From the NCBI RefSeq assembly GCF_015291645.1, contig NZ_CP030055.1:6510001-6574000 (forward strand): a stretch of 64,000 nt of DNA. The letters are read 5' to 3'. Source of the stretch: Bradyrhizobium sp. CCBAU 53340 (GTDB taxonomy: Bacteria; Pseudomonadota; Alphaproteobacteria; Rhizobiales; Xanthobacteraceae). The first letter of the stretch is position 1, and every line of letters begins with the position of its first letter. This document shows, one piece after another, positions 1 to 64,000 of this stretch. A program made the position numbers and the translations under genes. The notes under the pieces are model-generated. The model ran no database searches. It worked only from the letters and a program-made list of their open reading frames with translations, and was not told the origin of the DNA.

Positions 1-330
1 AAGTTGAACGACACCGCGGTGACGCTGTTCACCGACGAATTCATGCTGCACCTACCTGGAGGCCCCTATCACTATCCTGCACCCGCAGCGATGGCCTTTC
101 TCTCCGGATGCGGCGAGATCGCGTTTCCGATCCTGCTCGTCCTCGGCCTCGGCACGCGGTTCGCTGCGCTGGGCCTTCTGTTCATGACGGTGATCGTCGA
201 GCTTACGGTGCCCGACGGCTGGCCGTTGCATATCACCTGGGCGGCGATGGCCCTGGGCATCATGGCCTATGGTCCGGGGCGCATCGCGCTGGACCATTTG
301 ATCGGCCGGTCGCTCTCGCCCGAGCAATAG
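1..330 (+). CDS. DoxX family membrane protein, 5' end missing
   Basis: The reading frame is open to the first base of the window, so the true start lies upstream and only about the last 109 residues are present. The visible part has hydrophobic stretches with small-residue pairs (a segment around FLSGCGEIAFPILLVLGLG and a second around ALGLLFMTVIVELTVP), followed by a polar tail ending GRSLSPEQ. This fits the last three membrane segments of DoxX/DoxD-type inner-membrane proteins. These are small four-helix proteins, often linked to quinone-coupled redox or stress functions, but generally uncharacterised. The next gene is convergent, 5 bp away. The family call rests on the overall pattern, not on a catalytic motif. 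Confidence 0.7.
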   Translation, partial: KLNDTAVTLFTDEFMLHLPGGPYHYPAPAAMAFLSGCGEIAFPILLVLGLGTRFAALGLLFMTVIVELTVPDGWPLHITWAAMALGIMAYGPGRIALDHLIGRSLSPEQ

Positions 331-335
331 GCGCC

Positions 336-1181
336 TCACATCCCGCTCAGCCCACTATCGACCGCCAGCGTCTGCGCGGTGACGTAGACGCTTTCGTCCG
401 ACAGGAAGAAGAGCACCGCATAGCCGATCTCCCAGGCGGTGGCTTGACGGCCGAAGGGGATGTGGCCCTTGCCGCGGCTGGGGCGGCCGGCGCCGGCTTC
501 GCGGCCGTTGGGGGTGTCGACGAGGCCGGGATAGACGAGGTTGGCGCGGATGCCGCGGCGTGCGCCGAGATGGGCGATGTTGCGCATCAGGCCGCCAAGC
601 GCGGCTTTGGAGGAATCATACACCGCCATCTGCGATCCCGCTTTCAGGGCAGCGATGGAGGAGATGAAGACAATGGAGCCACCGTTGTCGAAACCCGGCA
701 TCGCGGCGCGGCAGCACAGCATGGGACCGCGGACATTGACGTCGTAGACCCCATTCCATTCCTCTGGACTGACATTGTCGAGCCCGACCTTGCCGAAGGT
801 GCCGATGTTCAGCACCATGCCGTCGAGCCCGCCCATGGCGCGATGCGCTTCCTCGATCATGCGCTGAACGTCGGCCTCTGACGTGACGTCGGCCGCAATG
901 GCAAAGCCCTCACCGCCTTCGTCGGTGATGCGCTTCACCGTCTGCTGCGCGGCGCCGTGGTTGAGATCGGCCACCGCGACCTTCGCGCCCTCGCGTGCGC
1001 ACAAGATGCTCATGGCACGGCCGTTGCCGATCGGATCGGTCGCGGCGTCGAACACGCGCTGGCCGCCGCCGACGATCAGGACGCGGCGTCCCTTCAAGCG
1101 TCCCCTGCCCGCCGCTTCGCCAAGCGATTCCGCACTCGGCGGGCGAACGTACCGTTCCGGCTTGCCATCGGCTTCCGTCAT
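336..1181 (-). CDS. SDR family NAD(P)-dependent oxidoreductase
   Basis: A 281-residue short-chain dehydrogenase/reductase. The Rossmann start VLIVGGG is at residues 34-40, followed by an expanded glycine-rich loop to IGNGRA at 51-56, longer than the usual TGxxxGxG. Next come the acidic pair ADL near 71, NIG at 125-127 in the NNAG position, and the catalytic pair Ser174/175 with Y188xxxK192. The motifs indicate an active oxidoreductase on an alcohol or carbonyl substrate, probably NAD(H)-dependent. It lies 9 bp downstream of the carboxymuconolactone-decarboxylase-like gene and after its TetR gene, on the same strand, so the three probably form one TetR-controlled operon. The substrate cannot be read from the sequence. 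Confidence 0.9.
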   Translation of the reverse strand: MTEADGKPERYVRPPSAESLGEAAGRGRLKGRRVLIVGGGQRVFDAATDPIGNGRAMSILCAREGAKVAVADLNHGAAQQTVKRITDEGGEGFAIAADVTSEADVQRMIEEAHRAMGGLDGMVLNIGTFGKVGLDNVSPEEWNGVYDVNVRGPMLCCRAAMPGFDNGGSIVFISSIAALKAGSQMAVYDSSKAALGGLMRNIAHLGARRGIRANLVYPGLVDTPNGREAGAGRPSRGKGHIPFGRQATAWEIGYAVLFFLSDESVYVTAQTLAVDSGLSGM

Positions 1182-1190
1182 CGCGCCGCC

Positions 1191-1742
1191 CTACGTCTTG
1201 CCGCTGTCATAGACCTTCATGCCGGCCGCAGGATCGAGATCGGTCTCGGTCGCCTCGGTGACGCGCGCCATCATCATGTAGAATCCGAGCGCGACGATGG
1301 ATTCCACGATCTCCTGATCGCTGAAATGTTTTCGCGCGGCAGTGAAGGTCGGCTCGGGCACGCGGACGCTCTCGACCACCTCGCGGCCGAACTTCAGCAG
1401 CGCGCGCTCGGCTTCGTTCAGCGCCGCGGCATCGTAGTCACGGCGCTCGACCGCATCGACCTGGGCTTGCGTGCAGCCGACGCCGAGTGCGATCGGCACG
1501 TGCTGGCGCCACTCATAGGCGCCGCCTTCGAGCTGCGCGGCCTGGAGGATCAGGAGCTCGCGGTTGACGGCCGAGAGCTTCTGCTTGTGCAGGATCGAAT
1601 TGCCGAGCCGCATCGCCGGGATCATGTTGGCCTCGGCATGGGCCATCATGCGGAAGATGTTGAGCTTGACCGGCATGCGGTCGAACGAGGCGCGGATGTC
1701 GCCGCTCGTCGTCTCCGGATCAATCAGGGGCAGCCTTGCCAT
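1191..1742 (-). CDS. carboxymuconolactone decarboxylase family protein
   Basis: A 183-residue all-helical protein of the AhpD/CMD superfamily. Residues 58-90 carry the conserved core (REL followed by ExxxH at E77/H81 and a lone C90). The CxxC pair of AhpD-type peroxidase partners is absent, so it is closer to the decarboxylase-like or uncharacterised branch. The start overlaps the end of the upstream TetR gene by 23 bp, which implies co-transcription and probable translational coupling. With the SDR gene downstream this suggests a small catabolic or detoxification operon induced by a TetR ligand. The exact reaction is unknown. Confidence 0.85.
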   Translation of the reverse strand: MARLPLIDPETTSGDIRASFDRMPVKLNIFRMMAHAEANMIPAMRLGNSILHKQKLSAVNRELLILQAAQLEGGAYEWRQHVPIALGVGCTQAQVDAVERRDYDAAALNEAERALLKFGREVVESVRVPEPTFTAARKHFSDQEIVESIVALGFYMMMARVTEATETDLDPAAGMKVYDSGKT

Positions 1743-2421
1743 GGTTCACTCCCTTGGTTTTTCTCTTCTTGTTGCCGTGGCTCCTGCCATCCGCCGCAAT
1801 CAGCGACAGGAAGAAGGCGAGATAACGGTCAATCGCCTCGATCACCCTCGGCCGCGGCGACGGCGCCGCGCCCATCACGTAATGCTCGAGCCTGATATAG
1901 ATGAGCCCGGCCGCGAACAGCCGCGCGGTCTCGCGCGGATCGGGCGTCGAGACCAGGCCGGCCAGCGCAAAGCCGCGAAAATAATCCGTCATCAGGCGCT
2001 GCTCGCGGTCGTAAAAGTGGTCGGCGAATTTGGCGCGGATGCCGGGCACGCGGTTACGCTCCGCGGTGATGACCTTCTGGAACTGGTGTTCGCGCGGATC
2101 GGACCATTGCTCGACGAGGTCCAATGCGAACTGCCGGCAGAACGCGGCGGGCTGGTGCGCCAGCTGCCTGTAGCGCGGCGCCTCCAGCCGGCTCGCCGAG
2201 CTCGCAGGGCCATGCTCGCTGACGATCGCTTCCAGGATCGCGGCCTTGCCGGAAAAGTGGTTGTAGAGGCTGCTCTCACGAATGCCGACGCGGCGCGCCA
2301 GCTCACGCATCGAGGCGCCGCCATAGCCGCTCTGTGCAAACAGATTGAGCGCTTCGTTGAGGATGCGCTCGCGGGTGGTGGGCGCGGCCGCTTCCGCCGC
2401 GCTGGTGGTGTGAACAGCCAT
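1720..2421 (-). CDS. TetR/AcrR family transcriptional regulator
   Basis: A 233-residue one-component regulator. Residues 16-62 form the TetR N-terminal DNA-binding domain: a first helix starting RERILNEALNLFAQSGYGG, then the helix-turn-helix with RELARRVGIRESSLYNHF. The C-terminal two thirds is the variable helical ligand-binding domain with an aromatic-rich centre. The start is ATG at 2421. No clear Shine-Dalgarno sequence precedes it, because a 32-bp palindrome begins only 5 bp upstream. This arrangement predicts autorepression and control of the two overlapping/adjacent genes (CMD-like, SDR) transcribed from the same promoter. The ligand is not known. Confidence 0.92.
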   Translation of the reverse strand: MAVHTTSAAEAAAPTTRERILNEALNLFAQSGYGGASMRELARRVGIRESSLYNHFSGKAAILEAIVSEHGPASSASRLEAPRYRQLAHQPAAFCRQFALDLVEQWSDPREHQFQKVITAERNRVPGIRAKFADHFYDREQRLMTDYFRGFALAGLVSTPDPRETARLFAAGLIYIRLEHYVMGAAPSPRPRVIEAIDRYLAFFLSLIAADGRSHGNKKRKTKGVNHGKAAPD

Positions 2422-2425
2422 CAGG

Positions 2426-2457
2426 ATTGACTAACGAACGATCGTTCGTTAGTCAAT
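2426..2457. promoter_or_regulatory. 32-bp perfect palindromic operator of the TetR regulator
   Basis: A perfect 32-bp inverted repeat centred on GATC between 2441 and 2442. Each half site reads ATTGACTAACGAACGA inward. It lies 5 bp upstream of the TetR start codon. Nested repeats (AACGAACG / CGTTCGTT) are typical of operators bound by two TetR dimers. Binding here would block both transcription and translation initiation of the leftward TetR-CMD-SDR operon. No gene starts close by on the other side, so it is not a shared divergent operator in the usual sense. Confidence 0.85.
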
Positions 2458-2530
2458 CGGGCGACTTTCAACTCCGCGCATTCGAAACGTGGAGGGCATC
2501 AGGGAGACGACGTCATGGCGCGCTTCGCCC

Positions 2531-2602
2531 CGCGACATCAACGCACGCGACGTCGCAGCCTGGAAACAGGTTGCCAAGGACGCCGGCATCGAGGTGAAAT
2601 GA
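2531..2602 (+). pseudogene. 3' relic of a Bug/TctC-type solute-binding protein gene
   Basis: In one plus-strand frame the sequence reads ...RDINARDVAAWKQVAKDAG, then IEVK and a TGA stop at 2600-2602. This closely matches the usual C-terminus of Bug/TctC-family periplasmic binding proteins (a helix ending W-x-x-V-x-x-x-A-G-I). Upstream in the same frame the similarity disappears and no start or signal peptide is present. I read it as the remaining tail of a deleted gene. It is short, so chance similarity cannot be excluded. Confidence 0.35.
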
Positions 2603-2620
2603 GCAGGAACGTGGCGCGAA

Positions 2621-2750
2621 GCCTGCGTGCGGCCATCCTTCGAGACGCCCGCCTCCGGCGGGCCCTCAGGTTGAGGTCCCGTTTTGCGGCGAGATATCAG
2701 ACCCTCATGGTGAGGAGCCCGCCAAAGCGGGCGTCTCGAACCATGCAGGC
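2621..2750. repeat. long imperfect palindrome, Bradyrhizobium-type intergenic repeat
   Basis: The ends are inverted: a 12-bp perfect arm at 2641-2652 (CGAGACGCCCGC) pairs with 2727-2738, extended outward by imperfect pairs (CCTGC / GCAGG) and inward by CCTCA / TGAGG. The form is that of the dispersed palindromes common between genes in Bradyrhizobium and relatives. The rest of the 347-bp stretch 2458-2804 holds the operator and gene relic described separately and the ribosome-binding region of the VOC gene; I see no intact gene in it. Confidence 0.6.
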
Positions 2751-2804
2751 CGAGCTCGTCCGGCAGCCCTCCGCTGTCATGTACCATGGAAAGGGAGCGC
2801 GGGC

Positions 2805-3344
2805 ATGAGCCGCATCTTCGGCGCGGTGCGCCAGAACGGATATGTGGTGCGGGACATTCACGCCGCGATGAAGCACTGGATCGAGGTGATGGGCGTCGGC
2901 CCCTGGTACTACATGGACCGCGTCACGACCGACTGGTTCCGTCATCGCGGCCAGGACTCCGTGGTCGAGATGAGCATCGCGCTGGCCAATTCCGGCGATC
3001 TCCAGATCGAACTGATCCAGCAGCGCAATGACGCGCCCTCGCTGTACAAGGAGTTTCTGGTTGCCGGGCACGAAGGCCTCCAGCACATGTCCTATTGGAG
3101 CCGCGACTATCAGGCGCTCTACGACAGGGCCCTCGGGCTCGGCTACAGGATCGGCCACGAGGGCCAGATCGGCGGCGACAAGGGACGTTTTGCCTATTTC
3201 GACACGCAGGCGCATCCAGGCACGATCGTCGAGATCTCCGACATCAGCGGCACCAAGGGCCCGTTCTTCGAGAAGGTGCGGCTGGCGGCCTTGAGCTGGG
3301 ACGGCACGCGGCCGATCCGCGAGGTCGGCGGCAGGACGACGTAG
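2805..3344 (+). CDS. VOC (glyoxalase/bleomycin-resistance-fold) family protein
   Basis: A 179-residue protein with the two beta-alpha-beta-beta-beta halves of the vicinal oxygen chelate fold. The first half starts YVVRDIHAAMKHWIEVMGVG, and the second contains LQHMSYWSRDY and ends with GTIVEISD. His in LQH and Glu in VEI are plausible metal ligands, as in methylmalonyl-CoA epimerase and glyoxalase I relatives. The start is ATG at 2805, preceded by an AAGGGAG ribosome-binding sequence. The methyltransferase gene follows 72 bp downstream on the same strand. Family membership is clear, but the reaction (isomerase, lyase, dioxygenase or resistance protein) is not. Confidence 0.85.
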   Translation: MSRIFGAVRQNGYVVRDIHAAMKHWIEVMGVGPWYYMDRVTTDWFRHRGQDSVVEMSIALANSGDLQIELIQQRNDAPSLYKEFLVAGHEGLQHMSYWSRDYQALYDRALGLGYRIGHEGQIGGDKGRFAYFDTQAHPGTIVEISDISGTKGPFFEKVRLAALSWDGTRPIREVGGRTT

Positions 3345-3416
3345 CATCACGCCGTTGCCGGACCGACGATTTATGGTAGCGTATTGCCTCCCGTCCCAGA
3401 GTTCAGCGAGGCAGGC

Positions 3417-4229
3417 ATGTCTGCGACTGACAAGGTTTTCGCCGGCTCGGTCCCGAAACTCTACGACGAATATCTCGTCCCGCTGATCTTCTCCGTATAT
3501 GCCGACGACCTAGCCAGGCGCGTCGCTGCGCTGTCGCCCTCGGACCTGCTCGAAATCGCCGCCGGCACCGGAGCGGTCACGCGGGCCGTGGCAGCGCTCT
3601 TGCCTGCCGGTGTCCGCTACACCGCGACCGATCTCAACGAGCCGATGCTCGCGGTGGCCAAGCAGCGTCAAGGTGAAGATCCCCGCATGACCTGGCGCCA
3701 GGCCGATGCGCTGACCCTGCCGTTCGACGATTCCGTATTCGACGTCGTCTGCTGCCAGTTCGGTGCCATGTTCTTTCCCGACCGCAGCCAAGGCTACGCC
3801 GAGGCGAAGCGGGTGTTGAAACCGACCGGAACGTATCTGTTCAGCGTCTGGGATCGCATCGAGGACAATGTCTTCGCGGATGACGCGACGACCACGCTCG
3901 GCAAGATGTTTCCCGACAATCCGCCGCGCTTCATGGCGCGGACGCCACACGGCTATCACGACAAGGCGGTCATCAAGGCCGACCTCGAACGCGGAGGTTT
4001 CAAGGACATCTCGATCGAAACGCTGACGGCGACGAGCTGCGGGCCCTCGGCGGAATACGTCGCGATCGCCTACTGCCAGGGAACGCCGCTGCGCGGCGAG
4101 ATCGAGGCCAGGGATGCAAACAAGCTCGAGGCCGCAACCGACGCCGTTGCCGAGACGATCCGGAAGCGCCACGGCTCCGGACCAGTCGAGGCCAAGATTC
4201 AGGCCCTGGTGATCACGGCACGGCCGTAG
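3417..4229 (+). CDS. class I SAM-dependent methyltransferase (UbiE-like)
   Basis: A 270-residue Rossmann-fold methyltransferase. Motif I (LEIAAGTGAVTRA) lies around residues 44-56 and an acidic strand-2 end (YTATDLNEPML) around 70-80. QADALTLPFDDSVFDVVCCQ follows near 95-115 (motif post-II/III region) and VLKPTGTYLFSVWD near 135-150. I chose ATG at 3417 because GCGAGG lies just upstream and the longer frame from 3384 adds only an unstructured tail. The overall pattern is that of the UbiE/COQ5 and small-molecule methyltransferases. The acceptor is unknown, and nothing nearby points to quinone synthesis. Confidence 0.85.
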   Translation: MSATDKVFAGSVPKLYDEYLVPLIFSVYADDLARRVAALSPSDLLEIAAGTGAVTRAVAALLPAGVRYTATDLNEPMLAVAKQRQGEDPRMTWRQADALTLPFDDSVFDVVCCQFGAMFFPDRSQGYAEAKRVLKPTGTYLFSVWDRIEDNVFADDATTTLGKMFPDNPPRFMARTPHGYHDKAVIKADLERGGFKDISIETLTATSCGPSAEYVAIAYCQGTPLRGEIEARDANKLEAATDAVAETIRKRHGSGPVEAKIQALVITARP

Positions 4230-4259
4230 TGGGAGAGCCGCTATGCTCCGACGTCACGC

Positions 4260-5822
4260 CTACCAGAAGCTCCGCATCGTCGGCTGGGTCGATTGATAGT
4301 ACTGGTACTGTCCGCCGCGCCGACGCGGATTGACCGGTTGCACATACGGATCGCGCGGCTGGAAGAAGAAGCCGAAGCCGTTGCCGCCATTGTCCCAGCC
4401 ATCGTCGCTGGCAATCGCCATCGGCGCGGTCGGCCTGCGGGTGATGAAGCCGCCCTGGGGCTGGTTGCTCAGGACCGCAACGAACTCGGTGCGGTAGTTG
4501 GTCTCGGCGCTCAGCGGTTCGTCCGAGATGATGATCGACGAACGCGGCATTGCCGTCGGCCCGATGCGATCCCACACCTCTTGCGGGATGGTGATGCGGT
4601 CGAGCGCGTCCTTGGCGTTGTCGCCTTCATCGATGCTGACGACGCTCCAGCGCAGGCCCGTGTCGTTCTTCGCCATCGCCGTGAAGATGTGCGTGCCGAG
4701 CGGCTGGTCCGGATTGCGGATGGTGACGGGAACCTCGATGCTGGTGTCGAACACCTCGCCGCCGCCATCCGGCGCCGGCTTGTGGGTGTTGCGCCGCACG
4801 TAGAGCTTCTGCGTTGCGCGGCTGATATAGACCGAGACCGGCTCCATCGCGAGCTTGGCGTCGGTCGCGGCCTTCACGGCCTCGGTCTTCTTGGCGGCGG
4901 CGACCTTGGCCGCCTCCTTGGTGGTGGCAACCGCGTCGCGCTTGGGCTGCGCCGCGGCCTTGGCAGCATCGAGCTGGGTTGCCGCGTCCGCGGCCTTGGT
5001 TGCGGCCTTCTGCTTCAATTCGTCGGCCTTTGCCTTGGCCTGATCGTTCTTGGCATTCGCGACCAGCTTGTCGGCATAGGCGTTCTCGGAATCCGCGCGG
5101 GCCTTCTGCTGTTCGAGCTTGCGCAGCAGGGCCGGGATTGACTGCGCATCTTTCGCCGCCGCCGCCGCGGCCTTCTTGGCTTCATCGGCGGCCCGGACAG
5201 CCTCCTCCGCCTCTGCGGACAGCTTGTCGGCACGCGCGGGCGCGGCCGCAATGGCCTCCCTGCTCGGCACGAACAGCGACGGATGTGAGAAATCGGCCGG
5301 AGCAGCGTCGTTCGGCGAGATGATCACCCGCATGCCGATGCTGGTCTTGTCGAACAGGCTCTCGGCGAAACCAAAGGGCATGCGCACGCAGCCGTGAGAG
5401 GCCGCGTAGCCGGGTAGCGGCCCGCCATGCAGCGCAATGCCGTTCCAGGTGATGCGCTGCATGTTCGGCATCCAGGCATCGTCATACATGGAGGAGTGGT
5501 GATCCTTGTCCTTTTCGACCACGGCGAAGACGCCGGCCGGCGTCTCGCGACCAGTCGTGCCGGTCGAGACCGGGGCGCGCAGGATCCAGCCCTCGGAATC
5601 GTAGAAGGTGACCTGCTGGCTCTTGATCGACACGATCGCCATGATCGGCTCGCCGGCCTCGCGCTGCGCCACGGCCTCGGCGGTCTGGCGCGGCTGCTTC
5701 GCCGCCATGGCAGCCGGGGTCAGGGTGGTCAGCGCAAGCGCCGCTGCGAACATCACGATTCCGGGAGGCCCCCAACGCCGCATCGCTCCCTTGGATTGCG
5801 CCGTCATTCTCAGGTCTTTCAT
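4260..5822 (-). CDS. large L,D-transpeptidase (YkuD domain, coiled-coil, second YkuD-like region)
   Basis: A secreted protein of about 520 residues. After a signal peptide (hydrophobic stretch IVMFAAALALTTL, then AMAA) comes a YkuD catalytic domain. It has the conserved HGG and SHGCVRM motif with its catalytic Cys, so it probably makes 3-3 peptidoglycan crosslinks or anchors proteins to peptidoglycan. A long Ala/Lys/Glu-rich coiled coil of about 150 residues follows. A second beta-rich domain resembles YkuD (VSVYISRATQKLYVRR) but lacks SHGCxR. I prefer ATG at 5822, which has a GGGGA ribosome-binding site; a start at 5861 has none. Downstream is the convergent methyltransferase gene. Confidence 0.88.
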   Translation of the reverse strand: MKDLRMTAQSKGAMRRWGPPGIVMFAAALALTTLTPAAMAAKQPRQTAEAVAQREAGEPIMAIVSIKSQQVTFYDSEGWILRAPVSTGTTGRETPAGVFAVVEKDKDHHSSMYDDAWMPNMQRITWNGIALHGGPLPGYAASHGCVRMPFGFAESLFDKTSIGMRVIISPNDAAPADFSHPSLFVPSREAIAAAPARADKLSAEAEEAVRAADEAKKAAAAAAKDAQSIPALLRKLEQQKARADSENAYADKLVANAKNDQAKAKADELKQKAATKAADAATQLDAAKAAAQPKRDAVATTKEAAKVAAAKKTEAVKAATDAKLAMEPVSVYISRATQKLYVRRNTHKPAPDGGGEVFDTSIEVPVTIRNPDQPLGTHIFTAMAKNDTGLRWSVVSIDEGDNAKDALDRITIPQEVWDRIGPTAMPRSSIIISDEPLSAETNYRTEFVAVLSNQPQGGFITRRPTAPMAIASDDGWDNGGNGFGFFFQPRDPYVQPVNPRRRGGQYQYYQSTQPTMRSFW

Positions 5823-6057
5823 GCCATTCCCCGGGGTGCCTGTCCGCATTTGGTCCATCATCAGTCAGATTGCGATCTTTGGATTAAGAATTCGCAGCCA
5901 CCATCCGTTCCGTTTCCGGCGATATCAGGTCCGTTCCGGCGGCAAAACTCTCATATACGACGGCCCATGCGGGCGGAAGGGCGCTCCGCGGCCGAGGCTG
6001 ACCCGGAGCTGGCGGGCGCGCTGCGGCGGACCGCCCGCCCTAAAACGGTGGCAGGGG

Positions 6058-6073
6058 TGTGATCCGAATCACA
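6058..6073. promoter_or_regulatory. CRP/FNR-type site (TGTGA-N6-TCACA)
   Basis: TGTGATCCGAATCACA is an exact match to the CRP half-site pair TGTGA-N6-TCACA. It sits between the end of livF and the start of the L,D-transpeptidase gene, about 235 bp upstream of the latter. It is too close to the livF stop to act on that operon, so the likely target is the transpeptidase promoter. The function is inferred from the motif alone. Confidence 0.5.
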
Positions 6074-6109
6074 GAGAATTGGTTCACGCGCCGATGCGCT
6101 GGTCAGTGC

Positions 6110-6805
6110 TCAGACTTCGAGCCATTCCTGCCGCACGGCAGTATTGGCCTTGAGCTCATCAGGCGTGCCTTCGAACACCACGCGGCCATGCCCCATGATG
6201 TAGACGCGCTTGGAGATGCGCATTGCGATCGACAGCTTTTGCTCGACGAGGAGAATGGCGACGCCGGCCTCAGCGATGCGGGCGATGAGATCGCCGACCT
6301 GCTGCACGATCAGCGGCGCGAGGCCTTCGGTCGGCTCGTCGATCATGATCAGATCAGGATCGCCCATCAGCGTGCGGCACGTCGTCAGCATCTGCTTCTC
6401 GCCGCCGGACAGCACGCCGGCGGCCGTATCGGCGCGCGCGGCGAGATTGGGGAACATGTCGAGCATGTCCTGGAGCCGCCATTTGCCGGGCCGGCGCGTA
6501 TCCTTGATGCCGAGCAGCAGATTTTGCCGGACCGTCAGGCTCGGGAAGATGTCGCGATGTTCGGGGACGTAACCCAGCCCGAGGCGCGCGATCTTGTAGC
6601 TCGGCAGGCCGGCGATGTCCTTGCCCTTGAAACGGATCGTGCCTTGCGGAGCGACCTCGCCCATGATCGCCTTGACCGTGGTGGAGCGGCCAACGCCGTT
6701 GCGTCCGAGCAGGCTCACGACCTCGCCGGCGGCGACGTCGAGGTCGACGCCCTGGAGGATGTGGCTCTTGCCGTAATAGGCGTGGAGATCCCTGACCTCG
6801 AGCAT
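6110..6805 (-). CDS. livF: branched-chain amino-acid-type ABC transporter ATPase (LivF-like)
   Basis: A 231-residue ABC ATPase of the LivF type, second ATPase of the importer encoded at 6110-11182. It has the LSGGEKQML signature, Walker B DLIMIDEPTEGLAP, and the family's usual Gln in place of the H-loop His (LLVEQK). Walker A reads GRNGVGRST: the invariant Lys is replaced by Arg, encoded CGC. In most ABC proteins this change abolishes or weakens ATP hydrolysis; whether it is a trait of this subfamily cannot be judged from one sequence. The start codon shares one base with the livG stop (TGATG), indicating coupled translation. Confidence 0.9.
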   Translation of the reverse strand: MLEVRDLHAYYGKSHILQGVDLDVAAGEVVSLLGRNGVGRSTTVKAIMGEVAPQGTIRFKGKDIAGLPSYKIARLGLGYVPEHRDIFPSLTVRQNLLLGIKDTRRPGKWRLQDMLDMFPNLAARADTAAGVLSGGEKQMLTTCRTLMGDPDLIMIDEPTEGLAPLIVQQVGDLIARIAEAGVAILLVEQKLSIAMRISKRVYIMGHGRVVFEGTPDELKANTAVRQEWLEV

Positions 6806-7596
6806 CAGTGCGCTTCCTCGCCGAGATAGGCTTCCTTGACCTTGGGATCGCGCCGGATATCTTCCGGCGTGCCCGAGGCGATGATGTGGCCGTAGACCAG
6901 CACCGAGATGCGATCGGCGAGGCCGAACACGACGCTCATGTCGTGTTCGACGATGACAAGCGTCTTGCCTTCGGTCAGTCGCCGGATCAGCGACACCGCG
7001 CGATCGGTCTCGGCGTGGCTCATGCCCGCGGTCGGCTCGTCCAGCATGACGACGGTGGCGCCGCTCGCGATGGTGATGCCGATCTCGAGCTCGCGTTGCT
7101 CCGCATAGGTCAAAAGCCCGGCCGGAACGTCGCGCCGGTGTGTGAGATGAATGTCGTCGAGGATCTGCGCGGTGCGCTGGCGCACCTCGGGCAGGCTGTC
7201 GACATTCTTCCAGAACGCGTAGCGATGTCCCGTCGCCCACAACACGGCGCAGCGGACGTTCTCCCAGACCGTCATGCGCGCGAACACGTTGGTGACCTGG
7301 AACGAGCGCGACAGGCCGCGCCGGTTGATCTCGAAGGGCCTGAGGCCCGAGATGACATCGCCGTTCAGCTTCACCTCGCCCGAGGTCGGCTTGATGTGGC
7401 CGCTGATCAGGTTGAAGGTCGTGGACTTGCCGGCACCGTTCGGACCGATGATGGCGTGCCGCTCGCCCTTCGCGACGATCAAGTTGAGGTCGCGGATGAT
7501 GCCGACATTGCCGAAGCGCTTTTCGACGGCGCGAACCTCGATAGCTGCGGGCATGCCAGATACCGCTTCGCTCATCCCAGATACCGCTCCGCTCAT
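6805..7596 (-). CDS. livG: branched-chain amino-acid-type ABC transporter ATPase (LivG-like)
   Basis: A 263-residue ABC ATPase with canonical Walker A GPNGAGKST, a LivG-type signature region (LTYAEQRELEIGITIA, a degenerate LSGGQ), Walker B VVMLDEPTAGMS and H-loop VIVEHDMSVVF. It pairs with livF as the other nucleotide-binding subunit. The start at 7596 overlaps the livM stop by 4 bp (ATGA). Two further in-frame ATG codons lie 21 and 42 bp downstream within a tandem repeat, giving an N-terminus that repeats M-S-x-A-V-S-G. The three possible starts differ only in this short non-conserved lead. Confidence 0.92.
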   Translation of the reverse strand: MSGAVSGMSEAVSGMPAAIEVRAVEKRFGNVGIIRDLNLIVAKGERHAIIGPNGAGKSTTFNLISGHIKPTSGEVKLNGDVISGLRPFEINRRGLSRSFQVTNVFARMTVWENVRCAVLWATGHRYAFWKNVDSLPEVRQRTAQILDDIHLTHRRDVPAGLLTYAEQRELEIGITIASGATVVMLDEPTAGMSHAETDRAVSLIRRLTEGKTLVIVEHDMSVVFGLADRISVLVYGHIIASGTPEDIRRDPKVKEAYLGEEAH

Positions 7597-7606
7597 GCCA
7601 GATACC
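7550..7606. repeat. 21-bp near-perfect tandem repeat at the livM/livG junction
   Basis: The unit GCCAGATACCGCTCCGCTCAT, read on the plus strand, recurs with small changes at 21-bp spacing. Each copy places an in-frame ATG of livG (minus strand 7596, 7575, 7554). It looks like a slippage duplication of the translation-initiation region that kept the reading frame. Confidence 0.75.
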
Positions 7607-8885
7607 CCCGGTCACGGGCGATCGTCGCAGCCTTGTCCCATGCATCAGCGATCCGCCGCCAGGTCAGCCGCGCGACGAAAGCGCCACCGATCACGAGAAC
7701 CGCAGCGACCATCCATGTCGCCGGCGACGTCGGCTTGAAGGCGATGCCGAACAGGTTGATGGGATCGCCGCCCGAGAAACGTGCGACGGTCTCGATCGTC
7801 AGGATCACGCCGCAGGCCAGTGCAACCGTGGGCACGATCGCAACAAGGTAGGATGGGATCACCGTCCACAGCGTCCCGGCACGGATCAGTGGCCGGTGCA
7901 TCATCAACAGGCCAGCGATGCCGCCGGGGGAGAACATCACGATGCCGATGAAGATGATGCCAAAATAGAGCTGCCACACGCTGGTAAGGTTGGTCAGCCC
8001 GAGCTGGAGGTAGGTCACCAGGATGGCGCCGAGGATCGGGCCGAAGAAATAGGCGGTGCCGCCGATGAAGGTCGAGAACAGCACGAGGCCGGATTGAATC
8101 GCACCGAGATAGGCGGCGTTGGCGATCTCGAAATTGATCGCGGCAAGCCCGCCGGCGACGCCGGCAAAGAAGCCGGCAAAGCAGAAGGCGAGATAGCGGA
8201 CGACGTGGGGATCGTAGCCGATGAACTGGACGCGTTCCGGATTGTCGCGGACTGCATTGCTGATCCGCCCGAGCGGCGTGCGCGTCAGCGCGTACATCGC
8301 GATCGCCGACAGCACCAGCCAGAAGGCGATCAGATAATAGACCTGAAGCTGCGGACCGAACGACCAGCCGAACATCTTCGGCAGCGCGGTGCGGTCCGTG
8401 GTGATGCCGGATTCGCCGCCGAACACCGAGCGCAGGATCAGCGAGGACGACGCCACCAGTTCGCCGATGCCGAGCGAGATCATTGCGAACACCGTGCCGG
8501 CACGCTTGGTCATGACCCAGCCGATGATGACAGCAAAGACGAGACCACCGAGGCCGCCGAACAGCGGAATGAACGGCAGCGGGATCGGCCAGCCATGCGA
8601 CACCACGGCATTCATCATGTGGCAGGCCGCGAAGCCGCCGAGGCCGTAATGCACGGCATGGCCGAACGACAACAGGCCGGTCTGGCCAAGCAGGATGTTG
8701 TAGGACAGCGCGAACACGATCGCGATGCCGATCAGGCTGAAGGAGGTGAGCGAGCCGCCCGAGGAGAAGATCATCGGCAGCACGATCAGCGCGATGATAC
8801 CGAGCAGCCAGACGCCGTAAAAGCGCAGGCTCCCGCCGGCCAAATCTGTCGCCACCTTGGACGTCGAAGTCGCGGCCGTGGTCAT
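7593..8885 (-). CDS. livM: branched-chain amino-acid-type ABC transporter permease (LivM-like)
   Basis: A 430-residue inner-membrane permease. The LivM core has about ten membrane segments and includes the EAA-type region GRISNAVRDNPERVQFIGYD. It occupies roughly residues 25-330, followed by an extra 90-100-residue C-terminal part with two more hydrophobic segments and a charged tail ending DRGYLA. Typical LivM proteins are about 320-360 residues in soil Rhizobiales, so the extension is notable. It overlaps livG (ATGA) downstream and livH (ATGA) upstream, so the four genes form one translationally coupled unit. Confidence 0.92.
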   Translation of the reverse strand: MTTAATSTSKVATDLAGGSLRFYGVWLLGIIALIVLPMIFSSGGSLTSFSLIGIAIVFALSYNILLGQTGLLSFGHAVHYGLGGFAACHMMNAVVSHGWPIPLPFIPLFGGLGGLVFAVIIGWVMTKRAGTVFAMISLGIGELVASSSLILRSVFGGESGITTDRTALPKMFGWSFGPQLQVYYLIAFWLVLSAIAMYALTRTPLGRISNAVRDNPERVQFIGYDPHVVRYLAFCFAGFFAGVAGGLAAINFEIANAAYLGAIQSGLVLFSTFIGGTAYFFGPILGAILVTYLQLGLTNLTSVWQLYFGIIFIGIVMFSPGGIAGLLMMHRPLIRAGTLWTVIPSYLVAIVPTVALACGVILTIETVARFSGGDPINLFGIAFKPTSPATWMVAAVLVIGGAFVARLTWRRIADAWDKAATIARDRGYLA

Positions 8886-9829
8886 GATTCACGCGTCCCC
8901 ATCAGGCCCATGGGGCGTACGATCAGAATGATCACCAGCAGAACATAGGGGACGATCGGCGCGACCTGCGCGATCGTGACGTCCCAGATGTCGGTGAGAA
9001 CCGACGGTCCCGCCGACGGGTCGAGCGGGCCGAAGGCGCTCGCGAGCGAGCCGTTCAGCGCGACCGCAAAGGTCTGCACCAGGCCGATGACGAGCGAGGC
9101 GATGAAGGCGCCAGGCAAGGAGCCGAGGCCGCCGAACACGATGACCACGAACAGGATCGGCCCGAGCGCCGCGGCCATGTCGGACTGCGTCACCAGCGCC
9201 GGCCCCGCGATGACACCGGCAAGGCCTGCCAGCGCGCTGCCGACACCGAACACCACCATGAACACGCGCCCGACATTATGGCCGAGATGCCCGACCATAT
9301 GCGGATGCGTCAGCGCCGCCTGCACGATCAGGCCGACCCGGGTGCGCTTGAGCACGATCAGGAGCGCCACGAAAATGATGACCGATACCGCCAGCATGAA
9401 GATCTTGTAGGCGGGATAGTTGGTCGAGAAGATCGTGAAGGCCGGGAAATCCAGCAGTGCCGGCACGCGATAGTCGAGCGGGCTCTTGCCCCAGATCATC
9501 GAGACGATCTCTTCGATCGCGAAAGCCAGGCCGAACGTCAGCAACAGCTCGGCGACATGGCCGTGCTTGTGGGTGTTGCGCAGGCCGTAGCGCTCCACCG
9601 TCATGCCCATGACGCCGACCAGAAGCGGCGCCAGCACCAGCGCCGGCCAGAAACCGATCCATTTGGTAAGCTGGAAGCCGAAGAAGGCGCCGAGCATGTA
9701 GAAGCTGGCATGAGCGAAATTGAGCACGCCCATCATGCTGAAGATGACGGTCAACCCGCTCGACAGCAGGAAGAGCAGCATGCCGAACAGCACGCCATTC
9801 AGGGTCGAAATGACAACGAGTTCAAGCAC
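8882..9829 (-). CDS. livH: branched-chain amino-acid-type ABC transporter permease (LivH-like)
   Basis: An inner-membrane permease of about 315 residues, the partner of LivM. The family N-terminus is clear: ELVVISTLNGVLFGMLLFLL, then LTVIFSMMGVLNFAHASFYM. I place the start at GTG 9829, where the conserved sequence begins. An ATG at 9840 is out of frame, and the longer open frame upstream has no family similarity. The stop overlaps the livM start by 4 bp. The binding-protein gene lies 120 bp upstream on the same strand. It forms the membrane channel for the Liv-type importer; the imported solute is not defined by sequence. Confidence 0.9.
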   Translation of the reverse strand: MLELVVISTLNGVLFGMLLFLLSSGLTVIFSMMGVLNFAHASFYMLGAFFGFQLTKWIGFWPALVLAPLLVGVMGMTVERYGLRNTHKHGHVAELLLTFGLAFAIEEIVSMIWGKSPLDYRVPALLDFPAFTIFSTNYPAYKIFMLAVSVIIFVALLIVLKRTRVGLIVQAALTHPHMVGHLGHNVGRVFMVVFGVGSALAGLAGVIAGPALVTQSDMAAALGPILFVVIVFGGLGSLPGAFIASLVIGLVQTFAVALNGSLASAFGPLDPSAGPSVLTDIWDVTIAQVAPIVPYVLLVIILIVRPMGLMGTRES

Positions 9830-9949
9830 AGCGCACTCATGGATATCCGGGGCCACATAGCTCCGGCGAGCATCGTCCAAGCGATCAAATGCATTCCGGC
9901 CGCCGCCCTCCCGCAACCAATGGAAGCGGGACGGCGACGAGCTTAGAGA

Positions 9950-11182
9950 TTAGGGCCGTACCATCTTGCAGGTCGTGGAGACCATGGCCTGCGGCGTATC
10001 GACCTTGGAAACCAGATGCCAGCCCCAACCGGTGCTCTCCTCGTCGAACGGCTCGTTCGCGGCAAGCTTGCCGAAGGAGGAAACGTAGATCGGCTGGAAG
10101 AACTGGTGGTCGTCCTTGCGCATGAGGCCCTGGCCGCCGTCGAGGACATCGAACTTCATGTCCTCGAGCGCCGCCGCCACCTTCACGGGCTCGATCGAGT
10201 TGGCCTTCTCGGCGGCGGCCTTGAACATGCGCATCTCATTGACGGCACGCGGGTACCACAGCGACATATTCACCTTGGCGCGGAAGGCCTTCTCGAAGTC
10301 CATCGCACCCTGGTTGCCGGAATTGGGGAAGCCTTCGGTGATCTGGAAGACCTGGTGGTCGAGGCCGGTCTGCTTGATCGCGGTGGGACCGCCGGCGCCA
10401 CCCGCATAGTACGTATACCAGTTGACCTTCAGGCCGGCGTCGGCCGCGGCCTTGAGCAGCAGCGCGAAGTCCTGGCCCCAATTGCCGGTGACGACGCTGT
10501 CGGCGCCGGACGCCTTGATCTTGGCGATGTAGGGCGAGAAGTCGGTGACCTTGAGCAGCGGATGCAGTTCGTCGCCGACGATCTGGATGTCAGGCCGTTT
10601 CGCGCCGAGCATCTTGCGCGCATCGGATCGCACCGACTGACCGAACGAATAGTCCTGGTTGATCAGATAGACCTTTTTGATCGACGGGACGTCCTTCATA
10701 TAGTTGGTGAGCGCCTCCATCTTGATGTCGGAGCCGGCATCCCAGCGGAAATGCCAGTAGCTGCATTTCTCATTGGTCAAGCTCGGATCGACGGCGGCGT
10801 AGTTGAAGTACAGAACTTCCTTGCCGGGATTGCGCGTGTTATTCTTGGTGACGAAATCCGAGAGCGCCGCGGCGACGGCGGAGCCGTTGCCTTGCGTGAT
10901 GTAATGGGCGCCGGCATCGATCGCCTTCTGGGCCTGCACCAGGCTCTCCTGCGGATTGGTCTTGTTGTCCAGCGGCAGGATCTCGATCTTGTGGCCGAGG
11001 ATGCCGCCCTTGGCGTTGAGCTCGTCCGCCAGATACTGGAACGTCTTGAGACCGCCCTCGCCGACACTGGCCCCGCCGCCGGAGAGCGGATCGATATAGC
11101 CGATCTTGATGGTGTCCTCGGCCGAGGCGGCATGACCGAACATCGGAGCGATCACGGCAATGGCCAAAGTAAGCTTGCGCAT
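9950..11182 (-). CDS. ABC transporter substrate-binding protein (LivJ/LivK-type)
   Basis: A 410-residue periplasmic binding protein with a Sec signal peptide (LTLAIAVIAPMFGHAASA, cleavage near residue 21). The mature start is the family-typical DTIKIGYIDPLSGGGASVGEGG. Two lobes of the type I periplasmic fold follow, with DNKTNPQESLVQAQKAID near residues 80-97. The start at 11182 has a GAGGAAA ribosome-binding site. It precedes livH-M-G-F and is the binding component of this importer. The pocket does not let me say amino acid, amide or aromatic acid; the livJ/K comparison is by fold only. Confidence 0.92.
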   Translation of the reverse strand: MRKLTLAIAVIAPMFGHAASAEDTIKIGYIDPLSGGGASVGEGGLKTFQYLADELNAKGGILGHKIEILPLDNKTNPQESLVQAQKAIDAGAHYITQGNGSAVAAALSDFVTKNNTRNPGKEVLYFNYAAVDPSLTNEKCSYWHFRWDAGSDIKMEALTNYMKDVPSIKKVYLINQDYSFGQSVRSDARKMLGAKRPDIQIVGDELHPLLKVTDFSPYIAKIKASGADSVVTGNWGQDFALLLKAAADAGLKVNWYTYYAGGAGGPTAIKQTGLDHQVFQITEGFPNSGNQGAMDFEKAFRAKVNMSLWYPRAVNEMRMFKAAAEKANSIEPVKVAAALEDMKFDVLDGGQGLMRKDDHQFFQPIYVSSFGKLAANEPFDEESTGWGWHLVSKVDTPQAMVSTTCKMVRP

Positions 11183-11203
11183 TATTTCGTTTCCTCACTG
11201 GCT

Positions 11204-11219
11204 ATCGACTTTAGTCGAT
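11204..11219. promoter_or_regulatory. inverted repeat upstream of the importer operon
   Basis: ATCGACT-TT-AGTCGAT, a perfect 7-bp inverted repeat with a 2-nt spacer, lies 22 bp upstream of the binding-protein start codon. It sits in the 253-bp gap to the flippase gene that must hold the operon promoter. It could be an operator, or a small hairpin in the leader. No regulator gene adjoins it. Confidence 0.4.
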
Positions 11220-11435
11220 GGGCTTTTTGCGCATGATGAAGCGCAATTTCAACGCCCTTATGAGCAGAACGAACTTTGCTTTTCAAGCGCGACGGAACAT
11301 GGCCCGGTGCAGACGCCACCAAATGTGGTGCGGCTGCCCAGCTCGTCCGCGACATTCCGTGACAAGGAATAGAACGCAAAGGAAACCTGTACGCGGCAGG
11401 CGTCGCTTGGGAGGGAATCGCGCTCCGTCGGGCGG

Positions 11436-12872
11436 TCAGACGCCCAGCGCCTTGCGATTGAACGTCCGCAGGAAGCGCAGCGACAGCGTCCGCACATTGG
11501 CAACGTTCAGCAGCCACGCAGCGGTGACGTAAGCGAGACCGCCCGGGATACTCACGATGATCAGCGCCACGATGCCGGTGCCGCTGACCTGCGAGCGCGC
11601 CAGGAGGATCGTGCCCGCCATGGCCGCGGCGGATGCCGCAACTCCGACGAGCCTGAGGAGATCGAACGGGACAGGATAGGCCCGACGCATCAGCACGACG
11701 GCGACGACGAAGCCGATCGCCTCGGTCGCGAGCGTGGCCAGCGCCGCGCCGTAAATGCCGTAGCCCGCGACCAGCGTGAACATCAGCGCCACGCTGATGA
11801 CCAGCGTGAGAAACGACTGCGCCGCCAGCATGAACGGGCGCTCGGCGAGCTGGAAGCTGATCTGGACGTAGAATTGATTGGCGATGCCGAAGAAGCGGGC
11901 CAGCACCAGCATCGGCAGCAGTGCCGACACGCCGGCGCGGAAATCGACGCCGACGAGGGTGCCGGCGACCTGGTTCGCCGCGAGCGCAAGCCAGACCGCG
12001 ACGGGCGCGACGACGACGAGCAGCAGTTCGAGACTTTCCGACAGACGCTCACGCGTCGTCTCGTTGTTCTTCTCGGACAGCGAACGGAACACCAGCGGAA
12101 CAGTGGCCGCGGCAACGCTGGAGGCGATCATGACCATGAACTGGCGCGGCAGATCGGCGGCGACGCCGAAAATGCCGGCGGCATCCTTGCCGAGCAGCCA
12201 GGCGACGATCAGCCGGTCGCTGGCCGAGTAGACCGCGACCGAAAGTCCAGCCAGCGTCAGCGGCAGGCCATAGCGCGCCAGTTGCATGAACTGGCCGCGC
12301 GAAAAGCCCGCGATGCTGGTGCGGTCGCCGACGAGATTGAGAATGATGCCGGTGAGCGAGCCGAGGCCGAACGCCGCGAGCAGGCCCATGCCGCCCCAGC
12401 CGAGCCAGATCCCCAGCAGGCCGAAACCCACGCTCGACACGCTGCGCACGATCGAGATCGCCGCGAAGCGATAGGGCCGCAGCTTGGCGCGTTCGAACTC
12501 CTGGCCGACATCGACCGCATTCGACATGATCGCGACGAACATGCTGGCGAGCACCAGTCCGACACTGACGTCGCTGCGAAACAGGAACACCAGCGGGGTC
12601 GCGGCGCACATGGCGACGACGGTCAACGCAAAAGCGACCATCGCCGTCCCGCGAAAATCCACTTCCGCCGACATCGCCTGGTAGCGCGACACCGACAGCT
12701 TGATCCAGGCGAAGAAGATCGCGCCCAGAATCCCGGCAATGCCGATGCCGACGACGTAGACGCCATACTCCGCCGGCGTCAGCAGCCGCGTGTAGGCGGT
12801 GACCGCAAAGAAGCCCACCGCCGCAGGCAGGATGTAGGCGACGAGATAAATGGAGAAATGGCGATTCAACAT
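11436..12872 (-). CDS. MOP-superfamily polysaccharide flippase (Wzx-like)
   Basis: A 478-residue integral membrane protein with about 12-14 hydrophobic segments. It begins MLNRHFSIYLVAYILPAAVG and continues with YTRLLTPAEYGVYVVGIGI, the usual pattern of oligosaccharide flippases that export lipid-linked repeat units. I chose ATG at 12872; the longer frame to 13016 adds an unrelated polar lead. It is divergent from the glycosyltransferase at 13167 and sits beside a GH10 glycanase and a DUF6492 gene, so it probably belongs to an exopolysaccharide or surface glycan locus. No polymerase gene is in view. Confidence 0.85.
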   Translation of the reverse strand: MLNRHFSIYLVAYILPAAVGFFAVTAYTRLLTPAEYGVYVVGIGIAGILGAIFFAWIKLSVSRYQAMSAEVDFRGTAMVAFALTVVAMCAATPLVFLFRSDVSVGLVLASMFVAIMSNAVDVGQEFERAKLRPYRFAAISIVRSVSSVGFGLLGIWLGWGGMGLLAAFGLGSLTGIILNLVGDRTSIAGFSRGQFMQLARYGLPLTLAGLSVAVYSASDRLIVAWLLGKDAAGIFGVAADLPRQFMVMIASSVAAATVPLVFRSLSEKNNETTRERLSESLELLLVVVAPVAVWLALAANQVAGTLVGVDFRAGVSALLPMLVLARFFGIANQFYVQISFQLAERPFMLAAQSFLTLVISVALMFTLVAGYGIYGAALATLATEAIGFVVAVVLMRRAYPVPFDLLRLVGVAASAAAMAGTILLARSQVSGTGIVALIIVSIPGGLAYVTAAWLLNVANVRTLSLRFLRTFNRKALGV

Positions 12873-13166
12873 GCGTGCACGGGACCAGCAACTCTCAAAT
12901 CGAGCCGCCGTTATCAGTTGGACCTTGGCGCGACGATCAAGGGCGTGACGATCAAAGGCTTGACGACCAGAGGCTTGGCAATCGGACGGCGCCGCAGCAT
13001 CTCCCAAGATAGTCATTTAAGTCTGCAGATCGGCTGCCGAATGGGGCAGCTCCGCCGCTTTCGCGCGTTAGCGTTAAATTTGCCCTGTCCTTGAACGGGC
13101 CGCCGCGATCACCGAAAAGAAACCATGATTTCAAGACGCCGCCCGACCTCCGGATAGTGCGTGGAC

Positions 13167-14264
13167 ATGACCAAAATGGACGTTGTCGAGCGTATACGGG
13201 CAAATCCGGCCTCCCTGCCCCATGGTGGCACAGCTGCGTCCCTCGTCCCGGCGGGCCCAGTCGACGGGGCCGAGCGGATGACGCTCAATTTGTTCTTCGA
13301 GGAGCGGGACGACCGCTGGTTTCCCGGCGACCGCCACGTCCGGCCGCTGCTGCGGCGCCTGCTGCTCGGCAAGTCCTGGATCAGCGGCCAGCGGCGTGTG
13401 TTCCTCAACCTCTGTGCCGGCCTCGACAGGGTCGGGATCCGCTATCGCGTCAACGATTACGGCTATATCCGCAAGCACCCGGACGAGCTCGCCTGCATCA
13501 TCGGGCGTCCCTTCGTGCTTGATTGGTTCGAATGGAAGAACCCGCTTCTGCTGGGCGTCGCCATGTACAACCATCCGGTGGATGCACCGGGACATCTGAA
13601 AGACCTGCACGCCAGGACCATCCTGGTGCCCTGCGACTGGTACGCCGAGATGTGCCGGCCCTCCTGGCCTCTTGTCGAAGTCTGGCCGGTCGGCATCGAG
13701 ACCGATCTGTGGACGCCAACGCCGGCCGCACAGAAGAGCGTCGATGTGCTGCTCTACGACAAGGTGCGGTGGGCGCACGAGCGCCATGAGAGCGGATTGA
13801 TCGACCCGATCCGCAGGCATCTCGAAGCCAGTGGCCGCTCGGTCGAAATGATCCGCTACGGCCATTACAAGGAAGACGACTACAAGGCGGCGCTGGCGCG
13901 CTGCCGCAGCATGGTCTTCCTTTGCGAGCACGAAAGCCAGGGCATCGCCTGCCAGCAGGCGCTGTCGAGCGGCGTACCGGTGTTCGCCTGGGATCGCGGC
14001 GGCCCGTGGCAGGACCCGGAATATTATCCAGACAGGGTGAGATACGAAGGCGGCGTGTCCTCGGTGCCCTATTTCGATGGACGCTGCGGCAGCAAATTCA
14101 TCGACGCGGCAGACTTCATCGCCGGCTGGAGCGACTTCTGGTCGCATGTGAGCGCCGGCGACTTTGCGCCTCGCGATTACGTGATGGACAACCTCACCCT
14201 CGAAAAGGGCGCCCTGCATTATTACGACATCGCCGAAGCGGTGGTGCAGCGTCAGGCGCGCTGA
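13167..14264 (+). CDS. glycosyltransferase, GT-B (group 1-like)
   Basis: A protein of about 365 residues with a GT-B pattern. The C-terminal half has a nucleotide-sugar-binding signature FLCEHESQGIACQQALSSGV, then PVFAWDRGG: the E-x(7)-E-like helix of retaining group 1 transferases, with Gln in place of the second Glu. The N-terminal half includes the acceptor-side stretch RYRVNDYGYIRKHPDELACI. A GTG at 13161 two codons upstream is an equally possible start. It is divergent from the flippase and precedes the glycanase. It probably adds a sugar in surface polysaccharide assembly; donor and acceptor are unknown. Confidence 0.8.
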   Translation: MTKMDVVERIRANPASLPHGGTAASLVPAGPVDGAERMTLNLFFEERDDRWFPGDRHVRPLLRRLLLGKSWISGQRRVFLNLCAGLDRVGIRYRVNDYGYIRKHPDELACIIGRPFVLDWFEWKNPLLLGVAMYNHPVDAPGHLKDLHARTILVPCDWYAEMCRPSWPLVEVWPVGIETDLWTPTPAAQKSVDVLLYDKVRWAHERHESGLIDPIRRHLEASGRSVEMIRYGHYKEDDYKAALARCRSMVFLCEHESQGIACQQALSSGVPVFAWDRGGPWQDPEYYPDRVRYEGGVSSVPYFDGRCGSKFIDAADFIAGWSDFWSHVSAGDFAPRDYVMDNLTLEKGALHYYDIAEAVVQRQAR

Positions 14265-14364
14265 CAATACGGTTCGCGAAAGTTAACCCAACAAGGGGAA
14301 ACCGCGGCGCGACAAGGCGCCGCTTGGTACGATGGCGCGTTGGCTCCGAAAGGACGACCGCGAC

Positions 14365-15432
14365 GTGACAAAGCTCGACAGACGCGAATTTCTCCTCGGC
14401 AGCGCCGCCACGCTCGCGGCGGGCGCGTCCGTATCCGCAGCGCCAGTGTCGAAACTTGTCCAGCGCCATCAGGGCTACGGCGCGGCCGCCACGCTCTGGG
14501 ACCTGCAGGCCGATCCGCGGCTCGGCGAGGCCATCAGCACCTATTGCACCCAGGTGGTGCCGGTGCTCGAGCTGAAATGGCCGATGCTGCGGCCGGATGC
14601 GCACACCTTCGCTTTCGAACGCGCCGACGCCATCTATGATTTCGCGCAGAAGAACGACCTGACCATGCGCGGCCACACCCTCGCCTGGTATCACGACATT
14701 CCTGACTGGACCAAGCAGATCAAGGACACCAAGGGCGTCGAGCGTGCCTATGTTGATCACATCTCGACCGTCGTCTCCTACTACAAGGACAAGCTGACCT
14801 CGTGGGATGTCGTCAACGAGCCCATTCCCGACAATCCCAAAGGCGTCACCGACCGGCGCGACACGTTCTGGACGCAGCATCTCGGCAATCGCTGGATTCC
14901 GCTGGCCTTCCGTACCGCAGCCGCGGCTGATCCTTACGTCAAGCTCGCGATCAACGAATACGACATCGAATCGGCGAAGGACTCGTTCATCGCCAAGCGC
15001 GCGGCCTACCGCAATCTCATCATGGAGCTGCTCGATCAAGGCGCGCCGCTGCACGCCGTCGGACTGCAATCGCATCTGCATGCCGAGCTCGAGATCGACA
15101 CCCACGGGCTCGCCGAGTTCGTCACCGAGCTGCGGTCGTGGGGACTTGAGGTATTCGTCACCGAGCTCGATGTCGACGATCAGAAGCTGACGGGAAGCCC
15201 CGCCGAGCGCGACGCCATCGTCGCCAAGCGTGTCGACGATCTCCTGACGGCGATCTCGACCAGCGGGCCGGTCCGCTCGATCCTGACCTGGGGCATTTCC
15301 GACCGCTACAGCTGGATCAACGGCACCTTCACCCGCAAGGACAAGCAGACCAACCGGCCGCTGCCGCTTGACGGCGAGTTCAAGCCAAAGCCGTTCATGG
15401 ACGTCATCAGCAAGTTCACGAAGGACGCGTAA
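14365..15432 (+). CDS. GH10 endo-1,4-beta-xylanase-like glycanase, Tat-exported
   Basis: About 355 residues. The N-terminus carries a twin-arginine signal (DRREFLLGSAATLAAGAS). The GH10 barrel follows with HTLAWYHDIPDW, acid/base Glu in SWDVVNEPI (near residue 152) and nucleophile Glu in VFVTELDVDD (near 267); both catalytic residues are present. GH10 enzymes cut beta-1,4-xylan and related chains with retention. I prefer GTG at 14365 because AAAGGA lies 10 bp upstream; an ATG at 14332 lacks a ribosome-binding site. Lying in a polysaccharide locus, it may trim the strain's own glycan rather than plant xylan. Confidence 0.88.
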   Translation: MTKLDRREFLLGSAATLAAGASVSAAPVSKLVQRHQGYGAAATLWDLQADPRLGEAISTYCTQVVPVLELKWPMLRPDAHTFAFERADAIYDFAQKNDLTMRGHTLAWYHDIPDWTKQIKDTKGVERAYVDHISTVVSYYKDKLTSWDVVNEPIPDNPKGVTDRRDTFWTQHLGNRWIPLAFRTAAAADPYVKLAINEYDIESAKDSFIAKRAAYRNLIMELLDQGAPLHAVGLQSHLHAELEIDTHGLAEFVTELRSWGLEVFVTELDVDDQKLTGSPAERDAIVAKRVDDLLTAISTSGPVRSILTWGISDRYSWINGTFTRKDKQTNRPLPLDGEFKPKPFMDVISKFTKDA

Positions 15433-15445
15433 GGCCAGCCGCGCC

Positions 15446-15481
15446 TTCTAGCGCGTCTTTTAGCGTGTCTTTTAGCGTGTC
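15446..15481. repeat. three tandem 12-bp units carrying in-frame stop codons
   Basis: The unit TTTTAGCGTGTC (first copy TTCTAGCGCGTC) is repeated three times head to tail. Read on the minus strand in the frame of the DUF6492 gene, each unit encodes Lys-Thr-Arg-stop. The gene therefore ends in KTR-stop followed by two identical KTR-stop cassettes. Confidence 0.8.
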
Positions 15482-16422
15482 TTGGGCATCTCGAACGCAG
15501 TCGCATCGCCCATATGGTCGGGAGACAGGCTCGGACCGCGGCGATCACGCGAGTTCAGGCGGAAGACGTCCCTGATATCGTCGATCGAGGTCGACGAATA
15601 GGACTGGATGCAGAGCGCGACCTGGTCGGGCGATGCGGCGCCCATCATGGCTTCGATCGCCTGGCGGTCGAGGCGGGTGTCGTCCCAGTGCGAGACGGCA
15701 ATGCTGTCTTCCGTCACGCGATGCGCCGCCAGATGTTTGGGCGAGTTCGCGACGAAATTTCCGTAGAGCAGATACTCGGAGAACTTCTTCTTCCGGCACA
15801 GCGCCAGCGCCCAGCTGAGGCCCGTTGCCGAATTGATGGCGTCGGTCATCGCGCGCGCAGCGTCCTTGTCCCAGACCAGCGCATTGCCGACATAATCGTC
15901 GGCCGGGAACGAGCGTTCCCTGATCCCGAGGAGCTGATCGACCGTGCGGAGCCACAGCACATGCAACGGGTGATCGGCGTCGATCCCCTTGCGCGTGACG
16001 AACAGCGGCGTCTTTTCGCCGCCGGCATATTGGCCGACGTCGAATTCGCGGAAGAACAGATTGTCCGAGTCGAGAATGCAGACACGCTGTTCCGGCGCAT
16101 TGAGCACACCGGCGATCTTGAGGATCTGCTGGATGTGCCAGCCGTGTACGGGCGACGACAACAGCGACAGCCAGACACGCCGGCTGCTGATGAACTGCAG
16201 CGACGGCGGCAGCGCCCACAGCCATTTCGGCAAGTACCGCGAGGCCGGAACGATGACGCGCTTGTCGGACGCAAACTGCGCGAACAGCGGCACGTCCTCA
16301 TCGTTAACGAGAACATAATGCCGCGTGTATCCCGTGAGCCAGGTGTCGATGCTCTCGCTGAGCAGCGAGAAACGCTCGATATCCTTGGCATAGCTGGCGG
16401 TCAGCAAGGCAACGGAATGCAT
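15472..16422 (-). CDS. DUF6492 family protein, glycosyltransferase-like
   Basis: A 316-residue cytoplasmic protein matching the DUF6492 family as I know it. The N-terminus is VALLTASYAKDIERFSLLSE, and a DxD-type motif in CILDSDNLFFREFD lies near residue 116. The pattern (strand, helix, then DSD plus aromatic residues) resembles GT-A sugar transferases, but no activity is established for the family. It is convergent with the glycanase, and the gap between them holds only a repeat. A role in the adjacent polysaccharide locus is inferred from position. Confidence 0.75.
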   Translation of the reverse strand: MHSVALLTASYAKDIERFSLLSESIDTWLTGYTRHYVLVNDEDVPLFAQFASDKRVIVPASRYLPKWLWALPPSLQFISSRRVWLSLLSSPVHGWHIQQILKIAGVLNAPEQRVCILDSDNLFFREFDVGQYAGGEKTPLFVTRKGIDADHPLHVLWLRTVDQLLGIRERSFPADDYVGNALVWDKDAARAMTDAINSATGLSWALALCRKKKFSEYLLYGNFVANSPKHLAAHRVTEDSIAVSHWDDTRLDRQAIEAMMGAASPDQVALCIQSYSSTSIDDIRDVFRLNSRDRRGPSLSPDHMGDATAFEMPKTR

Positions 16423-16517
16423 GATGCGTGCTCAAATGGCCATCGAACCGCCCTCATACAAGCGATAGGAGACGTTGGAAACTTCGAATCGCAATCAAGG
16501 TAAAATGAAACGAATCA

Positions 16518-17312
16518 TTAGCCATCCGACGGCAGCCCCTGCGCGAGATCGCGAAAGCGCAGCGGCGCCAGCGACGATGCGCGCTGCCACCACTCCGCGA
16601 CACGATCGTCGAGCGCCGTCACGCCGCGGCCTTGGCCGGGAAAGATACGGATCTGCTGTACAGCTTCCGCCTCGAACCCCTTGCCCCTTCGCGTGACCTT
16701 GAGGGCGGCACCTTCGCGGTCCCGCTGCGTCAGCGGCACCAACAGGCGACCGCGCGGACGGAGCGACTGCAGCCAGAGCGGATGTGGATGTGAGAAGCCG
16801 GCATGCACGATGATCACATCGGCCGGCTCGCCGATGTCCCGGCACCCGTCGCCGTGGACGACCTCGACATTCCGATAGGCGCGGAGATAGGTCGCAGCGC
16901 GCTTTGCCAGCCTCGCCTCGCATTCGATGGCTTGCACCCTGCCGTTCGGACCCACGATCTCCGACAGGATCGCCGAGAAGTAGCCGAGCCCACAACCGAT
17001 CTGGACCACGCGATGCTTTTCCCTGACATCGAGCAGGTCGATGAAATGCGCCCACAGGCTCGGCAATCCGGTGTCGAGCTTGCGACGCGCGTCGATGGCG
17101 ACCAGTACGTTGTCGTAGAGATGAACGGGATCCGCATCGGGCGTCAGCCGATAGCTGCGCGCCGCCTCGGTCTTGACGCGCCAGGGCCCCCGCGCCAAAA
17201 AATTTTCGCGCGGCACCGTCGCAAGGGCTGCAAGCAGACGCTTTGAGGCGATCCGCTCGCGCCTTGCAATCAGCTCGACGTATCGCGCCCGCGCGGCGGA
17301 CAGATCGCTCAT
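16518..17312 (-). CDS. protein-L-isoaspartate O-methyltransferase-like protein
   Basis: About 264 residues from ATG 17312, in the SAM methyltransferase fold. Motif I is VVQIGCGLGYFSAILSEIVG near residues 103-122, followed by VQAIECEARLAKRAATYLRA. The PCMT-family block DVIIVHAGFSHPHPLWLQSL, then RPRGRLLVPL, lies around 170-200. The N-terminal PRENFLARGPW resembles the PCMT substrate-recognition segment. PCMTs repair isoaspartyl residues in aged proteins; the divergence here means another carboxyl target is possible. The start codon overlaps the stop of the large cyclase gene by 4 bp, so the two are co-translated. Confidence 0.8.
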   Translation of the reverse strand: MSDLSAARARYVELIARRERIASKRLLAALATVPRENFLARGPWRVKTEAARSYRLTPDADPVHLYDNVLVAIDARRKLDTGLPSLWAHFIDLLDVREKHRVVQIGCGLGYFSAILSEIVGPNGRVQAIECEARLAKRAATYLRAYRNVEVVHGDGCRDIGEPADVIIVHAGFSHPHPLWLQSLRPRGRLLVPLTQRDREGAALKVTRRGKGFEAEAVQQIRIFPGQGRGVTALDDRVAEWWQRASSLAPLRFRDLAQGLPSDG

Positions 17313-20300
17313 CTCACCGGATCGGCGTGTGGACGAGCGGGCGTGTCGCCGCCGAGCTCGTGCACGAGCTGCATGGCCAGCTTCAGGTCCGGCGTCAAAA
17401 AACCCTCGTTGAACTTGCCGACGATCGGCAGCAGCAGAAGGCTCGCATGTTCGCGCTTGCCGGCCTCGTGTGACAGCCGCGCGAGGCTGATAGCGGTCCT
17501 GAGCTCCCACGACAGCGCACCCTGCTTGCGCGCCGTCTCCAGCGACAGGCCGAACAGCTCCTCGGCCTCCTGCACCGACGCCGGACTACCGTCCGACATG
17601 GTGATCTCGCCTTGCAGCCGATAGACCTCCGCGAGGTAGGAGTGATCGCCGGTGCGCCTTGCGGTCGCAAGCGCACCATCCAGCGCGCGCAAGGCCGCAT
17701 CGCGCATGCCGACCTTGGCGTAGGCCTCCGCGAGCAGGCAGCGGAACCAGCAGCCGGCGAGCCAGGAATCCATCGCCTCATATTCGTCGAGGCCGAGGCG
17801 CATCTGGCTGATGCCCTCGTCGACCTCGCCGAGCTGCGCCAGCGCCCAGCCGCGCAAGATCGCGGCCTGCTGCCTCCAGTGCAGGAAATTGTGCTCGGTG
17901 GCGATGATCATGGCACGATTGGCGTAATCGCGCGTGCCCTCGATGTCGCGCAAATGCTGGCAGAGATAGGCGCCGAACACCAATGCGAAGGCGAGCGAGA
18001 ACGGATGGCGGATCTTCTCCGCGAGCGCAATCGCCTGCTCGCTGTGCTGCCGCGCCGCGTCGGGCTGGCCGAGGAACCAGAGCAGATAGCCGAGATAGGA
18101 CAGCGAGACCACGCCGGGATCGGTGCCGTGCCGCACCATCAGATCTGAATGCAGATCGGGGCTATAGAGATCGATGCAGCGATGCAGATGATGCTGCGCG
18201 GCGGCGAAGCGCCCGCGATAGAGCATCGTCATCGCGATCGAGCGATGCGCCTCGATCAAATAGCCGGTCTGCTGCGCCGTGTCCTCGTTCAGCCGCTCGC
18301 GCTTGGCAAACTTCAACAGCTCGACGCTGAGATCGTGCGCACGGGTGAGATCGGCGCGGATGAAATGGCAGACCCAGAGCCCGCGGGTGGCGGCAAAGGC
18401 CTTTTCATCGTCGTCGAGCTGCTGGCCGAGCTCGAGGGCCCGGATGTAGTTCTCCTCGACCTCCTGCACGGCGTAGCCCTTGGCGGCGATCAGCGCGTTG
18501 CCGAGCGCGATGCGCAGCTCCAGCTCCATCTCGTCGGCGCCCTGCATGCGCGCATTGGCCTGCACGACGCTCAAGCCGCGATGCAGATGGCCGATCGCCT
18601 CCAGGTTGGCGCCGCTCCTCGCCGCCTGCTTGCCGGCCTTGAGCCAGAAGCTCGCAGCGCCCTCGCTCTGGCCGGATTCGGTCAGATGATGGGCCAGCAG
18701 CTCGGGCTCGCGCTCGGTCTTCTCCGGATACATCTCGGCAAGGACCTGGGCGATGCTGGCATGCAGCTTGCGCCGCTCGCTGTGCAACAGGCTCGCATGG
18801 GCCGCGTTCTGGATCATCACGTGCTTGAACGAATAGAGCGCGTCGGGCGGATGACCACGGCGCATGATCAGTCCGGCATCCTCCAGATGCGTCAGCGCCG
18901 CCTCGATCTGCTCCGCCGGCGTGTTGGCGACCGCGTTCAGGGTCTCGTAGGAGAATTCGCGGCCGATGGTGGCGCCGATCTGCGCGATCCGCTTGAACGG
19001 TCCCATCCGGTCGAGACGCGCCATCAGCGAGTCCGTCAGCGTCGCCGGGATCGCGAGCTGCCGCCACGGGCCCGACAGCACGTAGCGCCCGTGCCGCTCG
19101 GTCAGGAGGTTGGATTCGAGAACCGTCTTGGTCAGCTCCTCCAGGAACAGCGGCACGCCGTCGGTCTTGACGATGATCTCCTCGACGACCTCCTTGGGAA
19201 GCTCGCGCCCCGCAACGCGCTCGACCAGCGTCGTGCGCAACGGCTTGCTGAGCCGGTTCAGCACCAGCGTGGTGATATGCGAATGCGCGTTCCAGCTCGG
19301 CTGGAATTCGGAGCGCGCGGTGATGATGGCCAGGATCGGGCGGTTCTGCACCCGGTCGACCAGCAAATCGACCACCTCGCGGGAGGTCGGATCGATCCAG
19401 TGCAGATCCTCGAAGGCCATTACCAGCGGCATCTCGCGCGCGAGGCCGAGGAAGTGGTTGACCAGCGCCGCGACGGTCGCGTCCTTCTGCTGCTGCGGTG
19501 ACAGGTCGAGCGGCGGATAGCGCTCCCCGGTCGGAATCGACAGCAGCGCAGCGAACAGCGGCGCCACCTGCTCGATATCGCCCTGCGCAGCGGTGATTGC
19601 TCTCTCCAGGCTCGCCAGCGACAAGGCGGACGCATCTTCGCGGTCGAGACCGAGCGAGAATTTGAGCTGTTCGACGAACGGATAGAATGCGGTCGAGGTG
19701 TAATAAGGCGAGCACTGGAACGAGACCTGTCCGTGCCGGTCGCCCGCGATCCGCTCGAAGATCTCCTGAATGATGCGCGACTTGCCGATGCCGGGCTCGC
19801 CGAACTTGACGACGACCTGACCGTCGCCCTCCTTGACCTGCTGCCAGCGCGCCATCAGCAGCGCGATTTCCTCCTCGCGATTGACAAGCGGGGTCAGCCG
19901 CGTGCCCATGGCGGCGGCAAAGCGGGTCTCCGCGCGCGTGGCGCGCACGACGTGCCAGGCCTGGGCTTTTTCCGAGATGCCCTTCAGCGCGTGGACGCCG
20001 AGATTGCGGTAATCGAACTTGCCCTTCAGCAGCGATTGCGTCGAGGCGGAGATCACCACGCCGTTGGGCGGCGCCAGCGCCTGCAGACGCGCGGCGAGAT
20101 TGACCGTCTCGCCGACGGCGGAGTCGCGCTCTTCGGTGCCCTGGCCGACGAGGTCGCCAACCACGACGAGGCCGGTCGCAATCCCGATGCGAACGGCGGG
20201 CGCGTGGCTGAGCGCGCCGCGCGGCTCGATCGCGCGCGCCGTCGAGAGCACCCGCACGATCTCGAGCCCGGCGCGCACCGCGCGTTCGGCGTCGTCCTCA

Positions 20301-20767
20301 TGTGCGGTCGGGTAGCCGAAATAGACCAGGATGCCGTCACCGACGAAGCGGGCGGCAAAGCCTTCGTAATGCTTGACCACGCGCACGCAGGTCTCGCGGA
20401 AGCTCGCGATCATATCGCGCACGTCTTCCGGGTCGAACTGGGCGGAAAGCGCGGTGGAGTCCACCATGTCGCAGAACATGGTGGTGAGCTGGCGCCGCTC
20501 GGCGCCGACCTCGGTGCGAACAGGCGGACGCGGAGGCGCGGCCGGTGCCTCCGCCGTCTCGGCCTGAAACAGCGCGGCCATCGCTCGCTGGAGCCGCTTG
20601 CGATCGCCGAGCGGCAGTCCGAGCTCGGCAAGGTCGGCCTCGGTCAGGTCTCCCATGACGTCGAGATCGAGGCGGTGCTGCGCGAACAGATCGGTATAGT
20701 GGCCAAGACCGACCCCTTCGAGCCAGCGCTTCAACCCGACTTCCGTCTCCGGCTCATTCTCCAGCAT
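17309..20767 (-). CDS. SAM-domain / class III nucleotide cyclase / AAA-type ATPase / TPR signalling protein
   Basis: About 1152 residues. Order: a SAM-like domain (residues 5-65, VGLKRWLEGVGLGHYTDLFA), then a class III adenylate/guanylate cyclase domain (about 90-270) with metal-binding Asp in TMFCDMVDST and RFVGDGILVYFG. A STAND-like ATPase comes next, with Walker A GEPGIGKS near 310 and Walker B VMAFEDLHWID. A long tetratricopeptide region fills the remainder to about 1150. Proteins of this build act as large intracellular sensors; ligand and output are unknown. ATG 20767 is preferred over TTG 20815. It is divergent from the NRPS gene, with 133 bp between starts, and co-translated with the PCMT-like gene. 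Confidence 0.88.
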   Translation of the reverse strand: MLENEPETEVGLKRWLEGVGLGHYTDLFAQHRLDLDVMGDLTEADLAELGLPLGDRKRLQRAMAALFQAETAEAPAAPPRPPVRTEVGAERRQLTTMFCDMVDSTALSAQFDPEDVRDMIASFRETCVRVVKHYEGFAARFVGDGILVYFGYPTAHEDDAERAVRAGLEIVRVLSTARAIEPRGALSHAPAVRIGIATGLVVVGDLVGQGTEERDSAVGETVNLAARLQALAPPNGVVISASTQSLLKGKFDYRNLGVHALKGISEKAQAWHVVRATRAETRFAAAMGTRLTPLVNREEEIALLMARWQQVKEGDGQVVVKFGEPGIGKSRIIQEIFERIAGDRHGQVSFQCSPYYTSTAFYPFVEQLKFSLGLDREDASALSLASLERAITAAQGDIEQVAPLFAALLSIPTGERYPPLDLSPQQQKDATVAALVNHFLGLAREMPLVMAFEDLHWIDPTSREVVDLLVDRVQNRPILAIITARSEFQPSWNAHSHITTLVLNRLSKPLRTTLVERVAGRELPKEVVEEIIVKTDGVPLFLEELTKTVLESNLLTERHGRYVLSGPWRQLAIPATLTDSLMARLDRMGPFKRIAQIGATIGREFSYETLNAVANTPAEQIEAALTHLEDAGLIMRRGHPPDALYSFKHVMIQNAAHASLLHSERRKLHASIAQVLAEMYPEKTEREPELLAHHLTESGQSEGAASFWLKAGKQAARSGANLEAIGHLHRGLSVVQANARMQGADEMELELRIALGNALIAAKGYAVQEVEENYIRALELGQQLDDDEKAFAATRGLWVCHFIRADLTRAHDLSVELLKFAKRERLNEDTAQQTGYLIEAHRSIAMTMLYRGRFAAAQHHLHRCIDLYSPDLHSDLMVRHGTDPGVVSLSYLGYLLWFLGQPDAARQHSEQAIALAEKIRHPFSLAFALVFGAYLCQHLRDIEGTRDYANRAMIIATEHNFLHWRQQAAILRGWALAQLGEVDEGISQMRLGLDEYEAMDSWLAGCWFRCLLAEAYAKVGMRDAALRALDGALATARRTGDHSYLAEVYRLQGEITMSDGSPASVQEAEELFGLSLETARKQGALSWELRTAISLARLSHEAGKREHASLLLLPIVGKFNEGFLTPDLKLAMQLVHELGGDTPARPHADPVR

Positions 20768-20900
20768 GGTGATCCGCCCAACATTCCCTACGTCGAAGGG
20801 CTTAAGGTCCCTCAACCACAGATTTTGGGACCAAACTTCACCTCAGACTGGACGCGTTCCCTAACTCTTGGGAAGAATAGCCCAATCGGATCAAAAGGGA

Positions 20901-23900
20901 ATGGCATTGTCGGGAATTGCATCCGGGGCGAGAGAGGGATCGGCCGACACGGGCGCCGAAGCCAATACGATCGGCGGCCTCCTCGCCTTGCACGCGCGTT
21001 CGACACCGGCAGCGCCCGCCCTGCTCGCCCCCGGCCGGCCGCCCCTGACTTATGGCGCTCTCGGCGCCAGAATCGAGCATCTCGTCCGTACCTTGCGCGG
21101 GCTCGGAATTGCCCCCGCCGACCGCATGGCTGTTGCGCTGCCGCGCGGGGCCGACAGTGCGCTCGCCCTGATCGCGGTTGCATCGACCTGCGCCTGCGTT
21201 CCCGTCAACCCTGATCTGACGGCGGATGAGCTGCAACGCTATTTCAGCGAGATGAAGCTGTCGGCGCTCGTAACGCGGGCCGACATGAACTCGCCGAGCC
21301 GGGACGTCGCCAGAGCGCTCGATATCGCGGTCATCGACTTCGTGCCCGGTCCGGAGGCGGATCTCGGCGGCTGCGAGTTCGTCGGCCCGACGGTCGGCCC
21401 GCCCGGCGCAGGCGGAGCTGCGCGTGCCGAGGACGATGCATTCATCCTGCTGACATCAGGCACGGCGGCGCGGCCGAAAATGGTGCCCCTGACGCACCGC
21501 AATGTATGCCTTTCCGCGCAAAATGCCGGCCGCGTGCTCTCGCTCACATCGCACGATCGCCTGCTCAACGTTCTGCCACTGTTTCACGCCCACGGCCTGA
21601 TCTCCGGGTTGCTGACGGCGCTTGCGGCGGGCTCCAGCGTGATCGTGACCAGCGGTTTTGACGCGCCATCCTTCTTCGGCTGGATGCGGGATCTGCAACC
21701 GACCTGGTACACGGCGGTGCCGACCATTCATCGTGCGCTGCTGACGGCTGCGGAAGCCAACCCGCAAGCCGCCCGATCATCATCGCTGCGCGTGATCCGC
21801 TCCGCCTCATCCTCGCTCGCACCCGCGATCCTCAACGGACTGGAGGCGGCCTTCGGCGTTCCCGTTCTCGAGACCTACGGCATGACGGAAGCGGCCTCGC
21901 AGATCGCAGCCAATCCGTTCGAGTTGCGCAAGATCGGCTCGGTCGGCCGCGCCGCCGGTCCCGACATCGCGATCATGGACGAAACGGGCCGCGAGCTTGC
22001 AAGCGGCACGCGTGGCGAGATCATGCTGCGCGGACCGAATATGAGCCGCGGCTATTATAATGACGAGGCGGCGACGCAGGCCGCATTCCACAACGGCTGG
22101 TTCCGCACCGGCGATCTCGGCTATCTCGACGCCGACGGCTATCTCTTCATTGTCGGCCGCATCAAGGATGTCATCAACCGCGGTGGCCAGAAGGTATCGC
22201 CGCTGGAGGTGGAAGAGGTGCTGCTGGCCCACCCGGCGGTGCTGGAAGCCGGGGTCTTCGCCGTTCCGCACGCAAAGCTCGGCGAGAACGTCGCCGCCGT
22301 CGTGGTGCTGCGTTCCGATTCCGGGGCCAGCTCCGACCAGCTGCGCCAATTCGCGCGCAAGCGTCTCGCCGCCTACAAGGTGCCGAGCCTGATCCGCAGC
22401 GTGGCGGCGCTGCCGAAGGGTGCCAGCGGCAAGGTCAAGCGCAATGCGCTCGCCGAGCTGATTTCGGCGGAACAGGCCGACGACGAGACGCAACTACCGC
22501 GCAACGCGCTGGAGTCCCAGCTTGCGGAGATCTGGGCCAATCTGCTCGATCTTCCGCAAGTCGGCCTCGATCAGGACGTCTTCGCGCTCGGCGCGGACTC
22601 GCTTGCGGTCACGCAGATGCGCTCGCGCCTGCGCGAGCGGTTCAACGCGGAGTTCTCGTTCGAAGACATCTTTGATTGTGCCACCGTCGGCGCTCTTGCC
22701 GCTCGGCTCGAGGCCACGGCGCATCGGGACGCGACGCTGCCGGCATGGCGCCAGGCTGCCCCTGACGGAGACGCGCCGCTGTCGTTCCAGCAGCAGCGGA
22801 TGTATGTGCTCTCGCGGCTCGATCCGACGCGCTACAATTATAATGTGGTCGAGGTCGCGCTGCTGAAGGGCCATGTCGATCTGGCAGCGCTCCGGGCAGG
22901 CCTTGCCGCGGTCTGCGAGCGCCACGAGGCGCTGCGCTCGGTCTTTCTCGAGCGCGATGGCGAGCCCGTGCAGCGCGTGCTTCGGACGCTGCCGCAGCTC
23001 AAGCGGATCAAGCTCAAGCCCTGCCCCTCACACCGGCGGGCTGCGGTCGTCAGGCGCGAGGCGCGGAAGCTTGCCCAATATGCGTTCGATCTCGCCCACG
23101 AGCCGCCGCTGAAGGTCACGCTGCTCTCGTTCGGCAGATCCAGCCATGCGCTGGTCGTCAACGTCCATCACCTCGTTACAGATGGCTGGTCGCAGCGGTT
23201 GTTCTGGGAGGCGCTCGCCGCCGGATATGCGGCAGCACGCAAGGAAAGCACGGTGGCGCTGCCCTCGCCCGGCTTCCAATATCGCGACTTTGCACGCTGG
23301 CAGCAGAGCTGGGCGCAGACTGCTGCGGCAAAGGAGCAGCTCGACTACTGGCGGGCGCAGCTCGACGGCGTCTCCACGCTGCCACTGCGGACCGACCGGC
23401 CAAGGCCTGAGGTCTGGAGCGGTCACGGCGCGCGTCATTATTTCGAGTTCTCCAAGGACCTTTCGGCCGACATCCGCGCAATGAGCCAGGACCAGGGCGT
23501 GACGCCCTTCATGTCACTGCTCGCAGCCTTCCAGTGTCTGCTGTTCCGTCATACCGGGCATGAGGATGTCGCGACGGGATCGCTGATCGCAAACCGCAAC
23601 CAGCTCGAAAGCGAGCGCCTGATCGGGCTGTTTGCCAATACGCTGATCCTGCGCAACGATTTCGGCGGCGATCCGACCTTCGGCGAAATGCTGCGCCGAG
23701 TGCGCCAGGTCACACTGGATGCCTATCGCAACCAGGACCTTCCGATCGAGGAAGTTCTGCGCGCGCTGCAGATCGCGCGAAGGACGGATGGCAATCCGCT
23801 GTTCCGGATCATGTTCATTCTCCAGAACGCCTCGATCGAGGCCGCGCGCTTCCCTGGCCTGTCGACGCGCCGGCTGGAGGTCGATCCAGAAGTCGCGCGC

Positions 23901-26900
23901 TTCGACATCACGCTCGAGCTGGTCGAGGCCGAGGGGCGCTTCACCGGCTTCTTCGAATACGCCACCGATCTGTTCGACGAAGGCACGATCGAGGGCATGG
24001 CGGATCAGTTCAAGACCCTGCTCAAGGCGGTCATCGCCAATCCCGAGCAGCGCATCTCGCGCCTGCCGCTGCTCACCGCCGCCGAGCGCCGGCAGCTGCC
24101 GATGAAAGGCCGTCCTGCCAATTTCACCACACGTGGCAATCTCTGTGAGCGTTTCGGGCAGCAGGCGAAAAAGACACCGAATGCCATTGCGATATCCGAC
24201 GGACTGATGTCCCTGAGCTATCGCGAGCTGGCGCGCCGGAGCCAGGCGATCGCGCGCTGGCTCGCCCGCGAAGGCGTCGGCGCGGAAACGGTGGTCGCAC
24301 TGCTCGCGGATCGCGGGCCCAACCTGCTCGCGGCGATGATCGCGGTGCAGCGCGCCGGCGCGGCGTTCCTGAACCTCGATCCCGACCAGCCGCCGGCGCG
24401 ACTCGCGACCATCCTCGGATCGAGTTGCGCAACCGTGTTGCTGACGGGGCGCGCGCAATCCGCCATGGTCGAGGCGCTGCTCGAACCACTGGTCGCGCGC
24501 ATCGAGGTGGCCGACATCGAGGATGCCATTGCGCTCGCAGCGACACCACCGGCCCGTGCGGCGCGGCGCGCAAGCTCCAGCCTTGCCTACCTCATCTATA
24601 CGTCCGGCTCTTCCGGTGCGCCGAAGGGCGTCATGATCGAGCAGCGGGGGCTATCGAACCATCTGGCCTCGCTCATTTCCGAGCTGGGCCTCACACCCAA
24701 GGACGTGATCGCGCAGACCGCGCCGCAGAGCTTTGTCATATCGGTCTGGCAGTTCCTTGCCGGTCCCATGGTCGGTGCACGCGTCCATGTCTGTGCCAGC
24801 CCTGTCGTCCAGGACCCGATGCTGCTGGCACGGGAGATCGAACGCGAGGGCATCACGGTGCTCGAGATCGTGCCGTCGCTGCTGCGCGTCATCGTCGAAC
24901 GTCTCGACGAAGCACCGATGCGGCGCGCCTTTGCCCGGCTGCGGCTCCTGATCTCGACCGGCGAGCCGCTGCCGGTCGAGCTCAGCCGCGCCTGGTTCGA
25001 CCGCAGCCCGAAGGTACCGTTGATCAATGCCTATGGTGCTTCGGAATGTTCCGATGACGTCTCGCTGCACCGGCTGACCCGGGCACCGGATGTGACGACG
25101 ACCAACGTCTCCGTCGGCGCGCCTCTGCCGAATACCCAGCTTTACGTGCTCGATCCGAACCTTGCGCTGCAGCCGATTGGCGTGGTCGGCGAGCTCTGCA
25201 TTGGCGGCGACGGCGTCGGCCGCGGCTATGTCAACGATCCCGCGCAGAGCCGGCAGCGCTTCATTCCGGATCCGTTCCGGCGCCGCGAAGGCGCACGGCT
25301 CTACCGCACCGGCGACCATGCCCGCCGCCGCGCCGACGGGACGATCGAATGCCTCGGCCGCGCCGACCTTCAGGTCAAGGTTCGCGGCTATCGCATCGAG
25401 CTCAAGGAGATCGAAGCTGCGCTTGCCAACCACGAGAGCGTCCGCGCCGGCATCGTCGAGCCGCGCCGCGACGCCAATGGCGACGTCAGGCTGATCGCCC
25501 ATGTCGTCGCGAAGTCCGGCAGCCGGACCAGCGCCAGCGAGCTTCGCGACTTCCTCAAGAGCCGGCTGCCTGTGCACGCGATCCCGTCCGCGTTCCTGTT
25601 CCTGGATCAGGTGCCGCTGAATGCCCACGGCAAGCTCGATCGCTCCGCCCTGGTCCCGCCCGCGCAACAGGAGGCCGGAAGTGTCGAGGCGGCCGTGCCG
25701 GCGCGGCATTTCACCGAAAAGGTCCTGTCCGACATTTGGATCGATCTGCTGAAGGTCGAGAGCCTCGGTGTCACCGACAATTTCTTCGACCTTGGCGGCC
25801 ATTCGCTGCTGGCGGGCCAGGCGATGGCGCGTGTGGCCCGCGCGCTCGGAGTATCGTTGCCGATCAAGACCATCTTCGAAGCGCCGACGATCGAAGAACT
25901 GGCCAGGCTGGTCGATGCGGCGGTGGCCACCAAGCTGCAAAAGCCGGCCTCCAGCGTCCCACGCCTCATGGAAAGCGGACCTCCCACGCTGTCGATCGCG
26001 CAGGACCAGATGCTGCGGATCGAGCAGAACCTGCCCGATCTGCCGCTGTTCAATCTGCCCTTCGCCTTTCATCTCGAAGGCCCGATGGATCCGCGTCTGC
26101 TGGCGCAGGCGATCGACGACATCGTGCGCCGGCACGAATCGTTACAGACGGCGTTCGGCCGGAACGGCGAGGAACCGGTCAGCGACGTCGTCGCGCCAGC
26201 CACGTTCGGGCCGATACTGACCGTCGAGACCATCGGCGACGGCCGGCCCCACAACAACAAGCGGCGCAAGGCGCTCGAACTCAGGAAGATCGAACTCCTG
26301 ATCGCGCAGGAGACCTGTACCCCTATTGGTACGACGCGGGCGCCGCTGCTGCGGGCACGGCTGCTGCGGCGTCACGCCGAGGATCACATCCTGCTGCTGA
26401 CGCTGCATCATGCCATCGCCGATGGCTGGTCGATCGGCGTGCTGTTCGAGGAATTGTCCAGCCGCTACGCCGCACTGGCAGGTCATCCATCGCCACCTTT
26501 GCCAAAAATACCGCTCGCGTTCTCCGACGTCGCGCGCTGGCAGCGCTGGTGGTGCGGCACGGAGGCGGCCCGCCGGCAGGCGGCCGACTGGACCGAGAAT
26601 TTGCGCGGCGCGCTGCCCCTGTTCGACGGAAAAGCACCTCCGGGCGCGCCGACCGGCCATCATCCGCTCAGCCTGGAGCACGACCTGGTCGCCCGACTCG
26701 CGGCCCATGCGCGCCAGCACAACGCCACCCTGTTCATGTGCCTGCTCACCGGCCTGAAGGCGCTTCTGCTGGCGCGGACCGGACATACCGACATCTCGGT
26801 GGCCACCGCCATGGCCAACCGCGCCCAGCCGGATACCGAACAGATCGTGGGGCCGTTCGAGAATACCGTGATCGTCCGCAGCCGAATCACGCCGGATTTG

Positions 26901-27329
26901 TCCTTCACGCAAGGATTGCTGCGGGTGCGCCAAAGCGTGCTCGATGCTCATGCGCGGCAGGAGCTGCCTTTCAACATGCTGGCCGACCATCTGGAACAGG
27001 AGGGCATCGATACGGCTGCCCTGCTTCAGGTCTATTTCACGCTGCAAAATCCGCTGCGCCAGCCGCTCGACCTGCCCAACGTCGCGGTGCGATCGATCGG
27101 GAACGTCGCGCGGGAGGGCCAACCCGTGCTGCCGATCGACCAGACCTGGCTGTCGCTGATGCTGAAGGAGCGGCCGACCGGAATCACCGGTTCATGCAAT
27201 TACAAGGGCGAGTTGCTCGACGGCGGCATGGTCGGCGCCTGGATGCAGGATCTCATCGCGCTGCTTGCGGCGGCTGTCGCCCAGCCGCATACGCCGCTTG
27301 GCCGATTGCTCGATCGCCGCGCGGCATGA
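20901..27329 (+). CDS. non-ribosomal peptide synthetase, A-T-C-A-T-C, no thioesterase
   Basis: A 2142-residue enzyme. A1 (about 20-530) is acyl-CoA-synthetase-like (PLFHAHGL, ETYGMTEAASQ, GKVKR) with an altered P-loop TSGTAARPKM. T1 has the phosphopantetheine Ser567 (GADSL). C1 has HHLVTDG at 756-762. A2 has TSGSSGAPKG near 1234, NAYGASE near 1376 and GKLDR near 1578. T2 has Ser1635 (LGGHSL), and C2 has HHAIADG at 1836-1842, after which the protein ends. Aligned by eye to GrsA, the A2 pocket is V-I-W-E-I-T-A-D-D-K, lacking the Asp that binds the alpha-amine. So A1 may load a carboxylic acid, A2 an omega-amino acid, and C2 may release onto a free amine. A TTG at 20868 is an alternative start. 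A phosphopantetheinyl transferase gene lies downstream. Confidence 0.93.
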   Translation: MALSGIASGAREGSADTGAEANTIGGLLALHARSTPAAPALLAPGRPPLTYGALGARIEHLVRTLRGLGIAPADRMAVALPRGADSALALIAVASTCACVPVNPDLTADELQRYFSEMKLSALVTRADMNSPSRDVARALDIAVIDFVPGPEADLGGCEFVGPTVGPPGAGGAARAEDDAFILLTSGTAARPKMVPLTHRNVCLSAQNAGRVLSLTSHDRLLNVLPLFHAHGLISGLLTALAAGSSVIVTSGFDAPSFFGWMRDLQPTWYTAVPTIHRALLTAAEANPQAARSSSLRVIRSASSSLAPAILNGLEAAFGVPVLETYGMTEAASQIAANPFELRKIGSVGRAAGPDIAIMDETGRELASGTRGEIMLRGPNMSRGYYNDEAATQAAFHNGWFRTGDLGYLDADGYLFIVGRIKDVINRGGQKVSPLEVEEVLLAHPAVLEAGVFAVPHAKLGENVAAVVVLRSDSGASSDQLRQFARKRLAAYKVPSLIRSVAALPKGASGKVKRNALAELISAEQADDETQLPRNALESQLAEIWANLLDLPQVGLDQDVFALGADSLAVTQMRSRLRERFNAEFSFEDIFDCATVGALAARLEATAHRDATLPAWRQAAPDGDAPLSFQQQRMYVLSRLDPTRYNYNVVEVALLKGHVDLAALRAGLAAVCERHEALRSVFLERDGEPVQRVLRTLPQLKRIKLKPCPSHRRAAVVRREARKLAQYAFDLAHEPPLKVTLLSFGRSSHALVVNVHHLVTDGWSQRLFWEALAAGYAAARKESTVALPSPGFQYRDFARWQQSWAQTAAAKEQLDYWRAQLDGVSTLPLRTDRPRPEVWSGHGARHYFEFSKDLSADIRAMSQDQGVTPFMSLLAAFQCLLFRHTGHEDVATGSLIANRNQLESERLIGLFANTLILRNDFGGDPTFGEMLRRVRQVTLDAYRNQDLPIEEVLRALQIARRTDGNPLFRIMFILQNASIEAARFPGLSTRRLEVDPEVARFDITLELVEAEGRFTGFFEYATDLFDEGTIEGMADQFKTLLKAVIANPEQRISRLPLLTAAERRQLPMKGRPANFTTRGNLCERFGQQAKKTPNAIAISDGLMSLSYRELARRSQAIARWLAREGVGAETVVALLADRGPNLLAAMIAVQRAGAAFLNLDPDQPPARLATILGSSCATVLLTGRAQSAMVEALLEPLVARIEVADIEDAIALAATPPARAARRASSSLAYLIYTSGSSGAPKGVMIEQRGLSNHLASLISELGLTPKDVIAQTAPQSFVISVWQFLAGPMVGARVHVCASPVVQDPMLLAREIEREGITVLEIVPSLLRVIVERLDEAPMRRAFARLRLLISTGEPLPVELSRAWFDRSPKVPLINAYGASECSDDVSLHRLTRAPDVTTTNVSVGAPLPNTQLYVLDPNLALQPIGVVGELCIGGDGVGRGYVNDPAQSRQRFIPDPFRRREGARLYRTGDHARRRADGTIECLGRADLQVKVRGYRIELKEIEAALANHESVRAGIVEPRRDANGDVRLIAHVVAKSGSRTSASELRDFLKSRLPVHAIPSAFLFLDQVPLNAHGKLDRSALVPPAQQEAGSVEAAVPARHFTEKVLSDIWIDLLKVESLGVTDNFFDLGGHSLLAGQAMARVARALGVSLPIKTIFEAPTIEELARLVDAAVATKLQKPASSVPRLMESGPPTLSIAQDQMLRIEQNLPDLPLFNLPFAFHLEGPMDPRLLAQAIDDIVRRHESLQTAFGRNGEEPVSDVVAPATFGPILTVETIGDGRPHNNKRRKALELRKIELLIAQETCTPIGTTRAPLLRARLLRRHAEDHILLLTLHHAIADGWSIGVLFEELSSRYAALAGHPSPPLPKIPLAFSDVARWQRWWCGTEAARRQAADWTENLRGALPLFDGKAPPGAPTGHHPLSLEHDLVARLAAHARQHNATLFMCLLTGLKALLLARTGHTDISVATAMANRAQPDTEQIVGPFENTVIVRSRITPDLSFTQGLLRVRQSVLDAHARQELPFNMLADHLEQEGIDTAALLQVYFTLQNPLRQPLDLPNVAVRSIGNVAREGQPVLPIDQTWLSLMLKERPTGITGSCNYKGELLDGGMVGAWMQDLIALLAAAVAQPHTPLGRLLDRRAA

Positions 27330-27467
27330 CCGTCGTTGGCCCGCTCCGAGCAGATGTTCACTCGCCAGAGCTGTGAATGAGCAAGTTGCATCTTGATTAT
27401 TTGCCGCCAGCGAGCAAGATATTCTCGTGTTTTGATTTGGACTGATATTTTCAACCGGGGGAGTGTT

Positions 27468-27632
27468 ATGGGTTTCATCAAATTTACCAAGGGTACCTCG
27501 CTGAGCGACAAGGACCGCAAGGCCCTGCAGAAGCTGCTCACCGACGAGAAGAAGAAGCTCCAGTCCGCACTAAAGGAAGTCGATGCCAGCCTTTCGATGC
27601 TGGGCGGCAAGAAGGCCAAGAAGAAAAAGTAA
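27468..27632 (+). CDS. 54-residue lysine-rich small protein in the NRPS cluster
   Basis: ATG at 27468 follows a strong GGGGGAG ribosome-binding site, so translation is likely. The protein begins MGFIKFTKGTSLSDKDRKAL. It has a helical middle rich in Lys, Glu and Leu with heptad spacing (about residues 13-44) and ends LGGKKAKKKK. There is no Cys and no signal peptide. It is not MbtH: the MbtH tryptophans and the NPFD start are missing. I do not recognise the family. Being between the NRPS and its phosphopantetheinyl transferase suggests a role in that pathway, for example as a protein partner or nucleic-acid-binding protein. Function is unknown. Confidence 0.75.
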   Translation: MGFIKFTKGTSLSDKDRKALQKLLTDEKKKLQSALKEVDASLSMLGGKKAKKKK

Positions 27633-27861
27633 GATTCGTCGGTCGGGACGCCGTACGAATTCTTGGATTTCATTTTCAAAATCTGGCCGCTCGCCTGTCG
27701 AGTTGGGGTCTCGCACAAGCTTGCGCCTGTAAACCGGCCAGCGATCGACAAGAATTTGCCCGGGTGGACCGCTAGAAGCCGTCCGCTCAGTTGTTTCCTG
27801 CTCGGTTGATTCTTTCGGTCAGACCGGATTTGGCCTCCACCTGACGCTATGGGCCCATTTT

Positions 27862-28593
27862 ATGGCAGACGACGAAATTGAACTGTTTGTCGGACTGATC
27901 GAGAGCATCGATTCGCCGGGCGCGGTCGATGCGTGCCGGCGGCTGCTTTCGGTCGAGGAACGGATACGTGCCGACCGCTTCATGTTCGAGCGGCATCAGC
28001 GACAATATATCTTCGCGCATGCGATGTTGCGCATGGCGCTCTCGCATGCCGCCCCCAATGTCGAGCCGACCGACTGGTCGTTTTCGACCGGCCGCTACGG
28101 GCGGCCCTTTATCGCATCGCCCAAGAGCTCGACAGCATTGCATTTCAGCCTATCCCACGCCGACGGGTGCGTTGCTTGCGTCGTATCGAAGCATGAGGCG
28201 GTCGGCGTCGATGTCGAGACCGTGTCGCGGCGCGTCGCACCGCTGTCGACCGCGCTCCGTTTCTTTGCGCCGGAAGAGGTCGAAACGCTGCGCAATCTGC
28301 CGGAGCCTGCCGCAATCGAGCGCTTCTTCGACTATTGGACGTTGAAGGAGGCCTATCTGAAGGCCAGAGGGTTTGGGCTCAATCTGCCGCTCGACGCATT
28401 CGCCATGCAGATCTCGCGGGAGGCGATCGGGATCAGGTTCAAGCCTGACATCGCCGACGATCCTGCCGGCTGGCGCTTCTCACTGTGCTCGCCGTCGCCC
28501 TCGCATCGCCTCGCGATCGCGGACGGCTCGCGCGCCGCTGGCGGCCTGCGCATCAGCCGCAATGCCTGGCCGCTCCAGGAAGCGGCAGAATGA
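27862..28593 (+). CDS. Sfp-type 4'-phosphopantetheinyl transferase
   Basis: A 243-residue enzyme that moves phosphopantetheine from CoA to carrier-protein serines. Family motifs are present: GRPFIASPKSSTALHFSLSH around residues 80-99, the metal-binding GVDVETVSRR near 114-123, and FDYWTLKEAYLKARGFGL near 155-172 with the catalytic W-x-L-KE-A-x-x-K. The length fits the Sfp/Gsp class used for secondary metabolism. It probably activates Ser567 and Ser1635 of the NRPS 530 bp upstream. The last bases overlap the monooxygenase start (ATGA), so these two genes are co-translated. The 229-bp gap before it shows no other gene. Confidence 0.92.
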   Translation: MADDEIELFVGLIESIDSPGAVDACRRLLSVEERIRADRFMFERHQRQYIFAHAMLRMALSHAAPNVEPTDWSFSTGRYGRPFIASPKSSTALHFSLSHADGCVACVVSKHEAVGVDVETVSRRVAPLSTALRFFAPEEVETLRNLPEPAAIERFFDYWTLKEAYLKARGFGLNLPLDAFAMQISREAIGIRFKPDIADDPAGWRFSLCSPSPSHRLAIADGSRAAGGLRISRNAWPLQEAAE

Positions 28594-29570
28594 GCCCGGC
28601 GCGGTTGCGCGTCTTTCCGGCAATCTCGCGCAACCGCGATCCCAAGACATATATTGGCGAACTGATGCGGGTGGCGGAGTTCGCCGACCGCAACGGCTTC
28701 GAAGGCATCTTGCTGTTCGAAGGCAACGACGTGTTCGTCGAGCCCTGGGCCATGGCCCAGCACATCATCGCCGCGACCACACACTCTTCGCCGCTGATCG
28801 CCGTCAATCCGGTCTACATGCACCCGTTCACGGCTGCGAAATTCGTCTCGTCCTTCGCGCAGCTCCACGGCCGCAGGGTCTATCTCAACATGATCACGGG
28901 GACTGCGATCAGCGACTTGCAGGGGCTGGGGGACGAGCAGTCGCATGCGGACCGCTATGTCCGGCTCAGTGAGTTCGTCGCCCTGACGCGCCAGTTGCTC
29001 GCAAGCCCACGGCCGGTGAATTTCGACGGCCGGTTCTACCGGGCCAGCAATCTGCAACTCCGACCGCGGCTGCCGGTCGAGTTGATGCCGGAATTTCTCG
29101 TCGCGGGGCAATCGGAAGCGGCACAGCGCGTCGCGGCTGAGACCGGCTGCATCAAGATGCAGATGCTGCCGCCCGATCTCGACCGCGGCCTCACCGCATC
29201 AGGCATGAATTTTGGCATCTTCGCGCGCGAGAGCGGCGAGGAGGCTCGACGGGCGGCGATGGCGCGCTTCCGCGACGATCCCGATGATCGCGAGTTGCTC
29301 GCGCTCACTGTGGAAAACTCGGATTCCGTCTGGAAGCGGAAGCTCTATGACGGCCAGAGCGGCGAGCTTCACGACAATGGCTACTGGCTCCTGCCGTTCC
29401 TCACTTTCCAGGCCGACTGCCCCTATCTCGTCGGCAGCTATGCCGAGATCGGCGCGAAGCTCAGGGATTTCGCGGCGAAGGGCCTGACCACTGTCATGCT
29501 CGACATGGTCGCGGACGAGGCCGAGATGCAGCACGTCTGCAAGGCGCTCAGGGCGAGCGGGATGTTTTGA
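28590..29570 (+). CDS. LLM-class flavin-dependent oxidoreductase (luciferase/SsuD-like)
   Basis: About 326 residues with the TIM-barrel pattern of bacterial luciferase-like monooxygenases: MRVAEFADRNGFEGILLFEG near residues 25-44, VYLNMITGTAISDLQGLGDE near 95-114, HADRYVRLSEFVALTRQLLA near 118-137 and FLVAGQSEAAQRVAAETG near 170-187. Such enzymes use reduced FMN and oxygen to hydroxylate or cleave substrates, including sulfonates and NRPS-tethered intermediates. The overlap with the phosphopantetheinyl transferase start/stop (ATGA) ties it to the NRPS pathway as a tailoring enzyme. No flavin reductase gene is nearby, so FMNH2 must come from elsewhere. Confidence 0.88.
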   Translation: MSPARLRVFPAISRNRDPKTYIGELMRVAEFADRNGFEGILLFEGNDVFVEPWAMAQHIIAATTHSSPLIAVNPVYMHPFTAAKFVSSFAQLHGRRVYLNMITGTAISDLQGLGDEQSHADRYVRLSEFVALTRQLLASPRPVNFDGRFYRASNLQLRPRLPVELMPEFLVAGQSEAAQRVAAETGCIKMQMLPPDLDRGLTASGMNFGIFARESGEEARRAAMARFRDDPDDRELLALTVENSDSVWKRKLYDGQSGELHDNGYWLLPFLTFQADCPYLVGSYAEIGAKLRDFAAKGLTTVMLDMVADEAEMQHVCKALRASGMF

Positions 29571-29594
29571 CGACTGATCACACTGCCTCCGCAT

Positions 29595-29674
29595 CGTCAT
29601 TGCGGGCGGAGCGAAGCAATCCAGGATCTTTCCGTAGAGGCAGTCTGGATTGCTTCGCTCCGCTCGCAATGACG
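29595..29674. repeat. palindromic intergenic repeat, copy 1 of 3
   Basis: Outer arms CGTCATTGCG...CGCAATGACG and inner arms GAAGCAATCCAG / CTGGATTGCTTC flank a short centre. The same arms recur at 41791-41877 and 62098-62214. It lies between two convergent genes and could fold into a terminator-like hairpin. Confidence 0.85.
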
Positions 29675-29694
29675 GAGGGTCTATCCAGCGAAAA

Positions 29695-30720
29695 TCACCG
29701 CGCCTCTTCGAAACCCGCCAGCACCGAGGTCAGGTTCGCGCCGAGGATGTCGGAGAGATAGCCGCCCTCCTGCACGAACACGGTCGGCAGGCCCATCTTC
29801 GCAATGGCCTGGCCGATGCGGCGGAAGCCGGGCGTGGTGACGGCAAGGCCCTTCAGCGGGTCGTGCTCGGAGGCATCGAGGCCGAGCGCAATCACGAGCG
29901 CGCCCGGCGCAAAGGATTCGATCGCCTTGCGCGCGACATCCATCGCCTTGATATAGCCGTCATCGCCCGTGCCGATCGGCAAGGGAATGTTGAGATTGGC
30001 GCCGAGGCCAGGGCCCTCGCCGCGCTCATGGGCATAGCCCCACACATAGGGATAATAGGCGATCGGATCGGCGTGAATCGAGACCGTGTAGACGTCAGGC
30101 CTCGCGTAGAAAATACCCTGCGTGCCATTGCCATGGTGAACGTCGACATCGAGGATCACGACGCGCTCGTGCTTCTGCCGCAGATGCGCGGCGGCGATCG
30201 CGCTGTTGTTAAGGAAGCAGAAGCCGCCGGCCATGTCGCGATAGGCGTGATGGCCTGGCGGGCGGCAGAGCGCGTAGGTCGCGTCTTCGCCGTCCATCAC
30301 CATCTGCGCCGCCGTGACTGCAACATCCGTCGCGGCACACGCCGCGGCCCAGGTGCCCGGCCCGATCGGTGCTGCGGTATCGGCGGTGTGCCAGCCGAGC
30401 TTACCGACGATGTGCGTCGGATAGGTCGCGGCATGTCGCACGGGATGGATGTTGCCGATCATCTCCGGACCGGAATCGCCGAGCGCCGTCCAGGCATCCC
30501 AGGCTTCGCTCAGGAACGACAGATATTCCGGGCTGTGAATGCGCGCCCGCGGACCCTGGCCGAATGTGGTCGGCTCGACCAGTTGGTGCTTGCCGTCCTT
30601 CAGCCCCTTGAGCAGACGGTCGGCGCGCTCAGGCTGCTCGGTGGTACGCTTGACAACGCCGCGGACCAGGAAGAATTGCGGATCGTGGCTGCGGTGCAGT
30701 TCGGTATGGACGGCTTTCAC
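29695..30720 (-). CDS. histone deacetylase-family acetylpolyamine amidohydrolase-like protein
   Basis: A 341-residue zinc hydrolase of the arginase/deacetylase fold. Catalytic His pair and zinc ligands are in RPPGHHAYRDMAGGFCFLNN (around 155-174), VVILDVDVHHGNGTQG near 190-205 and ALGLDASEHDP near 275-285; VQEGGY follows near the end. The pattern, with Pro-Gly-His-His-Ala-Tyr and a short length, fits bacterial acetylpolyamine amidohydrolases, which free polyamines from N-acetyl forms. Function by family, not proven. It is convergent with the NRPS cluster, which may matter if the NRPS product is released onto a polyamine. The upstream gene is unrelated. Confidence 0.88.
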   Translation of the reverse strand: MKAVHTELHRSHDPQFFLVRGVVKRTTEQPERADRLLKGLKDGKHQLVEPTTFGQGPRARIHSPEYLSFLSEAWDAWTALGDSGPEMIGNIHPVRHAATYPTHIVGKLGWHTADTAAPIGPGTWAAACAATDVAVTAAQMVMDGEDATYALCRPPGHHAYRDMAGGFCFLNNSAIAAAHLRQKHERVVILDVDVHHGNGTQGIFYARPDVYTVSIHADPIAYYPYVWGYAHERGEGPGLGANLNIPLPIGTGDDGYIKAMDVARKAIESFAPGALVIALGLDASEHDPLKGLAVTTPGFRRIGQAIAKMGLPTVFVQEGGYLSDILGANLTSVLAGFEEAR

Positions 30721-30845
30721 TCAAACACTCCGTGCTCTTTAAATGTGCCGCAGAGTTTCTTGATCCTTGCGGCGGCCAGATGCAAGCAAGAAGAATGCCG
30801 CCTCTGTCGCGCGGCTCTGCGCGGGAAGCAGATCGCCTTTGATGC

Positions 30846-31787
30846 TCAGCAACGGCCACGCTGAAGACAGTGTTCGCGGCCCTGCTGATCGGTGCGGAAG
30901 GATTCGATGAAGCCGCCCTGGCGTTGCGTGACGAAGACGGTCTTGCCGTCGCTGCCACCGAAGGCGAGATTGGTCGGCTCCTTGCCCTTCAGCGCGATCT
31001 CGCGCTCGACTGCGCCGTTGGGCTTCATCAGCGCGATCGTGCCCCTGAGGATGCGCGCGACATAGAGTCGGCCGCTGACATCGGTGCGCAGACCGTCGAT
31101 AGTATCAGGCTGGAACGCCTTCACGAGCTTGGCCTCGGCGAGTTCGTTGCCGCGGATGGCGTAAGACCACACCTGCCCGTTGCTGGATTCCCCGACATAG
31201 AGCGTCTTGCCGTCGGGGCTGAGATCGATGCCGTTGGTGGTGCCCATCGCGCGCGGCGCCGGCATGATTTGTCCTTGCACCACACCGTCGGCACCCTTGC
31301 CGATGCGCCAGATGTGGCCTTCGCGGCCCTTCCAGTTGGGATCGCTCGCATAGATCGTGCCGTCGCGGGCGATAGTGATGTCGTTAGGCTGGTTCATCTC
31401 GTCGGAGTGAAACCAGACAACCGGCTCCGTCGCGCCCTTCGCGATCGCAAAGATATTGTGCTTCTTGTAGTCGGCGATGAACATCGTGCCATGGCGATCG
31501 AAGCGGATGGCGTTGCCGACGCTTCCCTCGGGAAGCTCAGTGAAGGCTTCAGACGCCGCAGCGCCCGCGGGCAATCGGCCGATGGTGCCGGGCTTGCCGA
31601 AATTGACGACGAAGAGGTTGCCATCAAGATCGGCCGCGGGCCCCTCGATACCGTGTGTATATTCACCGTCGGGCGTGGCCTGCACGCTTTCGAACAGCTT
31701 CGTCTCGGCTGCGGCCGGCGGTGCCGCGACGATCAGCAGCAGGCTACTGCACAGGCACCAGAAACTCCTGCCGAATGTAATAGCCAT
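30846..31787 (-). CDS. SMP-30/gluconolactonase-like beta-propeller protein, secreted
   Basis: About 313 residues. A signal peptide (SFWCLCSSLLLIVAAPPAAA) precedes a six-bladed propeller with repeated blades such as GIEGPAADLDGNLFVVNF, NDITIARDGTIYASD and NGIDLSPDGKTLYVGES. The matched Asp/Asn/Glu metal ligands of SMP-30 lactonases seem present (E in GIEGPA, N in PNDIT, N in TNGIDLS, D in IDGLRTD). It probably hydrolyses a sugar lactone in the periplasm. The 5' end overlaps the upstream sugar dehydrogenase gene by 44 bp, and a lactonase acting on the dehydrogenase product is a natural pairing. The start at 31787 is less certain than one at 31808. Confidence 0.82.
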   Translation of the reverse strand: MAITFGRSFWCLCSSLLLIVAAPPAAAETKLFESVQATPDGEYTHGIEGPAADLDGNLFVVNFGKPGTIGRLPAGAAASEAFTELPEGSVGNAIRFDRHGTMFIADYKKHNIFAIAKGATEPVVWFHSDEMNQPNDITIARDGTIYASDPNWKGREGHIWRIGKGADGVVQGQIMPAPRAMGTTNGIDLSPDGKTLYVGESSNGQVWSYAIRGNELAEAKLVKAFQPDTIDGLRTDVSGRLYVARILRGTIALMKPNGAVEREIALKGKEPTNLAFGGSDGKTVFVTQRQGGFIESFRTDQQGREHCLQRGRC

Positions 31788-33816
31788 CGTCGTCGCTGCA
31801 CTCGCCATTCAAATACGGATCGGCCGGGCGGAAGAATCGGCTGAAACCCGGTTTGTCTACAGCGTTCCTTTGTGTCACGACGACGACCTTGGCAGCCGGT
31901 ATTTCGCCGCATTCCTTGTTGGTTTTGCTGAAAAATTTGCGCTGCGGCAGACCGAGCTTGATGCGCATCGGCGTACCCGGAACCATCTTCGCGACGAGCA
32001 GATCCGCGGTCGTCAACAGAGCGGGATAACCTGGCTCGGTCTTCGGCAGGCTCTCGCCGCCGGGCGGCATCAGCTTTTCCGCGCCGATGCCACGCAACCG
32101 CGTGCGCAGCTTGCCGGACTCCGGATCGCCCGGATAGATCCAGCCGTCCTGCGCAAGCATGAAACGGAGCACGGTCGCGTCCTTGTCCGCATCCGATTGG
32201 CCGGCCTTCAGGCCGAAATCGGAGTGGCAGCCGACGCAGTGCTTCTCGACGAGGTTCTTGCGCAAGCTGGTGAGCCGGACCTTGTTCTGCGTGTCCTTGG
32301 CGACGAAGGCCGCGAACTGGTCGATCAACGCCTGGCTGCGCGTATCGCAGGGCAGCGGCGGCGGCGGATCGCCCGCGGCGCGATCGATCCGGATGATCGT
32401 CTGGTTCTTGTCCTCGACCAGCCAGATCGCGCCGTCCTCCGCGACTGTCATGCCGACTGGCGCGCCTTGCGGCCGCGCGCCGTTGACGCGGTGCCAGCCG
32501 GCGATCAGTTCCTCGAACGGCGCGGCGGCGACGTCACCGGCCTCGGTCTGAAAATTGTGGGTCGGATCCGCCGCACAACTGACGTGGTAGCGCACCGGCG
32601 GAGGCGCGGGCTTCGGGAAGCCGTGGTCATCAACGTCGTAGATCAGCACACGGCTGCCGGTCGGGCGATAGCCGTGCAGGCCGACCAGGAGCTTGCCTTC
32701 GAGCTCCGGAAACTTGGCGCCGTGATAATACAGCATCGCGAGCGGCGCGCCGTGCGGCGGCAGCAGCGAGAAGGGCTGCTTGTAGAGGGCATTGGCCGTG
32801 CAGAGCGATTTGTACGTGCCCGATTGCAGCACGCTTTTGAACTCGGGGCTCGGCGTCGACAGGTCGTAACAATAGGGCCAGCCATAATGCCTGCCCTGCT
32901 CGATCGCGTTGATCTCCTCATTCGGCTTGAAGATATCGGGCAGGTCGCGGCCGTTCTCCCCTTGCAGGAAGGCGTAACCCGCATCGGGAAAATTCGGATG
33001 CAGTGCCAGCGCCATCGAGTTGCGCAGGCCCCGCGCGTAAATCGTGTGGGGCGGATCGGGATCGCTCGGCTTCAAGGCAGGGAAGACGCCGCCGGACGGC
33101 GGTGTGAACAGCCGGATCGCGGCCATGGCGGAGGCGCCTTCGGCTGCCGCGCAAGGCCTGGTGATCGGCGCCGGCGTGATGCAATCGTCGCTATGGGCAC
33201 CGACACTGACGAACAGCCGCCCATTACGATCGAACACGAACTGCTTCAGCGGATGGGCGGCCTCGTCGAGTTTCGTTCCATCCGGCAGCGTGATGCGGCG
33301 GCCCGGCATATGACGGATAATGGTTTCGACGGTACCACGCGGATTGTCCGCAAGCGGATCGAAGCGGAAGATGGTCTCGGCGGTCGAGGCGTAGAGTTTC
33401 TTGTCCGGACCGATCACGAGGCCGAACGGATATTCCACCCCGGTCAGAAGCTCCTTGAATCGCTGGCCGGCGGGCGCGTGCGGATCGAGCAGCAACAGTC
33501 GCCCGTCGGTGTGACCCCAGCCGCCCATGTCGGCGACCACGAACAGATCGCGGCCGGGCACCTGGATGATCGACCGCGGAAACTTGAGGTGATCCTCCTC
33601 GCTGGCGACGAGGCCGGCGCAAAAGCCTGCCTTCATGTCGATCTGGATCTTGGGAAAGGCGAGATCGCCGCTGCCGCACGTCTCCGCTCCCAGCGCGTAG
33701 CCGCTTTTCCTCACCGGTTCGGACGCGGCCGGGGCGACGCCGAGCAGCACTCCAATCAAAGCCGCTGCGAACATGCGCAGATTTCCGCGTTCGCTCTCAA
33801 ATGTGAACTGGTTCAC
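31744..33816 (-). CDS. PQQ-type sugar dehydrogenase domain fused to c-type cytochrome
   Basis: A 690-residue periplasmic protein. A signal peptide (MFAAALIGVLLGVAPAAS) is followed by a glucose/sorbosone-dehydrogenase-like propeller (YARGLRNSMALALHPN, GWPYCYD, GRLFVSVGAHSDD). The C-terminal portion has one CVGCHSDF heme c motif near residue 535 and a possible axial Met in KLMPPG. It would oxidise sugars and pass electrons through the attached heme to the respiratory chain. GTG at 33816 is used because GAGGG lies just upstream; ATG 33774 is an alternative. The downstream SMP-30-like gene overlaps it. No PQQ synthesis gene is in the window. Confidence 0.85.
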   Translation of the reverse strand: MNQFTFESERGNLRMFAAALIGVLLGVAPAASEPVRKSGYALGAETCGSGDLAFPKIQIDMKAGFCAGLVASEEDHLKFPRSIIQVPGRDLFVVADMGGWGHTDGRLLLLDPHAPAGQRFKELLTGVEYPFGLVIGPDKKLYASTAETIFRFDPLADNPRGTVETIIRHMPGRRITLPDGTKLDEAAHPLKQFVFDRNGRLFVSVGAHSDDCITPAPITRPCAAAEGASAMAAIRLFTPPSGGVFPALKPSDPDPPHTIYARGLRNSMALALHPNFPDAGYAFLQGENGRDLPDIFKPNEEINAIEQGRHYGWPYCYDLSTPSPEFKSVLQSGTYKSLCTANALYKQPFSLLPPHGAPLAMLYYHGAKFPELEGKLLVGLHGYRPTGSRVLIYDVDDHGFPKPAPPPVRYHVSCAADPTHNFQTEAGDVAAAPFEELIAGWHRVNGARPQGAPVGMTVAEDGAIWLVEDKNQTIIRIDRAAGDPPPPLPCDTRSQALIDQFAAFVAKDTQNKVRLTSLRKNLVEKHCVGCHSDFGLKAGQSDADKDATVLRFMLAQDGWIYPGDPESGKLRTRLRGIGAEKLMPPGGESLPKTEPGYPALLTTADLLVAKMVPGTPMRIKLGLPQRKFFSKTNKECGEIPAAKVVVVTQRNAVDKPGFSRFFRPADPYLNGECSDDDGYYIRQEFLVPVQ

Positions 33817-34016
33817 GGTGCCCTCGACTTGCCAGTGTGACTTTTTTCACGCCGCCTGGGCGCCGTCCAGCCATCACCAGCCCGTGATTAAACCTGTAAC
33901 GATCTTCGTGGCGACCAACCTCCGTAAATTCCCTTACCGGGCTCAACCCGAATGTTTCGGGAATGCTTGGGGTGGTATCGCTTTGCCGTCCCAATCGCTT
34001 TCCAGAGGAGGCGCTT

Positions 34017-34250
34017 ATGGTCCAGGTCTACTTTCACTGCTCCAACACCGAGGGCACGCTGATCGACCGCTACGGCGCCGCCGTCGCCAATCTGACCGAG
34101 GCGCGCGACCGTGCCGCTCAGATCATGAATTCGATGATCCAGACGCCCGGCAGTGAGGACTGGCGCGACTGGGTGATCCATGTCGCCGACGACGACGGCG
34201 AGGAGATCTTCGATCTCCCCTTCACCGCCATGCTCGGCAAGCCCCATTGA
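34017..34250 (+). CDS. DUF6894 family small protein
   Basis: A 77-residue protein with the pattern of DUF6894: VQVYFHCSNTEGTLIDRYGA at the start, an alpha-helical middle (TEARDRAAQIMNSMIQ) and WVIHVADDDGEEIFDLPF at the end. The family is small, common in Rhizobiales and without assigned function. The ribosome-binding site AGAGGAGG is very strong. A 58-residue gene follows after 9 bp, probably in the same transcript. The 200 bp upstream shows no further gene; it must contain the promoter shared by position with the divergent sugar dehydrogenase. Confidence 0.85.
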   Translation: MVQVYFHCSNTEGTLIDRYGAAVANLTEARDRAAQIMNSMIQTPGSEDWRDWVIHVADDDGEEIFDLPFTAMLGKPH

Positions 34251-34259
34251 GGTGATGTC

Positions 34260-34436
34260 ATGCTGTTCGCTTCCCTGACCCTCTTCCGCCAGCCCCTCAC
34301 CTTCGTCGCCACCAAATGGCAGACGCTGATCCGGGTCGCCGGTGATCCCTACCGCCCCGAGCTGCATTACATGCGCGGGCCTGGCCCGAAATGGCGCGCC
34401 AAATATCAGGCCAGCCGCGTGAACCGCGGGCTCTGA
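34260..34436 (+). CDS. 58-residue hypothetical protein
   Basis: Starts at ATG 34260 with GAGGTGA just upstream, 9 bp after the DUF6894 stop. The product begins MLFASLTLFRQPLTFVATKW and ends AKYQASRVNRGL. It is basic (many Arg/Lys, Trp) with no signal peptide or Cys. The strong ribosome-binding site and spacing argue for a real gene co-transcribed with DUF6894. I do not recognise the family and assign no function. Confidence 0.6.
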   Translation: MLFASLTLFRQPLTFVATKWQTLIRVAGDPYRPELHYMRGPGPKWRAKYQASRVNRGL

Positions 34437-34481
34437 GCTCGGCGGCTTTTGCTGCTTTCCTGCGAGTCTCCTCCTCAACAT

Positions 34482-34500
34482 GGCCGGGCTTGACCCGGCC
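34482..34500. terminator. hairpin between convergent genes
   Basis: GGCCGGG-CTTGA-CCCGGCC forms a 7-bp perfect stem with a 5-nt loop followed by TTGTTGCGTTT. It lies between the end of the 58-residue gene and the end of the enoyl-CoA hydratase gene, so it can serve as an intrinsic terminator for the rightward transcript. Confidence 0.6.
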
Positions 34501-34529
34501 TTGTTGCGTTTAGGAGCTGGCCCCGCTCC

Positions 34530-35303
34530 TCACCTCCCCGTGAACTTCGCCTTCCGCTTCTCAACGAAGGCCTTGCGGCCCTCGATGGCATCGGCACTTG
34601 TGCGGATCGTGGCCTGAAGCTCGATCTCGCGACGGAACTGGGCCTCGTAGCTCGCGTGCTCACTCTCTTCGAGAAGCGCGCGGGTCGCGACCAGGGCGCG
34701 CGTCGGCCCCTCCGCCAGGCGGCGCGCCAGCGTCAGCGCCTCCTCCATCAGCCGCTCGTCGTCGACGACCTGCCGCACCAGACCGATCTGCTGGGCGCGT
34801 TCGGCCGTGAGCGGCTCGTTCAAAAGCATCAGCTCGAGCGCACGCTGCCGGCCGATCAGCCGCGGCAACAGCCAGGTCGATCCGAGGTCGGGCACCAGCG
34901 CAATGCGGCTGAAGACTTGAATAAAATTTGCCGAACGCGCTGCAACAATGATGTCGCCGGCCATCGCCAGGCTGAAGCCGCCCCCGGCCGCGACGCCGTT
35001 GACGGCAACGACGACGGGCACGCGGCACTCGCGCAGCGCCTTGAAGGCCGGCCAGTACAAGCGCATGACGCCTGCCGCGAGGTCCTCGCCCAGCGCACCG
35101 GCTGCCTTCAAATTCTGTCCCGAGCAAAAACCGCGTCCGGCACCGGTGAGGATGAGGGCACGGACCGCGTCATCCCCGGTCATCTCGGCGACCCCCGTCG
35201 CGAGCGCGCCGAGCAGGTCCGGCGTCATCGCGTTCAGGCTTTCAGGCTCGTCGAGCGTCAAAATCCCGACAGCGCCATCCCGCGCCTGTTTCACACCTGC
35301 CAT
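34530..35303 (-). CDS. enoyl-CoA hydratase/isomerase family protein
   Basis: About 257 residues, crotonase fold. The oxyanion-hole strand RALILTGAGRGFCSGQNLKA is near residues 47-66, and GVAAGGGFSLAMAGDIIVAA near 104-123. FIQVFSRIALVPDLGSTWLL, near 128-147, holds the Asp of the DLGSTW block seen in hydratases of the PaaG/PaaF kind; Glu residues at the usual hydratase positions are not both present, so isomerase activity is possible. It hydrates or isomerises acyl-CoA thioesters in beta-oxidation-type routes. The start at 35303 has GGGAGAGG upstream. The preceding gene is divergent with 116 bp between starts. Confidence 0.88.
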   Translation of the reverse strand: MAGVKQARDGAVGILTLDEPESLNAMTPDLLGALATGVAEMTGDDAVRALILTGAGRGFCSGQNLKAAGALGEDLAAGVMRLYWPAFKALRECRVPVVVAVNGVAAGGGFSLAMAGDIIVAARSANFIQVFSRIALVPDLGSTWLLPRLIGRQRALELMLLNEPLTAERAQQIGLVRQVVDDERLMEEALTLARRLAEGPTRALVATRALLEESEHASYEAQFRREIELQATIRTSADAIEGRKAFVEKRKAKFTGR

Positions 35304-35419
35304 GTCGCCTCTCCCTTTCGATGTTCTCGTTGCCGGCAATGTGTCATCCTTCGTGGGCTCCGCCAATGACGGAGCGTCAAGGTCAGCGCAACAAAGCCAA
35401 AGCAAGCACAAGCGACACC

Positions 35420-37009
35420 ATGCCTCATCAGTTCAGCCTCAACCAAATCGTCCGCAAACCCGCCGTGAAATCCAAGGGCGGCATCGTGGCTTCGCAATCG
35501 CGGCGGGCGGCCGAGGTGGGAGCGCAGGTGCTGGCGGCAGGCGGCGACTGCGTCGACGCAATCGTGGCGACGACCTTCGCGCTGAACGTGCTCGAGCCCT
35601 GGAATAGCGGCATCGGCGGCGGCGGCGCGATGGTGCTCTACCGCGCCAAGGAAAATCGCTACGAGGTGATCGACTACGGCATGTGCGCGCCGCAAAGCCT
35701 GCGCGCCGCCGATTATCCCATCACCGGAGACCGCGTCGCCACCGACCTGTTTCCCTGGCCGCGCGTGAAGGACGATCGCAACGTGCACGGTCCCGCCGCG
35801 ATCGCGGTGCCTGGTGTCGTCGCCGGCATGGAGGAGGTGCACCGTCGCTACGCCAGGATGCCGTGGAAGGACCTGGTCGAGCCGGCAGCGAAACTCGCCG
35901 GCGAAGGCCTGCTGGTCGACTGGTGGACCGAGCTGACCATCACGGGCTCGGCGGCGGACCTCCGGCGCTACCCCGCGAGCGCCGCCATGTTCTTGAAGGA
36001 CGGCCTGCCTCCCAGCCCACCCTGGAGCATCGAGGCTGAGATCCGGCTGCCGCAGGACAATTTGAAGGCGACGCTGTTGCATCTTGCCGAGGCCGGGCCG
36101 CGCGATTTCTACCAGGGCGATCTCGCCAAGAGCATCGCGTCCGACATCAAGGCCGATGGCGGCTCGCTGTCGGTCGAGGATCTCGCCGCATTCCGCGCCC
36201 ATCTGCGCGAGCCGCTGGCGATCCCGTATCGCCGCGGCAAGGTGCTGGCGACGCCCGAGCTCACGGCCGGCCCGACCATGGCGCACGCCCTTCGCCTGTT
36301 GCAGGCGAGCCTGAAACCGGCGAGCGCGCCGGATGCGGCCGCCTACCTAGAATATGCCGCCGCACTGCAAGCCGCCTTCCGCGAGCGGCTCAAGGACATG
36401 GGCGATGCCGACGGCAAGCGCTCGCTCGGCGCCGAGTATCTGGCGCCGGCCTGCACCACGCATTTCTCCGTGGTCGACCGCGACGGCAATATCGCAGCAG
36501 TGACGCAGACGCTGCTCTCCTCGTTCGGCTCGAAATATGTGACGCCACACAGCGGCATTCCCATGAACAACGGCATCATGTGGTTCGATCCAACGCCGGG
36601 CAGCACGAATTCACTCGCCCCCGGCAAGCGCTGCCTCTGCAACTACACGCCTGTCATCGCCGAGACCGGGGACGGCAAGCGCCTTGCGGTCGGCGCCTCC
36701 GGCGGCCGCCGCATTCTGCCTTCCGTCATGCAGCTCGTGTCCTTTGCGATGGATTTCGGCATGGACCTCGATGCCGCCATCCACCAGCCCCGCATTGATT
36801 GCAGCGAGGGCGCGATCGTGCTCGGCGACATCAGGCTGCCGACGGATGTGCGCAAGACGCTCGCCGCACGCTTCGATTACAGGGAAGCGCCGGTGCAGAC
36901 GCTGCCGATGAAGTTCGCCTGCCCGAGCGTGGTGATGCGCGATGGCGACGTCAATTCCGGCGCGGTCGAGATCTTCCAGCCCTGGGCCGATGCGGTGGCG
37001 GAAGGCTGA
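35420..37009 (+). CDS. gamma-glutamyltransferase family protein
   Basis: About 529 residues of the Ntn-hydrolase fold. GGDCVDAIVATTFALNVLEP and the glycine-rich SGIGGGGAMVLY are near residues 40-72. The autoprocessing site is TTHFSVVDRDGNIAAVTQTL, whose first Thr (residue 346) would become the N-terminal nucleophile of the small subunit. PHSGIPMNNGIMWF and VGASGGRRILPSVMQ follow. No signal peptide is evident at ATG 35420, unlike periplasmic GGTs, so it may be cytoplasmic. It could act on gamma-glutamyl compounds, which suits the amine catabolism genes beyond it, but the substrate is unproven. Confidence 0.88.
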   Translation: MPHQFSLNQIVRKPAVKSKGGIVASQSRRAAEVGAQVLAAGGDCVDAIVATTFALNVLEPWNSGIGGGGAMVLYRAKENRYEVIDYGMCAPQSLRAADYPITGDRVATDLFPWPRVKDDRNVHGPAAIAVPGVVAGMEEVHRRYARMPWKDLVEPAAKLAGEGLLVDWWTELTITGSAADLRRYPASAAMFLKDGLPPSPPWSIEAEIRLPQDNLKATLLHLAEAGPRDFYQGDLAKSIASDIKADGGSLSVEDLAAFRAHLREPLAIPYRRGKVLATPELTAGPTMAHALRLLQASLKPASAPDAAAYLEYAAALQAAFRERLKDMGDADGKRSLGAEYLAPACTTHFSVVDRDGNIAAVTQTLLSSFGSKYVTPHSGIPMNNGIMWFDPTPGSTNSLAPGKRCLCNYTPVIAETGDGKRLAVGASGGRRILPSVMQLVSFAMDFGMDLDAAIHQPRIDCSEGAIVLGDIRLPTDVRKTLAARFDYREAPVQTLPMKFACPSVVMRDGDVNSGAVEIFQPWADAVAEG

Positions 37010-37136
37010 GCAGCCGCGGGACAAGCACGCGCCAGCGATAACGACCCGCCGATCAATGCGAGACGATACCAGCGCTCGTTGAGCGAGCGCGCAGCTGCTT
37101 ATCTGCGCGAGCGCCACGACTTCCCCACATTTGCAG

Positions 37137-37161
37137 GGAACTTGCCTGCTCACAATTCGTT
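37137..37161 (+). promoter_or_regulatory. EcfG-type general stress response promoter
   Basis: GGAAC (37137-37141), 16 nt, CGTT (37158-37161) is an exact match to the alphaproteobacterial EcfG consensus GGAAC-N16/17-CGTT. It lies 51 bp upstream of the small His/Gly-rich secreted protein gene, at the expected distance for its transcription start. Confidence 0.7.
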
Positions 37162-37212
37162 CATCGAACGGACAAATGCGCTCACCCTGAATTGGATTCA
37201 CTGGAGGACACG

Positions 37213-37422
37213 ATGAAAAAACTCGCGCTCGCCGCATCGCTGATCGTTGCGGCCGGCCTCACGCTTACCAGCCCTGCGCTCGCCAAGGGCGGTCACGGAG
37301 GCGGACATGGCCACGCGATGGGCCATTACCATGGCACGCCGCCCGGATGGTCGCATGGACGCAAGGTCGGTTGGCGCGGTCACGGGTGCCCACCAGGCCT
37401 GTGGAAACAAGGCCGCTGCTGA
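37213..37422 (+). CDS. small secreted Gly/His-rich protein
   Basis: A 69-residue protein starting at ATG 37213 with TGGAGG upstream. A signal peptide (KKLALAASLIVAAGLTLTS, cleavage after LA-K) precedes a mature part of about 45 residues. It is rich in Gly and His (GGHGGGHGHAMGHYHG) and ends GCPPGLWKQGRC with two Cys that may form a disulfide. It is probably a periplasmic protein, possibly metal binding, induced in stress through the EcfG-type promoter upstream. I do not know a characterised homologue. Confidence 0.75.
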   Translation: MKKLALAASLIVAAGLTLTSPALAKGGHGGGHGHAMGHYHGTPPGWSHGRKVGWRGHGCPPGLWKQGRC

Positions 37423-37446
37423 CCTTCAATCCGCAATTCACCCACA

Positions 37447-37470
37447 GCGCCGCCCCTCAGAAGGCGGCGC
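37447..37470. terminator. terminator hairpin between convergent genes
   Basis: GCGCCGCC and GGCGGCGC form a perfect 8-bp stem around an 8-nt loop, followed by CTTCTTC. It lies in the 53 bp between the small secreted protein gene and the convergent oxidoreductase gene and can serve both. Confidence 0.7.
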
Positions 37471-37475
37471 CTTCT

Positions 37476-38762
37476 TCATAAGCCGAGCCGGTCCCGCACG
37501 CGGCCCGCGATCACAGCTGTCGTTACGCCAACCGGCCAGAACGCGTGCATCGGGATCGGCTTGATGCCAGTGATCGGCATGTCGATCTCGGCCTTGGCGC
37601 CACCGATCAGTCGACGCGCGAGTTGGGCACCCATCGCGGTCGAGAGCGCGACGCCGCGACCGTTGCAGCCGAGCGAGATCAGGATGCTTTCGGCCGGCTC
37701 GTGCACGTGCGGATAATGATCGCCGGTGATGGCGAGCCGGCTGTTCCAGCCGTGAGTCCAGGCCACGCCCTTGAGCTGTGGCCATAACCGCTCGGCGTAA
37801 CGCATGAGATAGGCGACGTCTGTGGGCGACTTGATCCAACGCATCGGGCCGCGGCCGCCCATCAACAGGCGGTTCTGCTGGTCGATGCGGTAGTAGACGG
37901 TGATGTGACCGCTCTCGTAGAGCACGGGACGCGTCGGCATGATCGAGCGTGCGATCTCGTCGGAGAGCGGCGCGGTCGCGGCAATCGAGGAAAACACCGG
38001 CACGATGGTGCGGCGGAGCGCTGGCCAGAGATCGCCGGTGAAACCGTTGGTCGCAAGCAATACCTTGTCGGCGTGCACGACTGCACGCGGCGTCTCGATG
38101 CGCCAGCGGCTGCCCTCGCGACGCAGCGACAGTGCCGGCGTCTCGCCATGGACCTTCACGCCGACGGAAATGGCCGCGCGCGCGAGGCCGCGGGCATAGC
38201 TGAGCGGATGCAGATCACCGCCGCGGCTGTCCAACATGGCGCCGATGTAACGGTCGGTTCCGGTCATCTCGCGCACCTGCTCGCGATTCAGATACGACAC
38301 CGGCATGCCGCGACGGATGCATTGCTGCGCGGTCTTCTCGATCGCGGCAGCGCTGGCCTCGTTGTAGGCCGCGCGGAGCGTACCGTTCTGCCGGGCTTCG
38401 CAGGGAATCTGGTAGCGGCGGATCAGATCGTGCGTGAAGTTCGGCGTGCCGTAGGAAAACGCGATCATGCGGCGGCCGAGCTCGGGGCCGAAATCGGCCT
38501 CGATCTGATCGGGGTCGTGCTTCAAGCCGGGATTGGTGTGGCCGCCATTGTTGCCGGACGCGCCCCAGCCCGGCTCCTGAGCCTCCAGCACCAGTGCCTC
38601 GACGCCCTGCTCGGCCAGATGCAGCGCCGTGGACAAACCAGTGTAGCCACCACCGACGATCGCGACGGAAACATTCTTGTCCGTGTCGAGCGGCGGCGTC
38701 GCAACCGGCGCGACGGCGGTGTCGGCATAGAGCGATGGCGGCAGAGGCAGGCGCGTCGTCAT
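37476..38762 (-). CDS. FAD-dependent oxidoreductase, DAO family (PuuB-like)
   Basis: A 428-residue flavoenzyme. The FAD-binding motif VAIVGGGYTGLSTALHLAEQG is near residues 33-53 and ends in LVLEAQEPGWGASGNNGGH, typical of D-amino-acid-oxidase fold proteins that oxidise C-N bonds. The spacing and the ASGNNGGHTNPG block resemble gamma-glutamylputrescine oxidase and related amine oxidases. It is followed on the same strand by a polar amino-acid ABC importer whose ATPase gene starts upstream of it. Together with the PuuR-like regulator this suggests uptake and oxidation of an amine or amino acid. The exact substrate is not assigned. Confidence 0.86.
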   Translation of the reverse strand: MTTRLPLPPSLYADTAVAPVATPPLDTDKNVSVAIVGGGYTGLSTALHLAEQGVEALVLEAQEPGWGASGNNGGHTNPGLKHDPDQIEADFGPELGRRMIAFSYGTPNFTHDLIRRYQIPCEARQNGTLRAAYNEASAAAIEKTAQQCIRRGMPVSYLNREQVREMTGTDRYIGAMLDSRGGDLHPLSYARGLARAAISVGVKVHGETPALSLRREGSRWRIETPRAVVHADKVLLATNGFTGDLWPALRRTIVPVFSSIAATAPLSDEIARSIMPTRPVLYESGHITVYYRIDQQNRLLMGGRGPMRWIKSPTDVAYLMRYAERLWPQLKGVAWTHGWNSRLAITGDHYPHVHEPAESILISLGCNGRGVALSTAMGAQLARRLIGGAKAEIDMPITGIKPIPMHAFWPVGVTTAVIAGRVRDRLGL

Positions 38763-38774
38763 GAAAGAGCCCGG

Positions 38775-39506
38775 TCAGAGCGGATGCAGCACACGGCGCA
38801 GAAAATCCTGCGTGCGTGGATGCTGGGGTTGATTGAGCAGCGTCTTGGCCGGCCCCTGCTCGACGATGACACCGCCGTCGATGAACAGCACGCGATCGGC
38901 GACGTCGCGAGCAAAGCCCATCTCATGGGTGACAACGACCATGGTCATGCCGTCGTCGGCGAGCTTGCGCATCACACCGAGCACGTCGCCGACCAGCTCG
39001 GGATCGAGCGCGGAGGTCGGCTCGTCGAACAGGATCGCCTTCGGCTGCATGGCGAGGGCCCGCGCGATCGCGACACGCTGCTGCTGACCGCCGGAGAGCT
39101 GCGGCGGATGCGCATCGGCCTTCTCGGCGAGGCCAACCTGGGTGAGCAGCGCACGGCCGCGCTCGAGCACCTGCGCACGCGGCTCCCTCTTCACGAACAG
39201 CGGCCCCTCGACGACGTTTTCCAGTACGGTCCTGTGCGGGAACAGGTTGAAGCGTTGGAATACCATCGAGACTTGGGTACGGACCTTCACGATCGAGGGC
39301 GCATCGCGATCGACCTTGAGGCCCTCGACGCTGATCTCGCCGCGGTCGTAGCTTTCGAGCCCATTGATACAGCGCAGGATGGTGGACTTGCCTGAGCCCG
39401 ATGGCCCGATGATGCAGACCACCTCGCCCTTCTGCACGGAGGCAGATATGCCCTTGAGCACCTCGACCTTGCCAAAGCTCTTGTGGACGTCGCTCAGCTC
39501 GATCAT
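38775..39506 (-). CDS. polar amino-acid ABC transporter ATPase (GlnQ/HisP-type)
   Basis: A 243-residue ATPase with an intact Walker A (GPSGSGKST, near residue 34), signature [19 protein letters not shown] near 136, Walker [18 protein letters not shown] near 158 and H-loop [17 protein letters not shown] near 190. The ALDPE sequence and length are those of the polar amino-acid uptake family. It overlaps the permease gene by 4 bp and lies 12 bp upstream of the DAO-family oxidoreductase gene, so binding protein, permease, ATPase and oxidase form one operon on the minus strand. Confidence 0.93.
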
Positions 39507-40156
39507 TTCTTGCCGACCCGCTTCTCGAAGTGACGAACCAGCAGGATCAGCGGGATGCTCATGGTGAGATACATCAGCGCCACCAGCGTGAACACGTTGG
39601 TGTTCTTGAAGGTCGAGGAGGCAATCAACTTGCCTTGAAGGGCGAGCTCAGCGACCGTGATGGTCGAAGCCTGCGAGGAGTCCTTCAGCATCATGATCAT
39701 GACGTTGCCGTAGGGCGGCAGCACGATGCGCACGGCCTGCGGCAGCACCACGCGGCGCATGGTCAACCACCAGCCCATGCCGATCGACTGCGCCGCCTCG
39801 ATCTGGCCCCTGTCGATGGCCTCGATGCCGGCGCGGAAGTTCTCCGCCTGGTAGGCCGAGTACGCAATGCCGAGGCCAAGGATGGCAGCCTGCAAGGCTG
39901 ACAGCGTGACGCCGAGATCGGGCATCACAAAGTAGAGGTAGAACAACAGCACGATGATCGGGATGCCGCGGATCACGTTGATTAGGCTGGCGCTGAGCAT
40001 CGACAGCGCCTTGATGCCGGAGACCCGCATCATCGCCCAGATCAGGCCAAGCACCGTCGAGAGCAGCAGCGAGCCGATGGTGACGATGATCGTCAGCGCG
40101 ACGCCGTTCATCAGGATCGGGAAGAACTCGGCGGTGTCGTGCCAGAAGCCTTTCAT
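39503..40156 (-). CDS. polar amino-acid ABC transporter permease
   Basis: A 217-residue membrane protein of the HisMQ/GlnP class with about five hydrophobic segments. The permease loop reads [20 protein letters not shown], then [12 protein letters not shown] near residues 120-151, an EAA-type ATPase contact. A single permease gene suggests a homodimeric channel. It overlaps the ATPase gene by ATGA, and the binding-protein gene is 34 bp upstream. Transport substrate is probably an amino acid or related amine; the neighbouring oxidase is the best clue. Confidence 0.92.
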
Positions 40157-40190
40157 CGGGTAACCTTCGATGAGTCGTTATCAGCCTCTA

Positions 40191-40949
40191 TCAACCTTGC
40201 GCCTTCTGGCCCCATTTCTCGAGGATCTTGTCGATCGTGCCGTTGGCCTTGAGCTTCGCCAGCGACGCGTTGATCTTCGCAAGCAGCGCGGTCTCGCCCT
40301 TGCGCACGCCGATGCCGACCGAGCCGATGGTGACGGGCTTGTAGCCGTCGACGAGCCGCACCTCGGGAAAGCCGCCCTGCTTTAGATTGTAGGCGAGGAT
40401 CGGATAGTCGGCGTAGCCGGCCTTGAGGCGGCCAGTGTTCACGTCGCGCAGGATGTCGGGGATAGTGTCGTACGCCTTCACGTCGGCAAACAGGCCGGTC
40501 TTCTTCAACGCATCGACGAAGGCCGTGCCGACTTGCGCGCCCACAGTCTCCCCCTTCAGATCGTCCTGTGTCGTATAGGCCTTGGTGTCGGTCTTCGGCA
40601 CGACCAGGCCTTCGCCATAGGTGTAGATCGGGTCGGAGAAATCGACGACCTCCTTGCGCGGTGCGGTGATGAACATCGCGGCGGCGATGATGTCGATCTT
40701 GCTCGAGGTCAGCGAGGGGATCAGCGCCGAGAACTGCATCGGCTCGATCTGCACGTTGAGGCCGGCATCCTTGCCGATCTCGGTGATGAGATCGACCATG
40801 ATGCCCTGGATGGTGTTGGTCTTGGTGTCGAGGAAGGTGAAGGGAATGCCCGTCGGCGTCGACCCGACCTTCAGCACCTGCTGTGCCTGAGCCGGCATCA
40901 TCGCTGCTATTGCGAGCGCCGCGACCGCGGCCAGACCAAAACGCTTCAT
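40191..40949 (-). CDS. amino-acid ABC transporter substrate-binding protein
   Basis: A 252-residue periplasmic binding protein (SBP family 3). The signal peptide is KRFGLAAVAALAIAAMMPAQ. Mature sequence VLKVGSTPTGIPFTFLDTKT and MVDLITEIGKDAGLNVQIEP is typical of the family. FSDPIYTYGEGLVVPKTD near 110-127, VGAQVGTAFVDALKK near 138-152 and DYPILAYNLKQGG near 188 shape the ligand cleft. It is the first gene of the importer/oxidase operon and is divergent from the XRE-cupin regulator, with 161 bp between, which is presumably its controller. Confidence 0.93.
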   Translation of the reverse strand: MKRFGLAAVAALAIAAMMPAQAQQVLKVGSTPTGIPFTFLDTKTNTIQGIMVDLITEIGKDAGLNVQIEPMQFSALIPSLTSSKIDIIAAAMFITAPRKEVVDFSDPIYTYGEGLVVPKTDTKAYTTQDDLKGETVGAQVGTAFVDALKKTGLFADVKAYDTIPDILRDVNTGRLKAGYADYPILAYNLKQGGFPEVRLVDGYKPVTIGSVGIGVRKGETALLAKINASLAKLKANGTIDKILEKWGQKAQG

Positions 40950-41030
40950 CGCATCCCCCTTTGGGTCCGGCCGTTGTCGGCGCTCGCACGTCCTGATCGC
41001 AGACGTTGCGGACCGACCCGTTTCGGCCTA

Positions 41031-41096
41031 TTTTCACCAATATGAAAATTTGGCCACACTTTCATCGACGACGCAAGTGGTTTTCATGCACATGAA
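41031..41096. promoter_or_regulatory. two inverted repeats in the divergent regulator/importer promoter region
   Basis: TTTTCA-N6-TGAAAA at 41031-41048 and TTCATG-CA-CATGAA at 41083-41096. Both contain a TTTTCA/TTCA-type half site, and they flank the space between the importer operon (leftward) and the XRE-cupin regulator gene (rightward). They are good candidates for the regulator's own operators. An additional TTTCAT at 41070-41075 lies between them. Confidence 0.5.
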
Positions 41097-41110
41097 GGAA
41101 GCGGTTTGAC

Positions 41111-41779
41111 GTGAGCGGTGGCAAAAGAATGCGCAAACCGGCCGCGGCGAAGCCGGCCAGGAATGGCAATACGCGCGGGAAGAAGGCTACCGCGAAGCCA
41201 GCGGAGCCGGCAATGGACGTCACGGTCGGCCGCCGCATCCGGGATCTCCGGCGCGTCAGGCAGTTCTCGCTCGAAACGGTTGCAACGCGCACCGAGCTTT
41301 CGATCGGCTTCCTCAGCCAGATCGAGCGCGGCCTGTCGTCGCCCTCCTTGCGCGTGCTGGCGACGCTCGCCGACGTGCTCGGCGTCGGCATCGCCGCGTT
41401 GTTTGGCGCCAGCCCGAGTGCCGACGGCACATCCGATCAGGTCGTCACGCGCGGACTGCAACGGCCCGAGTTGAAGCTTTGGCGCACCGGCGTCTCGAAA
41501 CAGCTGCTGAGTCCGGCGAGCGCCGACAACAAGCTCAACCTGTTCCTGGTGCATCTGGAGCCCGGCGGCTCCGCCGGCGACGAGCTCTACACCCATGACG
41601 GCGAAGAGGCCGGCCTCGTGCTCGAAGGCGAGATGATGCTGACGGTGGACAGCGAGACGTGGTCGCTGAAGACCGGCGACAGCTTTCGTTTTGCCAGCCG
41701 CAGGCCACATCGGTTTTCCAATCCGGCGCAGGATGCGAAGGCCGTGGTGCTGTGGGTGAATTGCGTGACGGGGGCGTAG
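41111..41779 (+). CDS. XRE-family regulator with C-terminal cupin (PuuR-like)
   Basis: 222 residues. A basic, Ala/Lys-rich lead of about 35 residues is followed by an HTH_3 domain (VGRRIRDLRRVRQFSLETVA, then LSIGFLSQIERGLSSPSLRV, about 38-90). A C-terminal cupin barrel (about 130-220) includes HDGEEAGLVLEGEMMLTVDS and GDSFRFASRRPHRFSNP. This architecture is that of PuuR-type regulators, in which the cupin senses a small metabolite, often an amine. It is divergent from the importer/oxidase operon and probably controls it. GTG 41111 is the outer start; ATG 41129 is possible. Confidence 0.9.
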   Translation: MSGGKRMRKPAAAKPARNGNTRGKKATAKPAEPAMDVTVGRRIRDLRRVRQFSLETVATRTELSIGFLSQIERGLSSPSLRVLATLADVLGVGIAALFGASPSADGTSDQVVTRGLQRPELKLWRTGVSKQLLSPASADNKLNLFLVHLEPGGSAGDELYTHDGEEAGLVLEGEMMLTVDSETWSLKTGDSFRFASRRPHRFSNPAQDAKAVVLWVNCVTGA

Positions 41780-41790
41780 GCTCTCTCCCA

Positions 41791-41877
41791 CGTCATTGCG
41801 AGCGAAGCGAAGCAATCCAGAGTCTCACCGCCGAGGCAGTCTGGATTGCTTCGTCGCAAGAGCTCCTCGCAATGACG
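41791..41877. repeat. palindromic intergenic repeat, copy 2 of 3
   Basis: Same outer arms (CGTCATTGCG / CGCAATGACG) and inner arms (GAAGCAATCCAG / CTGGATTGCTTC) as at 29595 and 62098. It fills the gap between the convergent regulator and D-amino-acid dehydrogenase genes and may act as a bidirectional terminator. Confidence 0.85.
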
Positions 41878-41890
41878 AGGGGATAAAGTC

Positions 41891-43156
41891 TTACCCAAAC
41901 CGGTGCTGATACCGGTCCACGGTCAGCTCGCTCACATCGACCTCAGGCTTCCTGCCCGAGAGCATATCCGCAAGCACGCGCCCCGAACCGCAGGACATGG
42001 TCCAGCCGAGCGTGCCGTGGCCGGTGTTGAGGTGGAGATTGGCATACTTCGTCGGGCCAATCACGGGCGGGCCATCCGGCGTCATCGGACGAAGACCGCT
42101 CCAGAACGTTGCCTTCGACAGATCGCCACCGCGCGGGAATAGATCGGTCAGCGAATGGTCGAGCGTGGCGCGGCGCGCCTCATAGAGCTTGGTCGAGAAA
42201 CCGGAGATTTCAGCGGTGCCGCCGACACGGATGCGATTGCCGAGGCGCGTGATCGCGACCTTGTAGCTTTCGTCCATGACGGTCGATTCCGGCGCGCCGG
42301 AGGCCTCCTTGATCGGCACCGTGATCGAATAGCCCTTCACCGGATAGACCGGCAGCGAGATCCCGAGCGGCGCGACCATCCGGGACGAATGGCTTCCGAG
42401 CGCAAGCACGTAACTGTCGGCCTGCAACAGGCCTGCGCCGGTCGCGACACCGCTGACGCGCCCGCCGTCGGTCTCGATGCGGTCGATGCCTGTGTTGAAC
42501 AGGAAGCGCACGCCAAGCGCCTGCGCATGCTTGGCCAGCGCCTGGGTGAACATGTGGCAGTCACCGGTCTCGTCCTGCGGCAGGCGAAGGCCGCCGACGA
42601 ACTTTTCCTTCACGCCCGCAAGCGCCGGCTCGACCGCGATGCAGCCTTCGCGGCTCAGCGTCTCGTAAGGCACGCCGTACTGCTTGAGCACGGCGACGTC
42701 TTCGCCGGTGCCGTCGAGCTGCGCCTGGTAGCGGAACAGCTGCAGCGTTCCTTTCGAACGTTCGTCATATTGAATGCCGATGTCGCGGCGCAGATCGCGC
42801 AAGGAATCGCGGCTGTATTCCGCGATCGGAATCATCCGGCTCTTGTTGACCGCATAGCGCGCGCTGGTGCAATTGCGCAGCATCTTGAGCAGCCAGACCC
42901 ACATCACAGGGTCGATCTTCGGCCGGATCACCAGCGGGCCGTGCTTCATCAACAGCCACTTGACCGCCTTGACCGGCACGCCGGGGCCGGCCCATGGCGA
43001 AGAATAGCCGGGCGACACCTCGCCGGCATTGGCAAAGGAGGTCTCCAGTGCTGGCTCCGCCTGACGGTCGACGACCGTCACCTCATGGCCGGCACGGGCG
43101 AGGTAGTAGGCAGAGGTGACACCGATGACACCGCTGCCGAGGATCAGAACTTTCAC
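41891..43156 (-). CDS. dadA: D-amino-acid dehydrogenase
   Basis: A 421-residue FAD enzyme with the DadA N-terminus [20 protein letters not shown] and [20 protein letters not shown], followed by [20 protein letters not shown] (about 45-65). The C-terminal FAD region [20 protein letters not shown] and [20 protein letters not shown] is near 345-390. All hallmark blocks are intact. It oxidatively deaminates D-amino acids, D-alanine best known, passing electrons to the membrane quinone pool. An omega-aminotransferase gene lies next on the same strand, with 70 bp between, in a cluster devoted to amine and amino-acid breakdown. No alanine racemase is nearby. Confidence 0.92.
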
Positions 43157-43226
43157 GCTTGGTCAAACTCCCGCGGCATCACGCTCGCCGCTGCAAGGTA
43201 AAACTCCGCAACGGCGAGAGCAATTA

Positions 43227-44555
43227 TCAGGCCACCTTCTTGATGGCGTCGCCGAGGATCGAGACCATCTGGTCGATGTGGCTCTTCTCGACGATGAGCG
43301 GGGGCGACATCGCGAAGCTGTCGCCGCTCATGCGCAGGTAAAGGCCGGTGTTGAAGCAGTCGACCATCACGTCGTAGCCGCGCGCGCCGACGACGCCATC
43401 ACGCGGCGCCAGCTCGACCGCACCCATCAGGCCACAATTTCTGATATCGACGACGTTGGGCAGGCCTTTGAGCGAATGCAGCGCATCGCGCCAGTATTCG
43501 GCCATGGTCGCACCACGCGTGAGCAGGCCCTCGTCCTTGTAGATGTCGAGCGTGGCGATACCAGCAGCGCAGGCGGTCGGGTGCGCCGAATAGGTGTAAC
43601 CGTGGAACAGCTCCATCTGGTTCTCGGGGCCGACCATCATGCCGTCATGCACCTTGCGGCTGGCGAACACCGCGCCGCAGGGAATGGTGCCGTTGGTGAT
43701 GCCCTTGGCCGTCGTCATCAGGTCCGGCGTAACACCGAAGAAATTGGCGGCGAAAGGCGTGCCGAGACGGCCGAAGCCGGTGATGACCTCGTCGAAAATC
43801 AGGAGAATGCCGTGCTTGTCGCAGATCTCGCGCAGACGCTGCAGATAGCCCTTCGGCGGCGGCAACACCGCGGTCGAACCGGGCACCGGCTCGACGATGA
43901 CGGCGGCAATGGTCTCGGCACCGTGCAAGGCCACCAGACGCTCGAGATCATCGGCGAGCTCGGCGCCATGCTCGGGCTGGTCCTTGGCGAAGGCGTTGCG
44001 GGACAGATCGTGGGTGTGGCGGATATGGTCGACACCAGGCAGCAGGGTGGTGAAGGCGCGACGGTTGGCGACCATGCCGCCGACCGAGGTGCCGCCGAAG
44101 CCGACGCCGTGATAGCCGCGCTCGCGTCCGATCAGGCGGGTGCGGCTCGCCTGGCCGGTGGCGCGATGATAGGCGAGCGCGATCTTCAGCGCGGTGTCGA
44201 CCGATTCAGAGCCGGAGTTGGTGAAGAAGACGCGGTCGAGACCCTTCGGCGCGATCTCGGCGAGACGCTCGGCGAAGTCGAACGCCAGAGGGTGCCCCAT
44301 CTGGAAGGTCGGCGCGAAATCCAGCGTCATCAGCTGCCGCTCGACCGCAGCGGCAATCTGCTTGCGGCCGTGGCCGGCATTGACGCACCAGAGGCCCGCG
44401 GAGCCGTCGATCACCTTGCGGCCGTCGACGGTGGTGTAGTGCATGCCCTCGGCCGAGGAGAACAGGCGCGGCGCCTTCTTGAACTGGCGGTTGGCCGTGA
44501 ACGGCATCCAGAACGAGTCGGTCTTGATAGTGTTCGGAATCTGATGAAGGGTCAC
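43227..44555 (-). CDS. class III (omega-amino acid:pyruvate type) aminotransferase
   Basis: 442 residues from GTG 44555, chosen because AAGGAG lies 9 bp upstream; the open frame further upstream is unrelated and antisense to the regulator. It has FWMPFTANRQFKKAPRLFSS and DGSAGLWCVNAGHGRKQIAA early, and FTNSGSESVDTALKIALAYH near 115. PLP residues are in LLIFDEVITGFGRLGTPFAA and Lys in MTTAKGITNGTIPCGAVFAS near 290. This subgroup moves amino groups from beta-alanine, GABA or polyamine-derived aldehydes/amines to pyruvate. The neighbouring PuuR-like regulator is divergent. The precise donor is not certain. Confidence 0.92.
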   Translation of the reverse strand: MTLHQIPNTIKTDSFWMPFTANRQFKKAPRLFSSAEGMHYTTVDGRKVIDGSAGLWCVNAGHGRKQIAAAVERQLMTLDFAPTFQMGHPLAFDFAERLAEIAPKGLDRVFFTNSGSESVDTALKIALAYHRATGQASRTRLIGRERGYHGVGFGGTSVGGMVANRRAFTTLLPGVDHIRHTHDLSRNAFAKDQPEHGAELADDLERLVALHGAETIAAVIVEPVPGSTAVLPPPKGYLQRLREICDKHGILLIFDEVITGFGRLGTPFAANFFGVTPDLMTTAKGITNGTIPCGAVFASRKVHDGMMVGPENQMELFHGYTYSAHPTACAAGIATLDIYKDEGLLTRGATMAEYWRDALHSLKGLPNVVDIRNCGLMGAVELAPRDGVVGARGYDVMVDCFNTGLYLRMSGDSFAMSPPLIVEKSHIDQMVSILGDAIKKVA

Positions 44556-44702
44556 GGGCCACGCTCCTTTGCTGACGGCATAGCAGAGCCACGGCTTCGA
44601 TAGCGCAACAAGTCCTTTTCTGGCAACCTGCAAGCCATTGATTTTACTGGGCCAGCGGGTCCATATTTGCGCGATCCGCAACATCTGCAACAGGGATTCT
44701 GC

Positions 44703-45251
44703 ATGAGCGTCGACATCGGTGGACGGTTGCGATTCATCCGGGCGCGCCAGAAGCTGTCGCAGCGCGAGCTGGCAAAGCGCGCCGGGGTCACCAATTCGAC
44801 GATCTCGCTGATTGAATCCAACCAGATGAACCCCAGCGTCGGCGCGCTCAAGCGCATCCTCGATGGCATCCCGATGGGGCTCGCCGAGTTCTTCGCGCTC
44901 GAGCCGGAGTCGCGGCGCAAGATCTTCTATCGCGCAGAGGAGCTGACCGAGGTCGGCAAGAAGCCGATCTCCTATCGGCAAGTCGGCGACAATCTGTTCG
45001 GCCGCAGCCTGCAAATTCTGAAAGAGCGTTACGAGCCCGGCAGCGACACCGGGCGCGTGCACCTCGTTCATGAGGGCGAGGAGGGCGGCATCGTGATCTC
45101 AGGCAAGCTCGAGGTCACCGTCGAGGACGAACGCCGCATCCTCAATCCCGGCGATGCCTATTATTTCGAGAGCCGACGCCCGCATCGCTTTCGCTGCGTC
45201 GGCGGCAAGCCGTGCGAGGTGATCTCGGCCTGCACGCCGCCGACGTTTTGA
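44703..45251 (+). CDS. XRE-family regulator with cupin (PuuR-like), second copy
   Basis: 182 residues from ATG 44703 (AGGGA upstream). The HTH_3 domain occupies about 5-60 (LRFIRARQKLSQRELAKRAG, STISLIESNQMNPSVGALKR). The cupin follows (HEGEEGGIVISGKLEVTVED, GDAYYFESRRPHRFRC). Unlike the first copy it has no basic lead. It is divergent from the omega-aminotransferase gene (147 bp between starts), which it probably regulates, sensing the amine or its product. Downstream 229 bp contain no gene. Confidence 0.92.
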   Translation: MSVDIGGRLRFIRARQKLSQRELAKRAGVTNSTISLIESNQMNPSVGALKRILDGIPMGLAEFFALEPESRRKIFYRAEELTEVGKKPISYRQVGDNLFGRSLQILKERYEPGSDTGRVHLVHEGEEGGIVISGKLEVTVEDERRILNPGDAYYFESRRPHRFRCVGGKPCEVISACTPPTF

Positions 45252-45430
45252 GGCGCCTTCACGTTCGCTCCAACCTCTTTGCGATGGCTCAAGGAATTCG
45301 GTCCGGACGAATACGGAAAGAAAACGAAATGAAATCGGCCGCGCTTGAGCCACCTCAATTTCCGCACGCCGAATCCCGCCTATCGTCAATCTTGTAGCCG
45401 AGCAGCCTCGCGCAAAGGTGCTGAGGTTAT

Positions 45431-45459
45431 GGCCCCGGACTCCTAGGCACTCCGGGGCC
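45431..45459. other. hairpin in the leader of the 50-residue gene
   Basis: GGCCCCGGA and TCCGGGGCC form a perfect 9-bp stem around an 11-nt loop, 21 bp upstream of the ATG at 45481 and just before its CGGAGGG ribosome-binding site. There is no U-run after it, so a plain terminator is less likely than a leader structure; the end of the upstream regulator gene is 180 bp away. Confidence 0.55.
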
Positions 45460-45480
45460 GCTTCGTCGGAGGGCTCCCCC

Positions 45481-45633
45481 ATGAAGACCACTCTCGCCAA
45501 TGCCGAAGCCGCGCTCGACAAGGTTCAGCAGGATACCGACAAGCTCTACTCGCGCGAGCTGCGCAAGGCTCTCGCGGAGTATATCGAAAAGCAGCGAGAG
45601 CAGGTCAAAGCTCTCCGCCGGATGATGAACTGA
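45481..45633 (+). CDS. 50-residue helical hypothetical protein
   Basis: Starts at ATG 45481 with CGGAGGG upstream. The product, beginning MKTTLANAEAALDKVQQDTD and ending KQREQVKALRRMMN, is predicted to be almost wholly alpha-helical, with coiled-coil-like heptads (L/A at regular spacing, many Lys/Glu/Gln). No signal peptide, Cys or membrane segment. Good ribosome-binding site and charged composition support a real gene. No function can be assigned. Confidence 0.65.
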   Translation: MKTTLANAEAALDKVQQDTDKLYSRELRKALAEYIEKQREQVKALRRMMN

Positions 45634-45735
45634 CCCGGCCATTAGGGCGGACGCAACGCCCCCGCTTCCTGAACCAGAGCGACGGAACGGGCGACCAAGG
45701 AGCAGATCCTGACCTGCTTCGACCAAGGACCGTCC

Positions 45736-47243
45736 ATGTCCGTGCCAGTGCGCCTTACGCTGCTTGCAGCCGCGCTGCTCTGTCCCGCCGCCGCCAACGC
45801 GATGGACGATACCTTGCGCGCCAGCAGCAGAGGGCCGATGGCGATGACGCTCTGCGCGCAAAACTCCGACGGCAGCAAGATCGAAGGCACCAGCGAATTC
45901 TGCAAGGCAAACGGCTACGACAAGCTGGTCGCCGCGGTCGACGCATCCTTTGCGGCTGCGGTCACCAAGGCCCCGGCCAACATCCGGCCCCTGCTCAAGC
46001 GCGACCAGGCCTGGTTCAACGAGATGATCCAGGAGGCTGCCTATACCGTCGAGCAAGCCGACGAGGCCGAGCTCCGCCAGAACCTGGCCGACGCGCTGCG
46101 CCGGCGCGCGACTGCGCTCGATGATCTCGCACGCGGTTTCGGCCGCGACGGCCTGGGGGGCGCCTGGGCCAACGCACTCGGCGGTGTCACTGTCACCGCA
46201 ACCGAGTCGGGCAGCTATCGTCTCGACGCCGAATTGAACTCCGACTATGGCAGCGACAAGCATTGGGAATGCAAGCTCAACGCCACTCTCAAGCCGGGCG
46301 CAGATGGCTGGCTCGCCGGCGTTACGGTCCCGACGCAACCCTCCGAGCCCGGCGCGAAGCCTGCCGATCCGGTCTCGATCAAGTTGCGACGCCAGGGCGA
46401 TACGCTCCGCGTCGTTCTCCAGGCCACCGAGGAGCAATGGTTCTCGTCGAATGATCCTGATTGCGATCACCCCGGTCAGATCACCGGCACCTATTTCGCG
46501 AGCGCCAAGCAGGATGGGACCGACAAGGTCGATACAAGCTTCGTGACGCCGACCTTCGACTGCGTGCGACCGGAAACGGCCACTGACGAGGAGATCTGCG
46601 CGGACCCGGATCTGGCCGCGAACGACCAGCGGCTCAACCGCGCATGGAAAGCACTGCTGCCGCGCCTGGACGACGCAACGCGGCGCGCGCTGACGGACGA
46701 CCAGCGCCACTGGGTGAGCAGCCAGACCCTGCAATATCCCGAATTCCTGCATCCGGCCTGGGAGAAGCAGACCTCGGCGATGCACTATACGGTGTCCGGA
46801 CGCGATCATCTCAACAGCCTGCAACGCGAACGCATCGCGTTGCTCGAGGGTTTCGACGACAAGCGCGTCGGCCTCGCCGGCACTTGCTCGCCTACAATGC
46901 CATCATCAGGATCACCGTGGACAAGGACGGTGCGGTCGACGCCCAGGGCTGGAAATGGTGGCAGGCCGACTGGAAGGGTGGCTGCGACTACGAGATCAGC
47001 GGTGACTTCAAGGGCGCCGTATTCCGTTCAAGCGAGCAGGGCAAGAATCCGGACACGCTGGAGCGCGATCACGCCATGCTCGTCGTCAATCGACTCGACG
47101 ACGTCTTTGCCGCCAAGCGCGAGAGCAAGAGCGACAGCGACGAGTCGAAATGCAAGCGCAACATCACGATTTCTTCGACCGCGCGGCTGTTTCCGGTAAA
47201 GCCGTCCGCAGACATCGACAAGCCGTCGGACGCGATACGCTAA
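45736..47243 (+). pseudogene. LprI-like secreted protein gene, broken by a frameshift
   Basis: The intact frame starts at 45736 with a signal peptide (LTLLAAALLCPAAANA) and runs to about 46884. It includes a block EEICADPDLAANDQRLNRAW typical of LprI/DUF1311 domains (named for lysozyme inhibition). Beyond that point the frame turns into Arg/Ser/Thr-rich sequence. The sense sequence continues in the next frame (LAYNAIIRITVDKDGAVDAQ, then WKWWQADWKGGCDYEISGDF) to TAA at 47243. A single missing base in GGCACTTGCTC would restore one frame of about 500 residues. Recent mutation or assembly error; the downstream part is otherwise well preserved. Confidence 0.8.
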
Positions 47244-47279
47244 AGCGCGATGAGATTCCGATGAATCATCATCGCGCTT
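47243..47279. terminator. terminator hairpin at convergent gene ends
   Basis: AAGCGCGATGA and TCATCGCGCTT form an 11-bp perfect stem with a 15-nt loop, starting at the last base of the LprI-like stop codon. The paoC-like gene ends 25 bp beyond on the other strand, so the hairpin can terminate both. Confidence 0.7.
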
Positions 47280-47303
47280 GCGGCAGCATCGATTCGTCGG
47301 ACC

Positions 47304-49565
47304 TCAGCGCTGCGTCAGCAGCTCCTCGATCCGGATCGGGAAACGGCGCACCCGCACGCCGGTCGCGTGCCAGACCGCATTGGCGACCGCGCCGGCGCTG
47401 CCGGTGATGCCGATCTCACCGACGCCCTTGATGCCGAGCGCATTCACATGCGGGTCGTGCTCCTCGACCGTGATCACGTCGAGCGGTGGCACGTCGGCAT
47501 TCACCGGGATGTGGTACTCGCCGAGATTGGCATTCATGATCCGGCCGCTGCGGCGGTCGGTGATCGCTTCCTCGTGCAGCGCGAAGGACATGCCCCAGAT
47601 CATGCCGCCGAACAGCTGGCTCCTCACCAGATGCGGATTGACGATGCGTCCCGCCGCGAAGGCGCCGACCATGCGGGTGACACGGATCTGGCCGAGCTCG
47701 GGATCGACCTTCACTTCCGCAAACACCGCGCCATGGGCGTGCATCGCGTATTCCTCCATCGCCGCCGGATTCGGCGCGCCGGTGCCGCGCGCCTCGACTT
47801 CGGCGACGCCTGCGCGAGCGAGGATGTCGCCATAGCTCTCGCTGCGGCTCTCATCGTCACGCCGGATCAACTTGCCGTCGCGCGCGATCACGCCGGCATT
47901 GCCGGCGCCGAACAACGGCGATCGCTCGTCTTTGGTGGCAAGATCGGCGAGCTTTGCGATCACCGCGGCGCCGGCACTGTGGATCGCAGCCCCCGCGGTC
48001 GCCGTATGGGCCGAGCCGCCGGCGATGCCAGCATCAGGCAGATCGGACGTACCGGCCTTGAACGTGACGCGGTCGATATCGAGACCGACGGCATCGGCGG
48101 CGATCTGGGCCAGCGCCGTCCAGGCGCCCTGCCCCATGTCATGCGCGCCGATCTCCATTGCGCCGGTGCCGTCACGACGGATCACGGCACGCGCTTCAGC
48201 CTGGAACATCAGCGCGGGGAACGTCGCGGTGCCCATCCCCCAGCCGACCAGCAGTCCGGCATCGTCGCGCATCTGTCGCGGCTGAAGCGAGCGCTTCGCC
48301 CAGCCGAAACGCGCCGCGCCCTGATCGTAACAGGCACGCAGCGCTTTCGAGGAAAAGGGTCTTCCCGTGATCGGCTCGACCTCGGCATAGTTCTTCAGGC
48401 GGAAGGCGAGCGGATCCATGCCGCAGGCCCAGGCCATCTCGTCGATCGCACTTTCCAGTGCAATCGAGCCCGTCGCCTCGCCCGGCGCACGCATGAACAA
48501 TGGCGTGCCGGTGTTGACGCGCACCGCGTCATGCGAGGTGCGGATTGCGGGCGCCGCATAGAGCGTGTGCGAGGCATCCGCCGCCGGCTCGTAGAAATCA
48601 TCGAACGTGCTCGACACCGTGCGCGCGTGGTGATCGAGCGCGGTCAGGTGCCCTTCGGCGTCGGCCCCGATGCGCAAGCGCTGGCGTGTCGGCGCACGGT
48701 GGCCGACCGGGCCATACATCTGCTCACGGCGTAGCACCAGCTTGACCGGCCTGCCGACCAGCTTCGCGGCCATGATGCCAAGGACCGGAGGACCGGCCAT
48801 CAGCCCCTTCGAGCCAAAACCACCGCCGAGGAACGGACTGCGGATGTGGATCTTGTCATGCGCAATACCGAACAGCTCGGCAACGCGCGCCAACGACAGC
48901 ATCAATCCCTGGGTCGGCATGTCGATCTGAAGATGGTCGCCGTTCCAGTGAGCCACGATCGCATGCGGCTCCATGGCATTGTGATATTGCGCCGGCGTCT
49001 CGTAAGTCGCGTCGATCTGCTTGTCGGCTGACGCGAGCCCTGCCGCGACATCGCCACGATGATTTTCCGCGGGATTGCCGACGCCAACGACGGGGGGCAC
49101 GTAGCTCTTGCCCGCATCAAGCCCGATCAGCGCGGGCAGCATCTCATATCGAGGCGCCAGCAGCACCGCGCCTTCCGTCGCCGCCTCCAGCGTCTCGGCG
49201 ATCACGACCGCGATAGGCTGATTGGCGTAGCGGACTTCATTGCTTTGCAGCACCTCCATCCGGAACACGAATGGATTGGTCTTGATTTCAGGGTCGATCG
49301 CGAGCTGCGGCTTGTGATCCGGCGTCATGACGTCGACGACGCCGGGATGACGCTTCGCGGCAGCGACATCGAGCGAGGTCACGCGGCCATGCGCGATGCT
49401 GGACACGGCCATCACCGCGAACAACATGCCGGGCAGATGGTTGTCAGCAGCGTAGGTCGCCTGGCCCCTGACCTTGAGCACGCCATCGCGACGGGTCAGC
49501 GGCTGGCCGATGCTCGAGCCGTGACGGAGGTGGGCGGGAGCACTGGTGAGATTGAGCTCAGGCAT
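47304..49565 (-). CDS. xanthine dehydrogenase-family molybdopterin subunit (PaoC-like)
   Basis: About 753 residues, the molybdenum-cofactor subunit of a three-part aldehyde oxidase-type enzyme. It has GQPLTRRDGVLKVRGQATYA at the start and FLGGGFGSKG near 255. MRAPGEATGSIALESAIDEM lies near 370, QGAWTALAQIAADAVG near 475, and GIKGVGEIGITGSAGAVANA near the C-terminus holds the catalytic Glu. Gene order (2Fe-2S, FAD, Mo) and 8-bp/4-bp overlaps match the E. coli paoABC (yagTSR) operon. Substrates are probably aldehydes (e.g. aromatic). A paoD/xdhC-type chaperone gene is not in the window. Confidence 0.9.
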   Translation of the reverse strand: MPELNLTSAPAHLRHGSSIGQPLTRRDGVLKVRGQATYAADNHLPGMLFAVMAVSSIAHGRVTSLDVAAAKRHPGVVDVMTPDHKPQLAIDPEIKTNPFVFRMEVLQSNEVRYANQPIAVVIAETLEAATEGAVLLAPRYEMLPALIGLDAGKSYVPPVVGVGNPAENHRGDVAAGLASADKQIDATYETPAQYHNAMEPHAIVAHWNGDHLQIDMPTQGLMLSLARVAELFGIAHDKIHIRSPFLGGGFGSKGLMAGPPVLGIMAAKLVGRPVKLVLRREQMYGPVGHRAPTRQRLRIGADAEGHLTALDHHARTVSSTFDDFYEPAADASHTLYAAPAIRTSHDAVRVNTGTPLFMRAPGEATGSIALESAIDEMAWACGMDPLAFRLKNYAEVEPITGRPFSSKALRACYDQGAARFGWAKRSLQPRQMRDDAGLLVGWGMGTATFPALMFQAEARAVIRRDGTGAMEIGAHDMGQGAWTALAQIAADAVGLDIDRVTFKAGTSDLPDAGIAGGSAHTATAGAAIHSAGAAVIAKLADLATKDERSPLFGAGNAGVIARDGKLIRRDDESRSESYGDILARAGVAEVEARGTGAPNPAAMEEYAMHAHGAVFAEVKVDPELGQIRVTRMVGAFAAGRIVNPHLVRSQLFGGMIWGMSFALHEEAITDRRSGRIMNANLGEYHIPVNADVPPLDVITVEEHDPHVNALGIKGVGEIGITGSAGAVANAVWHATGVRVRRFPIRIEELLTQR

Positions 49566-50613
49566 GAATGGCTCCAGAGGTCGAAGGAAAGGGAGATGCC
49601 GGCAGCGCGGGGATGCGCGCAGGTGTCCCGGCAGCGGCAAGGGTCAGTGCGCGCACGACGATGCGGCGCGCCAGCTCGATCTTATAGGCATTGTCACCGG
49701 ACGGCTGTGCGTCGGTGAGCGCGCGCCAGGCGGCTTCCTGGAAGGCATCTGCGGTGGGCGCGACGCCCCTGAGGACATCCTCGGCGGCGCGAGCACGCCA
49801 GGGCTTTGCGGCAACACCGCCAAGCGCGAGCCGGGCTTCCGCGACCTTGCCGTTCTCGATCCGCAGCGCCGCCGCGGCCGAGACAATGGCGAACGCGTAA
49901 GACGTTCGCTCGCGGACCTTGAGATAGCGCGTATGTGCGGCAAACCCACGTGCCGCGGGCGGCAGACGCACGGCGACGATGAGGTCACCGGGTTCGAGCG
50001 CTGACTCACGTTCGGGCGTATTGCCCGGCAGACGATGCAGTTCCTCGAGCGCGATCTCGCGGCGACCATTCTTGCCTTCGATCTCGACAATGGCATCGAG
50101 CGCAACCAGCGGCACATAGAAGTCCGAGGGGTGGGTCGCGATACAGCTCTCGCTCCAGCCGAGCACGGCATGGGTGCGGCTCTCGCCATCGCGGGCGTCG
50201 CAGCCGCTGCCGGACTCGCGCTTGTTGCAACGGCTGGCCGTGTCGTAGAAATACGCGCAACGTGTCCGCTGCAACAGATTGCCGCCCACGGTCGCGGCGT
50301 TGCGCAATTGCGCGGAGGCCCCGGAGAGAAGCGCTTCGGCGATCGCCGGATAGGCCTTCGCGAACTCCGCATCATGCGCAAGGTCGGCATTGCTCACGAG
50401 TGCACCGATCCGCAACGAGCCGTCCGCGAGGCGCTCGATCCGATCAAGCCCTTCGAGATGCGTGACATCGACCAGACGATCCGGACGACTGACGTTACCC
50501 TTCATCAGATCGAGCAAATTTGTGCCGGCGGCAAGATAAGCGGCGCCCGGCTGGGCAGCGGCGGCAACGGCTTCGGTGACCGTGGCCGGCTTGACATAAT
50601 CGAACTGTTTCAT
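49558..50613 (-). CDS. FAD-binding subunit of aldehyde oxidase-type enzyme (PaoB-like)
   Basis: 351 residues. The FAD-binding blocks GAAYLAAGTNLLDLMKGNV near 24-42 and GASAQLRNAATVGGNLLQRT near 98-117 match CO-dehydrogenase flavoprotein-type subunits. An inserted Cys-rich loop (C at CAYFYD, SRCNKRE, GSGCDAR and SESCIATHPSDF) resembles the [4Fe-4S]-binding loop reported for E. coli PaoB, so an extra cluster is likely. The middle subunit in the operon: overlaps the Mo subunit by 8 bp and the 2Fe-2S subunit by 4 bp. Confidence 0.9.
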   Translation of the reverse strand: MKQFDYVKPATVTEAVAAAAQPGAAYLAAGTNLLDLMKGNVSRPDRLVDVTHLEGLDRIERLADGSLRIGALVSNADLAHDAEFAKAYPAIAEALLSGASAQLRNAATVGGNLLQRTRCAYFYDTASRCNKRESGSGCDARDGESRTHAVLGWSESCIATHPSDFYVPLVALDAIVEIEGKNGRREIALEELHRLPGNTPERESALEPGDLIVAVRLPPAARGFAAHTRYLKVRERTSYAFAIVSAAAALRIENGKVAEARLALGGVAAKPWRARAAEDVLRGVAPTADAFQEAAWRALTDAQPSGDNAYKIELARRIVVRALTLAAAGTPARIPALPASPFPSTSGAIHA

Positions 50614-51107
50614 GCGGAGCGCCTCTGGTTGGTTGCGTCGGCACCGGCCTGGGCCTCAAGCACGGCATCGACGATGCCGTCATAGGCGCCGCAGCGGCAG
50701 AGATTGCCGCTCATGCATTCGCGGATGCGTTCGGGATCGTTGCCGGCCTGCGCCTCCTGCATCATGCCGATCGCGCTCATGATCTGGCCGGGCGTGCAGA
50801 AGCCGCACTGGAATCCGTCATGGGCGATGAAGGCGGCCTGCACGGGGTGAAGCTGGTCGCCGCGCGCAATGCCTTCGATGGTAAGGATGTCGGCGCCGTC
50901 ATGGCTGATGGCGAGCGCGAGGCAGGAATTGATCCGCTTGCCGTCGACGAGAATGGTGCAGGCGCCGCACTGGCCGCGGTCGCATCCCTTCTTGGTTCCT
51001 GTGAGATGGAGGCGCTCACGCAGGAGATCGAGCAACGTGACGCGAGGATCGTCGAGGACGAAGTCGCGCCGCGCACCGTTCACGGTGAGGCTGATGGAGT
51101 GGTTCAT
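50610..51107 (-). CDS. (2Fe-2S)-binding subunit of aldehyde oxidase-type enzyme (PaoA-like)
   Basis: 165 residues with two [2Fe-2S] sites: [21 protein letters not shown] near 42-62 (plant-type) and [10 protein letters not shown] plus [19 protein letters not shown] near 102-150. The N-terminus starts directly at [10 protein letters not shown]; no Tat signal is visible, in contrast to the exported E. coli PaoA. So the enzyme is probably cytoplasmic unless another start is used. First gene of the pao-like operon, with a divergent TetR-family gene 241 bp away, which probably represses it. Confidence 0.9.
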
Positions 51108-51348
51108 ACAAGGCTCCGATCAGATTTGGACATGGCTCATCGTTCGGCGCGCCACCGCCGTGGCCACCGTCGATATCGCGCCGGCGTGGACATGTTCCGG
51201 GCCGACACCCGCGAAGATACGGAGGCACCCTCCGTTTAACAAGAGCCGCCGAAAAATATTTGGAATTCGTCAAAAGCCCGTGCGCTGACAACGCGATGCA
51301 GCCCTGCAAGGGTTCAATCTAACCAATTCGTGATCTACATTGCCTGAT

Positions 51349-51987
51349 ATGGACGACCACACCGACCAGACCCGCAAGCCCCGCGCCGATGCCATGCGCA
51401 ATCGCGAGCGCGTGCTCGAAGCGGCCAAGGCCGTGTTCAGCGCGGGTGGCCCGGAAGCAAGCCTCGAGGCCGTGGCCAAGCGCGCGGGCGTTGGCATCGG
51501 CACGCTCTACCGGCATTTCCCGACGCGCGAGGACCTGTTTGAGGCGGTGTACCGGCGTGAGGTCGAGCAGCTCAGCGAGCTCGCCGAGCAGCTGAAGCAC
51601 GTCAATGATCCGGTCGAGGCGCTCAGGCGCTGGCTGCGGTCGGGTGTGGAATTCGTCGCCACCAAGAAGGGCATGGTGGCAGCCTTGGCGCTCGCGGTGC
51701 AGAGCGGGTCCGAGTTGCATGCTTTCTCCTTCGAGCGCCTGACCAAGGCGGTCGGCTCGCTGCTCGATCGCGCGGTCGCAACCGGCGTGATGCGCGCCGA
51801 CATCAGTCCCGAGGACTTGCTGCGCGCGTTCTTCGGCATGTGCTACATGCACGACCAGCCCGGCTGGCAATCCTCGGTGCTGCGGATGCTCGACGTGTTT
51901 GTGGACGGACTGCGCGTGCAGCCCGACGCGAAGGCCACGACGCGCACGGTCAAGCCTGCGAAGGCGGCGGTGAAACGGAAGCGATAG
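51349..51987 (+). CDS. TetR family transcriptional regulator (divergent from pao-like operon)
   Basis: 212 residues from ATG 51349. The HTH domain (RNRERVLEAAKAVFSAGGPE, ASLEAVAKRAGVGIGTLYRH, FPTREDLFEAVY) lies about 17-65. The C-terminal ligand domain follows, and the tail is rich in Lys/Arg/Thr. TTG 51340 is an alternative start. Divergent orientation to the aldehyde oxidase-type operon suggests it controls that operon, with an aldehyde or its product as inducer. No perfect operator palindrome is evident in the 241-bp gap. Confidence 0.9.
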   Translation: MDDHTDQTRKPRADAMRNRERVLEAAKAVFSAGGPEASLEAVAKRAGVGIGTLYRHFPTREDLFEAVYRREVEQLSELAEQLKHVNDPVEALRRWLRSGVEFVATKKGMVAALALAVQSGSELHAFSFERLTKAVGSLLDRAVATGVMRADISPEDLLRAFFGMCYMHDQPGWQSSVLRMLDVFVDGLRVQPDAKATTRTVKPAKAAVKRKR

Positions 51988-52052
51988 CCCGTCCGTACTT
52001 TCCAAGATCGTGTTAGGGTCAGTATCGCCGGGATATCAACGCGGAGCCTGCC

Positions 52053-52460
52053 ATGCGCATTGCCGCCTTGCTCGTCGCCCTCGCTCTTGCCTTCAGCCCC
52101 CTCGCCGCGCGCGCCGACGACGTCACGGCGGCGCAGGGCGTGATCCGCGCCCAGGAGCAAGCCTTCGTCCGTGACGATGCAAGCGCGGCCTATTCCTATG
52201 CCGCGCCGTCGATCCAGCAGATCTTCCCGGCGCCCGACATCTTCATGTCGATGGTGCAGAACGGCTACGCTCCGGTCTATCGCCACAAGAGTTTTGAGTT
52301 CGGCGACAGCAAGACCGAGGGTAGCTCAATTGCCCAGCGCGTTCACATCATCGACGCCAATGGCGAAGCCTGAGAAGCGCTCTACACGCTGGAGCAGCAA
52401 GCGGACGGAAGCTACAAGATCACTGGCTGCTCGCTGCTGAAGGCGGGACAGGCGGTTTAA
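52053..52460 (+). pseudogene. DUF4864 protein gene with internal TGA stop
   Basis: The frame codes for a signal peptide (IAALLVALALAFSPLAARA) and a mature domain ending at TGA 52371-52373 (codon 107). Translation beyond this TGA stays in frame as EALYTLEQQADGSYKITG and CSLLKAGQAV to TAA at 52458. The family normally has Trp at this point (GEAWEALYTLE), so TGG to TGA is the likely change. The product would be truncated by 28 residues. The whole 3' end is preserved, so the mutation is recent or a sequencing error. DUF4864 function is unknown. Confidence 0.82.
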
Positions 52461-52957
52461 GCCGCCTCGAGCATTAGGGACACCACGGTCGTGATGGCGC
52501 CCAGGGTGATGGCCGTGTCGGCGACATTGAAGATGGCGAACGACCAGTCCTTGTAGGAGAAATGGACGAAATCGATCACCGAGCCGAGCCGGGCACGGTC
52601 CAGCAGATTGCCGAACGCGCCGCCGATGATCAGCGCAAGTCCGGTTGCCAGGATCGGCTGGCGCGGCGGCACGCGGCGGAGCCACCAGCCCAGCAGTCCG
52701 CAGGCCAGAAGGGACAGAGCGACCAGCGGCCAACGCTGGGCATTGTCCGCGAACCGCAGAAGGCTGAACGAGACGCCTTTGTTATAGGACCGTAGAAAAT
52801 CGATCGACGGCAGTGCCGTGGACGACAGAATGAGCACCGGACGCTCCGGCTCCAGCAGATTGACGACGAGCTGTTTCGTGCCCTGATCCAGCAGCACGAC
52901 AGCGAGGCTCAACCAGATCCAGCGGAGGCTCGCACGTGGCGCCGTCCTAGGTTGCAA
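52457..52957 (-). CDS. lspA: lipoprotein signal peptidase (signal peptidase II), probably an accessory copy
   Basis: A 166-residue membrane protein with four hydrophobic segments. Catalytic Asp pair: D129 in LGSVIDFVHF and D147 in FAIFNVADTA; the conserved GGAFGNLLDR is at 112-121 and DQGTKQLV near 24. It cleaves the signal peptide of prolipoproteins after lipid attachment. It lies beside two lipoprotein genes of the copper island (54880, 55171), suggesting an accessory copy serving them, as metal-resistance clusters often carry their own; whether another lspA exists is unseen. It overlaps the MFS gene by 11 bp, and its 3' end overlaps the DUF4864 pseudogene by 4 bp. Confidence 0.93.
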   Translation of the reverse strand: MQPRTAPRASLRWIWLSLAVVLLDQGTKQLVVNLLEPERPVLILSSTALPSIDFLRSYNKGVSFSLLRFADNAQRWPLVALSLLACGLLGWWLRRVPPRQPILATGLALIIGGAFGNLLDRARLGSVIDFVHFSYKDWSFAIFNVADTAITLGAITTVVSLMLEAA

Positions 52958-54230
52958 AACCAGGTCCCGTCTTGGCCGCGTTCATCCGCGAGCGGATCAG
53001 CAGCGTCAAGACGATGCCGACATTGAGGGCGTTCCACGCAACGCCGTTTGCGAACGCCGCGGCGTAGGAGCCGGTGGCATCGAAGATGATGCCGGACACC
53101 CAGCCGCCAAAGGACATGCCGAACACGGAGGCAAAGATCACGATGCCGACGCGGGTTGCGGCTTCGCTCGCCGGCATCGCCTCGCGCACGATGATGGCGT
53201 AGCTCGGCACGATACCGCCCTGGAACAGGCCGAACATCGCTGAGATCAGATAAAGCGAGGAGAGGCTGTCAAAGAACAGGTAGAACACCAGGGCAAAACC
53301 CTGCGCCACCGACCCGATCAGCAGCGTGCGGATGCCGCCGATCTTGTCGGCGAGATAGCCCGAGCCGATCCGGCTGACGATGCCGCAACCCATCATCAAC
53401 GACAGCATCTCGGCGCCGCGCGCCACGCCGTAACCGAGATCGCCGCAATAGGCCACGATATGCACTTGCGGCATCGCCATGGCGACGCAGCAGGAAATAC
53501 TGGCGATCGAGAGCAGCACGGTCAGCGTGTTGGTCGAAAGCCCGAGATCGATGCGCGGCGGCGGCGCATTGGCGTGATTACGAACCTTGTCGTCGCCCAT
53601 CTGCGCACGCAGGACCAGTACCAGCGCCGTCATCGCGCTCGCACAGGCGATGCCGATGCCGATATGAGTGGTGCGCCAGCCGACAGTCTGCGTGCCCCAG
53701 CTGACGAGCGGCGGCCACATCGTGCCGGCGACGTAATTGCCGCTCGCGACGATGGTCACCGCGAGCCCGCGATAGCGCTCGAACCAGTGCGAGGCCTCCG
53801 CCATCAGCGGCGCGAAGGTCGCCGATGTGCCGAGCCCGATCAGGAAATAGGCCGCTACGAACTGCCAGAGATGACCAGACAAGCCCGCGAGCACGTTGGC
53901 GACGCCGAGAAAGGCGATACTGATCGCCATCGCCGGCACGATGCCGAATCGGTCGGTGATCTTGCCGGCGATGACGCCGCCAAGTCCGAAGCCGAACATC
54001 ATCAGCGTAAAGGCGAGCGACACCGCGCCGCGCGTCGCCGCGAACTCGGCCTGCACGATGGGAATCACCACCACGACCGCCCACATGCCGACGGCCCCGA
54101 TCGAGCCGATCACGAGCGCAATCGCGAGCCGCACCCAGGCCTGACGGGAGTCAGGGCTGAAGGAGGCCGGTTTCTGTCCTGGGTGATTTGGTGCGTGCAC
54201 GGCGGGAACCATGTTCGCTACGCGTCTCAT
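52947..54230 (-). CDS. MFS transporter
   Basis: About 427 residues with 12 hydrophobic segments. The MFS loop motif AGKITDRFGIVPAMAI follows helix 2 (residue range about 75-90), with a shortened partner RIGSGYLADKIGGIRTLLIG in the second half. GTSATFAPLMAEASHWFERY and RGLAVTIVASGNYVAG resemble the oxalate/formate antiporter-like and monocarboxylate-type MFS. I chose ATG 54230 with AGGA upstream; later starts (54212) are possible. Substrate unknown. It is upstream of lspA on the same strand, with an 11-bp overlap at lspA, and divergent from the copper genes. Confidence 0.85.
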   Translation of the reverse strand: MRRVANMVPAVHAPNHPGQKPASFSPDSRQAWVRLAIALVIGSIGAVGMWAVVVVIPIVQAEFAATRGAVSLAFTLMMFGFGLGGVIAGKITDRFGIVPAMAISIAFLGVANVLAGLSGHLWQFVAAYFLIGLGTSATFAPLMAEASHWFERYRGLAVTIVASGNYVAGTMWPPLVSWGTQTVGWRTTHIGIGIACASAMTALVLVLRAQMGDDKVRNHANAPPPRIDLGLSTNTLTVLLSIASISCCVAMAMPQVHIVAYCGDLGYGVARGAEMLSLMMGCGIVSRIGSGYLADKIGGIRTLLIGSVAQGFALVFYLFFDSLSSLYLISAMFGLFQGGIVPSYAIIVREAMPASEAATRVGIVIFASVFGMSFGGWVSGIIFDATGSYAAAFANGVAWNALNVGIVLTLLIRSRMNAAKTGPGFAT

Positions 54231-54360
54231 GGTCAAGCATCCTGCCGCGATATTGGGCATGCGCGGTGCGCTGCGGTAAGAAGGAGCTTGGCGAACATGT
54301 GTTTTGCCATTAGTTTGCAATCTGCGTGTGCAACATTGCCGCGCGGAGCATGACAGCGGA

Positions 54361-54804
54361 ATGTTGCTGCAATTGACGCGATCGATGCGGATCAGGGTGG
54401 GGCGCCTCGTCGCGCTCGCCTACCTGTTCTGCGTGCTCGCGCCGGCGGCAAGCCTTGCCTGGGGCAACGGCCCGGCGCCATGCCTCGATGACGCACTGCT
54501 CGCCGAGCTCGCGCCGGCGCGCCAGCAGCTGGCAACCGGCCACATGCATGGCGGCACGTCGCATGATCACGCCGGGATGCACGCGCACCAGCATGTCGCC
54601 GCTCAGGACGTCCCTTCACCGCATCATCATGACGGCAAGGGCTCACCCGGCCCGTGCTGCGCGATGATGTGCGTCGTCGCGCTGCCAGCCGACCTGCCCA
54701 GCGTCGCGACGCCGCTCCAGCCGATCTCCGCCTGCGCGCCCGAGATCGTGACCAGCCTGCGCAGCGAGGCGCCGCCCCTGCTCTACCGCCCCCCCATCGC
54801 CTGA
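54361..54804 (+). CDS. secreted histidine-rich protein, copper island
   Basis: About 147 residues from ATG 54361 (ATG 54385 possible). The signal peptide (LVALAYLFCVLAPAASLAWG) is followed by a His-rich, Met-containing stretch (GHMHGGTSHDHAGMHAHQHV, PSPHHHDGKGSPGPCCAMMC) and a short hydrophobic tail. Many His plus CC and C suggest binding of copper or a similar metal in the periplasm. Not a family I can name. First of a row of rightward genes ending in a CusF-like protein, so co-expression in metal handling is plausible. Confidence 0.75.
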   Translation: MLLQLTRSMRIRVGRLVALAYLFCVLAPAASLAWGNGPAPCLDDALLAELAPARQQLATGHMHGGTSHDHAGMHAHQHVAAQDVPSPHHHDGKGSPGPCCAMMCVVALPADLPSVATPLQPISACAPEIVTSLRSEAPPLLYRPPIA

Positions 54805-54879
54805 GCTGATACGACGATTTGAGGCCGCGCGCGCCTGTGCGTGCACGGCTTTGGTCATCTGCCAGATCAGGGATAACTC

Positions 54880-55161
54880 ATGCTGACGCTTTCCGGGGCG
54901 CAGTCCGCTGCATCTTTGGTGCGCGGACGACACGTCCGATTCCATTGGCCGTTGCTCGCCATGATCACGCTGGCGCTGTCCGGCTGCATGCCGGCGGCCG
55001 CGCCGCTTGTCATCGCCGACCCCGCCGATCCCGCGGCAAAGGTCACACGGACCGGCTATCGCTCCACGACTGCGCCCTACACGGGCTTGCGGCCTGCGAC
55101 GCCGGCCCCATGGCGGGACCGCAACGACGCCGTCGCGCCACAACACAAGCAAGACCGGTAG
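54880..55161 (+). CDS. small lipoprotein
   Basis: 93 residues, ATG 54880 with AGGGA upstream. A basic N-region (VRGRHVRFHWP) and hydrophobic stretch end in LALSGC, a proper lipobox with Cys at residue 36. The remainder is a Pro/Ala/Thr-rich short chain with no recognisable domain (TTAPYTGLRPATPAPW). It is 9 bp upstream of the TolC-type gene and so is probably part of the same operon. Function unknown; the lipid anchor suggests a place at the outer membrane near the efflux or oxidase proteins. Confidence 0.7.
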   Translation: MLTLSGAQSAASLVRGRHVRFHWPLLAMITLALSGCMPAAAPLVIADPADPAAKVTRTGYRSTTAPYTGLRPATPAPWRDRNDAVAPQHKQDR

Positions 55162-55170
55162 GAGCGCGCC

Positions 55171-56595
55171 ATGATACGCCATCTCGCTCGAGGTCTGCTC
55201 GTTCTTGCCACGTTCGCTCTGTCCGGCTGCGCGGCATTCTCGCCCGACGGCGGCATGACGACGGTTTCGGAGCTGACGAGCCGGACCGTCAAGAAGGATG
55301 TCGCCTTCGTCCGCTCGGCCGAGGGCGCGGAAGCCGTCGACGCAACCGTCCGCCGGCTGCTGTCGCGGATGCTGAGCATCGAGGCGGCCGTGCAGATCGC
55401 GCTGCTCAATAACAAGGGGCTGCAGGCCGCCTATAACGAGCTGGCGCTGGCCGAGACCGATCTGGTCGAGCAGAGCCTGCCGTCCAATCCGGTGTTCTCG
55501 GTCTCACGAATCTCGGGCAATGGCGCCAGCGAAATCGAACGCCAGGTGGTCGGCGACATCCTGGCTTTGGCCACGCTGCCGTTCCGCTCCGAGATCGCAC
55601 GCGATCGCTTTCGCCAGGCGCAGTTGCGCGCAGCACTGGCGACGCTGCGGCTCGCGGCCGAGGTGCGGCGCGCCTATGTCCGCACGGTCGCCGACAACGA
55701 AATGGTGGCGCTGCTGACGGACGCAAAGGCGACGGCGGAATCGACCGCCCAGCTCGCCGTCAAGCTCGGCGAGACCGGCTCGGTCAACAAGCTCGACCAG
55801 GCCCGAGAGCAGGTGTTTTATGCCGAGACCACCGCCGATCTCGCCACTGCGCGCCAGGCAGCGACCAGCGCGCGCGAAAAGCTGGCCCGGCTGATGGGGC
55901 TGTGGGACGACGGCCTTGATTTCCGCCTGCCCAACGCATTGCCGTCGCTGCCGCGCCGGCCGCAGGCCCTGCCCTCGATCGAAGCCGATGCGGTCGCCCA
56001 CCGCATCGACTTGCAGATCGCGCGGCTGGAGCTGGCGGCCCTGGCGAAATCGCTTGATCTCACCGAGGCGACGCGTTTCGTCACGTTGCTCGATCTCGCC
56101 GGCATCTCCCGCCGGACGCAGGATCCGGAGGGCGCGCCGTTCCGCGAACGCGGTTTCGACGTGCAGTTCCAGATCCCGATCTTCGACGGCGGCGAGGTGC
56201 GCGTGCGTCAGGCCGCGGAGACCTACAACCTCGCCTTCAATCGCCTGACCGAGCGCGCCGTCAACGTCCGCTCGGAAGCGCGCGATGCCTATCGGGTCTA
56301 TCGCTCGACTTACGACATCGCCAGCCATTATCAGCGCGAGATCCTGCCGCTGCGCAAGATTATCACCGAGGAGATGCAGCTTCGCTTCTCCAGTATGCAG
56401 GTCGACATCTTCGCGCTCCTAACCGAAGCCCGGCAGCGCCTCGCCTCGCTGCGCGGCGCCATTGACGCCAAGCAAAACTTCTTCCTTGCCCAGTCCGAGT
56501 TGCAGACAGCCGTCAACGGTGGCGGCGCGGCTGGTTCTGGCGAGGATGGTCCAACCACAATTGCCGCGGCAGCACCTGCCGATGGCGGTCACTGA
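55171..56595 (+). CDS. TolC-family outer-membrane lipoprotein (CusC-like)
   Basis: 474 residues. A lipoprotein signal (FALSGCAAF, Cys at 20) is followed by the long helical hairpins of the outer-membrane efflux family: IEAAVQIALLNNKGLQAAYN near 70 and KLGETGSVNKLDQAREQVFY near 195. DVQFQIPIFDGGEVRVRQAA near 330 marks the second repeat. It would form a trimeric outer-membrane duct; no RND or membrane fusion genes are here, so it may pair with pumps elsewhere, or act with the copper proteins downstream as in cop-type clusters. GGAG precedes the ATG. Confidence 0.88.
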   Translation: MIRHLARGLLVLATFALSGCAAFSPDGGMTTVSELTSRTVKKDVAFVRSAEGAEAVDATVRRLLSRMLSIEAAVQIALLNNKGLQAAYNELALAETDLVEQSLPSNPVFSVSRISGNGASEIERQVVGDILALATLPFRSEIARDRFRQAQLRAALATLRLAAEVRRAYVRTVADNEMVALLTDAKATAESTAQLAVKLGETGSVNKLDQAREQVFYAETTADLATARQAATSAREKLARLMGLWDDGLDFRLPNALPSLPRRPQALPSIEADAVAHRIDLQIARLELAALAKSLDLTEATRFVTLLDLAGISRRTQDPEGAPFRERGFDVQFQIPIFDGGEVRVRQAAETYNLAFNRLTERAVNVRSEARDAYRVYRSTYDIASHYQREILPLRKIITEEMQLRFSSMQVDIFALLTEARQRLASLRGAIDAKQNFFLAQSELQTAVNGGGAAGSGEDGPTTIAAAAPADGGH

Positions 56596-56608
56596 CATGG
56601 AGACCAGC

Positions 56609-57940
56609 ATGTTTTCCCGCCGAGGATTTTTGGGCACCGCCGCGCTTGTCAGCGCGTCGGCCGTCAGCGGCCGCGTCCAGGCAGCATCAATTCCGGAAGC
56701 AGCCCACATGGACAAGGCTGTGATGCAGCCGCCGCTGCACCCCAGCAGCGGTCCTGACTACCGGCCCGTCGTCACCTTGAACGGCTGGACGCTGCCGTTC
56801 CGCATGAACGGCGACTGGAAGGAATTCCATCTCGTCGCCGAACCGGTGGTGCGCGAATTCGCCGAAGGCATGAAGGTGAATTTGTGGGGCTACAACGGCC
56901 AGTCGCCGGGACCGACCATCGAGGCGGTCGAAGGCGACAAGGTCCGCATCTTCGTCACCAATCACCTGCCCGAATACACCACCGTGCACTGGCACGGCAT
57001 GATCGTGCCGAGCGGCATGGACGGCGTCGGCGGACTGAATCAGCCGCATATCGAGCCAGGCAAGACCTTCGTCTACGAGTTCGAGATGAAGAAAAGCGGG
57101 ACCTTCATGTATCACCCGCATTCGGACGAGATGGTGCAGATGGCGATGGGCATGATGGGCATGGTCGTCGTGCATCCGCGCGATCCGAATTTCCGGCCCG
57201 TCGATCGCGACTTCGTCTTCGTGATGAGCACCTATCGGATCGATCCCGGCACCTATCTGCCGAAGGTCAACGAGATGACCGATTTCAACATGTGGGCCTG
57301 GAATTCACGGGTGTTTCCCGGCATCGATCCCTTGGCCGTGCGGCTCGGCGACAAGGTGCGCGTGCGCATCGGCAATCTCAGCATGACCAACCACCCGATC
57401 CATCTTCACGGCCACAGTTTTGCGGTGACCTGCACCGACGGCGGCTGGATTCCGGAGAGCGCGCAAATTCCCGAAACGACCACCGACGTTCCCGTCGGCG
57501 CAGTGCGCGTGTTCGACGTCCTCGCCGACAATCCCGGCGACTGGGCGTTCCACTGCCACAAATCGCACCACACCATGAATGCGATGGGCCACGACATGCG
57601 CAACATGATCGGCGTGTCGCGCAAGGACCTTGCCAAGGCGGTCGGCAAGCTCGCGCCCGACAGCATGGCGATGGGCTCGACCGGCATGGCGATGGGCAAC
57701 ATGGAGATGCCTGCGCCCGATAACACGCTGCCGATGATGACGGGCGCCGGCCAGTTCGGCCCGATCGAGATGGGCGGCATGTTCACGGTGATGAAGATCC
57801 GCGAGGACCTCGCACGCGACGACTACCGCGATCCCGGCCCTTATCAATTCCCGCAAGGCACCGTCGCCTACGAGGTCGCCGCGCCCACGGCGGAGCCGGC
57901 GCGGCAGCCGGCCACGCCGGCGCACAAGATGAAGATGTAA
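56609..57940 (+). CDS. multicopper oxidase, Tat-exported
   Basis: About 443 residues from ATG 56609 (GGAG upstream). The twin-arginine signal SRRGFLGTAALVSASA is followed by cupredoxin domains. The four copper motifs are HWHGMIVPSG, YHPHSDEM, HPIHLHGHSF and WAFHCHKSHHTMNAMGHDM, covering T1, T2 and T3 sites. The Met-rich stretch near 350-380 (SMAMGSTGMAMGNMEMP) resembles CopA/CueO Met segments that bind Cu(I). It probably oxidises Cu(I) to Cu(II) in the periplasm. Fits the surrounding copper genes; 13 bp after the TolC-type stop. Confidence 0.92.
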   Translation: MFSRRGFLGTAALVSASAVSGRVQAASIPEAAHMDKAVMQPPLHPSSGPDYRPVVTLNGWTLPFRMNGDWKEFHLVAEPVVREFAEGMKVNLWGYNGQSPGPTIEAVEGDKVRIFVTNHLPEYTTVHWHGMIVPSGMDGVGGLNQPHIEPGKTFVYEFEMKKSGTFMYHPHSDEMVQMAMGMMGMVVVHPRDPNFRPVDRDFVFVMSTYRIDPGTYLPKVNEMTDFNMWAWNSRVFPGIDPLAVRLGDKVRVRIGNLSMTNHPIHLHGHSFAVTCTDGGWIPESAQIPETTTDVPVGAVRVFDVLADNPGDWAFHCHKSHHTMNAMGHDMRNMIGVSRKDLAKAVGKLAPDSMAMGSTGMAMGNMEMPAPDNTLPMMTGAGQFGPIEMGGMFTVMKIREDLARDDYRDPGPYQFPQGTVAYEVAAPTAEPARQPATPAHKMKM

Positions 57941-57976
57941 CCACGCGTTTCGATCAACCACCAACCGGAGACGACA

Positions 57977-58432
57977 ATGACAAGAACAATCGGCACCGTG
58001 CTGGCGCTGGCCGCGCTTTCAATCGGGCCCGCCCTCGCGCACGAGGGGCACGACCATCACGGCTTCTCGGCCGGCGAACCCGGCGATCCCAACAAGCCCG
58101 CGCGCACCATCGAGATCGCGATGAGCGAAATGTCCTACGAGCCGTCCAAGATCGATGTCAAACGCGGCGAGCAGATCCGCTTCGTGCTGCGCAATGTCGG
58201 CAAGGAGGACCACGAATTTCTGCTCGCCACCACCAAGGAGAATCTCGCGCATGCCGAGGTGATGAAGAAGCACCCGCATATGGAGCATGACGACCCCAAC
58301 GGGGTGCGCCTTGCCCCGAACAAGACGGCCGAGATCGTCTGGAAATTCACCAAGCCCGGTACTTTCGAATTTTCCTGCCTGATCCCCGACCATCGCGATT
58401 ACGGCATGGTCGGCCACGTCACCGTGAAATGA
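57977..58432 (+). CDS. cupredoxin-like periplasmic copper protein
   Basis: 151 residues. A signal peptide (GTVLALAALSIGPALA) precedes HEGHDHHGF, a likely metal-binding lead. The cupredoxin fold follows: IEIAMSEMSYEPSKIDVKRG and IRFVLRNVGKEDHEFLLATT, then EFSCLIPDHRDYGMVGHVTV. Type 1 copper ligands are H in DHEF, C and H in SCLIPDH, and M in YGM. It probably carries copper or electrons beside the multicopper oxidase; 36 bp downstream of it in the same orientation. Confidence 0.88.
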   Translation: MTRTIGTVLALAALSIGPALAHEGHDHHGFSAGEPGDPNKPARTIEIAMSEMSYEPSKIDVKRGEQIRFVLRNVGKEDHEFLLATTKENLAHAEVMKKHPHMEHDDPNGVRLAPNKTAEIVWKFTKPGTFEFSCLIPDHRDYGMVGHVTVK

Positions 58433-58449
58433 AGACAATGGAGACATCA

Positions 58450-58749
58450 ATGAAACCGATCATCCGCATCGCCACAGCGCTCGCGCTGACGCTGGGTCTG
58501 ACCGTCGGCGCGGTGGCGCAGGCCGCTTCCATCAGCGGCGAGGTCAAGAAGATCGACGAGGGCGCCGGCAAGATCACGCTCAAGCACGGCCCTGCCAAGA
58601 GCCTCGGCATGGACGAGCCCATGACCATGGTCTACCGCGTCAAGGACCCCGCCATGCTCAAGCAGGTGAAGGTCGGCGACAAGGTGACTTTCGAGGCCGA
58701 GGAGGCGGCCTCGGGGTATACGGTGACCAGCATGCAGAAAGCAAAGTAG
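58450..58749 (+). CDS. CusF-like periplasmic copper-binding protein
   Basis: 99 residues from ATG 58450 (GGAG upstream), 17 bp after the cupredoxin gene. The signal peptide (ALALTLGLTVGAVAQA) is followed by a small beta-barrel domain of the CusF_Ec family: ISGEVKKIDEGAGKITLKHG and LGMDEPMTMVYRVKDP, holding the two Met of the Cu(I) site (M-x-x-P-M-x-M), then KVTFEAEEAASGYTVTS. The Trp of CusF that stacks on Cu(I) is not evident. Probably a periplasmic copper chaperone, last gene of the island. Confidence 0.88.
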   Translation: MKPIIRIATALALTLGLTVGAVAQAASISGEVKKIDEGAGKITLKHGPAKSLGMDEPMTMVYRVKDPAMLKQVKVGDKVTFEAEEAASGYTVTSMQKAK

Positions 58750-58767
58750 GGGCATCCCCCCTCAACT

Positions 58768-58870
58768 GTCATTCCGGGGCGCGCGTCTTGGCGCGAGCCC
58801 GGAATCCATTTCCCTCGACCCCTGCGGCACGATGGATTCCGGGCTCGCCCTCTGGGCGCCCCGGAATGAC
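58768..58870. repeat. palindromic intergenic repeat (second family)
   Basis: Arms GTCATTCCGGGGCGC...GCGCCCCGGAATGAC with inner GAGCCCGGAATCC / GGATTCCGGGCTC. It is a different palindrome from the three-copy family and is a common Bradyrhizobium intergenic type. Lying after the CusF-like gene, it can act as its terminator before flhA. Confidence 0.8.
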
Positions 58871-59104
58871 GACCGGATGCCCCCCGAAACACCCCGGTCT
58901 GACCTCCTCCCACCCCCTCCGTTAACCCTTTGCTAACCATACACCCGGCAAGAATTGCCGGGTGAAGTCGAGTGTCGTCAGCCGCGTAGAACGGGAGCTC
59001 CCGTGGACGCCAGTGCGGTGCCTCACTTTCGGAACGGCGGCCCATCGGCCGCCGCGCAGACGTTTGGGGCGCGCGGACGGCGGTCGCGCGGGGAGGCAGC
59101 TACC

Positions 59105-61246
59105 ATGGTCGACGTCACCGCGGGACAGGGCGTAGGCGGCGGAAAGCCCGGGATCCCCTCCCTTTCCGAAATCGTCACCATCCTCAAGCGCGGCGACATT
59201 GCGCTGGCGCTCGGCATCCTCACCATCCTGGTGGTGCTGATCCTGCCGCTGCCCGCGATCGTGCTGGACCTGTTCCTGGCGATCTCGATCACGCTGTCGA
59301 TCCTGATCCTGATGACCTCGCTGTTCATCCAGGCGCCGCTGGAATTCTCCGCCTTCCCGACCATCCTGCTGATCTCGACCATGCTGCGGCTGTCGCTCAA
59401 CATGGCCTCGACGCGCCTGATCCTGTCGCACGGGCACGAGGGCACGGATGCGGCCGGTCACGTCATCGAAGCCTTCGGCAGCTTCGTGATGGGCGGCAAT
59501 TTCGTCATCGGCATCATCGTCTTCGCCATCCTGATCATCGTCAATTTCGTCGTCATCACCAAGGGTTCGGGCCGCATCGCCGAAGTCGCCGCGCGCTTCC
59601 ACCTCGACGCCATGCCCGGCAAGCAGATGGCGATCGACGCCGATCTCTCCGCCGGCCTGATCGACGAAAAGATCGCCAAGGAGCGCCGCAAGGCGCTGGA
59701 GGACGAGAGCGGCTTCTTCGGCGCCATGGACGGTGCCTCGAAATTCGTCCGCGGCGATGCCATCGCCGGCCTTCTGATCGTCTTCATCAACGTCGTCGGT
59801 GGCATGATCATCGGCGTTGCGCAGCAGGGCCTCTCCTTCGCCGACGCCGGCCGCAGCTACACGCTGCTGACCGTCGGTGACGGCCTCGTCACCCAGGTGC
59901 CGGCGCTGATCGTCTCGACCGCGGCCGGCCTGCTCGTCTCCAAGGCCGGCGTCTCCGGTGCCGCCGACAAGGCGCTGATGAAGCAGTTCTCCGGCTATCC
60001 GCAGGCCCTCGCGATGTCCTCGGCGGTCATGCTGGTGCTGGCGGCGCTGCCGGGCATTCCGACCATCCCTTTCCTGGCGCTCGGCGCCGGCGCCGGCGCG
60101 CTGGCCTGGACCGCGCGCAACCACAAGCGCACCACCGTCAAGGCCGAGGAAGCCGCCAAGGCCGCGCCCGCTTCCGGTCAGCCCGGAGCGCCGGGCGCTG
60201 CGGCTGCGGAGGAGCCGATCTCGGCGGCGCTGAAGATCGACGACCTGAAGATCGAGCTCGGCTATGCGCTCTTGCCGCTCGTCAACGGCCCCGACGGCAC
60301 CGACCGCCTCACCGAGCAGATCAAGGCGCTGCGCCGCTCGCTGGCGATCGAGATGGGCTTCGTGATGCCGGCGGTGCGCATCCTGGACAACGTCCAGCTC
60401 GAGGCCAACACCTACATCATCAAGATCAAGGAGGTCGACGCCGGCACCGGCAAGATCTGGCCGAACCACTTCATGGTCATGGACCCCGGCGGCAGCCAGG
60501 TGCAGGTGCCCGGCATCCATACCACCGAGCCGACCTTTGGCCTGCCCGCGACCTGGGTCGATGCCAGCCTCAAGGAGGAGGCCTCGCTCAAGGGCTACAC
60601 CGTCGTCGACGCCGCGACCGTGCTCTCGACCCACCTCACGGAGCTGCTCAAGGCCAACATGTCGGACCTGCTCTCCTATGGCGAGGTGCAGAAACTGCTC
60701 AAGGAGCTGCCGAAGGAGCAGAGCGAGCTGGTCAAGGACATCGTGCCGGCGCAGGTCACGGTCTCCGGCATCCAGCGCGTGCTGCAGCTGCTGCTCGCCG
60801 AGCGCATCTCGATCCGCGACCTCTCGACCATCCTCGAAGGCATCGCCGATTCGCTCGCCTTCTCACGCAACCCGGCGACCATGGTCGAGCATGTCCGCGC
60901 TCGCCTCGCCCGGCAGATCTGCGCGCAAAACACCTCCTTCGCCGGCTATCTGCCGCTGATCGCGCTGTCGGCGAAATGGGAGCAGGCCTTCGCCGAATCC
61001 ATCATCGGCCAGGGCGAGGAGCGCAGCCTCGCCATGCAGCCCTCGAAACTGTCGGAGTTCATGACCGCCGTGCGCGAGGCCTTCGAGCGCGCCGCGCGCG
61101 AAGGCGAGGCGCCGGTGCTGGTGACCTCTGCGGCAATTCGTCCCTTCGTCCGCTCTCTGGTTGAGCGGTTCCGCGCCCAGACGACCGTGCTGTCGCAGGC
61201 CGAAATCCACCCCAGGGCGAGGCTGAAAACGGTCGGAAGCATCTGA
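59105..61246 (+). CDS. flhA: flagellar biosynthesis protein FlhA
   Basis: 713 residues from ATG 59105 (GGGGAGG upstream). About eight membrane segments fill residues 20-320, including the FHIPEP signature RLSLNMASTRLILSHG near 98-113. A linker with many Ala/Glu/Pro follows, then a cytosolic domain of about 345 residues (IKIKEVDAGTGKIWPNHFMV, PATWVDASLKEEASLKGYTV, IRPFVRSLVERF). It forms the nonameric export gate ring of the flagellar secretion system. Full length matches the family. No flhB, fliR or other flagellar gene is within the window, so it is set apart from its usual partners here. Confidence 0.95.
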   Translation: MVDVTAGQGVGGGKPGIPSLSEIVTILKRGDIALALGILTILVVLILPLPAIVLDLFLAISITLSILILMTSLFIQAPLEFSAFPTILLISTMLRLSLNMASTRLILSHGHEGTDAAGHVIEAFGSFVMGGNFVIGIIVFAILIIVNFVVITKGSGRIAEVAARFHLDAMPGKQMAIDADLSAGLIDEKIAKERRKALEDESGFFGAMDGASKFVRGDAIAGLLIVFINVVGGMIIGVAQQGLSFADAGRSYTLLTVGDGLVTQVPALIVSTAAGLLVSKAGVSGAADKALMKQFSGYPQALAMSSAVMLVLAALPGIPTIPFLALGAGAGALAWTARNHKRTTVKAEEAAKAAPASGQPGAPGAAAAEEPISAALKIDDLKIELGYALLPLVNGPDGTDRLTEQIKALRRSLAIEMGFVMPAVRILDNVQLEANTYIIKIKEVDAGTGKIWPNHFMVMDPGGSQVQVPGIHTTEPTFGLPATWVDASLKEEASLKGYTVVDAATVLSTHLTELLKANMSDLLSYGEVQKLLKELPKEQSELVKDIVPAQVTVSGIQRVLQLLLAERISIRDLSTILEGIADSLAFSRNPATMVEHVRARLARQICAQNTSFAGYLPLIALSAKWEQAFAESIIGQGEERSLAMQPSKLSEFMTAVREAFERAAREGEAPVLVTSAAIRPFVRSLVERFRAQTTVLSQAEIHPRARLKTVGSI

Positions 61247-61440
61247 TTTGTCTTAAGAAGCCGTGTGTTTTTCGGCCACAGGCAAATGGTTTTTGAGTTC
61301 CTGGCGCCTTATCGACCAAATGCTGACAAGGCGCCTTACATGCACATTACAGCGTTGAAATCATTAGTAAATCTAGCGACAAACCGCTGCTTTTGATCGC
61401 GATCTTTCACGTCCTATCACGCTCTTGTGATGGCCTCTTG

Positions 61441-61466
61441 GGAACGAATCCTCCCAATACTAGGTT
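61441..61466 (+). promoter_or_regulatory. EcfG-type promoter candidate
   Basis: GGAAC (61441-61445), 17 nt, GGTT (61463-61466) differs from GGAAC-N16/17-CGTT only at the first base of the -10 element. It is 75 bp upstream of the 66-residue membrane protein gene. The remainder of the 294-bp gap 61247-61540 shows no gene. Confidence 0.5.
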
Positions 61467-61540
61467 GTTGGGCACCGGAAGCATGAACCTGCCTGAACAG
61501 GCCGGCGACTACTTCGGGTAGGTGGCGGCAGGAGGCTTCC

Positions 61541-61741
61541 ATGAACCACTCGATCTACAGCGCGGATCGCTCGACCCATTTGAAGATCGTGGTCGTAGCC
61601 CTCGTCGCAGGGATCGCGGTTGCTGGCTTCGGTATCACGGCCCGCACTGGTTCGGACGACGGCCTCACTCAGACCGCCCGCGTCATCAAGGCCGGCAAGC
61701 CGGTTGTGATCACCAGTTCTGACGTATCGCTGGTTCGCTAG
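61541..61741 (+). CDS. 66-residue single-helix membrane protein
   Basis: ATG 61541 with AGGAGG upstream, a very strong ribosome-binding site. The product begins MNHSIYSADRSTHLKIVVVA. It has one membrane segment (IVVVALVAGIAVAGFGI, about 16-32) and a short polar C-terminus ending VVITSSDVSLVR. I recognise the type as a small protein common in Bradyrhizobium with no assigned function. The EcfG-like promoter upstream suggests stress induction. Confidence 0.75.
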   Translation: MNHSIYSADRSTHLKIVVVALVAGIAVAGFGITARTGSDDGLTQTARVIKAGKPVVITSSDVSLVR

Positions 61742-61838
61742 GGAGATTTTGAGTTTTAAGGAATTCACGCGGCTCTTTACCAGCCCCCCAAAGTCGCCAC
61801 GTGGATATGTAGACGACCCCAACCCCAAGTCGACTACA

Positions 61839-61867
61839 GAAAGCGCCCGCCCCCCACGGGCGCTTTC
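61839..61867. terminator. strong hairpin terminator
   Basis: GAAAGCGCCCG and CGGGCGCTTTC form a perfect 11-bp stem with a 7-nt loop, about 100 bp after the 66-residue gene. It resembles an intrinsic terminator, though the T-run is short (CTTTCTCATG). Confidence 0.65.
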
Positions 61868-61932
61868 TCATGTCTGGGTATGTCGGGTCGTTGCGGCGCA
61901 CTCGTTTCAAACTCGCCAATCTCTCCTCTCGT

Positions 61933-62060
61933 GTCCCGGACGCGCTGCAACGCCCTTGCGTTGCTGCGCAGAGCCGGGACCCAGAAGGCCATCGCATTCG
62001 CTGATGCATGGGCCCCGGACGCAGCGCTCCGTCGAAGAGACGCTGCGCTGCGTTCGGGGC
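61933..62060. repeat. pair of palindromes in repeat-rich gap
   Basis: Two nearby inverted repeats: GTCCCGG...CCGGGAC (61933-61980, inner arms around GCAACG/CGTTGC) and GCCCCGGACGCAGCGC pairing imperfectly with the segment at 62045-62060 (GCGCTGCGTTCGGGGC). Both resemble Bradyrhizobium intergenic repeats. No gene is evident here. Confidence 0.65.
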
Positions 62061-62097
62061 ACGAGACCTGAGTTTCCGCGGACAACTGCCTCCACAT

Positions 62098-62214
62098 CGT
62101 CATTGCGAGCGCGGTGACTTGTCCGCCGAAGCCTTGGCGAAGGCGGAAGCAATCCAGAGTCTTTCCGCGGAGGGACTCTGGATTGCTTCGTCGCAAGGGC
62201 TCCTCGCAATGACG
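62098..62214. repeat. palindromic intergenic repeat, copy 3 of 3, with an insertion
   Basis: Same arms as at 29595 and 41791. This copy holds an additional stretch of about 30 bp (CTTGTCCGCCGAAGCCTTGG and GCGAAGGCGG) between the outer and inner left arm. The extra part is itself partly palindromic and looks like a nested second repeat. Confidence 0.8.
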
Positions 62215-62283
62215 AGTTCGAGGTGGCGACGTCGCTCTTTCAATCCGCATCTTCATCGCTGACACACCATCGCATCCTCGCGG

Positions 62284-62793
62284 CTCATCTCGCCCGAGTT
62301 TTGTCCGTTGCCTCACCCTCATCTGAAAGAGGGCGCAGGGAAGGCCGGGTGCCCGGCTGGCACCCGCGGTCCACTGTGCGATGGTTGCGCTACAAGAGGC
62401 TGCACAGCGGCATACAGGTGAAGCCGAAACATCCGGCCTTCCCTGCGCAGTGGTTTGACGGCTTATGTCGCGATCTCCCCGGGGAGCGATGCACTATTGC
62501 CCCCGTCGCCTCGCAGATGACTGATGTGCGCATCCGGTTGGACATCGCACATCACCACGAGCCTTGGCGCACAGGCTCCGGGCGCCAGGACCACACGATT
62601 TTGCCGTACGCCGATCACACCGGTCGTTTGCGCGGCGGCCTCGCTCACGGTTGCCCGCCCTGCAAAGCCCGTCGCGCCGATGTGACTAGCGTCCACCGCC
62701 GTCCGGCCCGCGTCGTGACGATCGCGATACGCCCCTCTTCCTTGGGCCGGGTTGCCGCGATACATACGCCATTTCCGAATTTCGGTAAAGCGG
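62284..62793. repeat. candidate long dispersed repeat with spurious ORFs on both strands
   Basis: About 500 bp without a convincing gene. Long open frames occur on both strands (plus 62223-63038, minus 62463-62855), but neither has a ribosome-binding site or known domain. Both end up in adjoining sequence: the plus one runs antisense into the transposase. I remember near-identical stretches annotated as hypothetical proteins many times in Bradyrhizobium genomes, so this is probably a repeated, non-coding or decayed element. It begins after the three-copy palindrome and ends near a small inverted repeat (CCGAATTTCGG, 62775-62785). Confidence 0.5.
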
Positions 62794-62874
62794 AATATCT
62801 TTGGCGTGAGGAATTGACCAATCTTTGGCGTGTTTTGCCCGTCGAGGCTGGGCAAGAATTGGTCGTTGGCGCCC

Positions 62875-64000
62875 TCAGGCCGGAGCGAACCGGCCGATTG
62901 CTAGCCGTGGCTGTATATTGGCCCAGAAGGCCCCTAGAGCAACCTGGATGCCCTTCAGCAGGGCTGCGAGGGTGGATCGGCAAGGAGCGAGCGTCTTTGC
63001 CAGCGCAGCCAGAAACGCGTCGAACCCAAGGATGTTGAGCACGCGTGTGAAGTTGTAGCAGAGCGCCATCAGGCTCCACTCGCCGCGGACCTTGTCGAAA
63101 CCGCGGACCAGGAAATGACGGTAGCCGGCACGGCATTTGAGCGTGCCAAACGGATGCTCGACAATCCCCGAACGACGGCGCATCAGCTCGCCTGCGCCCT
63201 GCATCCGCGCGCGGTGACGTTCAAGAACGTCTTCATGCTCCCAGCGACCGATCGTCCGGTTGGTCGCGTTCGACGCGAGGCAACAGACCTTGAGTGGGCA
63301 GGTCTTGCAGGTCGCTCCGCGCGCCGCGTAGCGGATCTCGATGCGGCCACTGGTGTTCTTCTGCCTGCTCTTCATCGGATGTAGCTGATGGCCGGCGGGA
63401 CAACGGTAGGTGTCGGATGCGCCATCATAGTTGAAGTCCTTGAGGGCGAAGCGGCCTTGCTTCTCGAGCCGGGCGTTGCCCTCCGGCACCGGAACATAGG
63501 CCGTGATGCCATCGTCCTCACAGGCCTTCAGTTCGCGACTGCTGTAATAGCCCTCATCTGCCAGCGCCTGCAGGGCCTTGACCTCAAGGGACTCCTTTGC
63601 CGCTACGGCCAGTGCATGTAGCTGGCCGACATCGCTGCTGTCGTTCACCACCTCGCTGGCGACAATGAGCTTGTGCTTGTCGTCGACTGCGGTCTGCACA
63701 TTGTAGCCTGCAACCCCTTGGCCGCTCTTGACCAGAAGCCGGGCATCCGGATCTGTCAGGGACAGCTGCGTCTGGTCATTCTCTTCCAACCGAACAAGAT
63801 CGGCTTGGGCGCGCGAGCGCTTTGTCATCAGCGCCGCAACCTTCTCGCCGATGTCGCCACCATCTCCGTCGTCGCCATCGGCCCCATCCTTGCCCGGCTT
63901 CTTGGCTTCCGCGGCATCATTGTCCTCAAGAGACTTGCCGTAAGCCTCGATCTCCTGGTCCAGCTTTGCGATCTGATCGGCAAGCCTCTTGCGCGTAAAG
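62875..64000 (-). CDS. IS1182-type transposase, 5' end beyond the window
   Basis: The minus-strand frame is open from the window edge to the stop at 62875, about 375 residues, and the start lies beyond 64000. It includes a charged Asp/Gly linker (GKDGADGDDGDGGD), then YNVQTAVDDKHKLIVASEVV, the Cys-rich CKTCPLKVCC and EHPFGTLKCRAGYRHFLVRG, which holds the Glu of the DDE catalytic core. This order and the C-terminal half match IS1182/IS5-like DDE transposases. No frameshift is seen. The left end of the element, with its inverted repeat, should be between about 62790 and 62870; two copies of ATCTTTGGCGTG (62797 and 62821) lie there. Confidence 0.88.
   Translation of the reverse strand, partial: FTRKRLADQIAKLDQEIEAYGKSLEDNDAAEAKKPGKDGADGDDGDGGDIGEKVAALMTKRSRAQADLVRLEENDQTQLSLTDPDARLLVKSGQGVAGYNVQTAVDDKHKLIVASEVVNDSSDVGQLHALAVAAKESLEVKALQALADEGYYSSRELKACEDDGITAYVPVPEGNARLEKQGRFALKDFNYDGASDTYRCPAGHQLHPMKSRQKNTSGRIEIRYAARGATCKTCPLKVCCLASNATNRTIGRWEHEDVLERHRARMQGAGELMRRRSGIVEHPFGTLKCRAGYRHFLVRGFDKVRGEWSLMALCYNFTRVLNILGFDAFLAALAKTLAPCRSTLAALLKGIQVALGAFWANIQPRLAIGRFAPA

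Follow-up and report, generated by a model that had tools for sequence, protein, structure and literature searches.

Release of an assembly-line product by a terminal condensation (C) domain is known from the rhabdopeptide/xenortide synthetases, in which the stand-alone terminal domain Kj12C passes the chain to an amine, mostly phenylethylamine, without a thioesterase (TE), as described in the excerpts of PMC6195595. The locus analysed here, which lies in a window of 64,000 nucleotides from Bradyrhizobium sp. CCBAU 53340 (contig NZ_CP030055.1), encodes a nonribosomal peptide synthetase (NRPS) whose last domain, C2, likewise ends the line without a TE, and release to an amine by C2 is what we propose by analogy. 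Unlike the stand-alone Kj12C, C2 is fused to the line and tied to a small basic protein, here called SB, and its acceptor is putative.

Acylated ribosomal peptides, for example the goadvionins and lipolanthines, receive their acyl group from acyltransferases other than C domains. As in that class, the gene of a small ribosomal partner stands next to that of the enzyme here as well, and if SB itself were the acceptor, the system would share with goadvionins and lipolanthines an assembly-line acyl group on a ribosomal product. To our knowledge, no C domain has been described as the transferring enzyme for such a product.

In the portions of the open-licence literature available to us, we found neither a description of this cluster or of a terminal C domain paired with a small protein and a cyclase (the NRPS gene blr2108 standing outside the comparison) nor a characterised cluster of the same architecture; the cluster is likewise not described in the available sections of PMC6515984, PMC8632152, PMC3899966, PMC6195595, PMC12815270, PMC10708946 and PMC1894796. 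What is already known is terminal-C release (excerpts of PMC6195595); what is new, to the extent that those portions cover the field, is that the terminal C is consistently coupled to a cyclase and a small protein.

The synthetase and its terminal condensation domain

A sequence-only reading of this DNA had described a synthetase of A-T-C-A-T-C order with an acyl-CoA-ligase-like A1, intact carrier serines and HHxxxDG motifs in both modules and no release domain, followed by a small basic protein, a 4'-phosphopantetheinyl transferase (PPTase) and an overlapping LLM enzyme. This outline was borne out (Table 1). Pfam places two AMP-binding, two PP-binding and two Condensation matches on the synthetase ORF in the claimed order, with A, T and C domains over the family cut-offs; the carrier motifs LGADSL (563) and LGGHSL (1631) and the condensation motifs HHLVTDG (756) and HHAIADG (1836) are intact; neither a TE nor a reductase domain is detected by Pfam in the protein; the best solved matches of A1 are oxalate-CoA ligases; and the downstream order stands, with Pfam identifying the PPTase and the LLM enzyme, whose genes share 4 bases. 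The only C domains of the genome are those of the synthetase, since a genome-wide search with PF00668 gave two matches, both inside this ORF. With its intact HHxxxDG motif, its position as last domain and no TE or reductase, C2 fits the architecture of the Kj12C type.

Table 1. Features of the cluster, with positions in the window.
Feature	Position	Strand	Basis or remark
NRPS A1-T1-C1-A2-T2-C2, 2142 aa	20901..27329	+	ORF 20868-27329; likely start 20901; Pfam
A1, acyl-CoA-ligase-like, about aa 26-526	20976..22478	+	nearest solved relatives are oxalate-CoA ligases
T1, aa 540-603, LGADSL	22518..22709	+	Pfam, motif
C1, aa 624-1066, HHLVTDG	22770..24098	+	Pfam, motif
A2, about aa 1087-1519, code VIWEITADDK	24159..25457	+	Pfam, pocket reading
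T2, about aa 1600-1665	25698..25895	+	placed from LGGHSL motif
C2, terminal condensation domain, aa 1691-2142, HHAIADG	25971..27326	+	profile match, C tree, motif
SB, 54 aa, small basic, Met-Gly start	27468..27632	+	leucines heptad-like spaced, Lys-rich tail
4'-phosphopantetheinyl transferase	27862..28593	+	PF01648
LLM flavin monooxygenase	28590..29570	+	PF00296
SAM-class III cyclase-AAA-TPR protein, divergent from synthetase, upstream	17309..20815	-	Pfam; conserved neighbour

In a tree limited to C domains of the Bradyrhizobium family, which carries a long-branch warning and was rooted for drawing only, C2 and the terminal C domains of one-module A-T-C relatives form a single clade (100/100) apart from C1. 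On this point, a terminal C with a clade of its own, the tree supports the sequence-only reading, and because the clade stands apart from C1, we take C2 to be a dedicated terminal domain; there is good support for a dedicated role of C2 in release. Among solved structures C2 matches 6p1j best (166 bits), and against plasmids its best identity is 35.7% among the 25 of 457 records listed.

The one-module A-T-C proteins (open frames of 1087-1136 residues) occur in 11 genomes of a genus sample of 265, and in the five compared the terminal C domain is 44-45% identical to C2 versus 31-33% to C1. They keep the carrier serine, a strict carrier pattern having missed the carrier in six of 120 database relatives. 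In place of HHxxxDG they have HDxxxDG, at 11 of 11 loci and in all 120 database relatives listed, whereas HH is present in both C domains of all 120 two-module relatives listed, among them the synthetase of the window.

A different ending is found at two loci, L067 and L069, of the 75 related loci introduced below. There the orthologous protein stops after T2 (Pfam for L069) and is followed by the LLM gene and then by a C-A-T-TE protein; SB and the cyclase were not found at either, and these are the only loci of the set in which SB is missing and in which this C-A-T-TE protein replaces the terminal C domain. A TE gene conserved beside the NRPS in relatives, which the sequence-only reading had named as evidence against itself, is therefore seen in two of 75 loci only, and there as part of a third-module protein standing in for the terminal C. 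When placed against GrsA in an alignment and read manually (the automatic reading had one gap), the third A domain of L069 gives DILQLGVIWK, close to DILQLGLIWK, which we take to be a glycine code. C1 of L069 branches from within the lineages bearing the terminal C (starred forks 98/99 and 96/98), which suggests that the TE form arose later, as a replacement.

The small protein SB and its linkage to the terminal domain

Searches with SB gave no Pfam family above its cut-off and none from NCBIfam. That it is a genuine gene follows from its median dN of 0.049 against a median dS of 0.318 (first 45 codons; 69 comparisons with other loci).

The set of related loci comes from a scan of one genome per species, which gave 441 pattern matches, 429 of which encode a relative; from these the 80 best were retained, making up 75 loci. 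All but one are labelled Bradyrhizobium (74 of 75). The exception, L003, is titled Frankia sp. RB7, yet the whole stretch is Bradyrhizobium at 84-97% protein identity, and the record is probably mislabelled or contaminated.

Scored with a profile partly built from these same 75 loci, SB is kept in 73 of them. The divergent cyclase is kept in 71 (absent from L052 and L072, both cut at a contig end, and from L067 and L069), the PPTase lies beside the synthetase gene in 70 (not in L042, L043, L067, L069 and L073) and the LLM gene is kept in 64, such that the steadiest partners of the synthetase are SB and the cyclase, ahead of the PPTase and LLM. Of the four-gene block that had been expected to be conserved across relatives, the part concerning SB stood, whereas the PPTase is not adjacent in five loci and LLM is absent from 11; LLM is dispensable to the cassette and was dropped as a core gene. 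Between the synthetase stop and SB lie 90-178 bases in 72 of 73 loci, the outlier being L066, where the synthetase frame is interrupted.

This linkage extends over the genus. Among the 265 genomes, C2 relatives (E up to 1e-70) occur in 127 genomes with 128 copies and SB (E up to 1e-4) in 131 genomes with 141 matches, and 126 of the 128 C2 copies have an SB no more than 1 kb away. Of the two other copies, the one in G534 is accompanied on the opposite strand, at a distance of about 0.3 kb, by an SB-like frame that scores less well (E 3e-7); the other, in G353, comprises the synthetase and LLM at L177 with no SB there, while SB, the cyclase and a PCMT gene sit elsewhere in that genome, at L176. 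The 15 SB matches away from C2 are eight flavin-monooxygenase paralogues, one copy in G353 and six remnants in five genomes. In a family sample of 296 genomes, 19 copies of C2 relatives (at least 44% identity) were found in 18 genomes and 19 copies of SB (E below 1e-7) in the same 18, at least five of them being built-in matches, as the SBs of the window and of L130-L133 had gone into the profile; weaker SB places number four in three further genomes and one in G042. Outside Bradyrhizobium, SB is present in G119, one genome of another genus in the same family, and a class sample of 385 genomes gave two SB matches, both in Bradyrhizobium.

Where the synthetase is lost, SB tends to be damaged. 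At L171-L175, in five genomes, the synthetase is gone or reduced to short remnants (L172, L173). Each of the five has an SB with a truncation or frameshift and a PPTase that matches over its full length at 86-88%, and LLM is found in none; in L172 a full-length cyclase remains, in L173 it is spread over two frames, and at the remaining three loci no cyclase was found. The five cases of SB decay are not independent, because four of the SBs end at the same point. At L182 the synthetase is broken (frame changes and an internal gap) and SB is intact, and at L183, where the synthetase is spread over several frames, SB still matches with one stop flagged in it.

The second residue of SB varies with the enzyme. 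SB starts Met-Gly at all 73 main-set loci that have it, with the N-terminus altered past Gly2 (MGKRRP) in L074 and L202, and Met-Cys at all 11 A-T-C loci; in more distant two-module genomes the start is Met-Gly in L130, L132 and L195 and Met-Ala in L131, where a Met-Ala SB occurs alongside HH. Among the 120 homologues listed of 259 found, residue 2 is Cys in 62, Gly in 39, Ala in 18 and Val in one, this lone Val row containing an internal Met-Cys start. The pairing of HD with Cys versus HH with Gly is suggestive, yet it may go back to a single evolutionary event. The Lys-rich tail of SB was considered as an acceptor and is less likely; Lys and Arg interchange in it from one SB to another, and L178, of the A-T-C type, lacks it.

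Eight SB paralogues (L164-L170 and L203) adjoin an FAD monooxygenase gene with no synthetase. The monooxygenases share at least 82% identity with the one at L164, the gene being divided between two frames in L166, and Pfam, run on six of the eight, finds Pyr_redox_3 in all six. A cyclase relative is present at seven of these loci, in two pieces in L170, the eighth lying at a contig end, and all eight paralogues start Met-Ala. A flavin monooxygenase, a Met-Ala SB paralogue and a SAM-cyclase-AAA relative thus make up a second cassette.

Neighbouring genes and predicted substrates

The SAM-cyclase-AAA-TPR gene was overlooked in the sequence-only reading and is conserved together with the cluster. 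Its product matches TIGR03903 (TOMM system kinase/cyclase fusion protein) with 544 bits over about 1000 residues, which is below the curated cut-off of 705.75 and leaves it outside the family; full-length SB-linked cyclases score 515-544 bits versus 304 for a single unlinked control. The match is long, differs in that the cyclase has a SAM domain where the kinase part would be, and the name of the model points to a ribosomal-peptide system. At A-T-C loci a cyclase gene was near in seven of the seven examined, its type varying (SAM-AAA or TPR) while SB stays. An antiphage reading was set aside: PADLOC matched only the three cyclases tried (class III cyclase, PycC; one also weakly mad8) and gave no match for the NRPS, SB, PPTase, LLM or the flavin monooxygenase.

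The genome has two PF01648 genes, the PPTase of the cluster among them, as would suit a dedicated PPTase. A histone-deacetylase-fold protein (29695-30720, minus strand) adjoins the cluster and is 89-99% identical where found; present at 66 of 75 loci and missing from the B. elkanii type loci, it was rejected as a part of the cassette. Distant LLM relatives (36-37%) adjoin stand-alone A domains in L098 (7583-12856), together with a methyltransferase and a carbamoyltransferase, and in L099 (1536-12073), together with a formyltransferase and an A-T-acetyltransferase protein.

With regard to substrates, A1 compared over its whole length scores 380 bits with 6qjz, 372 with 5ie0 and 278 with 8aff, the next entry being 3r44 at 204 bits; the first three, all oxalate-CoA ligases, are its best sequence match, and A1 differs from them in being fused to a carrier domain. 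It probably activates a non-amino carboxylic acid, small or dicarboxylate-like. Of 83 distinct relatives, A-T-C proteins included, 73 share the same A1 pocket string and the remainder depart from it at one or two residues. In A domains Asp235 usually holds the alpha-amino group; 77 of 79 distinct sequences have the code of A2 or a near variant of it, all without Asp235, and an ordinary alpha-amino acid may therefore not be what A2 loads as second unit. Several positions are common to A2 and VDWVISLADK, presumably a beta-alanine code, and our guess is that A2 takes a beta- or omega-amino acid. Asp235 is found in two exceptions, the third module of L069 and L132 (G119). The latter is the only two-module A2 with Asp235; it has lost Asp331 (DIWQTIADTK), and this may mark a changed substrate.

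Possible routes of chain release

The order of events that we infer from the domains is as follows. The PPTase would arm T1 and T2, A1 would load a non-amino carboxylic acid onto T1, C1 would couple this acid to whatever A2 has placed on T2, and C2 would transfer the chain from T2 to an amine in a step requiring SB; LLM would oxidise the product in strains retaining it, and the cyclase-ATPase would regulate the cassette. In the form that we favour as a working hypothesis, the N-terminal amine of SB (Gly after Met removal) would enter the acceptor side of C2 and take the chain to give an N-acylated protein, while in a tamer form SB would dock on C2 and assist the reaction of a small amine. Linkage, decay and swap together point to a role of SB in release, and to SB-dependent release by C2, with SB as acceptor or adaptor, we would give an even chance. 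Within it, somewhat less than half goes to SB as the acceptor of the chain, that is, to protein N-acylation. A specific version of it, in which C2 would acylate the SB N-terminus and in which the one-module relatives, having lost the catalytic His, would instead use thiol exchange by the N-terminal Cys followed by an S-to-N shift, is equally tentative. The separate location of synthetase and SB in G353 is in favour of SB-dependent release, as is the glycine-like code of the third A domain in the TE-type locus, whereas the broken synthetase with an intact SB in L182 and the eight monooxygenase-linked paralogues speak against it, the latter being the main evidence against SB acting purely as a C-domain acceptor. 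The Met-Ala start alongside HH in L131 and the altered N-termini of L074 and L202 also count against it.

A free amine is a possible acceptor too, and the sequence-only reading had C2 condense the chain with a diffusible amine in the manner of Kj12C, which would make SB dispensable for catalysis. The intact HHxxxDG of C2 and a synthetase gene that encodes no TE agree with this, as does the Kj12C precedent in rhabdopeptide synthesis (excerpts of PMC6195595), but it leaves the SB linkage unexplained and no amine-forming enzyme was seen among the neighbour genes run through Pfam, even if the cell could supply the amine from another source; we consider this model unlikely. Because the TE-type loci lack the cyclase as well as SB, the true partner could also be the cyclase. 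In a further reading SB belongs to the cyclase, the two forming a signalling or regulatory pair that controls the synthetase, the A-T-C protein and the flavin monooxygenase while C2 releases the chain alone. A cyclase relative indeed accompanies SB at 71 of 75 main-set, 7 of 8 monooxygenase and 7 of 7 examined A-T-C loci, and G353 has both together without the synthetase; against this, the cyclase is full length in L172 and yet SB is truncated after synthetase loss, and among A-T-C loci the cyclase switches type with SB constant, which makes this pairing, to our mind, quite unlikely as the explanation.

C2 might finally be the leftover of a lost third module, with the line stalled or the chain freed by spontaneous hydrolysis or a distant hydrolase, and two relatives do have a third module with a TE after the orthologous A-T-C-A-T protein. 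C2 is, however, 33% identical to the third-module C, which is itself nearer C1 (37%), the tree makes the TE form look derived (the forks given above), and HHxxxDG is retained in both C domains of every one of the 120 relatives listed; identities and tree render this origin very improbable. A thioesterase acting in trans was rejected for want of a strong PF00975 gene in the genome, where five marginal hits were found, four of them just over the 26.4-bit cut-off and the best at 28.2 bits.

Taken together, the C2 type is present in 127 of 265 sampled genomes of Bradyrhizobium, a genus of root-nodule symbionts, and its near one-to-one link with SB provides a concrete handle on product release by a TE-less synthetase. 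Should SB prove to be the acceptor, this would demonstrate the modification of proteins by assembly-line chemistry.
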